DNA of 55,386 nucleotides from Clostridia bacterium (GTDB lineage: Bacteria; Bacillota; Clostridia; Oscillospirales; Acutalibacteraceae), in assembly GCA_017416345.1 (NCBI GenBank), contig JAFQCR010000019.1:1-55386 (forward strand), read 5' to 3'. Shown piece after piece: positions 1-55,386 of the stretch. Positions within the stretch are counted from its first letter, which is position 1. Every line of letters starts with the position of its first letter. Under the pieces are notes generated by a model. The model saw only the letters and a list, made by a program, of their open reading frames with translations, did no database searches and was not told the DNA's origin. Made by a program: the position numbers and the translations under genes.

Positions 1-882
1 GGTCAGAGCTGTTGTACTACCGAGCTTTTTGGCAAGCTCCGAAACGGCAATGGTGGTGGCCTGATGTGAGCCGCCGTTGATGTATATCTTCTTGCCCGAA
101 ACGGTGACCTTGTACTCGTCACGGCTTTCGATCTTGGTCACGTTGGGTCGCTGACAGTCGCCCACAATGATCTCATAATCGGCTTCGTCGGTCACGGTAT
201 CGTCGTTTATAGTGAGCTTATAACCCGTATTTTTGTAGGTTGTCTCAACAAACTTTTCAATCTCGGCATAGGTCAGATAAGAGGAATTGAGTCTCGGACG
301 AACGATGGAGAATTCACCAATACTTGCTCCGTTAATCGCAAAATCCACAAACTCTCCTTCGGGAGTATAGGTGTACTTTATGCCTGCAGTCTGCGGAGTT
401 TTCAGGAGATTCTGAACATAATAATCGGCCGCATTTTGCAAAGCGTCGTCACAGTTGCCGTAAATGACTATCTTTTTACCGACGGTACAGATAATATAGC
501 CATCCGAACGCTTGGTGACGTTTGCCTTGAACCACTCGCGCACCTTGGCCGTTTCGGGACGGTTGGTGTTGCCTATAAGAATTTCATAAACGTCGTCACC
601 TTTATTCGCATCGTCAACGTTTTTAATCGACACGCCGTGAGCAGCCTTAACCTGCTTAAACAGTGACGCTGCTACCGAAGTTTCGGCGTCGGTACTTTCT
701 TCGGGTCGGATAATGCGGTAGACCGACTCACCGTTGGCAACGTAATTGACGGCCTCGGTTGAGAAAATGTCGCCCTTGTCGGCAGAGCCGCCCGAAGCGG
801 TGCCGTCATTCGAGTCGCCGCCGCAACCGACAAACAGCGAAACGATCAAAGCAATGCAAAGAATGAATGAAAGTTTTTTCAA
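1..882 (-). CDS. Lipoprotein with tandem alpha/beta accessory domains (C-terminus outside window)
   Basis: The gene runs off the left edge, leaving 294 codons of the N-terminal part. I start it at a TTG at 882-880 because GGAAAGGAG lies 9 bases upstream and no ATG fits. The product opens with KKLSFILCIALIVSLFVGCG, a type II signal peptide with a lipobox Cys, so it should be a membrane-anchored exported lipoprotein. Two related segments follow. Each holds YEI(L/I)(V/I)G-(N/D)-x-RP, then an I-x-V/T-x-GKK-I-x-I-x-G strand and an Ala-rich helix. They resemble the GH20b-like alpha/beta accessory domain that precedes some glycosidase catalytic domains; that is an inference. The whole visible part is collinear with residues 1-310 of the GH16 lipoprotein at 4714-6480, so a catalytic domain probably lies beyond the edge. 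Confidence 0.85.
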   Translation of the reverse strand, partial: MKKLSFILCIALIVSLFVGCGGDSNDGTASGGSADKGDIFSTEAVNYVANGESVYRIIRPEESTDAETSVAASLFKQVKAAHGVSIKNVDDANKGDDVYEILIGNTNRPETAKVREWFKANVTKRSDGYIICTVGKKIVIYGNCDDALQNAADYYVQNLLKTPQTAGIKYTYTPEGEFVDFAINGASIGEFSIVRPRLNSSYLTYAEIEKFVETTYKNTGYKLTINDDTVTDEADYEIIVGDCQRPNVTKIESRDEYKVTVSGKKIYINGGSHQATTIAVSELAKKLGSTTALT

Positions 883-924
883 GATAAAGTGCTCCTTTCC
901 AAAAAGCATACAGTTTATAATCCT

Positions 925-953
925 ATTATACATTCGCAAATTTGCATTGTAAA
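925..953 (-). promoter_or_regulatory. Sigma-A promoter of the partial lipoprotein gene
   Basis: On the minus strand TTTACA (953-948) and TATAAT (930-925) are separated by exactly 17 bases, about 40 bases before the TTG start at 882. The GH16 paralogue has the same TTTACA-17-TATAAT arrangement. Confidence 0.7.
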
Positions 954-1032
954 TGCACTATACGATTATTTTTTGCACTGTATTGTCTTTTTAAAATATA
1001 AATACAATTTTTGCATTTTGTACCGCTTTTAT

Positions 1033-1066
1033 GCAAAAGCAAAACCGCAACAGATGACTGTTGCGG
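1033..1066 (-). terminator. Rho-independent terminator of the MBL hydrolase gene
   Basis: Minus strand: a perfect 9-bp stem, CCGCAACAG paired with CTGTTGCGG around a TCAT loop, followed by a T-rich stretch (TTTTGCTTTTGC), 8 bases after the stop codon of the gene at 1074-1949. Confidence 0.8.
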
Positions 1067-1073
1067 CAGTGTG

Positions 1074-1949
1074 TTAATTGTTTTTGCAAAGCTCTTTTTG
1101 TATCAGCTTTATCATGATGCTTGTGTTAAGCTCCATGGCGTCTCTGGGGTAAACATCCACAACAAAGCCGTGGTAAAATTTTTGGCGGAAATACTCCAGC
1201 GCATCGTTTTCATTGCCGCCGCTTTTGAGAATGCCGCATATCTTTTCGGCAACCTCGACCGAGGTGTTATAGCTTATCTTCAAAAAATCCTTGGTGTATT
1301 GCGGCTCAAGCAGGCCGTAGTGCGGCACCGCCATCTGCACGACCTCAAGCTGTTGCGCTTTTTTGATGGAGTCGAGCGCCGTTTGATAGCCGATAAGATA
1401 GGACGGCACCACGATGCCCTCGCCGCCGAAAACGCCCAGCGTTTCGGAATTTAAAAGCATTTTTTCTGCTTCAAGATAGTACCCGACCGAGCATCTTGTG
1501 TGTCCCGGCAGGTCAATGACGGTAAACTCCATATCGCCAAACCGCACGGTGTCACCGTCGCAAACGGCAATGTCGACCTTCAAATCATCTACAAGGTCAT
1601 CGTATTCACCCACGCCGCATTTGTCGGCAAATTTGCGGTCAAGCTCACGCATCAACCTCTTGGCCGACGGCTTTTGAAAAATACCTACGGCATATTCTCC
1701 TGCAACCACCTTGGCGGTGGGGTAATGTTTTAGAATATACGGAGTGCCAAGCGCATGGTCGTAGTGCGAATGGGTCAGCAGAATTGCCGCAAGCGGTCGG
1801 TCGGCCAAAGCAGTCTTGATGTTTTCGGCCACACGGTAGCCCGTGAAGGCAAAGCCTGTATCATACAGCACGGCGGTGGTGCCGTCATCTATCAAAAATG
1901 CGGCATCGCCCGGTACGGCACGCACGTCAATGACCCTGATATTGCTCAT
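1074..1949 (-). CDS. Metallo-beta-lactamase-fold hydrolase
   Basis: 291 residues. The signature THSHYDHALG (near residue 60) is the HxHxDH metal site of the metallo-beta-lactamase superfamily. A second His lies in DLPGHTRCSVG (near 150), an Asn/Glu in the segment NSETLGVFGG, and a further candidate metal His in AVPHYG (near 210). There is no signal peptide, so it should be a cytoplasmic binuclear metal hydrolase. The family covers glyoxalase II, lactonases and many enzymes of unknown substrate, and nothing here fixes the substrate. AGAGGG precedes the ATG at 1949. It is transcribed alone, with a terminator right after it and repeats upstream. Confidence 0.85.
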   Translation of the reverse strand: MSNIRVIDVRAVPGDAAFLIDDGTTAVLYDTGFAFTGYRVAENIKTALADRPLAAILLTHSHYDHALGTPYILKHYPTAKVVAGEYAVGIFQKPSAKRLMRELDRKFADKCGVGEYDDLVDDLKVDIAVCDGDTVRFGDMEFTVIDLPGHTRCSVGYYLEAEKMLLNSETLGVFGGEGIVVPSYLIGYQTALDSIKKAQQLEVVQMAVPHYGLLEPQYTKDFLKISYNTSVEVAEKICGILKSGGNENDALEYFRQKFYHGFVVDVYPRDAMELNTSIMIKLIQKELCKNN

Positions 1950-2017
1950 TTCGCAACCCTCTTTCTATCGGATCTTTATAATATATCACTTCGTAAATGA
2001 AATTTCAAGTGCAAAGC

Positions 2018-2347
2018 CTCGGGCGAACAGGAAAGCCCCTACGGTTAGGCGGATCGGTTTTGTAGGGTCGCATCACGATGCAACCGAGGGCGATTCGTGA
2101 ATCGCCCCTACGATGAGGTAAATTAATTTTTGTAGGGACAGGCGTCCTCGACTGTCCGCAAAGCCGTCTTATGGCGGCAGGAGCAACCTCTGACAGAGGC
2201 CGTCCCCCCTTTGTCGCTTTGCGACATTTCCCCCACGCCGTGGGGGAATCTTCCCTGCCCTACAATTTTTTGATGTTTTTGTAGGGAAGGCATTTATGCC
2301 TTCCGCAAAGCAGGCTTTAGGTGGGCGAACGCAGTTCGCCCCTACGG
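2018..2347. repeat. Composite intergenic repeat block 1
   Basis: Non-coding block of end-to-end hairpin modules. It includes gggcgattcgtgaatcgccc (2088-2107), ggaaggc-atttat-gccttcc, gggcgaac-gca-gttcgccc, and a roughly 80-base unit at about 2175-2262. That unit is the near-perfect reverse complement of 15815-15895. Many modules end in a (cc)cctac / gtagggg motif. Small open frames here are accidental. Confidence 0.8.
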
Positions 2348-2352
2348 TCAAC

Positions 2353-2438
2353 TGCGCAAAGCGCAATTTAGCTTTTGCGAAAGCAAAAATTTAGCTATGC
2401 GAAGCATAATTTAGCTGTTACGCAGCAACAATTTAGCT
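2353..2438. repeat. Mini-array: constant ATTTAGCT alternating with variable hairpins
   Basis: Four copies of ATTTAGCT are each preceded by a different short hairpin: TGCGC-AAA-GCGCA, TTTGC-GAAA-GCAAA, ATGC-GAA-GCAT and the weaker GTTACGCAGCAAC. The period is about 20-22 bases. It sits in the 3' intergenic region between the MBL gene and the FrhB-like gene. It does not code for protein and is not CRISPR-like, because the variable parts are all self-complementary. Confidence 0.8.
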
Positions 2439-2485
2439 CAAACTTTACATTCGGATGACACAGAAACCTTCATCACGGCAAACTT

Positions 2486-2531
2486 AAAAGCGCTATGTAT
2501 CCTGAATTAGGATGCATAGTGCTTTTTATTT
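2486..2531. terminator. Rho-independent terminator, bidirectional
   Basis: A long imperfect stem (AAAAGCGCTATGTATCCT against AGGATGCATAGTGCTTTT, loop GAATT) is followed on the plus strand by TTTTTATTTTT and on the minus strand by a shorter T run. It lies about 40 bases past the stop of the gene at 2570-3619. Confidence 0.75.
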
Positions 2532-2569
2532 TTCGAAAAACGATTTTAGAAATTTATCCTTAATGTAGT

Positions 2570-3619
2570 TTATTTTTTATCTCGGAAAAATATAAGCTGT
2601 TTCAAATGCCTTATTGCAGAAACGACCCAAGTCGTGTTCTTCAGGCGGTATCTGAGTCTTCCGCTACATTTCACGACAGCCTTATGAAGTCCTTCTGTAT
2701 CCAACAGACGGCCGAATTCTTCGCGTTTTTTAGTACGTTTCTTGTTTGCATAATACATTTCATTATGCTTTAACACATGATCTATATTCGCAGTGCTCAG
2801 GCAAAATGTTGTTCTGTCCAGCTTTGACATCAACCTGTTTCCTTTTTCGGTTCTGACAATAAAAACCGAAACACCCAGCGGATTAAATCGCACATCGTGT
2901 TTTGAAAGACCTCTGTAATCTCCTAATATCAGATCCGCCGGGTGGCCGTGTCCTTTAAACCTGCAATTGTAACAGGCTAACCGTGAATAAACACTCAAAG
3001 CATAGCCGTAATCCGAACGGTAAAAAGGCTCTTCGAATACTGTTCCGCTTGCAAATTCGGCGCGAACATACGCCTCGAGCCAAAAACCCTTTTTATGCCT
3101 TACCGTGAAGCTTATTATTTTTGAGTCAAAACGCTGTTCGAGGCTGTCGATATATTGAGCAGATACCTTTTGTGAGGTCGGCCCGTAGCAAATCAGTTCC
3201 GCTGTATATAATCCGGAGATGTCCGATCTTTGTGACAGAAGGTAGCTGTATAATGCTGAGACGGCGCAACCGACTCCTATAAAAAGCACTTCCGTGCTTT
3301 CTTTGAGCTTTTGGTATACCAGTGAATAAACACTTTGATATTCGTTGTTATAAAACACTCGTTTGTCGGTTTCGATATATTTCGATCCTTTAAGTTTTTC
3401 AAGATCTTCCATGCTTTCGGCACAGTAATACTCAGCCCTCTTGAAATTGTCGGTATATGCTACACCAAAAACACAGCCCCCGTTCCCGATGATCGCCTCT
3501 GCTAATGCCGAAGCGCCACCACCGGACGATGAATTCCTCAACTTGTCTTGGTTTACATAGTATCCCGAAAAGGCTCTGAGTTCATTGGGGACAAATACCG
3601 AATCATCTTGTTTGTGCAT
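2570..3619 (-). CDS. Coenzyme F420 hydrogenase/dehydrogenase beta subunit-like protein, lacking the ferredoxin part
   Basis: 349 residues from the ATG at 3619, which GGAG precedes by 7 bases; in-frame TTG codons further up are less well placed. The order of segments matches the FrhB/FdhB family: NSSSGGGASALAEAIIGNGG, GCVFGVAYTD, LKGSKYIET, an LFIGVGCAVSAL strand in place of the usual GTPCQ, ELICYGPTS, and LACYNCRFKGHGHPADLILGD near the C-terminus. These proteins are flavin/Fe-S reductases that often occur in polysaccharide or redox loci. The N-terminal two-[4Fe-4S] ferredoxin domain typical of many relatives is absent, as is the P-C-Q motif. This may be a degenerate or specialised form whose electron donor is unclear. 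It is divergent from the XRE regulator at 3782. Confidence 0.75.
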   Translation of the reverse strand: MHKQDDSVFVPNELRAFSGYYVNQDKLRNSSSGGGASALAEAIIGNGGCVFGVAYTDNFKRAEYYCAESMEDLEKLKGSKYIETDKRVFYNNEYQSVYSLVYQKLKESTEVLFIGVGCAVSALYSYLLSQRSDISGLYTAELICYGPTSQKVSAQYIDSLEQRFDSKIISFTVRHKKGFWLEAYVRAEFASGTVFEEPFYRSDYGYALSVYSRLACYNCRFKGHGHPADLILGDYRGLSKHDVRFNPLGVSVFIVRTEKGNRLMSKLDRTTFCLSTANIDHVLKHNEMYYANKKRTKKREEFGRLLDTEGLHKAVVKCSGRLRYRLKNTTWVVSAIRHLKQLIFFRDKK

Positions 3620-3679
3620 AAGCTTTCTCCGCAACAATGTTTTTTGAATATAAAATTCAAACTATAAGTTGATAAATCA

Positions 3680-3708
3680 ATTATACCCGAGTGTTATTCT
3701 TATGTCAA
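3680..3708 (-). promoter_or_regulatory. Consensus sigma-A promoter of the FrhB-like gene
   Basis: Minus strand: TTGACA (3708-3703), 17-base spacer, TATAAT (3685-3680). Both boxes match consensus perfectly. Confidence 0.85.
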
Positions 3709-3724
3709 GTTGAAAATTCCACTT

Positions 3725-3755
3725 TCGAACTGTTTAACGCTGTAGTAAAGTTCGA
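3725..3755. promoter_or_regulatory. Candidate operator in the FrhB/XRE divergent region
   Basis: TCGAAC (3725-3730) and GTTCGA (3750-3755) form an inverted repeat with about 25 bases between centres, upstream of the XRE gene and behind the divergent promoter. It may bind the adjacent regulator; this is inferred from position only. Confidence 0.4.
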
Positions 3756-3781
3756 TAATATTAGTGTAGAGGTGATGTGGA

Positions 3782-4108
3782 TTGGAACTTGATTATTCTC
3801 AGATTGGCAAAAGGATCGCCAGACGCAGAAAAGAACTGGGACTTAAGCAGGTCGAGGTGTGTGAACGCGCTGAAATCAACGACAAATATCTTTCTTGTAT
3901 CGAACGTGCAACGTCCATTCCATCCCTAGAGGTAATTATGAGATTGGCCATTGCGCTGGATACGACACCGGATGAGTTTTTGACTGGATGTATACGCTAT
4001 GAAAGCGATGAATGGCGTGATACGGCGGAGCTGTTGAGAGGAATGAACAGTGAACAGCTTAATCTTGCAAAGAGCTTTTTGACGTGGCTTTTACAGCAAA
4101 AGCTATGA
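3782..4108 (+). CDS. XRE-family transcriptional regulator
   Basis: 108 residues from a TTG start at 3782. GAGG lies 9 bases upstream and an in-frame stop just above excludes earlier starts. Residues 6-62 form a helix-turn-helix of the Cro/C1 type: IGKRIARRRKELGLKQVEVCE, then the recognition helix (INDKYLSCIER) and a typical third helix (SIPSLEVIMRLAIALDTTPDEFL). The C-terminal 40 residues are a short helical tail. It probably represses itself and possibly the divergent FrhB-like gene; an inverted repeat (3725-3755) lies between them. No inducer-binding domain is visible. Confidence 0.85.
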   Translation: MELDYSQIGKRIARRRKELGLKQVEVCERAEINDKYLSCIERATSIPSLEVIMRLAIALDTTPDEFLTGCIRYESDEWRDTAELLRGMNSEQLNLAKSFLTWLLQQKL

Positions 4109-4124
4109 TGATCATTGTGGCGTA

Positions 4125-4420
4125 GGGAGCGCTTTGGCACATTTACACCCTGTAAGGTTGACCGTAATTGCCTTCCCCTACGACAAGCCTTCATCAGATG
4201 TTTTGCCTTCCCCAGCGGAAGACTCTCCTATAAGATGGGAGAGATGTCTGCGAAGCAGACAGAGAGGGACGGTCCCCGTAAGGGGAAGGGGGACCGCGTT
4301 AGCGGTGGATGAGGAGAACACCGTCATACCTGACTGCAAATGATACAATACAGTCGGCTTCGACGGGAGCCATTGGCCTCCCCTACGACGGTAATGAATA
4401 ATTTTGAGCTTTAACACACC
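4125..4420. repeat. Composite intergenic repeat block 2
   Basis: Non-coding. Positions about 4172-4350 match the reverse complement of 15440-15562: the same CCCCTACGACAAGCC entry, GATGTTTTGCCTTCCCC, a GACCGCGTTAGCGGTGGATG core and a tail ending TGATACAATACAG. This copy carries about 55 extra bases (about 4220-4275) made of the hairpins CTCTCC-TATAAGAT-GGGAGAG and TGTCTGC-GAA-GCAGACA. Open frames across it are spurious. Confidence 0.8.
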
Positions 4421-4506
4421 GTCGGTGTCGATATGTGCTTTGCACTCGATATGTTTGCTTTCGCTAACTCGATATGCCTTCGGCTCGATATGTGCCGTTG
4501 CCACGC
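4421..4506. repeat. Mini-array: constant TCGATATG alternating with variable hairpins
   Basis: TCGATATG occurs at 4428, 4446, 4469 and 4485. The spacers fold as GTGC-TTT-GCAC, GTTTGC-TTTC-GCTAAC (one mismatch), GCC-TTC-GGC, and a last weaker GTGCCGTTGCCAC. The design matches 2353-2438, but with a different constant 8-mer. Bases 4507-4640 continue as further repeat modules, ending in gggcgattcgcggatcgccc. Confidence 0.8.
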
Positions 4507-4641
4507 TGACCCTCTCCGTCACGGCGGTGCCGTGCCACCTCTCCCCGAGGGAGAGGCTCCAAAAGGCTCTCCTTAAGGCATAAGCTCCCGATGAATGTCG
4601 GGTGAGAGGGTGCGGGCGATTCGCGGATCGCCCCTACATAC

Positions 4642-4676
4642 AAAAACTAAGCGGTTGAGATTGCTCTCAACCGCTT
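4642..4676 (-). terminator. Rho-independent terminator of the GH16 gene
   Basis: Minus strand: AAGCGGTTGAGA pairs with TCTCAACCGCTT around a short loop and is followed by AGTTTTTG. It starts about 40 bases after the stop codon at 4714. Confidence 0.9.
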
Positions 4677-4713
4677 GTGCGTTGGTTATTATGGAAAATC
4701 AAACGATTTCAGA

Positions 4714-6480
4714 TCATTGGGCATCGGCGCCGAATACCATCGTCTGCTTGCCGTCCTGGATCTGATATACGTACACCCAATCAACATAGTAAATACCGGT
4801 GTCGTTCCAGACCTCGGGGCCTGCGGTGGTGGGGTCGGCTCCGCCGGGAACCTCCTCAAAGCCGCATGCCAGCGAGATGCAGATGTCGGCCAGCTTGCCG
4901 AAGCACTCGGCATCGGTAGCCTTATCGCCCATGGTGTACTTGAAGAACGGTGTACCGTCGCAGGTAGCCCAGGCGACCTCATCGGTCCAGAACATACCGA
5001 AGGTGTGGAAATCGTCGTTAAACTTCTTGCCGTCGGGGCACTCCTTCTTCTTATCGGGATATTTTCCGCCGTCAAGCGAGGTGTGCTCTACGCCGAACTC
5101 TGCGGCTTCCAGACCCGGCCAGGTATGGAGGTTAAATGCATAGGTTCTGGAGTTTCCAAAGCACTCTGCAATATCTATTTCGGGACGTGATGAGCCGGAA
5201 TAATCGTTACAGCGCAGCCAAAGTGCCGTCCAGAAGCTGGGGCCGTCGGGAATCTTTGCACTGTACTCGATATAGCCGTAGGTAAACTTCATGCGCTCCA
5301 AGGAACGCAAAAAACCGCCGTAATAGGTCTGCTTTTCGTGGTCAACATAAGGATGGATCTGGAACATACCGTCGGCAACAAAAACGTGCTCGGGGTCAGT
5401 GGCACGGATGGCCTTATAGCCGCCAAAGCCCTTTTTGCCTGCGGTGGTCAACTGCCATTTGGTGGTGTCCAGACCGTTGACGTTGACGTGGTCGCCCGAA
5501 ATATCATCGAAATCATCCCAGAAGGTGGGGGTGTAATAGGTAGATTTGTCGTAATTTGCAACCGACTGGGCATAAGAGCCGTCCAGGCTGTCGGCATCTG
5601 CCCAAGCGCCCTTGGTCTTGATGAGCTTCATGAATTCCGAAACGGCCATGGTGGTAGCCTGATGCGAACCGCCGTTAAGAAATACCTTCTTGCCCGAAAC
5701 GGTTATCTTATACTTGTCACGGTCGTCGAGCTTGGTCACGTTGGGACGTGCGCAATCGCCGATGATAAGCTCATAATCGGTCTCCTTGGTCACGGTATCA
5801 TCCTTGATGTACATCAGATAACCGGTATGTTCAAGCACGGTTTCGACCAATCTTTCAACCTCGGCATAGGTCATATACGAGGAGTTTATGCGAGGGCGGA
5901 TGATGGTAAACTTGCCGAGCGGCACCCCGTTGACGGTAACATCGGCAAACTGACCCTCGGTCTTGTTGGTATACTTGATACCGTTTGCGACAGTTTCACC
6001 CTTAAAGTAATTTTCGTAGAAATACTTTGCGGCATCGGCCGTTGCGTAGTCGGTTGCACCGTAAATGACGATCTTCTTGCCGATGGTGCAGATGATATAG
6101 TCACGGTGGCGGCCGCCGATATTGGCCCACAGCCATTCCTTGGCCTGGGCCGATTCGGGACGGTTGGTGTCACCGACCAAGATCTCGTATTCGCCGGGAC
6201 TTTTAACAGCGTCGGTGATGTTCTTGGGCAAAACTCCCATCGACTTTTTATACTGCTGAAAAACCGTAAGCGCCGCATTGAAGACCTCGCTCGAAGCGTT
6301 TTCGGATTTAACAACAACATACTTTGCGTCACCGTTTGCATCCTTAAAGCTTACGGTGTCGGTCGAGAAAATACCGTCGCTTATGGGGTTGGAGTTGGTG
6401 GTTTCGGTCTCGTTGCCGCCGCAGCCCGCAAACATTGCGACCAGCAAAACAAGACACAGGATCAATGATAGCTTTTTCAT
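4714..6480 (-). CDS. GH16-family beta-glucanase lipoprotein
   Basis: 588 residues from the ATG at 6480, with GAGAGG upstream. MKKLSLILCLVLLVAMFAGC is a lipoprotein signal peptide with a lipobox, so the enzyme should sit on the outer face of the membrane. Residues about 30-310 hold two related alpha/beta segments (YEILVGDTNRPES and YELIIGDCARPN, each followed by a GKK strand), shared with the partial gene at 1-882. Residues about 313-588 form a GH16 jelly roll with EIDIAE near residue 433, the E-x-D-x-x-E catalytic motif of the beta-bulge (laminarinase-like) branch. Likely activity is endo-hydrolysis of beta-1,3 or mixed-linkage glucans. It has its own promoter and terminator, so it is monocistronic. 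Substrate is inferred from motif type only. Confidence 0.88.
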   Translation of the reverse strand: MKKLSLILCLVLLVAMFAGCGGNETETTNSNPISDGIFSTDTVSFKDANGDAKYVVVKSENASSEVFNAALTVFQQYKKSMGVLPKNITDAVKSPGEYEILVGDTNRPESAQAKEWLWANIGGRHRDYIICTIGKKIVIYGATDYATADAAKYFYENYFKGETVANGIKYTNKTEGQFADVTVNGVPLGKFTIIRPRINSSYMTYAEVERLVETVLEHTGYLMYIKDDTVTKETDYELIIGDCARPNVTKLDDRDKYKITVSGKKVFLNGGSHQATTMAVSEFMKLIKTKGAWADADSLDGSYAQSVANYDKSTYYTPTFWDDFDDISGDHVNVNGLDTTKWQLTTAGKKGFGGYKAIRATDPEHVFVADGMFQIHPYVDHEKQTYYGGFLRSLERMKFTYGYIEYSAKIPDGPSFWTALWLRCNDYSGSSRPEIDIAECFGNSRTYAFNLHTWPGLEAAEFGVEHTSLDGGKYPDKKKECPDGKKFNDDFHTFGMFWTDEVAWATCDGTPFFKYTMGDKATDAECFGKLADICISLACGFEEVPGGADPTTAGPEVWNDTGIYYVDWVYVYQIQDGKQTMVFGADAQ

Positions 6481-6514
6481 AAAGTTACCTCTCATAATAT
6501 ATTTTAACATTATA

Positions 6515-6543
6515 ATTATACACCACCGCCAACAGAGTGTAAA
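6515..6543 (-). promoter_or_regulatory. Sigma-A promoter of the GH16 gene
   Basis: Minus strand: TTTACA (6543-6538), 17-base spacer, TATAAT (6520-6515), 35 bases upstream of the ATG. Confidence 0.8.
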
Positions 6544-6586
6544 TAGCCAATTTATAAAAAGGTGACACAGTTTACGTGTGACATTG

Positions 6587-6616
6587 AAAAACGAGGGCGA
6601 ACGACCCTCGTTTTTT
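6587..6616 (-). terminator. Rho-independent terminator of the fucose operon
   Basis: Minus strand: AAAACGAGGG pairs with CCCTCGTTTT around a 7-base loop, beginning 2 bases after the stop codon of the gene at 6619. It closes the fuc operon. Confidence 0.9.
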
Positions 6617-6618
6617 GT

Positions 6619-7569
6619 TTAAGCGAAAAATGATTTCAAAAATTCCTCGTTGGTGCCGTCATATTCGGCCAAAGCAAGAAACTCCTTACCAAGCTGATTG
6701 CCCCAGCTATAGGTGATAAGTGTTTTACCGTCAAGCTCACATATATCAATGTCGCTGTTGTTACAGTCAACGGCATTTTCGATATAGTTAAGCTCTTCCT
6801 TTGTAAAACGTTCGGGGTGAATAACATTTTTGTCGTCGTGATCAGGCCACATAATCGGATTTACGGTGCCCATTTCAAAATCCTTGAGGTCACGGCTGCG
6901 GGCAATGTACGGCACCCAACGGTGGTAGGGTGCTGCAAATAAACAGATAATATAATAATATCCGTCGCAATACCTGATGCACGGACAAGCCGAATAACGA
7001 TCCCTTGTAAAGGAATGCTCCATCATATCAAGCAGTGTCCAGCTTATAAGGTCGTCCGACACGGCGAACACGCAGGTGAACGGGTTACCCACGACGGGGT
7101 TTTTGCCGCCTATTTCAATGGCCATAACATATTTTCCGTCAGCCTTGCAGACCGAGGTGTTGTAAAGCTTTATGTCCTCGGGGAAGGTGAGTGCCGTGCT
7201 TTGCTCCCAATCTTTAAGATCGGAGGAAACAAAGGTGTCCAGCACATTTCCGCCACCGCCGCCACGTGTTCCGTGAACGTACATCTTATCGCCTTCGGCT
7301 ATGCAACAGCCAAACGAGTGGTCGTCGGCAAACTCAAAAAGCGGCTGTTCGGTTTTTGCATCGACGAAATGATAACAACCGGTTTCTCTGGTTATGCCGC
7401 CCGCTTTACCGTAATCAGAATTTCTGACCCACTCAAAGCGAAGCAGCTTGCCCTTCCATACAACAGGCGTGCTTTCAACAACGTTTACCTTGACCGTGCC
7501 GAGCTTTTGTAATGTCTTGCATCTCGGCGTTTTGGCATTTCTTAACCGTTCCAAATGATCCTTTATCAT
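6619..7569 (-). CDS. Five-bladed beta-propeller glycosidase-like protein of the fucose locus
   Basis: 316 residues without a signal peptide. Repeated short blades with WKGKLLRFEWV, FVSSDLKDWEQS, FAVSDDLISWTLLD and IARSRDLKDFE are typical of the GH32/GH43/GH130-type propeller folds. The C-terminal NSDIDICELDGKTLITYSWGNQ supplies acidic residues, but I cannot assign a catalytic triad. It is the last gene of the fucI-fucU operon, 12 bases after FucU, and directly precedes the terminator. This argues for a role in intracellular handling of fucosylated oligosaccharides. Alternatives are a lyase-like propeller or a non-catalytic sugar-binding protein. Confidence 0.65.
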   Translation of the reverse strand: MIKDHLERLRNAKTPRCKTLQKLGTVKVNVVESTPVVWKGKLLRFEWVRNSDYGKAGGITRETGCYHFVDAKTEQPLFEFADDHSFGCCIAEGDKMYVHGTRGGGGGNVLDTFVSSDLKDWEQSTALTFPEDIKLYNTSVCKADGKYVMAIEIGGKNPVVGNPFTCVFAVSDDLISWTLLDMMEHSFTRDRYSACPCIRYCDGYYYIICLFAAPYHRWVPYIARSRDLKDFEMGTVNPIMWPDHDDKNVIHPERFTKEELNYIENAVDCNNSDIDICELDGKTLITYSWGNQLGKEFLALAEYDGTNEEFLKSFFA

Positions 7570-7581
7570 AAAATTCCTCCG

Positions 7582-8022
7582 TCAATCGGTCACAACGCCC
7601 TTTTGGAGCATTATGTTGGCATAAAGTGCCGTTTCTCCCGTTGCAATGATGCAATAGGCGGTTTTTGCAGCCTCATAAAATTCGAAACGCTCAATATTTT
7701 GAATGTGGCTTTTATCCATACCGCCTTTTTTCAAAACAATTTCGGCAAAAACGTCCCAGATCGGGGTTTCGACCGTGTCACCCGGCACCTTTTCCATCAG
7801 ACTGACCGACTTTTCAACGTAAGTGTCAAGCGGCATAAGCTGTAAGACGGCATCCAATATTTCGGGCACGCCGTGGCCGTCCATACGGATAACTATTGCG
7901 TTTTTGCCCACACTTTCGCTCGGAAAGTTGCCGTCGGCTATAACCAATCGGTCTCCGTGACCCATTTCGCAAAGCACCTTGAGCAGCTCGGGGCTTATAA
8001 TTTTCGGTATTCCTTTAAGCAT
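7582..8022 (-). CDS. fucU: L-fucose mutarotase (RbsD/FucU family)
   Basis: 146 residues. The N-terminus MLKGIPKIISPELLKVLCEMGHGD continues into RLVIADGNFPSES, the classic RbsD/FucU opening with the catalytic His in EMGHGD. The enzyme interconverts alpha and beta anomers of L-fucose in the cytoplasm, supplying the form used by FucI. Two ATG codons overlap the ribosome site AAGG; I chose the second (8022) because it gives 6 bases of spacing and fits the family start. It follows fucI by 8 bases, so translation is likely coupled. Confidence 0.92.
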   Translation of the reverse strand: MLKGIPKIISPELLKVLCEMGHGDRLVIADGNFPSESVGKNAIVIRMDGHGVPEILDAVLQLMPLDTYVEKSVSLMEKVPGDTVETPIWDVFAEIVLKKGGMDKSHIQNIERFEFYEAAKTAYCIIATGETALYANIMLQKGVVTD

Positions 8023-8030
8023 CATTCACC

Positions 8031-9824
8031 TTATTTATACATCGGGCCGAAGGTCTTGCAGGCACGGTAGTCGGCACCCTCTTTGTCCATACCGAATGCG
8101 TTCCAGGCGGCGGGACGGAATATCTTTTCCTCGGGGACGTTGTGCATACATACGGGGATGCGGAGCATCGAGCAAAGGGTGATAAGGTCGGCACCGATGT
8201 GACCGTAAGAGATAGCTCCATGGTTGGCGCCCCAATTGTTCATCACGTCATAGGCCGTTTTAAAGGCGCCCTCACCCGTGCATCTCGGCGCAAACCAGGT
8301 GCACGGCCAGGTGTAGTCGGTGCGCTTCCAAAGTGTGTCGGAAACCTCCTCGGGCAGATGAACCGTCCACCCTTCGGCGATCTGCAAAACGGGACCGAGA
8401 CCTTTTACGAGGTTGAGCCTTATCATGGTTGCAGGCATTTCGGCACGTGTTTCAAAGCGTGAGGAATAACCGCCTCCTCTGAAATAGCCGAGGTCGGCAT
8501 AGTTCCAGGTGGAGTTTTTCAGCACCGCATCAATATCCTCATCACGCATATCATACCAGCACTTCATAACACCGTTGCCGTTTTCATCCCGTGCCTCGCC
8601 GTTGGCATCAAGACAGCAGGCGCCCGAGTTGATAAGGTGGATGATGCCATCGCTTTGCTTGGCTTTGCCCTCGATATTAAAGCCGGTGACACGCTTTATC
8701 GAATCACCGCTCCAAAAGGTTCTGACATCGGCAAACATCTGCGGACGGTTGGTGAGAAGCTTCATAAAGAGCATACCAAGTCCGTTCAAAACGTCGTTTT
8801 CGGTGGCCAGAATATACGGTTCCCTTGCACCGTTCCAGTCAAACGAGGTGTTGAGAATTGCCTCGGGGAAGTCGGCATTGGGGTAAAAATCGGTCCACTG
8901 ACGCTGACCCTGGAAGCCTGCGGCAATGGCATTGTGGCCGACAGCCTCTTCTTCACGACCCTCGGGCAGGTTGTTACAGCCGTTCATCAGCTCCTTGATG
9001 ATGACCGCCATCTTCACAACAAATTCCCAATCGGCATCCTTTTCGGCTCTTGTTTTCTGTAAGCCTTCGGGGTTTTTGTCAAAGCCCTCGATGCATCTTT
9101 CTTTTGCCCATTTAAGCGCCTTTTCGTATTCGGCGTGATCATAGATGCCCTCGGTCATTCGGCGGATTATCTCGACCTCGTCGACCGATTCAACACGCAT
9201 TCCGAGGTAGTCCTCGATAAAATCGGTGTCAATTATTGAACCGCCGATACCCATACAGACCGAGCCTATCTGCAGATATGATTTACCTCGCATGGTGGCA
9301 ACGGCAACGGCGGCACGGCCAAAGCGCAGCAGCTTTTCCCTAACATCTTCGGGGATGGTGGTGTCGTCGCAATCCTGCACCTCGTGTCCGTAAATGCCAA
9401 ACGCAGGTAAGCCCTTTTGTGCGTGGGTGGCAAGCACCGATGCAAGGTAGACCGCACCGGGGCGCTCGGTTCCGTTGAATCCCCAAACGCCCTTGATGGT
9501 GTCACGCTCCATGTCCATGGTTTCGGCTCCGTAGCACCAGCAGGGTGTGACGGTGAGGGTTACCGAAACGCCGTTTTTTCTGAACTTTTCGGCACAAGCA
9601 GCGGCCTCGGCAACACGACCGATGGTGGTGTCGGCAATGATGACCTTAACGGGCTCGCCGTTGGAATATCTCAAATTTTCCTCGAAGAGCTTGGCGGCAC
9701 TTTTAGCCATATTCATGGTCTGCTCCTCCAAGGATTCTCTTACTTTAAGCGCACCTCGACGTCCGTCAATGGTGGGTCGGATGCCGATTACGGGATAATC
9801 CCCTATGTATCTGTTTTCTGCCAT
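8031..9824 (-). CDS. fucI: L-fucose isomerase
   Basis: 597 residues from the ATG at 9824, preceded by TTAGGAG. Length and motifs match Fuc[25 protein letters not shown] at the start, [64 protein letters not shown], and ADVRTFW. Near the C-terminus [10 protein letters not shown] supplies conserved His residues. It is an Mn-dependent cytoplasmic enzyme converting L-fucose to L-fuculose; it can also act on D-arabinose in some bacteria. It is the first gene of fucI-fucU-propeller and lies downstream of the GH29 fucosidase on the same strand. Fuculokinase and fuculose-phosphate aldolase are not in the window. Confidence 0.95.
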
Positions 9825-9861
9825 AATAATTACTCCTAACAATTATTTTTGCAATACTTTT

Positions 9862-9937
9862 AGATTCTTCACTTCGTTCAGAATGACAGCAGGTTAGTTG
9901 GCTCTGTCATTCTGAGTCACTTTGTGACGAAGAATCT
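9862..9937. repeat. Inverted repeat between fucosidase and fucI
   Basis: AGATTCTTC...CAGAATGACAG on the left pairs with CTGTCATTCTG...GAAGAATCT on the right. The unpaired internal segments include GTCAC-TTT-GTGAC. The sequence belongs to a widely scattered bacterial repeat family containing CATTCTGAG and GAAGAATC. Its position inside the operon could stabilise or attenuate mRNA between the two genes. Confidence 0.75.
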
Positions 9938-9947
9938 TACCCACATC

Positions 9948-11180
9948 TTATTCCGTTTCGATCTTTGCCACACGGACGATAAGGTCAGTACCGTAGGCAA
10001 ACGGGATGGTGTAAACGGTTGTTATATCATCGGTCTGCTCAAATTTGGCTTCTTTACCGTTATCAAGCCAGGTGACCTTTTTGATTTTTTGGGGGAACAC
10101 AAAGCGATTGACATGAGCTTGATCACGGTCCCACACGACCACGTTACCGTCACCGCCCATTCCGACATCAAAGCAGAACATATAGTAATTGTTGCCGTCA
10201 CGTAAGACAAAGTCGTTGGGCTTTTCTTTTATGGCGATGTCGGTCGGCCTCGGGTCATATAAAGCCTCACCGTAAATCTTTGTCCACTTGCCGACAACCT
10301 TTAAAAGCTCGGCATCCAGAGGCCTTACGTAACCGTTCGGCATAGGTCCTACGTTAAGCAACATATTTGCACCGTATTTACGGCATACGCAAATGTCCTC
10401 GATCAGCGTTGAGGGTGATTTATAGGTTAAATCATTTTCACCGTAACCCCAAACACTACCCAAGGTCTGACACATTTCGGAGGCGATATATTTTGGTGAG
10501 TCTGCCATATTTATCGGCTTCGGACGTCCGCGCTCAAAGGTAACGCTGTCAAGCTCGATGTGACCCAATTCGCCGCGTGCACCAAGGCCCGTATTGTTGA
10601 TTATCATAGCGTCGGGCTGATGTTTTCTTATAAGTCCGTAAAGGGCATCCTCTTCCCAATCGGCATCCTTTTTGTTCCACTTACCGTCAAACCAAAAGCC
10701 ACCTATCTTGCCGTAATTGGTGCAAAGTATCTCAATGCTCTTTCTCAAATATTTTAAGTATTCGGGAAAATCAGTCTCATAGTGCGGTTCACGCCAATCA
10801 AGCAGAGTATGATAGAAAAACGGAATTATATCGGCCTTTCGACATTCGTCAACAAACTCTCTGACCAAATCACGACCTGCCGCCGAGTGCGGTGCATCGT
10901 AATCGTTCAGCCCGCAGGTATCGTACAGCGAAAAGCCGTCGTGATGACGGGTTGTCAGCGTTATGTAACGGCAACCAAGCTCTTTTGCGGTTGCCACCAG
11001 TCTTTCGGCCCAATCAGGCTCGGGATTAAACTGATCCTTTAAAGGCTCGTAGTCCTCGTGCGAAATTTTGTGGCCCCACTTTGCCCATTCGCCCTTGCCC
11101 AAAACGCTGTAAAGGCCGAAATGCACAAACATACCGAGTCCCAAGCGTTCAAAATCCTTGATTCTTTGCTCAACTATCAT
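9948..11180 (-). CDS. Alpha-L-fucosidase, GH29 family, cytoplasmic
   Basis: 410 residues from the ATG at 11180, with AAGGAG well placed. The start, ERLGLGMFVHFGLYSVLGKGEW, is the GH29 (beta/alpha)8 barrel signature. LTTRHHDGFSLYDT follows, and IGGFWFDGKW contains the catalytic nucleophile Asp (near residue 160). MLLNVGPMPNGYV closes the barrel, and about 80 C-terminal residues form a beta domain. No signal peptide is present, so it acts on imported fucosyl-oligosaccharides. It leads the fucose operon and is divergent from an AraC regulator. Confidence 0.95.
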   Translation of the reverse strand: MIVEQRIKDFERLGLGMFVHFGLYSVLGKGEWAKWGHKISHEDYEPLKDQFNPEPDWAERLVATAKELGCRYITLTTRHHDGFSLYDTCGLNDYDAPHSAAGRDLVREFVDECRKADIIPFFYHTLLDWREPHYETDFPEYLKYLRKSIEILCTNYGKIGGFWFDGKWNKKDADWEEDALYGLIRKHQPDAMIINNTGLGARGELGHIELDSVTFERGRPKPINMADSPKYIASEMCQTLGSVWGYGENDLTYKSPSTLIEDICVCRKYGANMLLNVGPMPNGYVRPLDAELLKVVGKWTKIYGEALYDPRPTDIAIKEKPNDFVLRDGNNYYMFCFDVGMGGDGNVVVWDRDQAHVNRFVFPQKIKKVTWLDNGKEAKFEQTDDITTVYTIPFAYGTDLIVRVAKIETE

Positions 11181-11300
11181 AAAAGCATCTCCTTATTGAC
11201 ATTTTGAGTTTCGCTTTATATAATTATAGTACAATTCTCTAATCATTTCTTGTATAAATAGGTATAAAAACTTGTAATATTTTCACTTTTAGGTGGTTTT

Positions 11301-12161
11301 ATGAAACACGGAGAGCTTAACGAACTGAAAAAAAGGGGAAGCGACGGGTTCCCGATAGAATATTATTATTTGGACGAAGCACATCCACGGTATGAAATGC
11401 CGTTGCATTGGCACCGTGAGTTTGAGCTTGTTCTGGTCAAAAGCGGCCGATTGACGCTGTATCTCAACACAATGGAATACACCCTGAAGCAGGGCGACAT
11501 TGCGGTGGTCAACTGCGGTGTTCTGCACCGCGGAACACCCGAAAACTGCATTTATGAGTGCATCGTTTGTGACATTAATATCCTGCGCCGCTCGGTCGAT
11601 GCTCCCACCGACCTTGTGCTTCCCATAATCTCGGGGCAGATGACGGTCAATGTACTGCTTGAGGCCGACAACAGCGCCGCCTACAGCTCGGCGGTGTCGC
11701 TTTTCGGCGCAATGCGGCAAGCTTCGCCATTTTTCGAGCTTGAGGTCATGAGCCGTTTGTTTGCATTTTTCTTTGAGCTTTACAAGGCCGACCTTGTAAG
11801 ACCGCACAAGGTCAACCGCCAGGATGCCAACATCACACGTGTTTCAGAGTTGTTGGATTGGTTGGAGGACAACCTTGTCGAGCCGATAACTCTGGCACGG
11901 CTGTCCAAAATGGCAGGGCTTAACGAAAAATATTTCTGCCGTGTTTTCAAGGAGGTCACGGGCAAGACCTTTACCGATTATTTGAGCGGCCTTCGTATTG
12001 ATCACGCCTGCAGTTTACTTTTGCACGACAAGGCCTCGGTCACCGAGGCGGCTTTGCACAGCGGTTTTTCGGATATGAGCTATTTTTCAAAGGTGTTCAA
12101 AAAGCAAAAGGGTCGCCCCCCAAGGCAATGGGTAAAAAGCAAAACACAGCTTCGTGCGTGA
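11301..12161 (+). CDS. AraC-family transcriptional regulator, probable fucose regulator
   Basis: 286 residues from the ATG at 11301, with AGGTGG upstream. Residues about 25-110 form a cupin ligand domain (EMPLHWHREFELVLVKSGRL and GDIAVVNCGVLHRG). Residues about 185-283 carry two helix-turn-helix motifs: LARLSKMAGLNEKYFCRVFKEVTG and VTEAALHSGFSDMSYFSKVFKKQKG, then PRQW. It is divergent from the GH29/fucI operon across a 120-base AT-rich gap, the usual arrangement for a sugar-responsive activator of its neighbour. The inducer is inferred to be fucose or a derivative. Confidence 0.9.
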   Translation: MKHGELNELKKRGSDGFPIEYYYLDEAHPRYEMPLHWHREFELVLVKSGRLTLYLNTMEYTLKQGDIAVVNCGVLHRGTPENCIYECIVCDINILRRSVDAPTDLVLPIISGQMTVNVLLEADNSAAYSSAVSLFGAMRQASPFFELEVMSRLFAFFFELYKADLVRPHKVNRQDANITRVSELLDWLEDNLVEPITLARLSKMAGLNEKYFCRVFKEVTGKTFTDYLSGLRIDHACSLLLHDKASVTEAALHSGFSDMSYFSKVFKKQKGRPPRQWVKSKTQLRA

Positions 12162-12182
12162 TGCATAAAGCTGTGTTTTTTA
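12142..12182. terminator. Bidirectional rho-independent terminator containing the AraC stop codon
   Basis: AAACACAGCTT pairs with AAGCTGTGTTT and is followed by TTTTATT on the plus strand and by a T run after the stem on the minus strand. The stop codon of the AraC gene (12159-12161) lies in the loop, and the convergent deacetylase gene stops at 12183. Confidence 0.85.
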
Positions 12183-13019
12183 TTATACTCTGATAGTTTC
12201 GCCCGATTTTACCGAGACGATTCTACTGCCCACCTTAAACCATATCTCGATGTCGGTCGGGTTGGTTACAATGTGACCGTCAGCCGAGCACTCAAGCTGA
12301 TCATACTTTTCGGCATAGTCGAATATCTCGTCGTTGGTGGCATACCAGACGTCCGCCTTGCCCGATACGGCCCTCATAAAGTCCTCAATAATATACCAGT
12401 TATTTCTTTCTTCAAAGGTATATGTGTGACCCCAAAGGTAGAACAAAAACGGATCTTCCTTGGGTGTGTCGGCCAAAAACCGTTCGGTCAGCTCCGGCAA
12501 CCTCGGGTCGGCATGAGAGCAGGTGGCGTGAAGCGGTATAAGGCTCTTGGGGTATTCATAGCTGTGGGTCGATTTGCCGGTGCGCATATATTTGAGCCCA
12601 CACATTTTAACAACCTTGATGGTCTTTTCATCATACGGACCGTTAGGGATAGCGTGGCCGTTTATCACCTTACCGAAAAGGTTTTCCAGTGTTATACGGT
12701 CGGACAAAAGCTCGTGTGCTATCTCGGCCTCAGATGCATTCGTCAAGGTCGGGTGATGCGCCGAATGGGTGGCGATACTGCAAATGGGGTCACTATAGGT
12801 CGGCACGACGTCCTCATCTATCATTGCACGCCAAACCTTGCCTTCGGGATAAACGTGGTCACGTGTGATAAAGCGTGCGCTGTTGAGGTTAAAGGTGCCC
12901 TTAACGCCGTACTTTTTCATCAGGGCGATCATCTGGATATCCTGCTGAACTCCGTCGTCATAGCTTAAGGTAACGGCCTTGCCCAGGCCGCCGGGGTATC
13001 TCATAAATTTTCTTACCAT
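12183..13019 (-). CDS. Polysaccharide deacetylase (NodB-homology), copy 1
   Basis: 278 residues without signal peptide or membrane segment. VTLSYDDGVQQD gives the NodB catalytic Asp and metal Asp. THSAHHPTL gives the H-x-x-x-H metal ligands. Family members (CE4) remove N- or O-acetyl groups from glycans such as chitooligosaccharide, peptidoglycan or xylan. Cytoplasmic location suggests a soluble acetylated sugar substrate. It follows its paralogue at 13033-13869 by 13 bases and ends in a shared terminator. The spacing of GGAGG supports the ATG at 13019. Confidence 0.82.
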   Translation of the reverse strand: MVRKFMRYPGGLGKAVTLSYDDGVQQDIQMIALMKKYGVKGTFNLNSARFITRDHVYPEGKVWRAMIDEDVVPTYSDPICSIATHSAHHPTLTNASEAEIAHELLSDRITLENLFGKVINGHAIPNGPYDEKTIKVVKMCGLKYMRTGKSTHSYEYPKSLIPLHATCSHADPRLPELTERFLADTPKEDPFLFYLWGHTYTFEERNNWYIIEDFMRAVSGKADVWYATNDEIFDYAEKYDQLECSADGHIVTNPTDIEIWFKVGSRIVSVKSGETIRV

Positions 13020-13032
13020 CTCTGCCGCCTCC

Positions 13033-13869
13033 TTATCTTTTTACCGTTTCGCCGGGTTCGATGCTGAACACTTCGCCCCTGATACCGTCACGAAGCCAAA
13101 TTTTCACGGCGGTGGGGTTATAGATGATCTTGCCGTCGGCGGAATATTTCAATCGGCTGAAGCTTCTGCAGTAGCGGTAGATCTCCATGTTTGTGGCATA
13201 CCACACATCATCGTGACCGCCCAAAAGCTCACAAAGCTCCTCCATACGCTCCCAATCGTTGCGCATATTGAACTCATACGAATGACCCCAGATGTAGAAA
13301 AGTTTTGCAGGGTCTTTGATGTTCATAGGCTCGTTCAGAAACTTATCGGCTAAATTGAATATTTCTTTATTGGCGTGGTGGCAGGTAGGATGCCAGGCCA
13401 ACCACTCGGTCGGCAATTTAAAGTCCAGAGTGCTTTTGGTGGTACGGCTATAGTAAATACCCGCCGTGCGACAGCACTCAATTACGCTATCACTGTATGT
13501 GCCCATCGGATATGCCATTCCATGCACCTCACAGCCGAACAGGCTCTCAAGCTTCAGTCGGTCGGACACAAGCTCATTTAAAGCTACCGCAGGATCGCAC
13601 TTTTCAAGATACGGGTGGGTGTAAGCGTGGCAGGCGACCTCAAACAAAGGGTCGGCATAAAGCTCCTTGGCCTCGTTCTCGGACAGCTTTCTTGCATTTT
13701 TACCGTCTTTTCCCGTCAAAAGTGCACCGTTAAGATTAAAGGTGGCTTTAAGTCCGTTTTTCTTGAAGATTTCGCAAAGACGGATGTCGGGATCCACACC
13801 GTCGTCATAGCTGAAGGTCACAGCCTTCATTTTGCCCTCAGGAAAATGTAACACATAATAACAGCTCAT
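13033..13869 (-). CDS. Polysaccharide deacetylase (NodB-homology), copy 2
   Basis: 278 residues, the same length as the next gene and collinear with it: VTFSYDDGVDPD, then FEVACHAYTHPYLEKCD with H-x-x-x-H, then GMAYPMGTYSD and FYIWGHSYEF. The two are clearly a tandem duplication that has since diverged. AAGGAGG precedes the ATG at 13869. The start lies 11 bases after the NUDIX stop codon, so the three genes form an operon. Catalysis is predicted to need a divalent metal. No export signal is seen; the substrate is unknown. Confidence 0.82.
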   Translation of the reverse strand: MSCYYVLHFPEGKMKAVTFSYDDGVDPDIRLCEIFKKNGLKATFNLNGALLTGKDGKNARKLSENEAKELYADPLFEVACHAYTHPYLEKCDPAVALNELVSDRLKLESLFGCEVHGMAYPMGTYSDSVIECCRTAGIYYSRTTKSTLDFKLPTEWLAWHPTCHHANKEIFNLADKFLNEPMNIKDPAKLFYIWGHSYEFNMRNDWERMEELCELLGGHDDVWYATNMEIYRYCRSFSRLKYSADGKIIYNPTAVKIWLRDGIRGEVFSIEPGETVKR

Positions 13870-13880
13870 TTTTATCCTCC

Positions 13881-14426
13881 TTAAAATTTACCTTTTCGCT
13901 TCATTTCGGCGATTTTAAGCACCGCCGCCTGCGTTTTGGCATCCTTGATCTCACCCGACATTATCATATCAACAACCTTTTCGAGTGGGACTTTTTCAGC
14001 CTCTAAAAACTCGTCCTCGTCAAGGCTCTTTTCACCTTGGTGAAGCCCCTTTGCGGCAAACATATAGATGATCTCACCGCAATAACCGGGGCTTGGATAA
14101 AGCTCACCGATGGGGATTATAGTATCGGCGGTGGTACCCGTTTCCTCCTTTAATTCACGGATAGCGCCCAGCATCGGATCCTCGTTGCCGTCACGCTTGC
14201 CTGCAGGTATCTCATAAATCACCTCGCTGTAGGGGAAACGGAACTGCTTGACAAGGTATATCTCGTCATTATCGGTCAGCGCCACGACGCAAACACCGCC
14301 GTTGTGCTCAACGACCTCTCTCAAGGCTACCTTGCCGTCGGGCAAAAGCGCCTCATCAACACGCATATTGACGATCTTGCCACGGTACTTGTAGCATTGG
14401 GAAATGCTTTTTTCGGTCAGATTCAT
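13881..14426 (-). CDS. NUDIX hydrolase, ADP-ribose pyrophosphatase-like
   Basis: 181 residues. The Nudix box GKRDGNEDPMLGAIRELKEE continues into TG, matching G-x5-E-x7-REUxEExGU in spacing except that the fifth position region is variable. Preceding VCVVALTDNDEIYLVKQFRFP and IYEIPAGK are typical of the ADP-ribose pyrophosphatase group (NudF-like), which hydrolyses ADP-sugars to AMP and sugar phosphate in the cytoplasm. It is the first gene of an operon with two deacetylases and is divergent from the M14 peptidase. Confidence 0.9.
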   Translation of the reverse strand: MNLTEKSISQCYKYRGKIVNMRVDEALLPDGKVALREVVEHNGGVCVVALTDNDEIYLVKQFRFPYSEVIYEIPAGKRDGNEDPMLGAIRELKEETGTTADTIIPIGELYPSPGYCGEIIYMFAAKGLHQGEKSLDEDEFLEAEKVPLEKVVDMIMSGEIKDAKTQAAVLKIAEMKRKGKF

Positions 14427-14482
14427 AACATCACTCCGTTTTGAATACCTTAGTATATGAAAGATATTTTAAGGTGTTGCTT

Positions 14483-15385
14483 ATGGATTCTATTATAAAA
14501 CAAATTGATTATGATTGCAATGGCTTTGAGGATATTTTACGAAAACTTTGCGAAAAATATCCGTTTTTAAAATCGGGGTCGGTGGGTAAATCCGTTTTAG
14601 GTCGGGACATAAAGCTGTTGAGACTTGGCAAGGGTGCCGACTACATACTCTACACCGCCGCGATCCACGGAAGCGAGAGACTTACCGCCACGGTCTTGTT
14701 GCGGTTTATCGAGGAGCTTTGCGAGGCTGTGAAGGTCGGCGGCAAGGTTGCGGGGGTGGATGCAAGAAGGGCGCTTTACGGCAAAGGGGTCATGTTTGTG
14801 CCCGTCTGCAACCCCGACGGGTGCGAGATCGCCCTTAAAGGTGCAAAAGGGTGCGGTGATCTTGCGCCAAGGCTCTACAAGCTGTGCGGCGGCGACTTTA
14901 CTCATTGGAACGCCAACGCCCGAGGAGTTGACCTTAACCACAACTTTGACGCAGGGTGGGACGAACTGCACCGACTTGAACGTGAACACGGGTTTTACGG
15001 TCCGGGGCCCACACGCTTTGGCGGCAGTAAGCCTCATTCCGAGCCCGAAACGGCGGCGCTGGTCGACCTATGCCTTAAGGTCAACATCCGCTATGTGATG
15101 TGCTTTCATTCGCAGGGTGAGGTCATTTATTGGGATTACAAAGGCATAAACACCCACCGAGGGCATAAAATGGCTGAGATCTTTGCGGCATCGTCGGGCT
15201 ATGCGCTGGACGTCCCCACCACTCTGGCCGTTGGCGGCGGTTTTAAGGATTGGTTTATCGAGCGCTTTAGCCGACCCGGGTTCACGATAGAGCTTGGCAA
15301 GGGCAAAAACCCTCTGCCACCCACCGACGGCGAAAAGATATACAACCAAGTACGGGAAATGATGATGTTGGGGTTGCTGATGTAG
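14483..15385 (+). CDS. M14-family zinc peptidase, gamma-D-glutamyl-diamino acid endopeptidase-like
   Basis: 300 residues from the ATG at 14483, chosen because AAGGTG lies 6 bases upstream. Zinc ligands are visible as HGSE (near residue 60) and His in CFHSQGE (near 207). NPDG, NANARGVDLNHNF and a C-terminal FTIELGKGKNP carrying the catalytic Glu complete the M14 pattern. Relatives cleave gamma-D-Glu-meso-diaminopimelate bonds in peptidoglycan stem peptides. There is no signal peptide, so it may act on recycled muropeptides in the cytoplasm. Confidence 0.85.
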   Translation: MDSIIKQIDYDCNGFEDILRKLCEKYPFLKSGSVGKSVLGRDIKLLRLGKGADYILYTAAIHGSERLTATVLLRFIEELCEAVKVGGKVAGVDARRALYGKGVMFVPVCNPDGCEIALKGAKGCGDLAPRLYKLCGGDFTHWNANARGVDLNHNFDAGWDELHRLEREHGFYGPGPTRFGGSKPHSEPETAALVDLCLKVNIRYVMCFHSQGEVIYWDYKGINTHRGHKMAEIFAASSGYALDVPTTLAVGGGFKDWFIERFSRPGFTIELGKGKNPLPPTDGEKIYNQVREMMMLGLLM

Positions 15386-15905
15386 TGTGCCGTACCCTCG
15401 TGCCAACGGCACATATCGACGCTACCGCCCAAGGCCGACTATATTGTATCATTTACAGTCAGCCGTGACGATGTTCTCCTCATCCACCGCTAACGCGGTC
15501 CCCCTTCCCCGCTGGGGAAGGCAAAACATCTGAGGAAGGCTTGTCGTAGGGGCTTTCCTGTTCGCCCGCCCACAGCAGGCCTTTCGGAACGGATAAATCC
15601 GTTCCCTACGATTAAGGCTATAGACACAATGTAGGGACCGACCTCCCGGGCGGTCCGCCGTGAGCCGGCTTTGCGGGACGTCGTGGGCGCCGTCCCCTAC
15701 AAAATGACAATTTGCTATATCGTAGGGGCGATTCACGAATCGCCCACCGTGAGCCGGCTTTGCGGAACGGATAAATCCGTTCCCTACAATAAAGCATTAC
15801 AGTGCCGTATGGCAGGGAAGATTCCCCCACGGCGTGGGGGAAATGTCGCAAAGCGACAAAGGGAGACGGCCTCTGTCAGAGGTCATCCCTGCCGCCGTTT
15901 GGGCA
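15386..15905. repeat. Composite intergenic repeat block 3
   Basis: About 500 bases of hairpin modules. At about 15440-15562 is the reverse complement of block 2 without its internal 55-base insert. There are two copies of cggaacggataaatccgttc (15585 and 15765 regions), one gcgattcacgaatcgcccac, and at 15815-15895 the reverse complement of block 1's 80-base unit, containing ATTCCCCC-acggc-GTGGGGGAA and TGTCGC-AAA-GCGACA. No gene is supported here. Confidence 0.85.
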
Positions 15906-15910
15906 ACCGA

Positions 15911-15942
15911 AAATAAAAAGGCTCCCTTTTAAAGGGAGCCTG
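15911..15942 (-). terminator. Rho-independent terminator of the GH13 gene
   Basis: Minus strand: AGGCTCCCTTT pairs with AAAGGGAGCCT (15920-15941) and is followed by TTTTTATTTT, 8 bases past the GH13 stop codon. Confidence 0.92.
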
Positions 15943-15949
15943 AATTTAA

Positions 15950-17809
15950 TCATATCTTCTTTCTTAAAACCGTAAAGCCGAGGCCGTCGATCTTGACAAG
16001 GCCGTTCTGCGGCTTGTAGCCGAACACTATCTCGGCCTGCTCGAAGCCCTTGCCGACCGAAATTATCTGCTGCTCGTACCAACGGTTAGCGCAGACCAAG
16101 ACCTCCTCTGTCTTGCCACGTCTTATAAAGGCAAAATGCCCTGCTCCCGACGAAACGGGGATGAAATCACCGTCGATAAAGGCATCCGACGAGCGGCGGA
16201 ACTGACCCAATCGCTTATAGAAATCGACAAGGTAGTTATCCTCCTTGCCCCACGGATAAAAACCACGGCAGAACGGGTCGCCGTAGCCCTCCATACCGGC
16301 CTCGTCACCGTAGTAAAGCGACGGGATTCCCGGTAGGGTATACTGCAGCAATGCGGCAATATACAAAAGCTTTTTGGCCTGCCACATCTCATTTTCGTTC
16401 ATCCGCTTGCCCGATTGCCAAGCCCTGCCTCTGCCGCCCGTCGGCTCACCGCCCAAGGCCGTCAAAATACGCTCGGTGTCGTGGGTGCCGATGTGGTTCA
16501 TCAAAAGGCGAAGCGCAGGGCGCGGGTAGTTTTCGCAAACGCTCATCACGGTGTCGCAAAGGTCGTCACCGCTGCCGCCCGTCAAAAATTTTATCAGCGC
16601 CGAAGCGAACGGATAGTTCATGACCGAATCAAGCTGTTTGCCCCTTAAATACCTGCGGCGCACACCGTAGCTTATCTTATTGGTGGCATCCTCCCAGACC
16701 TCACCTATTATGATGGCGTCCTTGTTTTCGGACTTTACCGCCTTGCGGATCTTATCAAGAAAGCTGTCGGGAAGCTCGTCGGCAACATCAAGCCGCCAGC
16801 CCGAAGCACCGCATTTCAACCATTTTCTCAAAACACCGTTTTTGCCCGTGATAAACTCGGAAAAATCCTTGTCATTTTCATTGGTTTCGGGCAAGCTCGG
16901 CACTCCCCACCAGGCGCTGTAGCGGTTGGGCCAGTTGTGGAAATTGTACCAATTATAATACTTCGATTCCTTGGACTCAAAAGCACCGACCGAACCGTAA
17001 CGCTTGTAGCGGTTGAAGTAGATACTGTCGTCACCCGTGTGGGAAAAAACGCCGTCTAAAACTATGGCAATGCCAAGCTTTTTGGCTTCCTTGCAGAGCC
17101 TTTTAAGGTCGTCCTCGGTGCCGAGCATCGGGTCGATCTTCATATAATCGGCCGTGTTGTAGCGGTGGTTGGAGTGTGCCTCAAAAATGGGGTTCAGATA
17201 GATTATGCTGACACCCAGCTCCTTTAGATACGGCAGTTTTTGGCGCACACCCTCAAGGTCGCCTCCGAAATAGTCGTTGCCCAGCGAGCATTTTTCGCCC
17301 AACTGACGGTATTCGGGGGTCTCGTTAAACGATTGGTGGATATAACGATCGTCGGGCACGTTGGCCTTCTTTGTGCCCGAATTGTAAAAACGGTCGGGGA
17401 AGATCTGATAGATAATGCCGCCTGCAAACCTATCGGGGGTCTTGTAATCGCCCTCATACACCGTCAACTGCCATTCGCCGCCGTCACGGGAAACGTGACC
17501 CTCGCCGTTTTTAAAGCGTGTAACAAACTGTCTGCCCCACGGCGAATCAAAGCAAAAGCTGTACCAATAAAGACCCTCGGGGAGTGTCAGCTCGGTCGAA
17601 TACCAGCGGTAGTCATCCTCAAAGGTCTCGCCTGCGGTCAGCAGAATAAACTGCTCACGGCCTGCATCCTCACGTATCTTGACAAATGCGCCCGAGCAAT
17701 GTGCGTCGTTATGCAAAAGCAGACGCAACGTGACGGGCTTGCCGTCGCTTACTGCGCCAAACGGTGATTTATATAAAATATCTCGTGAATCAAAAGGGAT
17801 AAATTTCAT
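15950..17809 (-). CDS. GH13 alpha-glycosidase (cyclomaltodextrinase/neopullulanase-like)
   Basis: 619 residues from the ATG at 17809, with GAGGAAGAG just upstream; an in-frame TTG further up overlaps that ribosome site. Residues about 1-125 form an N-terminal beta domain. The barrel shows all GH13 regions: DGVFSHTG, GWRLDVADE with the nucleophile Asp, IIGEVWED with the acid/base Glu, and NHIGTHDTER. A C-terminal beta domain follows. There is no signal peptide, so it should degrade imported maltodextrins or pullulan fragments in the cytoplasm. The N-terminal domain and the sequence MGTEDDLKRL-type B-domain context favour the neopullulanase/cyclomaltodextrinase group over secreted amylases. It is monocistronic. 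Confidence 0.9.
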   Translation of the reverse strand: MKFIPFDSRDILYKSPFGAVSDGKPVTLRLLLHNDAHCSGAFVKIREDAGREQFILLTAGETFEDDYRWYSTELTLPEGLYWYSFCFDSPWGRQFVTRFKNGEGHVSRDGGEWQLTVYEGDYKTPDRFAGGIIYQIFPDRFYNSGTKKANVPDDRYIHQSFNETPEYRQLGEKCSLGNDYFGGDLEGVRQKLPYLKELGVSIIYLNPIFEAHSNHRYNTADYMKIDPMLGTEDDLKRLCKEAKKLGIAIVLDGVFSHTGDDSIYFNRYKRYGSVGAFESKESKYYNWYNFHNWPNRYSAWWGVPSLPETNENDKDFSEFITGKNGVLRKWLKCGASGWRLDVADELPDSFLDKIRKAVKSENKDAIIIGEVWEDATNKISYGVRRRYLRGKQLDSVMNYPFASALIKFLTGGSGDDLCDTVMSVCENYPRPALRLLMNHIGTHDTERILTALGGEPTGGRGRAWQSGKRMNENEMWQAKKLLYIAALLQYTLPGIPSLYYGDEAGMEGYGDPFCRGFYPWGKEDNYLVDFYKRLGQFRRSSDAFIDGDFIPVSSGAGHFAFIRRGKTEEVLVCANRWYEQQIISVGKGFEQAEIVFGYKPQNGLVKIDGLGFTVLRKKI

Positions 17810-17840
17810 ATTTCTCTTCCTCAAAACAGAATACCCTTAC

Positions 17841-17869
17841 ATAATACATTATTATTCCGATATTTTCAA
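17841..17869 (-). promoter_or_regulatory. Sigma-A promoter of the GH13 gene
   Basis: Minus strand: TTGAAA (17869-17864), 17 bases, TATTAT (17846-17841), about 32 bases before the ATG. Confidence 0.7.
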
Positions 17870-17900
17870 GTGTTAGTTGGCATTAAAGGAGGTCGGGCGC

Positions 17901-18917
17901 TTGCGTTTTTCTGAACTTATTGATATGGTTTTGTGCCACCCAGCCTTACTTTTGGCGGTATTGCCTGCGCTTTTACTGATGCTGGTCAACGGCTGGACCG
18001 ATGCGCCCGTAAACATTGCCACGGCGATACATTCACAGGCGGTCTCGGCCAAAGGTGCCATACTAATGTCTGCGGTGTGCAACTTTTTGGGTGCGGCCGT
18101 GATGTGTGCCCTTGGGAGCTCGGTGGCCGTAAGCGTTTACAGTATTTCGGGACTTGATAAGGTGGGCTCGGCCGCTTTGCCTGCGCTGTCGGCGGCCATG
18201 ACAGCCGTGGCGGTATGGTCGCTTTTTGCGTTGCGGTTTGGACTTCCCACAAGCGAAAGTCACGCTTTGGCTGCGGCTTTGAGCGGTGCGGCGGTGGCGG
18301 TCTCGGGCTTTGGGGCGCTTGATCTGCACGAATGGGGCAAGCTGTTGCTGGGGGTTCTGTTTTCCACCGTCCCCGTTGCGGCGGTAAGTCTTTTGGCGGC
18401 AGGACTTTTGCGACTTCTCCCGCTTGGCGACGGCACCTTCAAAAAGCTGCAGGTAACGGGCGCGGCCTTGTCCTCCTTTGCCCACGGAGCGCAGGACGGA
18501 CAAAAGTTTGCAGGCGTGCTGACCCTTGCCGCAACGCTGAACCTCGGCGGCACAGCAGAGGTAACGGTGCCGTTGTGGGCGGTATTTTTGAGCGCATTGC
18601 TGATATCCTTGGGCACCCTTTTGGGCGGACGGAAAATAATCGAGCGCTTTTCGGAGTTTGCACCCGAAACGCCCCATTGCGGCTTTGCGGCCGACCTTGT
18701 TTCGGCGGTGGGGTTGCTTTTGCTGTCGGCGGCAGGGCTGCCTGCCTCCACCACCCACGCAAAATCCTCGGCCGTTTTTGGCGCAGGGCTTTCGGAGCGG
18801 CGTGTCAAAAGCACCAAATCCGCAATACTTCCGCTGATCGGCGCCTGGGTGCTGACCTTCCCTGTCTCGGCGGCGTTGGGATTCGCCTTGACCAAAATTT
18901 TCGGTGTGTTTATATAA
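17901..18917 (+). CDS. pit: PiT-family inorganic phosphate permease
   Basis: 338 residues from a TTG at 17901, which AAAGGAGGT precedes by 7 bases; the in-frame TTG at 17877 lies above that site. Two PiT signature regions are present as an inverted pair: MLVNGWTDAPVNIATAI with GLPTSESHALAAALSGA in the first half, and SSFAHGAQDGQKFAG with GLPASTTHAKSSAVFGAG in the second. About ten hydrophobic segments are visible. It imports phosphate with H+ or Na+ as driving ion. It is slightly shorter than many PiT proteins. No PhoU-like partner lies next to it. Confidence 0.9.
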   Translation: MRFSELIDMVLCHPALLLAVLPALLLMLVNGWTDAPVNIATAIHSQAVSAKGAILMSAVCNFLGAAVMCALGSSVAVSVYSISGLDKVGSAALPALSAAMTAVAVWSLFALRFGLPTSESHALAAALSGAAVAVSGFGALDLHEWGKLLLGVLFSTVPVAAVSLLAAGLLRLLPLGDGTFKKLQVTGAALSSFAHGAQDGQKFAGVLTLAATLNLGGTAEVTVPLWAVFLSALLISLGTLLGGRKIIERFSEFAPETPHCGFAADLVSAVGLLLLSAAGLPASTTHAKSSAVFGAGLSERRVKSTKSAILPLIGAWVLTFPVSAALGFALTKIFGVFI

Positions 18918-18927
18918 AACAGTTGCT

Positions 18928-19172
18928 TTTGTAGGGGCGAACCTGTGTGTTCGCCCGTTGAAGCCGCCCTTGCGGAACGTATAGATCCGTTCCCCACAAA
19001 ATCTAACAGCCTTGTCGTAGGGGCGGCCATCGGCTGCCTGCCGTAAGCCAACTACATTGTATCGTTTGTAGCCTTCCGTGGCGGTATTCACCTCATCCGT
19101 CGGCCTTCGGCCGCCACCTTCCCCTGAGGGGAAGGCTATCGCAGGTGCGGCTGCCTGCCGTAAGCCAATCTA
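18928..19172. repeat. Composite intergenic repeat block 4
   Basis: Modules include gtaggggcgaac...gttcgccc, cggaacg-tatag-atccgttcc, and a divergent relative of blocks 2 and 3 (actacattgtatcgtttgta, ccttccgtggcgg, cacctcatccg) with a new stem CGGCC-TTC-GGCCG. No gene is visible in this stretch. Confidence 0.75.
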
Positions 19173-19457
19173 TTAGGTTTTGTTTCGGCCAAGCATTACC
19201 GATTCTGTAACCAGCCTCACCCCGAGACTGAAGCCCTCGGCAAAGGCTGATTTATTGCTCAGTTGTATGTACTCCTCAACGGCATCTTTATACTTTTCGA
19301 GCCTTTCCTCTGCGGCTTTTTCGAGTTGTTCTCTTAAAATATCATAGTTGTGCTGAATCAAATTTTCAAGTTGCTTTATTTCTTCATCACTTTCTCCCAA
19401 GGTTTTGGCCGGGTGGATATTTCCATACCAAAGCTCGTCAATAGTTGTGACCATCAT
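19173..19457 (-). CDS. Small helical protein divergent from an XRE regulator
   Basis: 94 residues with no signal peptide. The N-terminal MMVTTIDELWYGNIHPAKTL is followed by a charged helical stretch rich in Glu, Leu and Lys (IKQLENLIQHNYDILREQLE and beyond), likely a coiled coil, and ends in AFAEGFSLGVRLVTESVML. Small proteins of this layout (DUF6809-like) recur next to XRE regulators in Clostridia; I recall this family but cannot verify it here. AGGTGG precedes two consecutive ATGs. It shares the operator region at 19480-19522 with the regulator at 19549. Confidence 0.7.
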   Translation of the reverse strand: MMVTTIDELWYGNIHPAKTLGESDEEIKQLENLIQHNYDILREQLEKAAEERLEKYKDAVEEYIQLSNKSAFAEGFSLGVRLVTESVMLGRNKT

Positions 19458-19479
19458 AACACCACCTTTCAGTTATATT

Positions 19480-19524
19480 TTATGCAATTTTTGCATAAAT
19501 GTCAATATGCAGTTTTTGCATAAT
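19480..19524. promoter_or_regulatory. Two palindromic operators between the small protein and XRE genes
   Basis: TTATGCAA-TTT-TTGCATAA (19480-19498) is a perfect palindrome. A second, TATGCA-GTTTT-TGCATA (19506-19522), lies with its centre 25 bases away. A TATAAT box (19526-19531) follows. The arrangement suggests autoregulation by the XRE protein of both divergent genes. Confidence 0.7.
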
Positions 19525-19548
19525 ATATAATTGCTTTGGTGATGATTT

Positions 19549-19743
19549 ATGTATAAAAGAATTCGTGATCTTCGTGAGGATAAAGATTTAAGCCAAAATG
19601 ATGTGGCAAACTTGTTAAATATCAGCCAAGCAACTTATTCCCGTTATGAAAGCGGCTATCTCGATATCCCAAGCGAAGTGCTTATAGCTTTGTCAAAATT
19701 CTATAATGTTTCTGTTGATTATATTTTAGGACTAACAGATTAA
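19549..19743 (+). CDS. Small XRE-family regulator
   Basis: 64 residues, consisting of a single Cro/C1-type helix-turn-helix domain: IRDLREDKDLSQNDVANLLN, then SQATYSRYESGYLDIPSEVL, then LSKFYNVSVDYILGL. There is no effector domain, so regulation is likely by concentration or by a partner. The gene is AT-richer than its neighbours. The two palindromes just upstream (TATGCA...TGCATA) are the obvious binding sites. The divergent 94-residue protein may be an antagonist or a co-regulated product. Confidence 0.88.
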   Translation: MYKRIRDLREDKDLSQNDVANLLNISQATYSRYESGYLDIPSEVLIALSKFYNVSVDYILGLTD

Positions 19744-19745
19744 AC

Positions 19746-19790
19746 CTCACCGTCGATCATACTGTGGTCGGCGGTGAAAATTTTTGAAAT
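19746..19790 (+). terminator. Probable terminator of the small XRE gene
   Basis: CACCGTCGA pairs with TCGGCGGTG (one G-T pair) and is followed by AAAATTTTTG, beginning 3 bases after the stop codon. Confidence 0.65.
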
Positions 19791-19826
19791 TTTTTCAATT
19801 ATACTCTTCTAATTTGCGGTATTATT

Positions 19827-19835
19827 TGCTATAAT
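19827..19835 (+). promoter_or_regulatory. Extended -10 promoter of the alpha/beta hydrolase operon
   Basis: TGCTATAAT is an extended -10 box in an AT-rich gap, 54 bases upstream of the GTG start at 19889. No good -35 box is seen. Confidence 0.55.
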
Positions 19836-19888
19836 ATATAATTGATATATTATATTTGTGGAAATATGTCCTTTGGGAGGTGCAAACG

Positions 19889-20647
19889 GTGTTTATTGAA
19901 TGTTGCGGCTTTAAGCTTCATTATATTGAAGAGGGCGAAGGTCCCGACGTGCTGTTGCTGCACGGTTGGGGTGCGTCATGCGACTCTTACAAGGGCGTCA
20001 TTAACGCATTACGGGATAAATGCCGCCTTATTGCACTGGACTTCCCCGGTTGCGGCAAGTCCGACCTGCCCGAGGAACCTTTGGACATCAACTGCTATGT
20101 TGCGATCGTAATGGAGTTTTGCAGTGCTTTGAAGCTCCGTGACCCGATTTTGGTCGGTCACTCGCACGGCGGACGTGTTATAATGAAACTAGCAGGCAGC
20201 GGACTTATGGATCCCAAAAAGATCGTTTTCATTGATGCCGCAGGCATCAAGCCGAAATTCAGCTTCAAAAAGTGGTTCAAGGTGCGCACCTTTAAAACAG
20301 TCAAGTGGTTTTTGACATTACCCCTCATCCGCCGCTACACCGCCGAGACCCTCAAAAAGGCTCGCAACCACTTCGGCTCGGCCGACTATAACTCGGCACC
20401 CGAGGTCATGCGGAAAACGCTGGTCAACCTTGTAAACGACGATATGACCGCCTACTTAGACGGCATCAAGGCCTCCACCCTGCTCATCTGGGGTGAGAAT
20501 GACACCGCAACACCGCTTTATATGGCCAAAAAAATCGAAAAAGCAGTTCCCGATTGCGGTCTGTGTGTGATAAAAGGCACGGGACATTGGTCGTTTGTTG
20601 AGCGCCCGCAGGAGGCGCAGGCAATTTTAAGAAGCTTTTTGCCTTGA
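19889..20647 (+). CDS. Alpha/beta-fold hydrolase
   Basis: 252 residues from a GTG at 19889, with GGGAGG 9 bases upstream. LLLHGWGASCDSY forms the oxyanion region, and VGHSHGGRVIMKLAG holds the nucleophile Ser in G-H-S-H-G. LLIWGENDTATP gives the acid, and GTGHWSFVERP the catalytic His. There is no signal peptide. Substrate cannot be read from sequence. The gene stands ahead of MurF-like, Ddl and CDF genes on the same strand, separated by 219 bases of repeat, so co-transcription is possible but unproven. Confidence 0.88.
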   Translation: MFIECCGFKLHYIEEGEGPDVLLLHGWGASCDSYKGVINALRDKCRLIALDFPGCGKSDLPEEPLDINCYVAIVMEFCSALKLRDPILVGHSHGGRVIMKLAGSGLMDPKKIVFIDAAGIKPKFSFKKWFKVRTFKTVKWFLTLPLIRRYTAETLKKARNHFGSADYNSAPEVMRKTLVNLVNDDMTAYLDGIKASTLLIWGENDTATPLYMAKKIEKAVPDCGLCVIKGTGHWSFVERPQEAQAILRSFLP

Positions 20648-20679
20648 CCCAAAAGCATTAAGCTTGGTTTATCTCTCCC

Positions 20680-20840
20680 TCCACCGCCGAACGGCGGTCC
20701 CCCTCCCTCGGGAATCCCCCAGTCAAAACCTGTGGTTTTGCCAGCCCCCTTTAGGCAAGGGGGCCATGACGGGAGGTTCTGTAGGTGCGATTCACGAATC
20801 GCCCGAATCCCTCCGTCTTGCCTAAAGGGAAGCTTTACCC
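20680..20840. repeat. Composite intergenic repeat block 5
   Basis: Contains GCCGAACGGC, CTGTGG-style and GCCCCCTTTAGGCAAGGGGGC hairpins, gcgattcacgaatcgcccga, and a partial inverted return (TTGCCTAAAGGG). Small stretches resemble blocks 2-4. No gene is visible in this 219-base gap. Confidence 0.7.
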
Positions 20841-20866
20841 ACCACTATGTTTTTGAGGTGAATTGA

Positions 20867-22459
20867 TTGGACATTATTATTTCGGTATGCTTTGCCGTGT
20901 TGGCGGCGGTCTGCGGCATTTTTGCGCTGACCCGACAGTTTCAGATGCTACAGCAAAATTCTTATTTTGCCGTGCGGTATTGGCGCTGGTACAAGGGCTC
21001 TTTTAAGCTCGGCCGCCTTGTTTACATCATAATAAGCCTTTTGGGCGCTGTCGGTGCGCTTTTTGCAATGCGGCTCGGCACGGTTTTAAGCATTGTGATC
21101 TTTGCCGTGTTACTGCTGTTTTTGCTGATAACGGCACGCCGCTCGGTTTCCCAAAACAAAAAATCCATCAAAAAATTGGTCGTGACCGCAAGGGTCAAGC
21201 GTATGTGGGCGGCCGCCGCAGTTTTGACGGTTGCCGTTGCCGCTTTGTCGGTACTGTTGCCCGATATGGCAGGCAACATTCTCAAAGCCGCCTTGTTCCT
21301 TTTGAGTGCATTGCCCGAAATTATGACCTTTATCTCGCTTTTTGTGATGAAGCCTATCGAAAAGGCCATTTCCAACTACTACGTCAACGATGCCAAAAGA
21401 ATACTGCGTTCAATGAAGCATATGAAGGTCATCGGTGTGACGGGAAGCTACGGTAAGACCAGCACCAAGTTTATTCTGGGTCGCATTTTGAGTGAAAAAT
21501 ACAACACTCTGGTCACCCCCGAAAACTACAACACCCCGATGGGTATCGTTATAACCGTGCGCCGTGATCTGAAGCCTACGCATCAGGTGTTTGTGTGCGA
21601 AATGGGCGCTAAACGCCGTGGCGACATCCGTGAGGATTGTCTTATTGCCGACCCCGACCTTGGTGTTATCACCTCTGTCGGCCCTCAGCATCTTGACACC
21701 TTCGGCAACCTTGAAACGGTGGTCTCCACCAAGTTTGAGTTGGCCGATTGGGTCAAGGCCAAGGGCGGAAAAATGTACTTAAACGGTGACAATGAGTACA
21801 TCCGTAAAAATGCCGAGAACTATGACTCGGTGACCTACGGCACCGCTGACTGCGACTGCAAGGCAACCGATATTTCATATTCGCCAAAGGGTCTTACCGT
21901 GACCTTAAAGTATAAGGATACCGAGTTCAAGGTAACGTCTCACCTCTTGGGCTACCACAATGCGTTGAACATTGCGGCGGCCGCATCGGTAGCGTTGGAT
22001 ATGGGGCTGACCCCTACGGAAATAGCCTATGCCGTATCCCGGCTGAAACCCGTTGAGCATCGCCTGCAGTTGAAACCTTATATAAACGGTGCAACGCTTA
22101 TCGACGATGCCTACAACTCCAACCCCGAGGGCTGTCTTGAGGCCGCAAGGGTGCTTGGTTGCTTTGAGGGTATGAAAAAGATCATCGTCACGCCCGGCTT
22201 GGTTGAGCTTGGTGACAAGGAATACGAAGCCAACCGTGCTTTAGGTCAAGAGGCCGCAAAGCAGGCCGACATTATCATCCTTGTGGGCAAAAAACGGTCG
22301 GTGCCGTTGGCCGAGGGTGTGCGTGATGTGGGCTTCCCCGAAGAAGATCTTTACGTCGTTTCAAGCTTTAAGGAGGCAATGGGCGTATTCTCCCCGATGT
22401 GTGACAAAAACACCGCCATCCTTTTTGAAAACGACCTTCCCGATAATTATCTTGAGTAA
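20867..22459 (+). CDS. Membrane-anchored Mur ligase, MurF-like
   Basis: 530 residues from a TTG at 20867, with GAGGTG 6 bases upstream. The first 165 residues hold about five hydrophobic segments (residues about 2-20, 51-68, 71-89, 114-131 and 138-161), unusual for MurF, which is normally soluble. The ligase part has the ATP loop GVTGSYGKTSTK (about 190-201), TPENYNTPMGI, VCEMGAKRRGDI, SVGPQHLDTFG, HNALNIAAA and DDAYNSNPEG. It should add D-Ala-D-Ala to a UDP-MurNAc tripeptide at the cytoplasmic face. Ddl follows 29 bases downstream, matching that role. A soluble MurF elsewhere in the genome cannot be excluded. Confidence 0.85.
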   Translation: MDIIISVCFAVLAAVCGIFALTRQFQMLQQNSYFAVRYWRWYKGSFKLGRLVYIIISLLGAVGALFAMRLGTVLSIVIFAVLLLFLLITARRSVSQNKKSIKKLVVTARVKRMWAAAAVLTVAVAALSVLLPDMAGNILKAALFLLSALPEIMTFISLFVMKPIEKAISNYYVNDAKRILRSMKHMKVIGVTGSYGKTSTKFILGRILSEKYNTLVTPENYNTPMGIVITVRRDLKPTHQVFVCEMGAKRRGDIREDCLIADPDLGVITSVGPQHLDTFGNLETVVSTKFELADWVKAKGGKMYLNGDNEYIRKNAENYDSVTYGTADCDCKATDISYSPKGLTVTLKYKDTEFKVTSHLLGYHNALNIAAAASVALDMGLTPTEIAYAVSRLKPVEHRLQLKPYINGATLIDDAYNSNPEGCLEAARVLGCFEGMKKIIVTPGLVELGDKEYEANRALGQEAAKQADIIILVGKKRSVPLAEGVRDVGFPEEDLYVVSSFKEAMGVFSPMCDKNTAILFENDLPDNYLE

Positions 22460-22488
22460 CAATTCCACTATTGAAAGAGGCTTTATTT

Positions 22489-23673
22489 ATGAAAACAAAT
22501 GTAGCGGTATTTTTCGGCGGACGAAGTGTTGAGCACGAAATTTCCATAATTTCGGCCGTTCAGGCAATGGGCAACATCGACCGTGAAAAGTACAACGTCA
22601 TCCCCGTTTATATGAGCAAGCAATCGGTGTTCTATTCAAGCGAGGCGCTTTTGGACATTGCCACCTTCCGTGCAGGCAACCCTGAGGCAAAGGCTGACCC
22701 TGTGACCTTTGTGCCCAAGGGCAACAAGGTGGTTATGATGAACCTTAAGGGCGGAATTTTTAAGAAAAAGGACACAAATATCGACGTTTGCTTCCCCATC
22801 GTCCACGGCACCAACTGTGAGGACGGCTCGATCCAAGGCTATATTGAAACTCTCGGTCTGCCTTACGTCGGTTGCGACGTTATGTCGTCGGCATTGGGAA
22901 TGGACAAGGTGCTTTTCAAAAACGTTCTTTTAGACCGTGGCATCCCCACCCTTCGCTGTGTTGATTTCGGTGCAAGAGAATGGGCGCTGAACTCGGACAA
23001 AATTGCCGACCGACTGATTAAAGAGATCGGTTTTCCGCTTATCGTGAAGCCTGCAAACCTGGGCTCGAGCGTTGGCATTTCCAAGGTTGACGAAGAAGCT
23101 GAGCTTCGCTCCGCCATTGATATGGCCTGCAGCTTTGCCGACCGTGTGTTGGTCGAGCACGCTGTTTCAAATCTCCGTGAGATCAACTGCTCTGTTTTGG
23201 GCGACCGCAACGACTGCAAGGCTTCGGCCTTGGAGGAGCCCGTTGCACACGACAAGATCCTGTCTTATGACGACAAATACCGTGCAAATGCAGGAAAATC
23301 GGGTTCTAAAGGCATGGCTTCCTTAAGCCGCAAGCTGCCTGCCGACCTGACCAATGACAAAACCGAGGAGATCCAAAGAATCGCCGTTGAGACCTTTAAG
23401 GCCATCGGTGCTTCGGGCGTTGTGAGGATCGACTTTCTGATGGACGTTGACGACAACGACAAGGTATACGTCAACGAGATCAACACCATTCCGGGCTCCT
23501 TGTCCTTCTATCTGTGGGAGGCTACGGGTGTGAAATATCCCGAGCTTTGCGACCGCCTTATCGAGTTGGCCTTCAAACGTCAGAGGGAAAGAGAAAACAC
23601 GATGTTTACCATCGACACAAATATTTTGAACGAAACGAGCTTTGGACAGAAAGGCTCAAAGGGTAAGATATGA
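22489..23673 (+). CDS. ddl: D-alanine--D-alanine ligase
   Basis: 394 residues from the ATG at 22489, preceded by GAAAGAGG. FFGGRSVEHEISIISAVQAM is the Ddl opening. FPIVHGTNCEDGSIQGYIE, GLPYVGCDVMSSALGMDK and FPLIVKPANLGSSVGISKV define the ATP-grasp fold. VNEINTIPGSLSFYLWE carries the Mg ligands. The omega-loop segment SYDDKY keeps the Lys-Tyr typical of D-Ala-D-Ala rather than D-Ala-D-Lac enzymes. About 30 extra C-terminal residues exceed the usual length. It makes the terminal dipeptide used by the neighbouring MurF-like ligase. Confidence 0.93.
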   Translation: MKTNVAVFFGGRSVEHEISIISAVQAMGNIDREKYNVIPVYMSKQSVFYSSEALLDIATFRAGNPEAKADPVTFVPKGNKVVMMNLKGGIFKKKDTNIDVCFPIVHGTNCEDGSIQGYIETLGLPYVGCDVMSSALGMDKVLFKNVLLDRGIPTLRCVDFGAREWALNSDKIADRLIKEIGFPLIVKPANLGSSVGISKVDEEAELRSAIDMACSFADRVLVEHAVSNLREINCSVLGDRNDCKASALEEPVAHDKILSYDDKYRANAGKSGSKGMASLSRKLPADLTNDKTEEIQRIAVETFKAIGASGVVRIDFLMDVDDNDKVYVNEINTIPGSLSFYLWEATGVKYPELCDRLIELAFKRQRERENTMFTIDTNILNETSFGQKGSKGKI

Positions 23674-24857
23674 CAAGTTTGCTTCTTAAGCTGTTTATCA
23701 AGGGTGACCTTGCCGACAAAAACACAAGAGGTAAATGCGGAACGCTGGCGGGTATCGTCGGCGTTCTTTGTAACCTGTTGCTTTTCGCAATAAAGTTTTT
23801 GGCAGGCACTCTTTCAGGCTCGGTCTCCATGATAGCCGACGCCTTCAATAATTTTTCGGATATGGGCTCATCGATAGTCACGATGCTGGGCTTTAAGCTG
23901 GCATCCAAGCCTGCCGACCCCGAGCACCCCTTCGGCCACGGACGGATGGAGTATATGTCGGCGGCCTTGGTTTCGGTTTTGATAATGCTGGTCGGCTTTG
24001 AGCTGTTGACTGAATCGGCCTCAAAGCTTTCCGACCCCACCGTGCCCGACGCAGGACTTCTGCCCATTATTATCTTGGCTGTTTCCATCCTTATCAAGCT
24101 GTGGATGGCGGTCTTTAACCGTTCTCTGGGCAAAAAAATAAACTCGGGAGCGCTTGCGGCAACTGCGACCGACAGCCTTAACGACTGTATCTCCACCTCG
24201 GCGGTTTTGGCGGTGGCCATCGTTTGCCGTGTGCTCCCAGATGTCGCTTTTGTTAAATATCTCGACCCGATAGTCGGTATTTTGGTGGCGGTGTTTATAC
24301 TGTATTCGGGTTATTTGAGCCTTCGGGAAACGCTCGACCCGTTGATCGGCCTTGCGCCCGACCCTAAAACGGTAGATGAGATAAAAAATATCGTTATGGC
24401 CGACCCCGATTTTTTGGGCATTCACGATATGATAGTCCACAACTACGGCCCAAGCCGTGGCTTTGTGTCGTTGCACGTTGAGGTCAGCGCCACGGGTGAC
24501 ATACTCGTTCTGCACGAGAAGATCGACCGTTGCGAGCGTGACATCAAGCATCAGACGGGCATTGAGGCGGTCATACATATGGACCCAATCGTGACCGACG
24601 ATGAGGATGTCAACCGTGCACGTGACCTTATGAGTCAACGCATTGCCGAGTTTCACAACGGTATGACCATCCACGATTTCAGAATGGTCAAGGGCGAAAA
24701 GCAAAACAATCTTATCTTTGACGTGTGTGTACCGCCCGATTGCAAGCTTTCCCATAAGCAGATCAGAGCCGCGATCCAGAGCCTTGCCACCGATATCGAC
24801 AAGACCTACCAATGCGTCATCACCGTCGACCACGACTTCTCCGGCGGTAAGCATTAA
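23670..24857 (+). CDS. Cation diffusion facilitator family metal exporter
   Basis: 395 residues; the start overlaps the ddl stop by 4 bases (ATGA), so translation is coupled. Six hydrophobic segments lie in the first 215 residues. SMIADAFNNFSDMGSS and ALAATATDSLNDCISTS carry the paired Asp/Asn and Asp/Asp metal sites of CDF transporters, and HPFGHGRMEY is the second signature. The long C-terminal part (about 215-395) is a cytoplasmic dimerisation domain, apparently doubled compared with the family minimum. It likely exports Zn, Mn, Co or Fe by proton exchange; the metal is not predictable. Confidence 0.92.
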   Translation: MTSLLLKLFIKGDLADKNTRGKCGTLAGIVGVLCNLLLFAIKFLAGTLSGSVSMIADAFNNFSDMGSSIVTMLGFKLASKPADPEHPFGHGRMEYMSAALVSVLIMLVGFELLTESASKLSDPTVPDAGLLPIIILAVSILIKLWMAVFNRSLGKKINSGALAATATDSLNDCISTSAVLAVAIVCRVLPDVAFVKYLDPIVGILVAVFILYSGYLSLRETLDPLIGLAPDPKTVDEIKNIVMADPDFLGIHDMIVHNYGPSRGFVSLHVEVSATGDILVLHEKIDRCERDIKHQTGIEAVIHMDPIVTDDEDVNRARDLMSQRIAEFHNGMTIHDFRMVKGEKQNNLIFDVCVPPDCKLSHKQIRAAIQSLATDIDKTYQCVITVDHDFSGGKH

Positions 24858-24879
24858 GCACAACAACAAAGAACGAGCT

Positions 24880-25015
24880 GTCTCATTAACGACATAACCT
24901 GTAAGTATTCAATAAACTCGTAGGGGCGAACTGCGTTCGCCCACGGGCGACCACAGGTCGCCCCTACGGTCTGAATATTTATACAAGTGATTGTTTAATG
25001 AGACAGCCTTTTTCT
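24880..25015. mobile_element. Candidate MITE or repeat-invaded terminator
   Basis: AGCTGTCTCATTAA (24880-24893) and TTAATGAGACAGCC (24996-25009) are terminal inverted repeats. The arms continue imperfectly as cctgtaagtattca and tgaatatttatacaag. The centre (24922-24966) is the dispersed module gtaggggcgaac...gtcgcccctac. TTTTTCTTTT follows the right arm, so on the plus strand it could end transcription from the CDF gene. No transposase or target duplication was recognised. Confidence 0.5.
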
Positions 25016-25051
25016 TTTAAACGAGCACTATATTATGAGTTCAAGTGTTAA

Positions 25052-25197
25052 ATGAATTGACGGTAAACCGTCATGAATTGATGCCAAGGCATCATGATTT
25101 CTCGCACTCTGCGCTCCGTGAATTGAATTGCCCAAAATTTCAATACCGAAGGCAATTCATGGCGATAGCCAATTCATGCCCAATGGGCAATTCATTG
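25052..25197. repeat. Mini-array: ATGAATTG / CAATTCAT alternating with variable hairpins
   Basis: ATGAATTG occurs at 25052 and 25073; its reverse complement CAATTCAT occurs at 25153, 25170 and 25188. Interleaved hairpins are ACGGT-AA-ACCGT, ATGCC-AA-GGCAT, GGC-GATA-GCC and GCCC-AAT-GGGC. The left half is direct and the right half inverted about a centre near 25120. It ends 4 bases before the GH2 stop codon. Confidence 0.8.
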
Positions 25198-25200
25198 TTT

Positions 25201-27558
25201 TTATCTGATCTTATCGTTGGGCTGGGTGACCTCGATCTCAAGTCTGGCAGACTGGAGACCGTCGGCATGGGCGTAAACCTTCAGGATTCCCTCGGTGCCG
25301 TTGGAATGGATACAAGCGGCAACAACGCCTGCTCGCATCTGACGGTCGGCACAGGCCATCGAGGTGTGGTCGGCAATGTCCGAGCCCGTGCCTCTGATGT
25401 AGCCGTTGGGAGTGCAGTTGAAGTGTACCATAGGTGCGGCATCGGGCACCTTGTTGCCGTTTTCGTCAACGCAGTAGCAATGTACAACAGCACAGTCCCA
25501 CTTGCTGGCAAACAAAGCCTCGGTCTGCATTTCGAGCTTTAAGGCTACGGGCTTGCCGGTGGTGGCAACACGGTCGGAGGCAACCTCCTTACCGCCGATG
25601 TAACCCTTGGCAGTAACCTCTCCGGGTGCGTAAACAAGCGTCCACTCGCCGTGACCGTATTTTTCGATCTGACGTCTTCCCTGCGATTCGCCGTTGTACC
25701 AAAGCTCGACCTCTTCGCAGTTGGTGTATACCCAAACGGGGATGTCCTCACCCTCACGGCCCTTGAGATTCCAATGAGGCAGGATATGAACCATAGGCTC
25801 ATCGCTCCAAAGCGACTTATTCTGATACCAGGCATCCTTCTTCTGCAGGTACAGATCAAGTGCTCCCGACTGCGAGCAAAGACGGGGCCATGCGGCCTCT
25901 CCGCGGTGCTCGGTTGCGGCCCACTGATAACCGCCCATTACCCACTCACGCTCCATAAGGAACTTCCAGGTGCCCTCACGGCCTCTGAACCAGGAGTTGG
26001 TGTCGTGGTCCCAGGCGTTGATGTAGGCGTGCTTGGGCGAATCTCCGAAATACCAGCCACGGGTGGTGCCGGTGGCGCAGTTTTCGGACGAAACGATGGG
26101 CATATTGGGGAACTTTTCGTGCAGAGCATCAAAGTTCTGGAGATTATAGTTAAGACCGATGACGTCCTGCGCAACGAAGCACTTGACGGTCTGGGGATTA
26201 GCGTCACTTGCGCTCATTACGGGACGGGTGGGATCGAGACGGTGGACAAGTGCCGACATTCTCTGTGCAAATTTAAGTCCAAGCTCGGTTGCGGCCAGCT
26301 TTTCCTCGTTAAAGATCGACCACATAATAACACCGGGACGGTTTCTGTCCTTCTTGACAAGGGTCTCAAGCTGCTGGAGGTACTCATCGCAGGTGCCGAA
26401 CCAACGGGTCTCGTCCATTACCAGCATACCCTGACGGTCGAGCTCATCCATGGTCTGATCGCTGTGAGAATAGTGCGAGGTGCGGTAACCGTTGACGCCC
26501 ATTCCCTTAAACAGCTTTATGCGGTATCTCTTGATACGGTCGAACACGGCCTTACCCTGCAGACCGTAGTCCTCGTGACAGCAGACGCCCTTGATGATAA
26601 CGTGCTTGTCGTTCAGGAAGAAGCCCTTTTCGGCATCAAAGCGAAGGGTTCTGAAGCCGAAATGATTGGTGACCTCGTCAACGGCATTTTTGCCACGGTA
26701 GACGGTGGTGCGGCAATAGTAAAGGTTGGGGTTTTCGCAATCCCAGAGCTTGGGATTAGATACAGTAACCTTCTGATTAAGAACAGCCTTGTATTTCAGA
26801 GCGACATTTACGTTGTTGGTGACTTCAGCCAGAACGTTGCCGTCCTCGTCCAGGATCTCGTTCTTGACGGCTACACGGTGGTTGGTAAAGTCGTCGTTTC
26901 TGACGGTAGTCTCAATGGGGACCTCCCACTCGGTATCAGAGATCTTTTTGGGTGCAACGTATACACCCCAGGTGTCTACAGCCACCATATCGGTCTTGAT
27001 CATCCATACATTACGGTAGATACCTGCGCCGTCGTACCACCAACCCTCGTGGCTGGAGTTGTCGATATAAACTGCGATAACATTCTGCTCGTCACCGTAG
27101 TAAAGGTAATCGGTGATATCGACCTCGAAAGGTACATAGCCGCAGAAATTACGCTTGGCAAGGCAGGAGTTTACATATACTGTACAGCAGTTGGTAACGC
27201 CTTCAAAATAGATGGAGATCCGCTTGCCCTTATCCTCCTCGCTGACCTTGAAGGACTTGCGGTACCAGGCATTTTTGCCGTCTAAGAAGCCAAGACCCTC
27301 GTTAAGCTCCTTGTTGGGGATCTTGTCGACAACATAGTCGTGGGGGAGATTGACGGTCTGCCAATTGAGATAGTTGCTGCACTGTCCCGGAGGAGCCCAG
27401 GAGTTGTTATCAAAATAATAGCGGCTGCCGGGGCCTATCTGTGCGATCTCGGCCTTGGCGTGCTTATACAGAGGGCCCTTGGGATGGGGAAGCTGGCTTG
27501 TTTCAACATCGCCCTCGTAAAAGCGCCAGTTTTCCATAAATCTTTCTTTTGTACGCAT
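25201..27558 (-). CDS. GH2 beta-galactosidase-like enzyme with DUF4982-type tail
   Basis: 785 residues from the ATG at 27558, which AGAGGT precedes by 7 bases. Sugar-binding and Ig-like domains come first (NLPHDYVVDKIPNKELNEG, WYRKSFKVSEEDKG, YFEGVTNCCTVYVN). The barrel shows GYRTSHYSHSD, the acid/base Glu in IMWSIFNEE, and the nucleophile Glu in IVSSENCATG. HILPHWNLKGREGEDIPVWV followed by EVELWYNGESQGRR is the DUF4982-type domain, with a further Ig domain after it. There is no signal peptide. It most likely removes beta-galactosyl units inside the cell; beta-glucuronidase or mannosidase activity cannot be excluded. It lies 26 bases after the GH36 gene. Confidence 0.88.
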   Translation of the reverse strand: MRTKERFMENWRFYEGDVETSQLPHPKGPLYKHAKAEIAQIGPGSRYYFDNNSWAPPGQCSNYLNWQTVNLPHDYVVDKIPNKELNEGLGFLDGKNAWYRKSFKVSEEDKGKRISIYFEGVTNCCTVYVNSCLAKRNFCGYVPFEVDITDYLYYGDEQNVIAVYIDNSSHEGWWYDGAGIYRNVWMIKTDMVAVDTWGVYVAPKKISDTEWEVPIETTVRNDDFTNHRVAVKNEILDEDGNVLAEVTNNVNVALKYKAVLNQKVTVSNPKLWDCENPNLYYCRTTVYRGKNAVDEVTNHFGFRTLRFDAEKGFFLNDKHVIIKGVCCHEDYGLQGKAVFDRIKRYRIKLFKGMGVNGYRTSHYSHSDQTMDELDRQGMLVMDETRWFGTCDEYLQQLETLVKKDRNRPGVIMWSIFNEEKLAATELGLKFAQRMSALVHRLDPTRPVMSASDANPQTVKCFVAQDVIGLNYNLQNFDALHEKFPNMPIVSSENCATGTTRGWYFGDSPKHAYINAWDHDTNSWFRGREGTWKFLMEREWVMGGYQWAATEHRGEAAWPRLCSQSGALDLYLQKKDAWYQNKSLWSDEPMVHILPHWNLKGREGEDIPVWVYTNCEEVELWYNGESQGRRQIEKYGHGEWTLVYAPGEVTAKGYIGGKEVASDRVATTGKPVALKLEMQTEALFASKWDCAVVHCYCVDENGNKVPDAAPMVHFNCTPNGYIRGTGSDIADHTSMACADRQMRAGVVAACIHSNGTEGILKVYAHADGLQSARLEIEVTQPNDKIR

Positions 27559-27584
27559 ATCTAACACCTCTTGTGATAAAGTTT

Positions 27585-29774
27585 TTAATAATCAAGCTTA
27601 TCAAATATGAACATTTCACTCTCGTAATCGTGCCTGTAATTCCAGGCAATACCGATGTTCATAAGCATTGCGCCGCTGTAACGCTTGCCGTTTTCACGGC
27701 AGACATAGACCGCCTCGGGGTCAAGGCCCTGCAGCCTGGTGTACTTGAATTTACAGGACGGCTGGGTTGCAATAACATAGCGTAAAAGCACGACCTTTTT
27801 ACCGTCCTCTGAAACAAAGTTCATCGAAGCAAAGCGGCTGTTCATCGGATCGTCGATACGGTAAAGGTCGCCACGGTGGAAGACCTCTCCAAGTTCTTTA
27901 TATATGCCCACAAGGCGCTTGGCTTCCGCCAGCTCCTCATCGGTCATTTTTGCAAGATCAAGCTCAAATCCGAACTGACCGGGGAGCGCTACATAGCCTC
28001 GGGTCTTGAGCGGAGTGTTTCGTCCGACCTGATGGTTGGGGCAGACCGAAACGTGTGCACCCATTGAAGAATACGGGTAGCAGAAGCTTGTTCCGTGCTG
28101 GATGTAAAGGCGCTCGACAGCATCGGTGTCGTCACTCGACCAGGTCTGCGGCATATAGTAAAGCATACCGAAATCGAAACGTCCGCCGCCCGAAGCGCAG
28201 GACTCAAACAGCACATCGGGGAAACTTGAGGTGAGCGTTTCAAGCACACGGTAAAGACCAAGCATATAGCGGAACTTGACCTCACACTGACGTTCGGGAG
28301 GGAGTTTATCTGAACCGACCTCGCTCATATAGCGGTTCATATCCCACTTGACATATTCAATGTTGGCGCTTTCCAATATCTTGGAAACGGCGTCGATTAT
28401 GTAGTCACAGACATCCTCACGGGAAAGGTCGAGGGTGAGCTGATTACGTCCCAATGAATTTTGTCTGCCGTTGATGTGCAACGCCCAATCGGGATGCTTT
28501 TCAAAAAGCTGACAGTCTTTGGGCGACATCATTTCGGGCTCAAACCAAAGACCAAACTTCATTCCTCGCTTGTTTATCTCGTTGGCCAGACCGTCGAGAC
28601 CCTCGGGCAGTTTATCACGATTTACAAACCAGTCACCGAGACCTGTGTGGTCATCGTTACGGATTCCAAACCAACCGTCGTCAAGCACAAGCAGGTCAAG
28701 ACCAATATCCTTGGCTTTGTCGGCAATGGCAGACAGCTTTTCAACCGTGAAGTCAAAATATGTGGCCTCCCAGTTATTGATAAGCGCATAACGCTCGATA
28801 TCACGGAATTTTCCTCGGCAGATGCGCTCACGGACTATCTTATGCCATATTCTCGACATACCGCCAAGACCGTTTTCGGTATATACCAGCACCGCCTCGG
28901 GGCTTTGGAAGGTCTCTCCTGTTTCCAGCGTATAGCCAAAGCCAAACTTGTTGACACCGATAAATGCACGCATCGTATCGTAATTGTCCAACTGTGCGCC
29001 GCCTATAAATTCGCCGCTCCAGATAAGACCCATACTGTAAACACGGCCACGCTGCTCATCGGCATTGTGCTGGGGGAAGCAGACAAACGGCGTGTGGTAA
29101 TGTCCGCTTGCACCGTTTTTCATATCAACATACTGTGTGCCGCAAAAAACAGGGGTGCGGGCAGGATGACGTTCACGTCCCCAGGTGCCGTCAAAATGCA
29201 TAAAGTCAAGGTCACAGCCCTCGGGGATATCCACGCTTGCACTCATAACAGAATTAAGCTTGCACTTGGGACCACGGTTTTCAATATGCACACTGCGTGT
29301 GATAACGTCATAGTCCTCAAAAACCGAGTAAGAAAGGAAAACGTGAAGTTCCTTTGGCGCATCAACAAGCTCGACCTCAAGCGTCTGAACCTTGTCCCCC
29401 TCCTCGCAATAGGTTGCGGGAAGACCTTTAAGCTTTTGCTTACCGTCAAAGATCTTATATCCTGCATATCTGAGCTGCGGACAGGCCGAACCGTCATCAA
29501 AGGTGCACTCCATAGCGGGGTTTCTGAGATCAACGCTGCCGTGGGTGGGATACTCCATACGTGCAACATTGGTAGACCAGCCGCCCATACCTATATCCTG
29601 CGGTGACAAGGCCTTGGTCTGAACAAGTATATACTGCTCAAGCTCGGCCATTATCGGCAGTTTGGCTCCCCAATAAAGATGAAGCAGCTGTTCTGATTTA
29701 TATACACCAAAAACATAGCTTGTGTTTTTGGTATCAAGCTGAAAAATCCGTGTGTTTTCGTCAAAACTTATCAT
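27585..29774 (-). CDS. GH36 alpha-galactosidase
   Basis: 729 residues, the standard length for clostridial GH36 enzymes. ATG at 29774 follows GGAGGT. A large N-terminal beta domain (residues 1-320) precedes the barrel. LVLDDGWFGIRNDDHTGLGDW, GMKFGLWFEPEMM, EYVKWDMNRYM with the nucleophile Asp, and LFESCASGGGRFD with the acid/base region (WSSDDTDAVERL) identify the family. It hydrolyses alpha-1,6-galactosides such as raffinose, stachyose or melibiose. No export signal is present, so the substrates must be imported. It is the first gene of a two-gene operon with the GH2 enzyme. Confidence 0.94.
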   Translation of the reverse strand: MISFDENTRIFQLDTKNTSYVFGVYKSEQLLHLYWGAKLPIMAELEQYILVQTKALSPQDIGMGGWSTNVARMEYPTHGSVDLRNPAMECTFDDGSACPQLRYAGYKIFDGKQKLKGLPATYCEEGDKVQTLEVELVDAPKELHVFLSYSVFEDYDVITRSVHIENRGPKCKLNSVMSASVDIPEGCDLDFMHFDGTWGRERHPARTPVFCGTQYVDMKNGASGHYHTPFVCFPQHNADEQRGRVYSMGLIWSGEFIGGAQLDNYDTMRAFIGVNKFGFGYTLETGETFQSPEAVLVYTENGLGGMSRIWHKIVRERICRGKFRDIERYALINNWEATYFDFTVEKLSAIADKAKDIGLDLLVLDDGWFGIRNDDHTGLGDWFVNRDKLPEGLDGLANEINKRGMKFGLWFEPEMMSPKDCQLFEKHPDWALHINGRQNSLGRNQLTLDLSREDVCDYIIDAVSKILESANIEYVKWDMNRYMSEVGSDKLPPERQCEVKFRYMLGLYRVLETLTSSFPDVLFESCASGGGRFDFGMLYYMPQTWSSDDTDAVERLYIQHGTSFCYPYSSMGAHVSVCPNHQVGRNTPLKTRGYVALPGQFGFELDLAKMTDEELAEAKRLVGIYKELGEVFHRGDLYRIDDPMNSRFASMNFVSEDGKKVVLLRYVIATQPSCKFKYTRLQGLDPEAVYVCRENGKRYSGAMLMNIGIAWNYRHDYESEMFIFDKLDY

Positions 29775-29825
29775 AGCGACCTCCGTTTAAGAAATTTGTG
29801 CAACGGCACATATCCATACATTATA

Positions 29826-29854
29826 CTTATACCATTTTATTCCCCTTATTTCAA
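29826..29854 (-). promoter_or_regulatory. Sigma-A promoter of the galactosidase operon
   Basis: Minus strand: TTGAAA (29854-29849), 17 bases, TATAAG (29831-29826), about 50 bases upstream of the GH36 ATG. Confidence 0.7.
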
Positions 29855-29923
29855 GCCATTTTTTACGCTTTTGGCCCCCTTTTTTCAACAAAGCTCCGAT
29901 CGTGTCATATTTGAAAAAACACT

Positions 29924-29952
29924 TTGACAAAAATGTCCGCATATGGTATACT
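29924..29952 (+). promoter_or_regulatory. Sigma-A promoter of the low-complexity lipoprotein gene
   Basis: TTGACA (29924-29929), 17 bases, TATACT (29947-29952), 35 bases before the ATG at 29987. Confidence 0.85.
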
Positions 29953-29986
29953 AAACATATATATAGCTTGAAAGGAAGTAACTATT

Positions 29987-30418
29987 ATGAAGAAACTTAT
30001 TATAGCACTTCTTGCAATGACACTTTTGCTTACAGCTTTTGTCGCCTGCGGCGGCGACGATACCGACAACGCCTCCTCGACCGACAAGGAAGTCCAGGCT
30101 GTAAAGCCTAACGGAAGCTCGTCCGTGCAGTCGCTGACCTCGGAAGAAATGGACGCCTGGGGTGACGTCAGCATCGGCTTTGAGTCGGGAGACAACACCT
30201 ACGGCGACGGGACCGCCTCCAACGGCGGGGGCACCTCGTCTGACAGCACCGTGACCTCCAATTCTGCTTCACAGCCGACAGACTCGACCGATTCCACCAC
30301 CTCGACCGGCAACTCGGCCACAAGCACGAACAGCAGTGCAACAAGCAGCAAAAACAATAACTCGGTTTCTTCCAACCCCAAGGATCAAGGCTTCGGCCCC
30401 TGGATCCCCATCCCCTAA
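29987..30418 (+). CDS. Ser/Thr-rich low-complexity lipoprotein
   Basis: 143 residues. MKKLIIALLAMTLLLTAFVA followed by CGGDD is a lipoprotein signal peptide with its lipobox Cys near residue 21. The mature part is almost entirely Ser, Thr, Asn, Asp and Gly, without predicted secondary structure, and ends in a hydrophobic GFGPWIPIP. Such tails span the cell wall or act as linkers. It has a near-perfect promoter and a strong ribosome site (AAAGGAAG). The next gene, also low-complexity, begins 25 bases later. I recognise no family; function is unknown. Confidence 0.75.
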   Translation: MKKLIIALLAMTLLLTAFVACGGDDTDNASSTDKEVQAVKPNGSSSVQSLTSEEMDAWGDVSIGFESGDNTYGDGTASNGGGTSSDSTVTSNSASQPTDSTDSTTSTGNSATSTNSSATSSKNNNSVSSNPKDQGFGPWIPIP

Positions 30419-30442
30419 TTTTTGTGACAGAAGGTAAAAGCA

Positions 30443-31045
30443 GTGTTCTCTATAAGTAAAAAGATAGTATCGATACTTGTTGTTGCTTCGGTCGTGCTTT
30501 CGGCATCGGCTGTGGGTATCGCCATGATATTCCACGATGACGGCAGTTTGCCTCTGGGCAACGATTTCAGTTCGGCTCTCATCCCGTCGGACAGCTCCTC
30601 GAAGACCCAGCCAAACAGCTCCGACAATGCTTCTTCGGCCGTATCGGACGGTCAGTCGAACACATCGTCAGACACCGACAGCACCGTATCTGACAACACC
30701 CAAAGCGACACGGCCTCCCGCCCTTCGGGCACCGAGGACGATGACCGAAACGATAATCAAAACAACAATCAAAACAATAACGGCAATAATAACACGTCAA
30801 ACACCGAGCAGACCTCCTCGACCGATGCTTCGTCCGAAGCGGTCAGCTCCGAGCCCGACAACACCCCTTCAGAGCCCGATAACACCGCATCGGAACCCAA
30901 CGAAGACGCTTCGCAGCCCGACACTACGGATTCCGAGCCGGATAATACAAGCTCCGATGGAGCTCCCGTAAATTCCGAGCCCGAGACGCCCGACAACTCA
31001 CAACCCGAGACTCCTGTAAATTCCGACTATGAGAACGGGTTTTAA
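30443..31045 (+). CDS. Membrane-anchored Ser/Asp/Pro-rich repeat protein
   Basis: 200 residues from a GTG at 30443, with AGAAGG 8 bases upstream. An N-terminal hydrophobic segment (KKIVSILVVASVVLSASAVG) acts as signal anchor or signal peptide. The rest is disordered: a Ser/Asp region, an Asn/Gln run (DNQNNNQNNNGNNN), then irregular SEPDNT / SQPDTT repeats ending SDYENGF. It resembles wall-spanning stalks of surface proteins, but no LPXTG anchor or binding domain is seen. It probably works with the lipoprotein encoded just upstream. Confidence 0.7.
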   Translation: MFSISKKIVSILVVASVVLSASAVGIAMIFHDDGSLPLGNDFSSALIPSDSSSKTQPNSSDNASSAVSDGQSNTSSDTDSTVSDNTQSDTASRPSGTEDDDRNDNQNNNQNNNGNNNTSNTEQTSSTDASSEAVSSEPDNTPSEPDNTASEPNEDASQPDTTDSEPDNTSSDGAPVNSEPETPDNSQPETPVNSDYENGF

Positions 31046-31057
31046 TGCGGCTGATTC

Positions 31058-31086
31058 TTGACAAATCGCAAATAATAGCGTATAAT
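31058..31086 (+). promoter_or_regulatory. Consensus promoter of the T-box-aspS unit
   Basis: TTGACA (31058-31063), 17 bases, TATAAT (31081-31086): a perfect sigma-A promoter, placing the transcript start near 31093. Confidence 0.9.
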
Positions 31087-31099
31087 ACCAATGTTTAAA

Positions 31100-31330
31100 G
31101 ATGATAAACGGAAGAGTAATCGGTCTTAAGCCTTCAGAGAGTTGGCGGCAGGTGCGAGCCAACGGCGGCAATCGGTGAAAGACCCCGTTTTGTCGGCGGA
31201 AGAACGGCTCCGGCCTATTAGACCCGCCCGTGAGACAAGCGTTAATTTCTTTAAAGTGAGCCATTTTGGCTAATTTGGGTGGTACCGCGGAAGCTGTCTT
31301 TCGTCCCATTAGGGATAGGACAGCTTTTTT
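31100..31330 (+). promoter_or_regulatory. T-box leader (predicted Asp specifier GAC)
   Basis: The T-box TGGGTGGTACCGCGG (31276-31290) and a following terminator (AAGCTGTC...GACAGCTT then T run, 31291-31330) are clear. Stem I fits if AACGG (31107-31111) pairs with CCGTT (31185-31189) and ATCGGT (31119-31124) pairs with ATCGGT (31171-31176) through wobble pairs. This leaves AGAGTA opposite GAAA-GAC-C, so the specifier is GAC (31181-31183), an Asp codon matching the downstream AspRS. AGAGAG and GGTGCGA are the usual apical motifs. Uncharged tRNA-Asp would favour antitermination. Confidence 0.92.
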
Positions 31331-31366
31331 ATTTTTTTAATGTAATTTGAATTTGGAGGAATAAAA

Positions 31367-32740
31367 ATGGAGTTTTTGAACACCGAAAAAAGAATCGACA
31401 CGACCGAAATTGCCTACGTCATTGACGGCTTTAAGAACGGCACGATCAAAAACGGCGACAAGGTCAAGGTCAAGGGAACCATTCACCGCATCCGTGAGAT
31501 GAGCGGATTTGCATTCGTTATCATCCGCACCGCTCGTATGTGCTTCCAGTGCATCTGGGAGGAGGGCAAGTCCAACATCGACGTTAAGGATTTCTCGGTC
31601 GAGGAATGTGTTGTTGTTGACGGTACTCTGATCGTTGAGGAGCGCAGCCGTCTGGGCTTTGATATCCGCATCGACGATATGGTGAGGATCTCCGGCAAGG
31701 CCGAGGTTCCGCCCGTTGAGATCGGCAACGACAAGAAGATGGAAAAGCTTAACCTCAACACCCTTTTGGACAACCGCATCATTTCGCTCCGCAACCCCAA
31801 GATCCGTGCGATTTTGAAGATCGCCGACGGTGTGCAGTATGCGTTCCGTTCCTTCCTGCGCTCCGAGGGCTTTACCGAGTTTATACCTCCCAAAATGGTT
31901 GAAGCAGGTGCCGAGGGCGGTGCCGATATGTTTGAGGTCGATTACTTCGGCAAGAAGGCTTACCTCAATCAGAGCCCCCAGATGTATAAGCAGATAATGG
32001 TCGGCGTTTTCCAAAAGGTATTTACCGTAGGCCCCGTTTTCCGTGCCGAAAAGTACAGCACCAACCGCCACATCAACGAATTCCAGGGTCTTGACCTTGA
32101 GATGGGCTTTATCAACTCGTTTGAGGATCTGATGGAGCTTGAAGCAAGAATGTTCCAATATATGTTTAAGGTTCTCAATGAGGAATACGCCGAGGAGCTT
32201 GAGATGTATCTTGGCCGTGACCAGCGCCTGCCCGAGTTGACCTGCTTCCCCAAGATCAGATTTGACGAGGCCAAGAAGCTGTTTGCCGACGCCCATCCCG
32301 GCGAGCACGGCAAGCGTGCATTGTCAGAGCCCGACTTTGCACCCGAGGAGGAAAAGTGGCTGGGTGAATACTTCCTCAAGGAGCACAACGCACCCATCGT
32401 TTTCGTGACCCACTACCCCACCGTAAAGCGTCCGTTCTACGCAATGGAGGATCCCGAGAACCCCGAGTACACCTTGAGCTTTGATATGCTCTTGAACGGC
32501 CTTGAGGTCACCACCGGCGGCCAGCGCATCCACGACTATGAATGCCAAGTTAAAAAGATGGAAGCTCGTGGCATGGACACAGCCGATTTTGAGGACTACC
32601 TCACCATGCACAAGTACGGTATGCCTCCCCACGGCGGTATGGGTCTTGGACTTGAGAGAATCGTTCAGAACATTTTGGGCCTTGACAATATCAAGCAGGC
32701 CACCGCATTCCCCCGTGACCGTGACAGACTCCGTCCGTAA
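31367..32740 (+). CDS. aspS: Aspartyl-tRNA synthetase, archaeal/eukaryotic type
   Basis: 457 residues from the ATG at 31367, with TTTGGAGGA upstream. An N-terminal OB-fold (residues about 20-120, VKVKGTIHRIREMSGFAFVI) is followed by a class II core. Motif 2 is GPVFRAEKYSTNRHINEFQGLDLEM, and motif 3 is GMGLGLERIVQ. The C-terminus FPRDRDRLRP is the archaeal-type AspRS ending, not AsnRS. The GAD insertion and about 590-residue length of bacterial AspRS are absent. Such enzymes in Clostridia can be non-discriminating, also charging tRNA-Asn for GatCAB. A T-box controls it. Confidence 0.92.
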   Translation: MEFLNTEKRIDTTEIAYVIDGFKNGTIKNGDKVKVKGTIHRIREMSGFAFVIIRTARMCFQCIWEEGKSNIDVKDFSVEECVVVDGTLIVEERSRLGFDIRIDDMVRISGKAEVPPVEIGNDKKMEKLNLNTLLDNRIISLRNPKIRAILKIADGVQYAFRSFLRSEGFTEFIPPKMVEAGAEGGADMFEVDYFGKKAYLNQSPQMYKQIMVGVFQKVFTVGPVFRAEKYSTNRHINEFQGLDLEMGFINSFEDLMELEARMFQYMFKVLNEEYAEELEMYLGRDQRLPELTCFPKIRFDEAKKLFADAHPGEHGKRALSEPDFAPEEEKWLGEYFLKEHNAPIVFVTHYPTVKRPFYAMEDPENPEYTLSFDMLLNGLEVTTGGQRIHDYECQVKKMEARGMDTADFEDYLTMHKYGMPPHGGMGLGLERIVQNILGLDNIKQATAFPRDRDRLRP

Positions 32741-32780
32741 TTGTAACACTTAAAACTTCAACCGCGAAAGAGGTGTTGTT

Positions 32781-33266
32781 ATGCAGAAAGCTGTAAAAAC
32801 CGCTTTGTTGCTGACTGCCTTTTTTGCGGTTTTGTTCTGCTTTGCAGGCTGTAGCTCTGACAGCACCCAAGCTCAAAGTGCCGTTTCTGATATTCATGAG
32901 CACGTGTTTGCACCCGCCGACTGTGAGAACCCACAGCGATGTAATTGCGGAGCAACAAGAGGCAACGCCGTTGGTCATTCGTGGGAAAATGCGACCTGCT
33001 CCTCCCCCAAGACCTGCCTTGCCTGCGAAAAGACCGAAGGTGAACCGTTGCCCCACGATTTTGTGGAGGGTGTCTGTATGCGTTGCGATGCCTATGATCC
33101 CGACAGCGCTGTTGACTCGCCTTTGGTATGGATATCGAAGGACGGGAAATATCACGGTAACAGCACCTGTGGCATTGCTCCCGACGAGGAACCGTTAAAA
33201 ACCACGCTTGCCAAGGCTCGTTACAACGGCCATCGGCCTTGTGAACGGTGTTATTGCATTCCTTAG
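32781..33266 (+). CDS. Cys/His-rich lipoprotein
   Basis: 161 residues. VKTALLLTAFFAVLFCFAGC is a lipoprotein signal peptide. The mature part has two units of the kind H-x-F/W-x2-A-x-C-x3-(K/R)-C-x-C, including HSWENATCSSPKTCLACEKTEGE, common in clostridial surface proteins. The C-terminal YHGNSTCGIA and GHRPCERCYC add a likely metal-binding Cys/His set. AAGAGGTG precedes the ATG. No terminator separates it from aspS (40 bases), so read-through is possible. Function is unknown; metal binding is inferred. Confidence 0.8.
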   Translation: MQKAVKTALLLTAFFAVLFCFAGCSSDSTQAQSAVSDIHEHVFAPADCENPQRCNCGATRGNAVGHSWENATCSSPKTCLACEKTEGEPLPHDFVEGVCMRCDAYDPDSAVDSPLVWISKDGKYHGNSTCGIAPDEEPLKTTLAKARYNGHRPCERCYCIP

Positions 33267-33273
33267 TTTGTTA

Positions 33274-33364
33274 CCTCCTTGTTCGAGTCCCACGCTTTTT
33301 TGCACCAAAACAAAAAGCAGTATCTTGCGATACTGCTTTTCATTTTGGTGGACGCTGGGGGACT
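33274..33364. repeat. 91-bp direct repeat, copy 1, with tRNA 3' remnants
   Basis: Identical to 33464-33554. It carries, on the plus strand, a tRNA-like 3' end (GTTCGAGTCCCAC... ending TGCACCA), then the hairpin AAAAGCAGTATC-TTGC-GATACTGCTTTT. On the minus strand it carries the last 25 or so bases of tRNA-Val including CCA. In this copy the tRNA-Val part stops after GGGGGACT and continues into unrelated sequence. Confidence 0.9.
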
Positions 33365-33463
33365 TTGCCGGTGCTACCGCACCTCTCGCCTCGCTTCGCT
33401 CGTTGCCACGTCGGCGAAAACATTCCACCGGAATGTTTTCTTCCGAAAGCCTCTGGCTTTCTC

Positions 33464-33554
33464 CCTCCTTGTTCGAGTCCCACGCTTTTTTGCACCAAAA
33501 CAAAAAGCAGTATCTTGCGATACTGCTTTTCATTTTGGTGGACGCTGGGGGACT
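33464..33554. repeat. 91-bp direct repeat, copy 2, joined to the intact tRNA-Val
   Basis: Perfect copy of 33274-33364, offset by 190 bases. Its right end is continuous with the functional tRNA-Val gene. The 99 bases between copies hold further small hairpins (ACATTCC-acc-GGAATGT and GAAAGCC-tct-GGCTTTC). Confidence 0.9.
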
Positions 33555-33611
33555 CGAACCCTCGACCGCCCGCACGTCAAGCGGGGGCTCTACCAGCTGA
33601 GCTAAACGTCC
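33536..33611 (-). tRNA. tRNA-Val (anticodon GAC)
   Basis: Minus strand cloverleaf: acceptor GGACGTT / AGCGTCC with one G-T pair, D-arm TAGCTCAGCTGGTAGAGC, and anticodon stem CCCGC / GCGGG around loop TTGACGT giving anticodon GAC. The T-loop is TTCGAGT with one A-C mismatch in the T-stem, and discriminator A plus CCA are encoded. It reads GUC and GUU valine codons. Confidence 0.95.
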
Positions 33612-33683
33612 GTATTCAATTGACTGCAAGGGTTATTATATACAATCCTCGCATAAAAGTCAAGCATTATTTTTGTTTTATTT

Positions 33684-33730
33684 GAAAAAATTTAGCCCTT
33701 GCCTCGGTTTTGTGTCCGAAGCAAGGGTCT
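33684..33730 (-). terminator. Rho-independent terminator of the kinase operon
   Basis: Minus strand: CCCTTGC with TCGG paired to CCGA and GCAAGGG, followed by TAAATTTTTTC, 5 bases after the stop codon at 33735. Confidence 0.85.
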
Positions 33731-33734
33731 TTCT

Positions 33735-35267
33735 TTAATCCGGTTTGGTAAAGTCGCTGTGGTGGGGGGACATTCCGCCCGACATATAGGCGTTTCTGGC
33801 ATCCTTGCCGTAATGCGAGTAGCCATAGCCGTAACCGTAGCCGTAGCGGCGTTTGCCGTAGCGTCCGTAGTATTTGTAGCCGCTGTCTCCCGAGCCGATC
33901 TCGGCACAGTTGATGACAAAGCCCATTACACGGACATCGCTGAAGGCCATATCGTGCAGAGCGTCACGCACCTTTTCGGGCGAAACGGCGTTTGCACGGA
34001 CAACAAACATTACCTCGTCGCAAAGGTCGGCAACCGAAACGGTCTCCGAAACGACACCGCAGGTCGACATATCCACAACGATGTAATCGTACTGCTCACG
34101 GAGATAGTCAAAGATCGGCTGGAAGCGGTTCTTTTTGAACTTAATATTCTCCTCGCCTGCGAACAGAACATCAAAGGTATCCGATACCGAGTTGATAACA
34201 TCGTCGATACCGATCTTGCCTGCAACTACATCGGTGATACCTGCATCCGAAACCTCTTGCTTGCGGTTAAGGATGTTCTGAATGCTGCGGTTGTGCAGAT
34301 CCATATCGATCAGCAGCACCCTGCCGTCACCGCCGGAAAGGGTCTTGGCAAGATTGTACGCCACGGTGGTCTTGCCCTCGCCTGCGATCGCACTTGTGAT
34401 TCCGACGATCTTGGTGTTCTTACGGGTCAAATGCAGGTGAACGCGCTGCTTGAGCACACGTATCGACTCCGAAAAGCCCGAAAGTGTGGGGCTGAGCTTG
34501 AGTATTGCGTTGGCGGCATTGCTGGTACGCTTCTTGGCGACCGAGGGGATCTCACACATACATTTGCTGTTGAAATATGCCTCGATATCACGCTTGCCGG
34601 TCACAATGCGGCGGGTATACGCATCTATTGCCGCTATGCCGATGCCGATCATCAGACCGATAATAGCAAACATGAGCACATAATCATAGTATTCGCCGGT
34701 GTTATAAGGCTCTGTGGCAACTACGGGCTCCGAGCCCTCGATGACCTTCATCTGGGTATCACCGACGACATATTCGGCGACCGACGGGTAGTTTTTGATG
34801 ATAGACTGAAGCAGGTCGTAAGCATCCCGGGGGGAGGTGCTGGTGACCGTGACCTCAAAAATGTTGGTATCCGTAACCGCTGCAGCCGACACCCTTCCGT
34901 CAAACGGACGGCGAAGATCGGCGGTTATGATATCGGACATGATTCCCGAATTGATGATATACGGGAAGGTGGTAGCCATTTGAGTAGCCAGAGTGGGGTT
35001 ATAGTTAAAGCTGTACACGCTGGCGCCATTGGTCGCATCGCTTGCAACCAGCGGAGTTATGGTGAAACGCACCTGGGATCTGTATCTGGGTTGAAATGTG
35101 ATATGGAAATACGCAAACGAAAGGGAGGCAAACAGGACGCAGGATATGGCGGTTACCCACCACAGTCTTTTAAAGCTGTTTAAAAACTTGCGGAACGTCA
35201 ATTGAGGTGCCGTTCTTTTCACTTTATCGGATGAGCCGTTTCCCTTTTCTATAGGTTCTCTGTTCAA
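33735..35267 (-). CDS. Wzz/Wzc-type fusion: chain-length domain plus BY-kinase-like domain, Tyr-rich tail
   Basis: 510 residues from a TTG at 35267, with AAAGGGGG upstream. Transmembrane segments near residues 35-54 and 197-215 flank an extracytoplasmic Wzz-like domain. A P-loop ATPase follows: Walker A AGEGKTT (near 294), LLIDMDLHNRS as Walker A', but YIVVDMSTCG replaces the usual D-T-P-P of Walker B. The tail (about 465-495) packs eleven Tyr in YKYYGRYGKRRYGYGYGYGY and beyond, the typical autophosphorylation cluster. It should control export or length of an extracellular polysaccharide. No glycosyltransferases follow it; a tRNA does. Confidence 0.88.
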   Translation of the reverse strand: MNREPIEKGNGSSDKVKRTAPQLTFRKFLNSFKRLWWVTAISCVLFASLSFAYFHITFQPRYRSQVRFTITPLVASDATNGASVYSFNYNPTLATQMATTFPYIINSGIMSDIITADLRRPFDGRVSAAAVTDTNIFEVTVTSTSPRDAYDLLQSIIKNYPSVAEYVVGDTQMKVIEGSEPVVATEPYNTGEYYDYVLMFAIIGLMIGIGIAAIDAYTRRIVTGKRDIEAYFNSKCMCEIPSVAKKRTSNAANAILKLSPTLSGFSESIRVLKQRVHLHLTRKNTKIVGITSAIAGEGKTTVAYNLAKTLSGGDGRVLLIDMDLHNRSIQNILNRKQEVSDAGITDVVAGKIGIDDVINSVSDTFDVLFAGEENIKFKKNRFQPIFDYLREQYDYIVVDMSTCGVVSETVSVADLCDEVMFVVRANAVSPEKVRDALHDMAFSDVRVMGFVINCAEIGSGDSGYKYYGRYGKRRYGYGYGYGYSHYGKDARNAYMSGGMSPHHSDFTKPD

Positions 35268-35284
35268 GCTGTGCTTCCCCCTTT

Positions 35285-36673
35285 CTAACCGTTCTGACGG
35301 CTGTAGTAATTGCTGTAGGAATCGTTGGGATCCTCAGCGGTGTTGCCGATCTGCATAAAATCGTTAAGCACACAGCCGGCAAGATAGCATTTGTTGATAT
35401 TTTCGATCTGGTCGTTGATATCGGTGACCGAAACAACATCCTGACGGATGACCAGCAGGGCGGCATCGGCAACATCCGAAACGACCTCGGGGTCGATAGT
35501 GATTCCGCACGGAGGAGTATCGACTATGACAAAATCGAACTGCTCCTTCAAAGCGTTAATAACGTCACGGAAACGCTTGGACGCCAGCTTTTCGGACGAA
35601 TTCGTGCAATGCTCAACGCTGTCAAGCAGATAGATCCCCGTATCGGGCTCATACTTGATGTAATGAGTAATGTCTCCGCCGTTATCAAGATACTGGTGGA
35701 AATCCGAGTTTTCGGGTCTTGTAACATTGTCAAAGAAGCGGCGCACCGAGGGGTTTTTGAAGTCGCAGTCGACCAAAAGCACGCGGTGGTTATTCTGTGA
35801 CAGCGCAATGGCCAGATTGATGACCGTACTGGTCTTGCCTTCGTTTTCGGTGACGCTGGTGACCATAAACACCTTGGCCGACTTGGTGCGGCGCAGACTC
35901 TCCAGCTTGATCGCCATTTTGCGGAAGCTGTTGGCGAATTCAAATCCCACCAACGGGTTGGTTATCATAAGGCGACGCTTGGATTGAGGCAGCTTGGGAT
36001 TTAAGCCTCTGACCTTGGGGACGGTACCGAAAAGGCGTGCGTCAAGCTCGCTTTCAACATCGGCAACGCTCTTGACCGTATCACGCCAATAGGAGAACAG
36101 CACCACCAGTACAGTTACCGCAGCTCCTGCAAGTATGGCGATCAGAGCGCTTAAAACAAACGGCGACATCGCATTGGAGGTCGAGGACGGCATCTGCGGA
36201 TTTACGACCGTTCGGATGATAACGTTACTGAAAACATAGTCGGTAACCTTCATGTAATTTCTCTGTACCGACAGAAGCGTTTCATAAGCCTTTTGAGGCG
36301 TGGTATCGCTGACCGCAACCTGGATGAGGTTGGTGTCTCCCATCTGCGCGGCCGAGATGATTCCCGTGACCCCGCCTTCGACATCCTGGGCAACGACCTC
36401 TCTTAAAGCGGCACTTTTGAAAACATCATCCAGCGTTTCGGCAATGACGACCGTTCTCGCCAGCGACAAAGCCGTAGCGCTGGTGGTATAGCCGCTAAGG
36501 TTTATGGCAACCGTCATCCTGCTTGTGTACTGCGGCTGACGGACATAACGCATATAGCTGTAGCTGCCGGCAAAAACCGTTACCGTTGCCAAGGCTATGA
36601 CCCACAGATTAATGACAACGTCACGGAGGATGCTGTATAAATTAACCTTTGTAATATCAAATTTTTTCATCAT
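35285..36673 (-). CDS. Wzz/Wzc-type fusion: chain-length domain plus BY-kinase-like domain, canonical Walker B
   Basis: 462 residues. GGAG fits an ATG at 36673 or 36670; I take the first. Transmembrane segments lie near residues 22-42 and 172-197. The ATPase part has VTSVTENEGKTSTVINLA, VLLVDCDFKNPSVR and FVIVDTPPCG, the standard bacterial tyrosine kinase set. The tail, DSYSNYYSRQNG, has only a few Tyr. It overlaps closely with the preceding Ig-like gene and precedes its paralogue by 17 bases. The pair probably forms a hetero-oligomer under control of the PHP phosphatase at 37530. Confidence 0.88.
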   Translation of the reverse strand: MMKKFDITKVNLYSILRDVVINLWVIALATVTVFAGSYSYMRYVRQPQYTSRMTVAINLSGYTTSATALSLARTVVIAETLDDVFKSAALREVVAQDVEGGVTGIISAAQMGDTNLIQVAVSDTTPQKAYETLLSVQRNYMKVTDYVFSNVIIRTVVNPQMPSSTSNAMSPFVLSALIAILAGAAVTVLVVLFSYWRDTVKSVADVESELDARLFGTVPKVRGLNPKLPQSKRRLMITNPLVGFEFANSFRKMAIKLESLRRTKSAKVFMVTSVTENEGKTSTVINLAIALSQNNHRVLLVDCDFKNPSVRRFFDNVTRPENSDFHQYLDNGGDITHYIKYEPDTGIYLLDSVEHCTNSSEKLASKRFRDVINALKEQFDFVIVDTPPCGITIDPEVVSDVADAALLVIRQDVVSVTDINDQIENINKCYLAGCVLNDFMQIGNTAEDPNDSYSNYYSRQNG

Positions 36674-36675
36674 TC

Positions 36676-37506
36676 TCACTCCGTAACAACAACGACAAGG
36701 CGAGTCAGTGCGGCAACATCGCCGTTATCGTCAAAAATTCTGTAATACGCATCATAAGCACCGGGCTTTGAATGGTCGACCTTTGATGTGTCGATCTTTA
36801 TATCGTCAACGGTGTATATCTTGGGTGCGTTGTTGAAGAAAACATCCCTGATCCTGGCGTTATAATCCGGCTCGACACCGACCTTCGTGAACGCAATATA
36901 ATCGGTCAGGCGCACCTTGGTGCTGAAATAGTCCCTGCCGGTAACCATGGCCATAAAGGTGACCTCGGTGCTGTCTCCCATACTGTTGGACACCTTTATG
37001 TTGATGGGATATTCACCCTCGTTATTGGTGAACTCGGGCGAGATGACCTTAATGTAATCGTTAAGATCACCGTCCAAAATATCGGATGCCTTGACATATT
37101 GCTTGAGGTCATAATTATATCCGCCGGGGAATATAAAATCACTCGTAAGGCCGATCGTCGGCGGCTGATAGTCGGTAAACACCAGCATACGCTGCAGGGT
37201 GGTCACGTTATTGTCGCTGTCACATACCGAGAAGCTGACGATGGTGGTATAGGGCTTGGTCTCGATAAAAAATCTTTTATAGCTGACCTTTATCTTGTCA
37301 GTAAGGTCTCCGTCCTGCTCGTCCTTGGCCGTAACGTACTTCAGCAGATCCTCAACAGGTGTTTTGACCGACGCTTCGATGGTCTCCTCCTGTGTGCAGG
37401 TAATGACCGGTGCCACATCCGTTCCGATATGGGTGATATAGGCCACTACGCTGAAGATGCCAACCAAAATTGCGGCAATGACCGTTATTGCTTTCAGTGC
37501 TCTCAT
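36676..37506 (-). CDS. Membrane-anchored protein with Ig-like (DUF5011-type) domains
   Basis: 276 residues from the ATG at 37506, with AGGAG 8 bases upstream. MRALKAITVIAAILVGIFSV with the next residues is a single N-terminal membrane segment. Outside it lie two or three beta-sandwich repeats with LKYVTAKDEQDGDLTDKIKV and VKASDILDGDLNDYIKV, the D-x-x-DGDLT pattern of DUF5011-type Ig domains. It sits between the CpsB phosphatase and the two Wzc-like proteins, so it probably binds or guides the exported polymer at the cell surface. I know no standard capsule gene with this architecture at this position. Confidence 0.8.
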   Translation of the reverse strand: MRALKAITVIAAILVGIFSVVAYITHIGTDVAPVITCTQEETIEASVKTPVEDLLKYVTAKDEQDGDLTDKIKVSYKRFFIETKPYTTIVSFSVCDSDNNVTTLQRMLVFTDYQPPTIGLTSDFIFPGGYNYDLKQYVKASDILDGDLNDYIKVISPEFTNNEGEYPINIKVSNSMGDSTEVTFMAMVTGRDYFSTKVRLTDYIAFTKVGVEPDYNARIRDVFFNNAPKIYTVDDIKIDTSKVDHSKPGAYDAYYRIFDDNGDVAALTRLVVVVTE

Positions 37507-37529
37507 TTGCGTTCTCCTAATACAAATTT

Positions 37530-38264
37530 TTATACCTTTTTGCCCTTTAATATGGCTTTGGGGTTGTTGAAAAACAGATCCTCGGCATATTCGGGTGAAA
37601 ATGTCGACGAGATGAATTCGTACGCCTCCGAAAGATCGGGCGTGCGCTGGAAGGTGCTGTGTGCATCGCTTGAGATACATATTGCAAGGTTGTTTTCGAT
37701 CAACAGCATTGCCACATCCTGCGCCTCAATACCGCTCAAGCCCTCAAGGCTGGTGTGGTTTACCTGGAGCAACGCTCCCTTATCCAGCATACGGAACACA
37801 TCACGCGGCTGATCCTGTATAAACTCATACCTTTCGGGGTGAGCCACGATGGGCTTGTAGCCGTCCCGTGCCAGCGCATCCAAAACGCCGAGCGCACGTT
37901 GCAGATGATCACGGAATCCAAACTCAACGAGGCAGTATTCCGTGTTGTTCAGCGTTATGAGCTGACCGTCGGCTATGACCTCTTCGATATTGTTGACGCC
38001 GAATACCTCGGCACCCATATAAAGGTTGAGCTTAGGAAAATTTTGCGCCGCAACCTCTTTAAACAGTCCGAACATCCTCTCAAGATCGGCCTTGCTCATT
38101 TGGGTGGATCGCATACCTCTGGCGAGATAGTGCGGAGTTAAAACGATGTCGGTCGTTCCGTTGGCCGCAGCGATCTGCAGCATCTGTATCGCTTCGGAAA
38201 CATCCTCGGCACCGTCATCTACCGCAGGTAATATATGTGTATGAAGGTCTACCGTAACCGACAC
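37530..38264 (-). CDS. CpsB/YwqE-type tyrosine-protein phosphatase (PHP domain)
   Basis: 244 residues from a GTG at 38264. VDLHTHILPAVDDGAEDVSE gives the PHP H-x-H motif, followed by LTPHYLARGM, MGAEVFG, VAHPERYEFIQ and ISSDAHSTFQRTPDL with the remaining metal ligands. Such Mn-dependent phosphatases remove phosphate from the Tyr tails of BY-kinases. The ribosome site AAAGGA sits unusually close to the GTG. A TATAAT box on the minus strand (38297-38292), just past the previous stop codon, may add an internal promoter. It is the first gene of the four-gene cassette. Confidence 0.9.
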   Translation of the reverse strand: MSVTVDLHTHILPAVDDGAEDVSEAIQMLQIAAANGTTDIVLTPHYLARGMRSTQMSKADLERMFGLFKEVAAQNFPKLNLYMGAEVFGVNNIEEVIADGQLITLNNTEYCLVEFGFRDHLQRALGVLDALARDGYKPIVAHPERYEFIQDQPRDVFRMLDKGALLQVNHTSLEGLSGIEAQDVAMLLIENNLAICISSDAHSTFQRTPDLSEAYEFISSTFSPEYAEDLFFNNPKAILKGKKV

Positions 38265-38297
38265 CGTCCTTTCTCTATAAATTTACGGATGATTATA

Positions 38298-39572
38298 TCA
38301 GAAGCACTTATTGAGAGCCTGCTCGATATCCTCGATGATATCGTCAACATACTCAATACCGACCGACATTCTGATAAGGTCGGGGGTCACACCGCACTCA
38401 ATAAGCTGTTCGTCCGAAAGCTGACGGTGGGTGGTGGAAGCGGGATGCAGGATGCAGGTTCTGGCATCGGCAACGTGGATAACGGGTGCGGCAAGCTTTA
38501 CGCTCTCCATAAACTTGCCTGCGGCCTCTCGGCCACCCTTGATACCAAACGAAATAACACCGCAGGTGCCCTGAGGCATATACTTTTTGGCAAGTGCATT
38601 GTACTTATTATCCTCAAGACCGGGGAAGTTTACCCAAGCGATCTTGTCGTTCTTGGCCAAGTATTCCGCAACCTTCTGTGCATTTGCGCAATGCTCTCTC
38701 ATTCTCAGATGAAGCGTCTCAATGCCGACGTTCAGCAAAAATGCGTTCATCGGAGACATCATCATACCCATATCACGCATCATCTGCGCTCTTGCCTTGG
38801 CGATAAATGCGGCGGCACCGAACTTCTCGGGGTAAACCAAGCCGTGGTACGACTCGTCGGGTGCGCAGAATTTCTCGAACTTCTTGGAAGCCGTCCAATC
38901 GAACTTGCCCGAATCGACAACACAGCCGCCCAGAGCCATTGCGTGACCGTCGAGGTACTTGGAGGTTGAGTGGATAATGATATCGGCACCCCACTCAAAC
39001 GGACGGCAGTTTACGGGCGAGGGGAAGGTGTTGTCAACAAACAGGGGGATCTCGTTCTCGTGAGCGATCTTGGCCCATCTTTCGATATCAAGCACGGTCA
39101 AAGCAGGGTTGGCAACGCTTTCACCGAACAAAAGCTTGGTCTCGGGGCGGATGGCTGCTCTGATCTCCTCATCGGTGGCATCGGGTGAGATAAAGGTTGT
39201 GTCTATCCCTAACTTGCGGAGGGTGATGTTCAAAAGGTTGAACGAACCGCCGTAGATAGAGTTGGACGAAACGATGTGGTCACCTGCCGAGCAGATGGTG
39301 AGGATCGCGGCGGTGGTCGCACCCTGACCCGAGGAGCAGAGCATTGCTCCCACACCGCCCTCTAAAGCGGCTATCTTCTTCTCGACCGCCTCAACCGTGG
39401 GGTTGGAAAGACGGGTGTAAAAATGACCCGAAGCGTTAAAATCGAAAAGATCGCCTAAGGTCTTGGCATCCTCATACTTGAAGGTAGTGCTCTGATATAT
39501 CGGCAAAACTCTTGCTTCGCCGCTTTTGGGCTCGTAGCCTTCCTGAATACATTTTGTGTTGATATGGCTCAT
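38298..39572 (-). CDS. metY: O-acetylhomoserine sulfhydrylase (PLP-dependent)
   Basis: 424 residues from the ATG at 39572, with AAAGGA upstream. It has the gamma-family Cys/Met metabolism PLP fold: RLSNPTVEAVEKKIAALEGG, CSSGQGATTAAIL, NSIYGGSFNL, VDNTFPSPVNCRPFEWGADI and the Schiff-base Lys in HSTSKYLDGHA. It condenses O-acetylhomoserine with sulfide to homocysteine. Length (about 425) and N-terminal SHINTKCIQEGYEPKSGEAR favour this over cystathionine synthase/lyase. It follows the TrkA pair by 25 bases. No SAM or T-box leader is visible. Confidence 0.9.
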   Translation of the reverse strand: MSHINTKCIQEGYEPKSGEARVLPIYQSTTFKYEDAKTLGDLFDFNASGHFYTRLSNPTVEAVEKKIAALEGGVGAMLCSSGQGATTAAILTICSAGDHIVSSNSIYGGSFNLLNITLRKLGIDTTFISPDATDEEIRAAIRPETKLLFGESVANPALTVLDIERWAKIAHENEIPLFVDNTFPSPVNCRPFEWGADIIIHSTSKYLDGHAMALGGCVVDSGKFDWTASKKFEKFCAPDESYHGLVYPEKFGAAAFIAKARAQMMRDMGMMMSPMNAFLLNVGIETLHLRMREHCANAQKVAEYLAKNDKIAWVNFPGLEDNKYNALAKKYMPQGTCGVISFGIKGGREAAGKFMESVKLAAPVIHVADARTCILHPASTTHRQLSDEQLIECGVTPDLIRMSVGIEYVDDIIEDIEQALNKCF

Positions 39573-39597
39573 ATAGATTTTCCTTTCTGAAATGGGA

Positions 39598-40251
39598 TTA
39601 ACCCATAAATATCTTTTTAAGTGCCCGTCTTGCCGAGCCGTCGGCAATGGCGGTTATGTGATCACCCGGTCTTATGACCGTGTTACCTCTCGGTATCTCC
39701 ATCTCATCGCCCGACACAACGGCGATGATAATGCTTTTCTCGGGCACGGCTATCTGCGAAAGCGGCAGACCCAACGGGTTAAAGTCGGCCCCTGCCACAA
39801 GGTCGATAATGCCTACCTTGCCCTTATTAAGAGTGGCGATAAGCCGCACCTCGGTGTCGACCTCCATCTCGATAAGGTCGGTTATTATCTGGGTGGAGCT
39901 TACGGCAATGTCGATGCCCAAAAGCTTCATAGCCTCAACGTTTTTAGGGTCGTTCGCACGGGAAATGACCCTGTCCACCTGGAATTTTCGCTTGGCTATC
40001 TGGCCTGCGACGATATTATCCTCGTCCGAGCCGGTAACCGCAATGAATGCATCGGCGTTGACGGTTCCGGCCTGAAGCAAGGCTTCAACGGTGGTTCCGT
40101 CGTCACATATAACGGGGATATCCAGCTCGCTTGCGATAAGCTCGCAGGTGCGCTGATCCTTTTCGATAAGGCTTATTTCTACCCCGTCCTCGATAAGGGT
40201 CTTGGCAACGTAAAAGCCTACCTTGCCGCCGCCCACAATAACGACCTTCAT
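39598..40251 (-). CDS. TrkA-type potassium channel regulator, RCK_N and RCK_C
   Basis: 217 residues. MKVVIVGGGKVGFYVAKTLI is the Rossmann nucleotide-binding start, with Asp/Glu-rich LIEKDQRTCELIAS, CDDGTTVEALLQAG and FIAVTGSDEDNIVAGQIAK following. The C-terminal 85 residues form the RCK_C domain ending IRPGDHITAIADGSARRALKKIF. It gates a K+ channel or transporter in response to NAD(H), ATP or c-di-AMP. GGGAG precedes the ATG. It follows its relative at 40271-40888 by 19 bases. The TrkH/KtrB membrane partner is not in the window. Confidence 0.9.
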   Translation of the reverse strand: MKVVIVGGGKVGFYVAKTLIEDGVEISLIEKDQRTCELIASELDIPVICDDGTTVEALLQAGTVNADAFIAVTGSDEDNIVAGQIAKRKFQVDRVISRANDPKNVEAMKLLGIDIAVSSTQIITDLIEMEVDTEVRLIATLNKGKVGIIDLVAGADFNPLGLPLSQIAVPEKSIIIAVVSGDEMEIPRGNTVIRPGDHITAIADGSARRALKKIFMG

Positions 40252-40270
40252 TTAAAATCTCCCTTCAAGA

Positions 40271-40888
40271 TCAATCGGCAAGGCTGGTGAAGACCACCTT
40301 TTCGCCTGCCGCTAAAACCCTTGCACGGTCCTCGGCCAGAGCTATCTCGCCGTCGGTGTCGATCACGGCGTAAACTATCTCGCCGTGGAAAACGGGAATA
40401 TCGCAGATAAGGCGACCCTCCCACTTGGGGTCATACCGTGTGACAAAACGGGCCTTGCGGTTGCCGAAGGACACCAGACTGTCAAAGACCTCACCCGTTA
40501 TCATATTAAATATCGAAACGCCCTCAAGATTGGTGGGGCAAAGGGTCTTAAGGCCCATATTCTGATAAACACGCTCTCTTACGGGGTCAACGATTCGGAC
40601 GACCACGTTTTCGACCTTGTATTTTTCACGTGCAAGCTGTGCCGCAACGATGTTGAGATTATCATCCTCGGTGACGGCGGCAAATGCGTCGCACTCCAAT
40701 ATTCCGGCCTTTTCCAGCACCGAAACATCCATGGCAACGCCCTCCACGGTCAGACCCTTGAAAAATGCAGGCAGATCGCAGAATTTGTTGGCATCACGGT
40801 CTATTACGGCAACGTCGTGCCCTGTTTTTGCAAGGTCGGTTGCAAGCGAAATGCCGACCTGCGTACATCCCAAAATAATAACGTTCAT
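40271..40888 (-). CDS. TrkA-type potassium channel regulator, second subunit
   Basis: 205 residues; ATG at 40888 after GGGAG. MNVIILGCTQVGISLATDLA and VIDRDANKFCDLP form the nucleotide site, though the first loop reads G-C-T-Q-V-G rather than GxGxxG. AAVTEDDNLNIVAAQLAREK is the second half of the Rossmann domain. The C-terminal RCK_C-like part is short. Two adjacent TrkA proteins with different loops suggest a heteromeric gating ring, as known for some Firmicute K+ systems. It starts the minus-strand series that runs down to the tRNA. Confidence 0.85.
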   Translation of the reverse strand: MNVIILGCTQVGISLATDLAKTGHDVAVIDRDANKFCDLPAFFKGLTVEGVAMDVSVLEKAGILECDAFAAVTEDDNLNIVAAQLAREKYKVENVVVRIVDPVRERVYQNMGLKTLCPTNLEGVSIFNMITGEVFDSLVSFGNRKARFVTRYDPKWEGRLICDIPVFHGEIVYAVIDTDGEIALAEDRARVLAAGEKVVFTSLAD

Positions 40889-41103
40889 ATTCTCTCCCGA
40901 AAAAAGCGGACACTACCGCATAGTACAAACAATTATACATTATATATTTTAACACTACAGCGAAGATTTTGCAACAAAAATCAGCGATTGTTTACACATT
41001 TTTCTCAACTTTAAGGCTCTGTCAGACGACAACTTTGAAGAAAAGGAATATTACCTTACGTTTTGGAATAAAAATTGGTAAAACGCTGAAAGGAGACGGC
41101 AAA

Positions 41104-41784
41104 ATGTTGGCTGTTGTAACCCCGTCCGACGGCAAAAGCGACCGTCGAAGGATCAAGACCGTACAATATGGCCGCATCGTGCATATTTCGGTCGGAAGCA
41201 AGGTGAGTTACCGCCGTCTGAAAAAGGTCTTGGCACCGTTTGAGGGCAGATTCCTTGCGGCCGAGGGCATAAAGACACACTCTCTTCGGCCGTTTGACCC
41301 CTCTCCCATCGCCGAGCGGCTGCTGTTTGAGCAGTTTTGCCGCTATGTGCTGACCCTTAAAGGCTACCGCACGGCGGTGGCGGTGGTCGACCCCGCAGGG
41401 CGGCACATCGGTGAGCCGCTTTTTACCGAGGTGGTGGCACACGCCGCCGCAGTAACGGTCTTCACCCTTCTTGACACCGAAGCGCTGTGCGAGGGCTGGC
41501 TGAAAGCCACGGGAACCTGCCCCGATACCGTCGACCGCAAGGCGTTTTTATACTCGGCCGACTGTTGCTTTGCGCCGCAAGGTCTTTTGGGCTTTGAGGG
41601 TACGCTTTTCGGGCTTGGCGGCCGAGATCTTGATTGCGACAGCATCCCCGTCCCTTTCGACCTTTTGCCGCTTTTTTCGACCGATATCGACCGCAAAAAA
41701 CTCATTTGTCTGATAAAATACGCCGAAAACCGACACTCCGACCGCATACCGTCCGTCCCGGCCGAGGCAGTTTACCCCAAATGA
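41104..41784 (+). CDS. Conserved hypothetical protein of unknown function
   Basis: 226 residues from the ATG at 41104, with AAGGAG 8 bases upstream. I do not recognise the family. The N-terminal 40 residues are basic (DGKSDRRRIKTVQYGRIVHI). The middle has alternating strands and helices (YRTAVAVVDPAGRHIGEPLF; AVTVFTLLDTEALCEGWLKA) as in a Rossmann-like alpha/beta protein. There is no membrane segment. Two Cys in SADCCF and acidic residues near the C-terminus are noticeable. It stands alone, divergent from the TrkA genes, and ends in a strong terminator. Confidence 0.7.
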   Translation: MLAVVTPSDGKSDRRRIKTVQYGRIVHISVGSKVSYRRLKKVLAPFEGRFLAAEGIKTHSLRPFDPSPIAERLLFEQFCRYVLTLKGYRTAVAVVDPAGRHIGEPLFTEVVAHAAAVTVFTLLDTEALCEGWLKATGTCPDTVDRKAFLYSADCCFAPQGLLGFEGTLFGLGGRDLDCDSIPVPFDLLPLFSTDIDRKKLICLIKYAENRHSDRIPSVPAEAVYPK

Positions 41785-41810
41785 TATAAACAGCCACACA
41801 AATCAAAACC

Positions 41811-41835
41811 CCCGGTTCAACCGGGGGTTTGCTCA
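41811..41835 (+). terminator. Terminator of the unknown gene, bidirectional
   Basis: CCCCCGGTTCAACCGGGGG is a near-perfect hairpin followed by TTTGCTC on the plus strand and by TTTTGATTTG on the minus strand. Confidence 0.85.
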
Positions 41836-42170
41836 GCCCCTGGAAGGGGCGATTACTGGCCTGACCCCTAAAAGGGGTCACTGAATAATATTATAGCATC
41901 ACAAGCACTGCCACCCGTAAACGGGTAAGTGGTCTGCTCTCTAGAACCTCCCTCTGACGAGGGTGACTCCCCATAAAATGGGGAGATGTCACGAAGTGAC
42001 AAAGGGGACCGCCGCAGTAAGCGGGTGGATTGCCGAAGGCAAGACGGAGGGAGAGAAAACAACGACTACCCCTCCGACTGTGGTTTCACCACAGCCACCT
42101 CCCCTGACAAGGGGAGGTTCTTCATTGCTCCGCTTTTTATTATCCCCCGGTAGAACCGGGGGTTTATTCT
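41836..42170. repeat. Composite intergenic repeat block 6, bounded by related hairpins
   Basis: Hairpins in series: GCCCCT-ggaa-GGGGC, GACCCCT-aaa-AGGGGTC, ACCCGT-aa-ACGGGT, CTCCCC-ataaaat-GGGGAG, TGTCAC-GAA-GTGACA, TTGCC-gaa-GGCAA, CTGTGG-tttca-CCACAG and CCCCT-gac-AAGGGG. The last hairpin CCCCCGGTAGAACCGGGGG (42146-42164, then TTTATT) is a variant of the terminator at 41811. An extended -10 (TGCTATAAT) on the minus strand near 41900 could drive a small RNA ending at 41811. No protein gene is supported. Confidence 0.65.
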
Positions 42171-42189
42171 TTGCTGAAGAGACAATACA

Positions 42190-42226
42190 AAGACCCGACC
42201 AAGGTTTTAGCCTCGGTCGGGTCTTT
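42190..42226. terminator. Terminator of the surface-protein operon
   Basis: AAGACCCGACC pairs with GGTCGGGTCTT. T-rich sequence follows on both strands (TTTTTTC on plus; TTTG on minus). It lies 28 bases past the stop of the 46-residue ORF on the minus strand. Confidence 0.7.
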
Positions 42227-42253
42227 TTTCAATTTCGTGTAAATATTGAACGA

Positions 42254-42394
42254 TTATTCAGCGTAGTCGGGCCACCAAGTGACTGCCGACTGCTTTACCA
42301 TATCGCCATACTCACCGTCAGGAAGGGATGCTGCGAGATCGGTATCCTGAACGAGTGCTTTAATAAGCAATTCAGGCTTGATATACTCTTTCAT
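42254..42394 (-). CDS. 46-residue ORF downstream of the surface protein, novel small protein
   Basis: The ATG at 42394 is preceded by AAGGAGG at 7-base spacing, the strongest ribosome site in the region, and lies 12 bases after the stop codon of the 771-residue exported protein. The product begins MKEYIKPELLIKALVQDTD and ends AVTWWPDYAE; it is acidic, without signal peptide or Cys. The opening K-Y/E-x-K-P-E-L resembles the leader-like starts of many short clostridial and Bacteroidetes ORFs near surface proteins, some of them suspected peptide precursors. A terminator follows, so the pair is one transcript. Function is unknown. Confidence 0.75.
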   Translation of the reverse strand: MKEYIKPELLIKALVQDTDLAASLPDGEYGDMVKQSAVTWWPDYAE

Positions 42395-42406
42395 TTCAGC
42401 CCCTCC

Positions 42407-44722
42407 TTACTGTGCGGGTGTGACATCTTTATAGCTGTAGGAAACTTCCTCAGCGAAAACCATTTCATCGTCAACGATTGCGTACAATGCGACGGTGATC
42501 TTGGTGTTGAGCATGGTCTTCTCGTAGCCCTCGTGGGTAAGACCGGTGATGATCATCTGATAATCATAGGTCTTTCTGCCGTAAGCATCGGTAGATACTG
42601 CATAAACGATCTCGTCCATGCCTTCTCCCATGACCTTTGCGGAAAGTGCAATGTTGTTGGCAGTCTCGACGTACTCAGCAAGGCTCATACCGTTCAAAGC
42701 TGCGGTGGGAACTGCATAGAAGCCCATCTCGGTTGCGGAGGCTCTGAACTCCTCGGTAACCTTACCCTTGAAGCGGATACCTGCAGAAACATACTCTTCG
42801 CCGGTGCCGCTTGCTGCACGGGTAGAAACAGCTACCATGTCCTTCTCCTCAATAGGCTCTACATCAGCCATAGCGGTGATGGTGATCTTGTCGATAACCA
42901 TTGTGAAGTTACCCTTATCTGCGCCGCCGTTTCCGGTGTTCAGACGGATCATGCAAGTTTCAATGTTGCCGCTCTCGGTCACAGCGGAAGTGTAGGTAGG
43001 CATAGTGAATGCATACTTTACAGTACCGTTGTTGCTGGGCAGATTTTTGGTAACACTGGTGCCCGTCTTACGGACGCAACCGGTGCCGTAACCGTCGGAG
43101 TACATGAGCTGAACAGAAGTCTTGGTGGGAGCCTCGTACTTCTCGACATCGGTGGATTCACCGATGAAAGAATCATAGTAAACGGTTACGATATAATCCT
43201 TACCGGGTACAAACTTTGCATATGCTCTGTCAGCAGAGGCATAAGCAGGAAGTATAAAGCCGGTGTTTCTGGCAGTTACGGTCAGCTTGCCACCGCTGTT
43301 GGCGAAGGTGTAAACGTTAGAGCCCTTATCATTGTTGCCCTTATACTTGCTTGCCATATCGAAAGTATCGATAATAGTGGTGGGATACTTTGCGTAAACC
43401 ATAGCGTTTGCAGAAATTGCGGGAGCAGCAGGATATGCATCGATCACCTCTTCACAGGCAGGAGCATCAGACCAGCCAAGGCACTTCTCGCCCATGGCAA
43501 TATTCTCAGCATTTGCACCGTCCTTGGTTATAGAGGTGCCTGCATAAGCATAGGTCAAAGAGATCTCGCCATTGTCATTCATTACGTATACGCCGCTGTT
43601 TTCGTTGGACTTGGTAACGCTGATGACCTGAATGGAATCAAGTGCAATGTGTGCGCCGGGGCCGCCAAGAGCAATGGTAATAGGTGCATCGTTGGCGGTA
43701 GCGGTCATCTGATAGGTTGCATAGAAATACTGCCACTCGGAGCTGACAGAGGTCTGCTCCATGCTGTACTGATACAGGCAGTTTGCGGCGGTGATGGAAT
43801 CACGGCCGAAACCGATGGAAGCCTTACCGTTGGCACCAAGCTTCAATACCTTATACTTGATTACAAAGGAATAGTAGGAAGCACGGTTGGTAAGCTGTGC
43901 TATGCTGCCGTCGCTTTTCTTGGTTGCAACAATAACATTATCACCGACATGATAATGCTGATCGCCCTTAGTTACTGTAAGGTCAGCGCCCTTATCGGTA
44001 ACAACAAAAACGTTCTCACCGTCTTCGTTGACGAACGAATCGGTCATATCAGAGGTCTGGTACTGCTTGTTGGTGAAATAGTCGGTGTTTGCGGAACCGT
44101 CCTCATTAAAGAGCCAATCAAAATTATATTTACCCGACTGAACATTGCTTGCAGCAGTCTCGGTTACGATGTTGATGTTCTTGACGTAACCTTTGAATGT
44201 GCCGTAGTAGGTGAGGTACAGATAAGGCAGAACCTGATCGGCTTCGCCGGCAACCTTTCCCTTTACCTCGTATGCGGTAAAGGTCATCGAAGCAGAGTGC
44301 CACTTGCCGTCACCGGCAAATTTTGCGCTGATGCCGGAGTTTACAGAATTGATCGCTGACTTCGAATAGTTCGCAGAATAGGCAGACTGTGCACCGTAGT
44401 ACAGAGCGAAACCGCTAAAATCGGTTACCGAAGTGAAATAATAATCAAAGGTAACGGTGTAGGTGGTACCTACTACGGGTTCCCACTTCTTGGTGTTGTC
44501 CTCGGGATCGGCCAACTCAAAGTTGGGACGGTCATTCTGTGCATCAAGAGGCAGAACCTTTTCGCCGGTGCCGGTGGGATCGTCGGTAATTTGACCGCGG
44601 GAAATAACGGTGACACCGAGGTCATTGGGGGTGATCTCTTCTGCAGAAACAGAAGAAATAGCAATTGTGCAAAGAGAGAAAATCATCACAACTGCCAAAA
44701 GAATACTTAACAATTTTTTCAT
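42407..44722 (-). CDS. Large secreted surface protein with beta-sandwich domains
   Basis: 771 residues. MKKLLSILLAVVMIFSLCTI continues to SVSA-EE, a Sec signal peptide with cleavage near residue 27. Three segments of about 150 residues look like carbohydrate-binding jelly rolls: YTVTFDYYFTSVTDFSGFALYYG, SFVIKYKVLKLGANGKASIGFG and YIVTVYYDSFIGES, each ending in an IxxIxI strand. A C-terminal domain (about 640-771, AGIRFKGKVTEEFRASATEMGF, YDYQMIITGL) is seen in other exported clostridial proteins. No catalytic residues, dockerin, LPXTG or S-layer motif is recognised. Synonymous codon use is less GC-rich than in neighbours. Confidence 0.8.
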   Translation of the reverse strand: MKKLLSILLAVVMIFSLCTIAISSVSAEEITPNDLGVTVISRGQITDDPTGTGEKVLPLDAQNDRPNFELADPEDNTKKWEPVVGTTYTVTFDYYFTSVTDFSGFALYYGAQSAYSANYSKSAINSVNSGISAKFAGDGKWHSASMTFTAYEVKGKVAGEADQVLPYLYLTYYGTFKGYVKNINIVTETAASNVQSGKYNFDWLFNEDGSANTDYFTNKQYQTSDMTDSFVNEDGENVFVVTDKGADLTVTKGDQHYHVGDNVIVATKKSDGSIAQLTNRASYYSFVIKYKVLKLGANGKASIGFGRDSITAANCLYQYSMEQTSVSSEWQYFYATYQMTATANDAPITIALGGPGAHIALDSIQVISVTKSNENSGVYVMNDNGEISLTYAYAGTSITKDGANAENIAMGEKCLGWSDAPACEEVIDAYPAAPAISANAMVYAKYPTTIIDTFDMASKYKGNNDKGSNVYTFANSGGKLTVTARNTGFILPAYASADRAYAKFVPGKDYIVTVYYDSFIGESTDVEKYEAPTKTSVQLMYSDGYGTGCVRKTGTSVTKNLPSNNGTVKYAFTMPTYTSAVTESGNIETCMIRLNTGNGGADKGNFTMVIDKITITAMADVEPIEEKDMVAVSTRAASGTGEEYVSAGIRFKGKVTEEFRASATEMGFYAVPTAALNGMSLAEYVETANNIALSAKVMGEGMDEIVYAVSTDAYGRKTYDYQMIITGLTHEGYEKTMLNTKITVALYAIVDDEMVFAEEVSYSYKDVTPAQ

Positions 44723-44858
44723 GAAAATCTCCTCGTTTCGTTTTTTATTTTTTTAAAAATAAGCGCTAAAATGTCCTGACCTAACATTTGTAAAGGGATA
44801 TGTAGTTTTCCGCAAAAAGCGTTTTTGGGGACACTTATGCAGACTACTATACTATTAT

Positions 44859-44887
44859 ATAATAAATCCAAAATAAATATTTGTCAA
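44859..44887 (-). promoter_or_regulatory. Sigma-A promoter of the surface-protein operon
   Basis: Minus strand: TTGACA (44887-44882), 17 bases, TATTAT (44864-44859). It leaves a leader of roughly 130 bases before the ATG at 44722; no known riboswitch was recognised in it. Confidence 0.8.
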
Positions 44888-44954
44888 GCGTTTTTTTACG
44901 ACCGCTTCGGTACTTTTTAATGTCTGATATTGTCGACTTGTGTCTATTCTTTTA

Positions 44955-44997
44955 AAGATCAAGACCCCAACAGCAACGGCGTTGCTTTCGGGGTCTT
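44955..44997 (-). terminator. Terminator of the MATE exporter gene
   Basis: Minus strand: AAGACCCC pairs with GGGGTCTT, with inner stem AGCAAC / GTTGCT, followed by GATCTTT, 5 bases past the stop codon at 45003. Confidence 0.75.
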
Positions 44998-45002
44998 TGG
45001 TT

Positions 45003-46388
45003 TTACTGTTTTATTGCTTTGGTCTTCCATTTGCCGATGCGGTAGAAGATGAAGGTCAGCACCGCTCCCAGCACCCACGTGCACAAAAGCGATATCTGGA
45101 TACACTCCTCCATACCGTCGGCCGGCTTGCCTGTGGGAGAAGTGAAATATGCTATTCCGTAGGCTAAAGGTATACGTGCAAAGACCGAAGTCATAAGCGA
45201 TATCCACATAGGTGTCATGGTGTCGCCCGCTCCTCGCATAATACCCGAGAGGCTTTGCGTTACCGCCATTGCGATATAACCCACCGCCAAGATAAGCATC
45301 AGGCTGTAGCTCTTATCCACCAGCGAGGCGGTATCGGTAAATACCCCCATAAGTCCTTTGCCGAACAGCAGGATGACCGCCGTGATAACGGCCGAGCAAG
45401 CCACCGCCATAAGCGTTCCCTGCTTGGCGCCCTTCATTACACGGTCGTACCGTCCTGCTCCCACGTTCTGACCTGCGTAGGTGGTCAGCGCCGTACCAAA
45501 CGAGAAGTTGGGCATCATGGCAAAGCCGTCAACACGCATAACAACAACATTGGCGGCGATAAACTGCGGTCCGAAGCTGTTGGTCAGCGACTGCACAATG
45601 ATCATAGCCGATGAGAAAATAGCCTGGGTCAGACCCGAAGGCAGACCGAGCTTTACAATGGTCTTGACATATAATGCCTTGGGCTTTAAAAATTTTACGC
45701 CAAAGTCGAACATATCACGCATACGGGACAGCTTTATAAGGCAAAGCGCCGACGAAATAGACTGCGAGATAACAGTGGCCAGCGCAACGCCTGCAACGTC
45801 CATTTTAAGCGATGCTACAAAGTAAATATCAAGCACGATGTTGACGACCGTGGCGACCAGCAGGTATATAAGTGCCGAGACCGAATCGCCGAGTCCGCGG
45901 ATAATACCGCTTAAAATGTTATAGTAGGCCATTCCGGCAATGCCGACCAGCGAAATAAACAGATAATCGTAACAGCCCTCGAGAATATCCGCAGGGGTAT
46001 TCAAAAGCTCAAGCACCTGCCGCAAAAACGGCGAAGCAACAGCGATAAGTCCGACGCAGGCTATGGCCGTTACCGTGATACAGTTGCCCACGGTATACGA
46101 CAGGCCTTCACGGTTTTTGGCACCGAAATACTGCGCCACCATAACGCTGGCGCCTGCCGAAATTCCGATGAACAAAACGAGCAGCATATTGATGATGGGC
46201 AAAGCGCTTCCGACCGCCGCAATGGCATTGTCGCCGTTTTCGGCATACTGACCGACAACGATGGTGTCCACCGTGCTGTAAAGCTGCTGGGCAATATTAC
46301 CGATAAGCATGGGCAGTGTGAAGGTCAGAATGCTCTTCCACGGCACACCTTGGGTCATATCGGTTGGAGCAAACAAATTTTTCGTCAT
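45003..46388 (-). CDS. MATE-family multidrug exporter
   Basis: 461 residues from the ATG at 46388, with AAGGG upstream. Twelve hydrophobic segments are arranged in two similar halves. FTLPMLIGNIAQQLYSTVDTIVVGQY and GSALPIINMLLVLFIGISAGASVMVAQYFGAKN are the N-lobe MATE signatures. YAGQNVGAGRYDRVMKGAKQG and SLSGIMRGAGDTMTPMWISL are their C-lobe equivalents. It exports cationic drugs or metabolites using Na+ or H+. The gene is monocistronic. Confidence 0.93.
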   Translation of the reverse strand: MTKNLFAPTDMTQGVPWKSILTFTLPMLIGNIAQQLYSTVDTIVVGQYAENGDNAIAAVGSALPIINMLLVLFIGISAGASVMVAQYFGAKNREGLSYTVGNCITVTAIACVGLIAVASPFLRQVLELLNTPADILEGCYDYLFISLVGIAGMAYYNILSGIIRGLGDSVSALIYLLVATVVNIVLDIYFVASLKMDVAGVALATVISQSISSALCLIKLSRMRDMFDFGVKFLKPKALYVKTIVKLGLPSGLTQAIFSSAMIIVQSLTNSFGPQFIAANVVVMRVDGFAMMPNFSFGTALTTYAGQNVGAGRYDRVMKGAKQGTLMAVACSAVITAVILLFGKGLMGVFTDTASLVDKSYSLMLILAVGYIAMAVTQSLSGIMRGAGDTMTPMWISLMTSVFARIPLAYGIAYFTSPTGKPADGMEECIQISLLCTWVLGAVLTFIFYRIGKWKTKAIKQ

Positions 46389-46487
46389 AGTTTTTACCCT
46401 TATACCTAAATTTTCTCTTATCAAAATTCACGTAGCAGATTATAGCACAACTGCCGCCCCGATACAACAAAAAATTTTTGATTTTAC

Positions 46488-46524
46488 GAAAAAATTGACC
46501 GCCGACGGTAAGGTCGACGGTCGG
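46488..46524 (-). terminator. Terminator of the giant helicase gene
   Basis: Minus strand: GACCGTCGAC pairs with GTCGGCGGTC (one G-T pair, 6-base loop), followed by AATTTTTTC, 15 bases past the stop at 46538. Confidence 0.85.
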
Positions 46525-46537
46525 ATATAAGGTTGCT

Positions 46538-49500
46538 TTAGTTCAGAACGTAACGCTCGTTGCGGTCCTTTTTGATGCGGCCGGTCCTCACGGCGCTTTC
46601 AATGGCGCTCGAGAATATCGAGGTCACGACGGTGCCCTTCCTTGTGTAGCCCATCAGCCTTGCGGCCTCACGGATGAGGTCGTCCTCCGAAAGGCTGATC
46701 TGCTTTGAAAGAACATAATGCACGGCGTTATAGGCCTCCTTTAACGGAATATCATCGGTGTCACGCTTGGTCTCACCCTCGGGGCTGATCCTTACGATAT
46801 TATAGTTGGAGGGCTTCTGGTCGGGGTTCCAATAGAACTTTTCACCGTTTTGGGTGGTGGCCGCCAGCTTCAAGGAAATAAATATCTTATCCATATATTC
46901 CTGAATGCGGCTGCCGGCACGGGCTATTCCGTAGCTTTGCACCACACGCTTGACCAAAAGCTTATGGCTTATGGGTGCTTCAGCCTTCATAACGGCATTG
47001 ACCGCCTGGATGATACCCTTTTCGTACCTACCCGAAACAAAATCCTCGGGCATAACGGTGCGCTCACGCAGGTTGGCCGTTTTGTATTCAACCAGCACAC
47101 CCTCATCCTTTGCCGTCATAGGCTTGGGAGCCTCGGGCTTTAGGGGCTCATCGGGGATATCCACGGGCACCTCGGGGTCGTTATCGACCTCGTTTTCGAT
47201 GTTTTTTATGCGGTCGAGTATTCTGTCAAGCTCCTTGCGGCTGTTGTCCCACCAATCCATCGTCCAAACTCTGTGGAGCTTCCAGCCAAGTCCCTTGAGC
47301 ACGGTAAGCTGTGCGGCCTCACGGTCACGGGTGGTCTTGGCCGAGCGATAGCTGTCGCCGTCGAGCAAAATTCCCAAAATATATTTTTCGGGATGCTTCG
47401 GGTCGATAACGCCGATGTCTATGCGGTACTCGGAATGTCCCACCGCAATGTCGGTCTCATACCCTGCGGCCTTAAGCTCGTCGCAGATAGTCTTAACGAT
47501 ACCGTCGGCACCGTCGGCGTGTCTGTAAAGGCCTGCGGAATTCTCATCCAGCGCAAGCGCACGGCCTGCGGCATAGGACAAGAAGGCCTTGAGCGCCACA
47601 ACACCCTCGGCATTTGTCCTGCTGAGGTCGATATGCTCGGGACGAAGGGTCGAGAACACGGTCATTTCGCACCTTGCACGTGAAACGGCAACGTTAAGAC
47701 GTCGCCAGCCGCCGTCATTGTTAAGAGGGCCGAAATTCATATTGGGTCGGCCGTTTTTGCCGATTCCGTCATAGCCGATCGAGAACAGTATCACGTCTCG
47801 CTCATCACCCTGAACATTTTCAAGGTTCTTGATGAACATCGGCTCCTCGGCCTCGAGCATCCATTTTTCAAGCTCGGGGTCGGCGGCGCAGGCCTCGGAC
47901 AAAAGGTCGTCGATAAGGTGCTGCTGGTTGACGTTGAAGGTGACAACACCGATGCTCATGCTTCTCAGAGCCTCGTCACGGCTGCGGCGCTTGATCTCCT
48001 CGACCACCGCCTCGGCCTCGGCACGGTTCACTCGGGTGTTTCCGCTGTCAAACGAACCGTCAACGTGTACCCAGGTCACCTTGGTCTCACGGTCGTTGAC
48101 CGAGGGGAAGGTGTAGAGCTTGTTTTCGTAGAATTGATTGTTGCTGAAGGCAATAAGGCTTTCGTGCCTGCTTCGGTAATGCCACAAAAGATGTGTCTGC
48201 GGCATATAGATGGCAAGGCAATCGTCAAGTATGCTTTCAAGGTCTTCAGCCTCGGCGTTTTCCTCCTCCTTGGAGGTGTTGGTGGCAAAGAACGAGGTCG
48301 GCGGCATCTGCTTGGGATCTCCGACAATGACGGCATCCTTACCTCTTGCCAGAACGCCGACCGCCTTGCAGGTAGGCAACTGCGAGGCCTCGTCGAATAT
48401 AACGATGTCAAACGGCTCACGCTTGGGGTCGAGATACTGTGCCGCCGACATGGGGCTCATCAGCATACACGGACAAAGCCTCGGCAAAAGGTTGGAAAGC
48501 TGCTCAAACATACGGCGGATGCTGACGCCTCGGCCGTTGCTCTTGATAAGGCGCTGTAAAATGCCGATCTCGGAGCTGTGCGCCGCCGCCTCGACAAAAT
48601 CGGGTATCTTGCTTGCCAAACGGCAATGTATCTCCTGCTGTGTGAGCTTCATAAGCTCGGCGTCGATGCGCTTATACTGCTCGATCTTTTCGTTGAAAAC
48701 GCTGCCCGAGAACGAGTTGAGCGAGGCCTCGGCATCAATGGCCAGCGTGCACTGTGCAAAGGTCATGGCCTTGCGGTAGGACGGCACCACGCTCGAATGC
48801 TGTAAGCCGTTTTTATAGGCCTTGACAACATTTCCGAGACCCTTTTTAGCGGCATCGGCTGCGGCGGCATTGAAGGCGATCCATTCCTTGATGCCGTCGG
48901 CGGCACCGAGTATTTTATCGCACTTGGCGGCTTCATCGTCGACCCAGTCAAACTCGGCATCACGGTCGGCCATGCACAAAAGCGTATAACAATCGCCCTT
49001 GGCCTTCAAGAACGCATCACTCTTGTTGAGCAGTTCGTCTATTGTGTCAAAGGTTTCGCTATCACCGTTGAAATTCAGGCGGCAACGGTCGTTACCCGTA
49101 AGCTTTTTGAGTGCCTCGGCGCTTCTTTGAGCGGTGTCGGCCATTGCGGATATCTTATCCCAATCGGTCTTTTCGCCAAAATAGACCTTGGCAAGATCGG
49201 CCTTGTAGCGGTCAAAGATCTTGCTTGCGGCCGAAAGCTCCGATTTATATTTGCTGAGCGAGATGAGCGAAGGGCCGATGTCCTCCTTTTTGACGGGAGC
49301 AAGGCTGAAGGCGGCCAGACGCTTGGCCAGCTTGCTGATGCCAAGTGCCTTGGGCAGGAACCACTTGGCCGCAATTGTGTTGTATTCGGCCAGAAGCTGT
49401 GAGCCGTTTTCCTTCAAGAAGCTTTCGTCCCATTTTTCGAGAAGCGACTGCTTCAAAGCCACGGCGGTCTTGAAATGAGCCGCCATATCCTTTATTTCGG

Positions 49501-52342
49501 AGGCGTAATATGCGATATTTTCCACCTTGGCCCATCCCTTGGGAAGCTCCTCCCAATATTTCAGCTCACGGGCAACATCCAACTGCTTTTTGACCTCCGA
49601 AAAGCTCAAAGCAGCACCAAATCCCACCGAAGCAGCGAAGCTTTTGAGCGTTTCGGCGATGCCGTTAAGGCAATCAAGGTAGCGTGTGACCTTGTTGTTA
49701 AGGTCGTTGCGCAACTGCTGTGTGTATTCGGTGGCACCGACCTCGGCCAACGGGTGACCCAAGGGGTGTCCCGCTTCTTTGCCTGCGGCGGCCAGTCTTT
49801 CGAGCAACAAAATATGCTCGTCGACATCGGCTCCGCTTACTTTTTTGACGAAATCGCGCTCAAAGGCGTCGATATCGGGTGCATTTTTGAAGCACTCGTA
49901 ATCATTGATAAGCTGCTGCAGAGTACGACCCGAGATCCCGACTCTGTGGAGCTTTTCGGCATAGCTGTCAAGCTCGGCACGGAGTGCGGCGATGCTTTCG
50001 GCACGCTGTGCAAATTTTTCGGGGCTTTGGAACTTGGTTACCTCGGTCGCGACCCGAAGCTGCTCCAGCACATCCCTTTTCTTGGAACGGTTGGAATGAA
50101 GCTCAAGGCAGAAGGGCCCAAGGCCGATACCGTCCAGACGCTTTTGAACCACCTCAAGCGCCGCCATTTTTTCGGCAACGAACAGCACCGTCCTGCCACG
50201 GGCGAGGGCGTTGGCTATAAGCGAGGTGATGGTCTGCGATTTTCCGGTTCCCGGAGGGCCGTGCAGAACAAAGCTTTCGCCGTTGCAGGCCGATTCTATG
50301 GCGTAAAGCTGGGATGCATCGGCCGGCATGGGCAACAAGGCCTCACCCTCCGGCACACGGGAGCCTATCTCCATAGCCTTGGCTTCCCAGCACAGCTTAC
50401 CGTCAACAAGGCTCTTTACCACCTTGTTTTTCAAAAGGTCGTCGGTGCGGTTGCGCATATCGTTCCACATAACAAACTGCGAGAACGAGAATATGCCGAG
50501 GTAGGCCGATTCCAGAACATCCCATTTGGGCTGTTCCATAATGGCCTTTCTGAGTACCGTGAACACCATACGAAGGTCAACGCCGTGCTCGTCCAGCGGC
50601 AGGGGGTCAAGCCCGTTGACCTGAATACCGAAGTCCTGCTTGATTTTTTCAAGCACGGTTATGTTCATCTGGGGGTCATCGTCCCTTAGGCGGATGCGGT
50701 AGCCCTGATTGGCCGATTTGCGCACGATCTCCACAGGGATAAGCACTATCGGTGCATAACGGGGCTTGGTGCTGCGCTCGTTTTCGAACCATTTGAGCAA
50801 GCCCAACGCAAGGTAAAGCGTGTTGGCACCGTTTTCCTCCAGGGAAGCCTTGGCCTCACGGTAGAGGCTCTTTATGACGGTGGCCAAAGCGCCCTCGGTC
50901 AGAACGGTCCTCAGGCGCTGATTTTCAAACTCCTGCTTGACCGTTTCGGCCATAGGGCCAAGGTCGTGAAGCACCTCAAACACCGATGCATCGGCCTTTA
51001 AGACCGAATCGCCCGGCTTGGGGAGAATGGAAAATTCCTTTTCGCCGGCAAGCGCATCCTCAAGGTCGTCCAAGGAGGACGCAAGGATAGGAACAAGATT
51101 TTTTGAAAAACGGAGATTTATAAGGTTGTTTCGAAGTCCGAGGTCGAGCAGCTTGCGCTCCCAGAAGGTGATCTTGGGATCAACATCCGACTCGGTCACC
51201 GTGATATCGCCAAGACCGTTGACCTCTTTGGGTGCCGAAGCCGAGGTCTTGGGGCGCTCGGGCACGGCCTCAACGTGCCATCCGTTATCGGTCATAATGC
51301 GTTGGGGCAACGGCAAAACTCCGCCTGCTCTCGCACGGCTTATATCTATAATACATTCGACCGGCTGACCGCCCGACAAATGGCGCTCGCCTGCCACCCT
51401 TGCATCGTCAAAATCGGCGGTGTTACCGTCGGCGGCCAGGGTGGTCTCAAACACAACTATTTCATTAACACCTGCGGCAAGACGCTTGGTTATAACGGCG
51501 GCATCGTCCTGCACGGGCTCGGGGAAGGTGTGCTCCTCAAGCCAGACGCCACAGAATGCGTGACCCTTGGTGATGACCACCAACGAATTAAGCCCCACAG
51601 CCTCCAATACCGAGGCAAACAGCAGGGTGAGGTCAAGGCAGGTGCCCAGCTTTTGCTGAAGCACGCTGTCCGAAAGACGCACACGCTGACCCACCGTTTC
51701 GTAGCTTGCAGGCGGCACACAATAGGCGATGCCCTCCTCCTTTACGGCGTGGAAAACAGCCGCAACCTGGCGCAAAACACGGTTGGCATCCTGCGTCTGA
51801 TAGGCATCCATTGCGGCGCTGCCCGTCCATTCCTTCAAGTGCTCCGAGGCACGCTTTATGACCCTTGCCAGTATTGGGTGATTGGGCGTGACAAAGCCGG
51901 CCAACAGCTCGGGGTAGTAGCTGTAGCCGTGCCATTCGTCAAAGGCCAGAGCCGTTATCTCGGTGCGGCTTTCGGCCACAACGGCACCCTCGACCGAAAG
52001 CTCGGTCACAAGACTTCCCGACACCTTTTCGGTCATATTCACGAGAGCCTCTGCCGAAAGCTTAAGGTCGGTCTTTTTGACCGCAAAGCTCATACCCTTC
52101 GGGATAATGGCCACATTGACCGAAAACGGCTCGGTCAACGAAGGCGACGAGGTTATTTTAAGCTCGGCGTTTTCGATATCCTTTTTGGTGTTATTATGGA
52201 TAGTTATGCTTTTGACCACCGAAAACATATTTTGCTGCAGGCAATAATTGACCACGGGTATCGCTTCGACCTCAAGCAATATCTCACTTTTCACAGTCTC
52301 GGTCGGCGTTACAGCCTCATTTGGGATGTTATCGTTGTTCAT
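46538..52342 (-). CDS. Giant multidomain helicase: transglutaminase-like, DUF4011, SF1 helicase, PD-(D/E)xK, DUF3320
   Basis: 1934 residues from the ATG at 52342, with GAGGTGG upstream. Order: N-terminal beta domain; transglutaminase-like segment (about 227-267, LGTCLDLTLLFASVLEAVGL, KGHAFCGVW); DUF4011 (about 387-440, WERKLLDLGLRNNLINLRFS); Walker A HGPPGTGKSQT (about 690); Walker B DEASQLP and GDPKQMPP (about 1317-1350); helicase motifs QGDERDVILFSIGY and NVAVSRAR; a Vsr-like nuclease region (about 1645-1690, ILLDGDSYRSAKTTRDREA, LHRVWTMDWW); and DUF3320 (about 1790-1934). Proteins of this build are large single-gene nucleic-acid enzymes, often in accessory or defence contexts; a defence role is a hypothesis. 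Confidence 0.9.
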   Translation of the reverse strand: MNNDNIPNEAVTPTETVKSEILLEVEAIPVVNYCLQQNMFSVVKSITIHNNTKKDIENAELKITSSPSLTEPFSVNVAIIPKGMSFAVKKTDLKLSAEALVNMTEKVSGSLVTELSVEGAVVAESRTEITALAFDEWHGYSYYPELLAGFVTPNHPILARVIKRASEHLKEWTGSAAMDAYQTQDANRVLRQVAAVFHAVKEEGIAYCVPPASYETVGQRVRLSDSVLQQKLGTCLDLTLLFASVLEAVGLNSLVVITKGHAFCGVWLEEHTFPEPVQDDAAVITKRLAAGVNEIVVFETTLAADGNTADFDDARVAGERHLSGGQPVECIIDISRARAGGVLPLPQRIMTDNGWHVEAVPERPKTSASAPKEVNGLGDITVTESDVDPKITFWERKLLDLGLRNNLINLRFSKNLVPILASSLDDLEDALAGEKEFSILPKPGDSVLKADASVFEVLHDLGPMAETVKQEFENQRLRTVLTEGALATVIKSLYREAKASLEENGANTLYLALGLLKWFENERSTKPRYAPIVLIPVEIVRKSANQGYRIRLRDDDPQMNITVLEKIKQDFGIQVNGLDPLPLDEHGVDLRMVFTVLRKAIMEQPKWDVLESAYLGIFSFSQFVMWNDMRNRTDDLLKNKVVKSLVDGKLCWEAKAMEIGSRVPEGEALLPMPADASQLYAIESACNGESFVLHGPPGTGKSQTITSLIANALARGRTVLFVAEKMAALEVVQKRLDGIGLGPFCLELHSNRSKKRDVLEQLRVATEVTKFQSPEKFAQRAESIAALRAELDSYAEKLHRVGISGRTLQQLINDYECFKNAPDIDAFERDFVKKVSGADVDEHILLLERLAAAGKEAGHPLGHPLAEVGATEYTQQLRNDLNNKVTRYLDCLNGIAETLKSFAASVGFGAALSFSEVKKQLDVARELKYWEELPKGWAKVENIAYYASEIKDMAAHFKTAVALKQSLLEKWDESFLKENGSQLLAEYNTIAAKWFLPKALGISKLAKRLAAFSLAPVKKEDIGPSLISLSKYKSELSAASKIFDRYKADLAKVYFGEKTDWDKISAMADTAQRSAEALKKLTGNDRCRLNFNGDSETFDTIDELLNKSDAFLKAKGDCYTLLCMADRDAEFDWVDDEAAKCDKILGAADGIKEWIAFNAAAADAAKKGLGNVVKAYKNGLQHSSVVPSYRKAMTFAQCTLAIDAEASLNSFSGSVFNEKIEQYKRIDAELMKLTQQEIHCRLASKIPDFVEAAAHSSEIGILQRLIKSNGRGVSIRRMFEQLSNLLPRLCPCMLMSPMSAAQYLDPKREPFDIVIFDEASQLPTCKAVGVLARGKDAVIVGDPKQMPPTSFFATNTSKEEENAEAEDLESILDDCLAIYMPQTHLLWHYRSRHESLIAFSNNQFYENKLYTFPSVNDRETKVTWVHVDGSFDSGNTRVNRAEAEAVVEEIKRRSRDEALRSMSIGVVTFNVNQQHLIDDLLSEACAADPELEKWMLEAEEPMFIKNLENVQGDERDVILFSIGYDGIGKNGRPNMNFGPLNNDGGWRRLNVAVSRARCEMTVFSTLRPEHIDLSRTNAEGVVALKAFLSYAAGRALALDENSAGLYRHADGADGIVKTICDELKAAGYETDIAVGHSEYRIDIGVIDPKHPEKYILGILLDGDSYRSAKTTRDREAAQLTVLKGLGWKLHRVWTMDWWDNSRKELDRILDRIKNIENEVDNDPEVPVDIPDEPLKPEAPKPMTAKDEGVLVEYKTANLRERTVMPEDFVSGRYEKGIIQAVNAVMKAEAPISHKLLVKRVVQSYGIARAGSRIQEYMDKIFISLKLAATTQNGEKFYWNPDQKPSNYNIVRISPEGETKRDTDDIPLKEAYNAVHYVLSKQISLSEDDLIREAARLMGYTRKGTVVTSIFSSAIESAVRTGRIKKDRNERYVLN

Positions 52343-52365
52343 CAGACCACCTCACGCTGAATATA

Positions 52366-52390
52366 TGACAAATTGTCAAAAAATATGACA
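52366..52390. promoter_or_regulatory. Palindrome in the leader of the giant helicase gene
   Basis: TGACAAATTGTCA (52366-52378) is a perfect 13-base palindrome, with a third half-site ATGACA at 52385-52390. It lies between the promoter and the ribosome site, where a repressor would block transcription. Confidence 0.5.
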
Positions 52391-52406
52391 TTATTCTCTC
52401 ATTTTG

Positions 52407-52435
52407 ATTGTATCATATAATACGCCCGATTGCAA
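52407..52435 (-). promoter_or_regulatory. Promoter of the giant helicase gene
   Basis: Minus strand: TTGCAA (52435-52430), 17 bases, TACAAT (52412-52407). Confidence 0.7.
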
Positions 52436-52474
52436 GAAGGGGTTTAATATGCCCCAAGCACGGTTTGAACTTGC

Positions 52475-52508
52475 AAAAAACAAGGGCCGAGCGACGAAGC
52501 GCTCGGCC
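52475..52508 (-). terminator. Terminator of the ribokinase/nucleosidase operon
   Basis: Minus strand: a perfect 9-bp stem GGCCGAGCG / CGCTCGGCC with a 6-base loop, then CTTGTTTTTTG, about 20 bases past the stop at 52530. Confidence 0.92.
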
Positions 52509-52529
52509 GTAGCGGTTTGAGTTTAAAGC

Positions 52530-53438
52530 TTATTCGGTTATCTTCTTGAAAAGATCGGTCATCAAAGCGTCACGCTTGATGTGGTAAACATACCGCATAG
52601 GCAGACCGTTCGGGTCTGAAGCATAAAAGCCCTCATAGGTGGGTATCGGGGTGGGCACGATGCGGGACAGCATAAACCGATCGTTGTCATTTAGCAGCCA
52701 CGCAACCGCCGTCACATCCCAGATAACACGGGTCCAGGGTCGACCGCTTGCATACGCTTCAGCCGCTTCGACCGTGTTTTCGGCAAGGTAGGTCGCAAGC
52801 GGATTTTTGCCCTTGAGCCAGTACTCAAGCTCAGGTCTCGACACGGTAAAACTGCTCACAACACCGTTGCACGGAAGCTGTACAAACGGTGCACCGCTTC
52901 GCATGACCACCCTTGCGGCGGCATAGTCGCCACGCATATTGAACTCTTTGGTGTGCTCAAAGTGCTGTGCATGACCGCCAAGCCACACGATGACGATGTT
53001 TTCTGCGATTGTGGGATCTGAAATAAGCGCCGAAGCCACATTTGTGATGGCACCGATGGCCACAACATAAAGCGGTCTTTCGGGCGAATAGCCCTTTGCT
53101 TTTTTCACAAGATCCTCGGCCGCAGGTGACTTGAGCGCCGTTGTTTCATTTTGAAGAAAGCCCCTCGAGCCCTCAAAAACATCGACCTTCTCATCCATCA
53201 GCGACAAAAGCTTCAGTATCTCTTCATAGCTTCTGACCATTCCGTCCTCGGGACCCGAAGATCGGTCATTGAAAAACGGAGCGGCATAAATTGCCTTGAC
53301 ATTGAGCTTGCTCTTGGATCTCAGCATATATGCAATGGCAAACTGGTCGTCGATCTCATTATAAGCGTCGGTGTCCAGCACAACGTCGATCTTGCCCTCG
53401 GGCACCGATAAATTTTTAAGTCTTTCGGCTATTGTCAT
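52530..53438 (-). CDS. Nucleoside hydrolase
   Basis: 302 residues. VVLDTDAYNEIDDQFAIAYM is the Ca-binding D-T-D-x-x-x-x-D-D motif of the IunH family. VAIGAITNVASALISDP and VIVWLGGHAQHFEHTKEFNMRGDYAAAR carry the ligands for the ribose, and VIWDVTAVAWLL the last Asp region. It splits nucleosides to ribose and base. The gene starts 1 base after the stop of the ribokinase/AraC fusion gene, so the two are co-translated: the ribose released would be phosphorylated by that kinase. Confidence 0.92.
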   Translation of the reverse strand: MTIAERLKNLSVPEGKIDVVLDTDAYNEIDDQFAIAYMLRSKSKLNVKAIYAAPFFNDRSSGPEDGMVRSYEEILKLLSLMDEKVDVFEGSRGFLQNETTALKSPAAEDLVKKAKGYSPERPLYVVAIGAITNVASALISDPTIAENIVIVWLGGHAQHFEHTKEFNMRGDYAAARVVMRSGAPFVQLPCNGVVSSFTVSRPELEYWLKGKNPLATYLAENTVEAAEAYASGRPWTRVIWDVTAVAWLLNDNDRFMLSRIVPTPIPTYEGFYASDPNGLPMRYVYHIKRDALMTDLFKKITE

Positions 53439-53439
53439 A

Positions 53440-54672
53440 TTATTTTACTCCTTTTTTCCTGTATTCAAGCGGATTTTTACCGTATTTTTGCCGGAATGCT
53501 TTTCTGAAAAAGTTTTCGTTCTGATACCCCACGGCGGCGATTATCTCCCCTACCGAAAGGTCGGTCTCAAGAATCATTTTAGCGGCAACGGTACACCTTT
53601 TGTCCAGCAAAAGCTCCGAAAATGTCCTGCCCGTCAGTTTTTTGATGTAGCCGCCCGTGTAGACCGCAGAGTATCCCAACTGCTCGGCCAAGCCACGAAG
53701 CTCTGCCGTTTTAAGGTTGCGGTCGAGGTAGTCATCCAGCTTACGGCGAGCCTCATCGGCTCGCTCGTCGACCGAATTTTCCGAAAAGGTCTTGTACGCC
53801 TCCAAAACCTCATCACGCCACGGAATGGATGGTGCGGCACCCATTTTTGAAACCGAAATTGCCGCCGCCAGAGATGCTGTTTTGAGCGCCGTTTGCGGCT
53901 CTGCCCCACGGGAAAGCTCGGCAATGAAATACCCCGTAAAGGTGTCGCCTGCCGCCGTTGTGTCGACCGCCTGCACCTTAAAAGCCGCCTGCCGCCACTC
54001 GTTTTGGCCGTCCAAAAAGACCGAGCCCTTTTGCCCCAAGGTCAGCACGACCTTCAGATCGGGGTATTTTTCCTCGATTTTGGCAAGCGCCAAGTCAAGC
54101 CGCTCACACCCCGAGACCGCCTTGGCCTCGATCTTATTAAGAATTATATACGTAAGATGACCAAAATCCACCGAATCGAGATTTTTGTCGATAGGCGACG
54201 GGTTGAGCACGATACACATGCCCTTTTTATAGGCCTTTTCCACGATGAGATCAAGGCAATTTATCTCGTTCTGGAGCAAAATTATATCGCCACTCTCAAA
54301 ATTTTCAAGCACGCTGTCGATGTAATCTTCGGTTATCAGGTGATTCGAACCCGGATAAAGAAATATCGAGTTTTCGCCGTCCGAGCTTACCTGAATAATG
54401 GCGTGACCGTTCTTTTCGGAGGTTTTTTTGATAAAAGAAACGTCAACGCCGCTCTGCTCCAGCACCTCGGTCAGCATATTGCCGTCAAAGCCGACGCACC
54501 CTGCGTGGTAGACCTTGCCTCCAGCCCTTGCTATGGCAATCGATTGGTTAAGCCCCTTGCCGCCGGGGAAAACGTCCAGCCGCTCGGTGGCCTCGGTCTC
54601 GCCTGCCTCGACAATGTGGTCGAGCGAATAAACATAGTCGATATTGCACGACCCGAAATTGAGAATCTTCAT
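53440..54672 (-). CDS. Ribokinase-like PfkB kinase fused to an AraC-type DNA-binding domain
   Basis: 410 residues; the ribosome site GGGGGTG precedes the ATG at 54672. Residues 1-290 are a PfkB kinase: FGSCNIDYVYSLDHIVEAGE, VFPGGKGLNQSIAIARAG, LNPSPID, and VDTTAAGDTFTGYF with the catalytic Asp. Residues about 305-405 carry two AraC-family helix-turn-helix motifs: LRGLAEQLGYSAVYTGGYIK with LTGRTFSEL, and VGEIIAAVGYQNENFFRKAF with GKNPLEYRK. No stop or frameshift separates them. A kinase that also binds DNA could sense its own substrate and control the operon with the nucleoside hydrolase; this is inferred. Confidence 0.93.
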   Translation of the reverse strand: MKILNFGSCNIDYVYSLDHIVEAGETEATERLDVFPGGKGLNQSIAIARAGGKVYHAGCVGFDGNMLTEVLEQSGVDVSFIKKTSEKNGHAIIQVSSDGENSIFLYPGSNHLITEDYIDSVLENFESGDIILLQNEINCLDLIVEKAYKKGMCIVLNPSPIDKNLDSVDFGHLTYIILNKIEAKAVSGCERLDLALAKIEEKYPDLKVVLTLGQKGSVFLDGQNEWRQAAFKVQAVDTTAAGDTFTGYFIAELSRGAEPQTALKTASLAAAISVSKMGAAPSIPWRDEVLEAYKTFSENSVDERADEARRKLDDYLDRNLKTAELRGLAEQLGYSAVYTGGYIKKLTGRTFSELLLDKRCTVAAKMILETDLSVGEIIAAVGYQNENFFRKAFRQKYGKNPLEYRKKGVK

Positions 54673-54814
54673 TTTTGCACCCCCACGGTAAAGCAGTCAT
54701 AGTCGGTCAAAAACAACGTAGATCTTTGCTACAATTTCATTATACCCTGCCCACCTCCTTAAAACAAGTACCTTTTCAACGCAAAAACAGACCGATTGCA
54801 ATATTTTTTAAGAG

Positions 54815-54880
54815 AGGGCCTCGGTACCCTCCCTCGCAGCCGTCTCACGACGGGCGAACGCAGGAAAGCCCTTACGATAG
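54815..54880. repeat. Short composite repeat block 7
   Basis: Hairpin modules GAGGGcctcggtaCCCTC, CGTCTCACGACG and the half-module gggcgaacgcaggaaagccc, also seen at 2020-2040 and 15550-15572. No gene is seen between 54673 and 54960. Confidence 0.6.
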
Positions 54881-54887
54881 CGGCACA

Positions 54888-54916
54888 AACCCCCGAAAGC
54901 CGAAGCCTTCGGGGGT
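54888..54916 (-). terminator. Probable terminator of the esterase gene
   Basis: CCCCCGAA (54890-54897) pairs with TTCGGGGG (54908-54915). A short T run (GTTTGTG) follows on the minus strand, about 45 bases past the stop at 54961. Confidence 0.55.
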
Positions 54917-54960
54917 GGTTTTAATATCGTAAAGACGGCCGACAGAATGCCTGTTTAGGC

Positions 54961-55386
54961 CTAATTCCCCGTCTTTTCTATTGCCTGGTAAAATTTCAGA
55001 TAGCTGTCGATGTCAAACACATCGGCTATGCGGAAAACGTTGTCGTTTAAGGGATCGGTGGCCGTGAAGCTGTATACCTTTTGCGATCCGTAGTAAAACG
55101 TAAACTCCGCGCCGTTGCTCTTTTTGTATGCGTTGTTAAGCTTGGAGCGGCCGACGGAGGTCAACGTCAGCTTGATCACCATCTTTTCGCTCTTTTTTGC
55201 GGCACGGCAGTATCCCGTTTTCACCACATCGCTGTCGCTGATGACAACATTGCCCTTGGCATTTCTTACCGAAAACCTCGGCGCATACTCGTACTCAACG
55301 CTTGAGCCTTTTGACTTATCCTGGGCAAACAACCAGGTAAACATTTCACGGTCGGCGTAAGCATAATCCCACGCATTGTGACCCAC
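54961..55386 (-). CDS. C-terminal part of a secreted-esterase-like alpha/beta hydrolase (start outside window)
   Basis: 141 residues up to the right edge; the gene continues beyond. The first visible residues VGHNAWDYAYADREMFTWLF match the end of CE1/PHB-depolymerase-like alpha/beta hydrolases, where the His is the catalytic base and W-L-x-x-Q closes the fold. About 110 further residues form an extra beta-rich C-terminal domain (SVRNAKGNVVISDSDVVKTG, EFTFYYGSQKVYSF). The family includes feruloyl and acetyl xylan esterases. Signal peptide and nucleophile Ser lie outside the window, so activity is unproven. Confidence 0.75.
   Translation of the reverse strand: MGHNAWDYAYADREMFTWLFAQDKSKGSSVEYEYAPRFSVRNAKGNVVISDSDVVKTGYCRAAKKSEKMVIKLTLTSVGRSKLNNAYKKSNGAEFTFYYGSQKVYSFTATDPLNDNVFRIADVFDIDSYLKFYQAIEKTGN

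Follow-up and report, generated by a model that had tools for sequence, protein, structure and literature searches.

Word-and-hairpin arrays associated with S23-family proteins in Clostridia appear to belong to an undescribed class of mobile DNA

The window (the whole stretch of 55,386 nucleotides that was analysed) contains three short arrays in which a constant word alternates with small hairpins. Array 1 (2353..2438, + strand), a one-armed copy of an ATTTAGC family without a gene, reads TGCGCAAAGCGCA-ATTTAGC-TTTTGCGAAAGCAAAA-ATTTAGC-TATGCGAAGCATA-ATTTAGC-TGTTACGCAGCAACA-ATTTAGC, with its words at 2366-2372, 2389-2395, 2409-2415 and 2431-2437 and a hairpin before each word (2353-2365, 2373-2388, 2396-2408 and 2416-2430). 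Read on the word strand, the loops are c(AAA)g, c(GAAA)g, c(GAA)g and c(GCA)g. The alternation reported here by an initial annotation is present and exceeds shuffled sequence. Its constant 8-mer is in fact a 7-nt word, the eighth base being the first stem base, and its four complementary hairpins do exist, although the fourth contains one A-C mismatch. Beside array 1, outside the element, lie a metallo-beta-lactamase-fold gene (1074..1949, - strand, Pfam PF00753) and an FrhB/FdhB-type gene (2570..3637, - strand, Pfam PF04432).

The two further arrays that had been listed with other words were also recovered, as TCGATAT (4428-4491) and ATGAATT/AATTCAT (25052-25195), the last with two inverted arms. 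Array 2 (4417..4504, - strand) is one-armed: a hairpin at 4417-4427 is followed by TCGATAT words (ATATCGA on the - strand) at 4428-4434, 4446-4452, 4469-4475 and 4485-4491, with hairpins between the words and a damaged hairpin past the last one. Array 3 (25045..25197, no strand assigned) is a degenerate AATTCAT element that keeps both arms, with ATGAATT at 25052-25058 and 25073-25079 and AATTCAT at 25154-25160, 25171-25177 and 25189-25195. All three arrays are intergenic, between protein genes, and the neighbouring genes tested are ordinary. An Rfam scan, run on the window only, returned a T-box leader (31095-31311) and a tRNA gene (33539-33611), neither of them over the arrays. GTAGGG-type hairpins with variable stems adjoin arrays in the window (2041-2360 and 24920-24975) and at locus L178 (4985-5506) on contig C16 of the same genome (G000), where C16 and C35 hold array copies within similar mosaics.

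A de novo search of the window for 7-mer-hairpin-7-mer patterns gave 13 matches, ten of them inside the three arrays, as compared to a mean of 1.07 and a maximum of 3 in 30 dinucleotide shuffles of the window; an absence of such excess had been named beforehand as grounds for dismissing the arrays. When the array 1 spacers were shuffled singly, the observed stems were reached with P 0.00035 to 0.0054. The number of words is by itself weak evidence, as 6 of 100 shuffles reach four copies of ATTTAGCT, and array 1 folded by itself is not unusually stable relative to shuffles (z -1.2); the evidence is therefore the arrangement of words and hairpins. Shuffles and distal windows served as controls, since reversed hairpins stay hairpins and a reversed sequence is uninformative.

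As the initial annotation had proposed, the word-hairpin-word pattern was searched in the same genome and its relatives. Pairs of ATTTAGCT separated by 6-24 nt occur seven times in the genome itself (three in the window, the others on three more contigs) and in 6 of 60 relatives, where the reversed-pattern control gave one match. Across the class they were found in 41 of 291 genomes, several with a single and possibly chance match; the reversed-pattern control gave 11 matches in 9 genomes. Searches with TCGATATG and ATGAATTG found pairs in 6 and 9 of the 60 relatives, respectively, and genomes G000, G046 and G056 carry all three pair types. Public genome contigs hold at least 119 stretches with the ATTTAGCT pattern, mainly from gut and rumen Clostridia; among the 119 listed, 19 are titled as non-Bacillota and may be chance matches. 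When orthologues of the window arrays were sought in the three other genomes of the genus, good matches were confined to gene pieces and GTAGGG-type repeats, and one weak match of 52 bases in G001 overlaps the end of array 1.

In the relatives, complete elements consist of two inverted half-arrays, typically with four words per arm and a different hairpin after each word. The complete AATTCAT elements of G056 are about 240 bp long and run from four words with hairpins through an inner ATTAAGG and a long hairpin to an AT-rich centre, then through a second long hairpin, CCTTAAT and four inverted words with hairpins. Words and hairpins abut with no linkers, and several copies have damaged words; in the DNA fold of one copy (z -11.55), the words pair into nested helices from which hairpins branch off at the side. 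This two-armed plan is shared by the ATTTAGC and ATATCGA families, and window arrays 1 and 2 retain one arm of it and array 3 both. Some G056 units are directly tandem (TCATAACTCATAAC), unlike the hairpin-spaced words of the window. The three window arrays are partial copies of mobile elements, and array 1 is a decayed copy that lacks a gene.

Two G056 elements contain a small central open reading frame, and both frames match PF05635 (88.4 and 76.8 bits; cut-off 33.8) and TIGR02436 (113.7 and 102.4; cut-off 24), that is, the 23S rRNA intervening-sequence protein (S23), here called IVP. PF05635 was found at 74 places in 29 of the 60 relatives, and 72 of these were surveyed as loci. The arrays are associated with the gene: word-hairpin-word units lie within 600 bp upstream at 36 of the 72 loci, within 600 bp downstream at 15 and further away at 11, and their density is 2.77 per kb upstream, 0.80 downstream and 0.19 in distal sequence. 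Among the 119 listed stretches, chosen by ATTTAGCT alone, an IVP profile HMM found four genes, and within 400 bp of every one of them lie 8-9 ATTTAGC words. In gene-carrying copies the IVP gene is either enclosed by the arms or follows directly after an array. In G017 it is flanked by two nearly identical direct copies of an array (L160 1380-2300, contig C6) and in G046 it lies between similar direct copies at a contig end (L224, contig C32), somewhat like a gene flanked by LTRs; each G017 copy ends in AAAGGAG, which resembles a ribosome site, ahead of the next gene.

The contig of the window has no PF05635 gene, and the association was hence invisible to the initial annotation; the four IVP genes of this genome lie on other contigs, and one, of AATTCAT type, is beside an array on C13 whose element has the plan of array 3. 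Locus L198 shows the ATATCGA family of array 2 with both arms and an IVP gene. Several observations count against an element built around IVP. The other 36 of the 72 loci have no unit within 600 bp upstream, two deep IVP clades have no hairpin arrays, none of the four IVPs of the window's own genome is of ATTTAGC or ATATCGA type, and in some array-rich genomes, such as G046 with its 25 AATTCAT pairs, no matching IVP was found.

The words co-evolve with the protein. In a tree of 64 of the 72 IVPs (those under 95 aa were dropped) words are distributed largely by clade, and the words of some sister clades are only one or two letters apart (ATATCGA/ATATCGC, ATTTAGC/ATTTACC and ATATAAC/TCATAAC). 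The three word "dialects" of the initial annotation were thus too narrow a description, as at least 15 related words exist, and each goes with its own lineage of a single protein. Words were assigned at 35 of the 72 loci by a loose pattern fixed after the first words had been seen, which biases the letter consensus, and a single unit underlies 7 of the 35 labels. The distance between words is correlated with that between proteins (r 0.525 for all pairs, 0.542 between host families), and 0 of 5000 permutations reach r in either comparison, with 31 rows tested, five of which carry single-unit labels. In 19 of 22 cases an IVP shares its word with its nearest counterpart from a different host family. 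AATTCAT arrays are present in 5 of 5 genomes with an AATTCAT-type IVP, the gene's own array being counted, and in 4 of the 55 genomes that lack such an IVP. One set of hairpins in G012 is combined with ATATAAC in one copy, while other copies have TCATAAC at three words in a row (L339 2486-2851 and L341 500-669), whereas G056 shows the reverse case of constant words with hairpins that differ between copies, so that words and hairpins evolve separately. The G012 difference resembles a change of dialect caught part-way.

Short intergenic palindromes in many copies are also characteristic of REP/BIME repeats, and a weak Y1 match (a RAYT-like gene) about 3 kb from the arrays on contig C16, together with the GTAGGG-type hairpins adjoining the window arrays, would suit movement by a RAYT (Y1 transposase). 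We disfavor this explanation as very unlikely. REPs are tagged with GTAG or CGTC (PMC3733652, in its accessible part), while the present words have neither tag and follow a different protein, IVP; units were found at 0 of 8 Y1-transposase control loci, and G017 and G055 have AATTCAT arrays with no Y1 match at E 0.001.

The elements are polymorphic in their presence between sister species. One G056 AATTCAT element has no counterpart at the corresponding site of G062 and G063; there the two flanks adjoin directly, and some 20 bp of G056 flank is missing as well. In place of a second element, G062 has 17 bp and G063 about 620 bp, which hold another gene. One G062 element that is absent from G056 provides the stop codon of the preceding gene. 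At these three sites the flanks are 81-92% alike and the junctions are not clean; no clear target duplication was seen in the diverged flanks. The small number of such sites and the state of their junctions count against a mobile element. Comparison of all loci retrieved with 266 array clusters, a number in which many sites recur because loci overlap, gave no further present/absent site.

Ten orthologous elements could be aligned, as the initial annotation had advised. Three pairs differ by whole units, by one (L185/L209), two (L187/L213) and two (L194/L217), and two have one half-arm replaced, with new hairpins that are again self-complementary. A process that adds or rewrites hairpins, as suggested earlier, is therefore supported to the extent that units are gained or lost (3 of 10 pairs) and half-arms replaced (2 of 10). 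Continual rewriting at one locus is contradicted by the eight unswapped pairs, in which stems are near-identical between two species and loops differ more. The independent variation of stems under fixed words was borne out, with stems conserved as pairs, and these alignments suggest that the hairpin diversity arises mainly between copies of a mobile element. Gain and loss of whole units could also result from slippage. An origin as ordinary low-complexity or slippage-made sequence is refuted by the excess over shuffles, by compensatory changes, by the loop polarity described below and by the linkage of word to protein, and we assign it a negligible probability.

In the eight unswapped pairs (the two swapped ones were omitted), differences amount to 4/392 in words, 3/356 in stems, 7/115 in loops and 330/3764 in flanks. 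Words and stems differ from loops with P 0.0003. Two of the four word changes are in stray words outside elements, owing to which the "centre" class holds some flank; without these and their 14 bases, words and stems together have 5/734 differences and are better conserved than the flanks, gene-less copies included. At one hairpin position compared across 11 sequences, which were picked by eye, with one shifted sequence (G152) dropped, all 77 of 77 cells are paired although three of the seven pairs vary, and changes are two-sided (compensatory) in 11 cells and one-sided in one. The conservation of gene-less copies hints at a role for the host and counts against a mobile element. The arrays might then be chromosomal binding sites for nucleoid structure or topology, with IVP as a host DNA organizer and movement incidental. 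We regard this as quite unlikely, given sites that are present or absent between sister species, the patchy spread of ATTTAGCT (6 of 60 relatives), the sharing of a word and its IVP type by host families that are distantly related, and IVP genes within foreign operons on plasmids.

The stems and loops bear on whether the arrays act as DNA or RNA. Stems of ATTTAGC elements, oriented by centre, contain 972 Watson-Crick, 6 GT, 7 AC and 11 other pairs, and those of IVP loci, where the sense strand is fixed, contain 525, 4, 2 and 3; these counts omit the spacers that have no clean hairpin (39 of 233 and 25 of 126, respectively). An RNA helix should tolerate GU over AC, and we read the stems as DNA because no G-U excess is present. 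GNA triloops closed by C-G form unusually stable DNA minihairpins. Among 500 perfect hairpins from 744 unique spacers (the other 244 were set aside), the word strand has GNA triloops in 151 cases vs 4 for TNC, GNNA tetraloops in 89 vs 0 for TNNC, and CTTG loops in 17 vs 0 for CAAG. Energy models favor the word strand in 131 vs 24 hairpins with DNA parameters and 114 vs 55 with RNA parameters, the others being equal; since both models favor the same strand, energy separates DNA from RNA weakly. The Watson-Crick stems and the loop polarity on the word strand point to folded single-stranded DNA. Inverted arms favor opposite strands, so one single strand would show favored loops in only one of its arms, which counts against this reading.

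The predicted fold of one IVP is a bundle of four helices (pLDDT 93.7), closest to 2RLD (S23 family, TM 0.92) and then 2GSC, both solved with five chains. It is also the fold of Avd, the accessory protein of diversity-generating retroelements (DGR; TM 0.79, E 0.023), and a resemblance of PF05635 to Avd has been stated (PMC10053308, accessible part). Among the elements read, none drew notice for a reverse transcriptase or for template/variable repeats. According to the accessible part of PMC4990558, the Xanthomonas protein is a pentameric toroid, the S23 protein lacks a known function, and both the role of intervening sequences and where they come from are unclear. The likeness to Avd, which acts with a reverse transcriptase and RNA as seen in DGR ribonucleoprotein structures, raises the alternative that the arrays act as RNA, either as a transcribed multi-hairpin RNA that IVP binds and that moves through a reverse transcriptase borrowed from elsewhere, or as a terminator or 5'UTR. 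The mostly upstream position of arrays relative to the IVP gene is in keeping with this, as is the excision of 23S rRNA intervening sequences from RNA (PMC4990558). The lack of a G-U excess over A-C extends to the IVP loci, where there are only six such cells, the tetraloops follow GNYA (53) over GNRA (36), against the RNA rule, and Rfam has no match over the window arrays; we consider an RNA role unlikely.

The 23S rRNA intervening sequences (IVS) encode S23p proteins of the same family and have been called selfish and horizontally acquired, with inverted ends; in Coxiella, tandem heptameric repeats directly precede the S23p gene (PMC4990558, accessible part). IVS occupy rRNA genes, and RNase III cuts them out of the rRNA (PMC4990558), whereas the present elements are intergenic or in operons, many lack a gene, and their words are spaced by hairpins. 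As the window arrays are not inserted in an rRNA gene helix, the position that characterizes IVS, and the words have neither a REP tag nor a Y1 transposase, we set the element apart from both IVS and REPs. With IVS it shares only the protein and, in the one published case, heptamers (PMC4990558, accessible part). Gene-less short copies beside rarer gene-carrying ones, and insertion polymorphism, recall MITEs; in contrast, the present copies vary internally while the words stay, and they have no transposase and no clear target duplication. The initial annotation knew of no described family with this design, and our searches of the open-access literature, which leaves out most subscription papers and all bioRxiv-only preprints, listed none, nor any paper recognized as linking S23/IVS proteins with dispersed arrays of words or hairpins. 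We conclude that the arrays look like members of an undescribed kind of bacterial mobile DNA.

Heptamers in intergenic tandem arrays have been described in Xanthomonas, Nostoc and Beggiatoaceae, often as inverted pairs in Xanthomonas; unlike the window arrays, these have no hairpins between words, and the accessible parts of both papers contain no S23 or four-helix terms and so name no protein partner (PMC4692102, PMC4679880). We examined the flanks of IVP homologues on 20 plasmids, the ones listed of 25 records: 17 cyanobacterial, several being near relatives, and one each from Bernardetia, Treponema and Monoglobus. Period-7 runs of at least 14 occur in 27 of 40 windows flanking these genes vs 2 of 80 distal windows, with no such enrichment at any other period from 4 to 12. 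By locus, 17 of 20 have such runs (16 of 17 cyanobacterial, and Bernardetia), the runs of Treponema (12, 13), Monoglobus (6, 6) and one Nostoc (4, 5) being below the threshold. The plain 7-nt words are inverted across the plasmid IVP gene, as in Nostoc C052 with AATTCGT before and AATTACG after it. In Clostridia, 37 IVP loci have no hairpin arrays, and period-7 runs that reach 12 or more occur in 9 of their 74 flanks vs 0 of 142 distal windows. We hypothesize that the published heptamer repeats and the IVP elements belong together.

With moderate confidence, we favor the reading that the arrays are the arms of a family of mobile elements around IVP, whose ring would read the words on folded single-stranded DNA and aid movement or persistence. 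Both the binding of IVP to the words and the chemistry of movement are inferred. The IVP ring, pentameric in solved relatives, would bind the words along one DNA strand, each subunit perhaps taking one word, and the hairpins would be looped-out spacers that keep the strand folded. By holding the two inverted arms, the ring might allow host DNA machinery to copy or move the element, perhaps from single strands associated with replication. Gene-less copies, such as the three in the window, would move in trans or be remnants. It is speculation that four words per arm plus an inner word suit a ring of five subunits. More tentatively, and as a possibility that we would not yet call probable, a single undescribed class of mobile DNA may underlie S23/IVS proteins, the 7-nt repeats of other phyla and the Clostridia arrays, with a ring that reads lineage-specific words on folded single-stranded DNA and moves it using no known transposase, recombinase or reverse transcriptase.

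The tie between IVP and a co-varying 7-nt word turns binding into a question with built-in controls, a protein's own word against that of another lineage. It offers a way to study a protein family of long-unknown function, and a candidate partner for heptamer repeats that two papers, in their accessible parts, describe without one (PMC4692102, PMC4679880). Were the single-stranded DNA reading true, DNA would be moved or kept outside the known transposase, recombinase and reverse-transcriptase classes.

PADLOC gave no match for two IVPs. At loci L333, L334, L319, L337 and L338, as annotated, IVP genes lie inside operons: between cas2 and cas1 in Anabaena and Nostoc, between hsdS and hsdR in Monoglobus, and after drmD of DISARM in Planktothrix. 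At L200 (4029-4385, - strand, contig C43 of G056), two ATATCGA arms enclose a 118-aa open reading frame instead of an IVP gene. A recurring ATTTAGC hairpin of the ATTGAGTGAAACGAGATA type, for example in G336 (contig C91, 16516-16549), seems to keep tandem G-A stem mismatches across genomes. IVPs accompanied by hairpin arrays of further dialects are also present on two putative phage scaffolds from human faeces, whose sequence may be that of a host.
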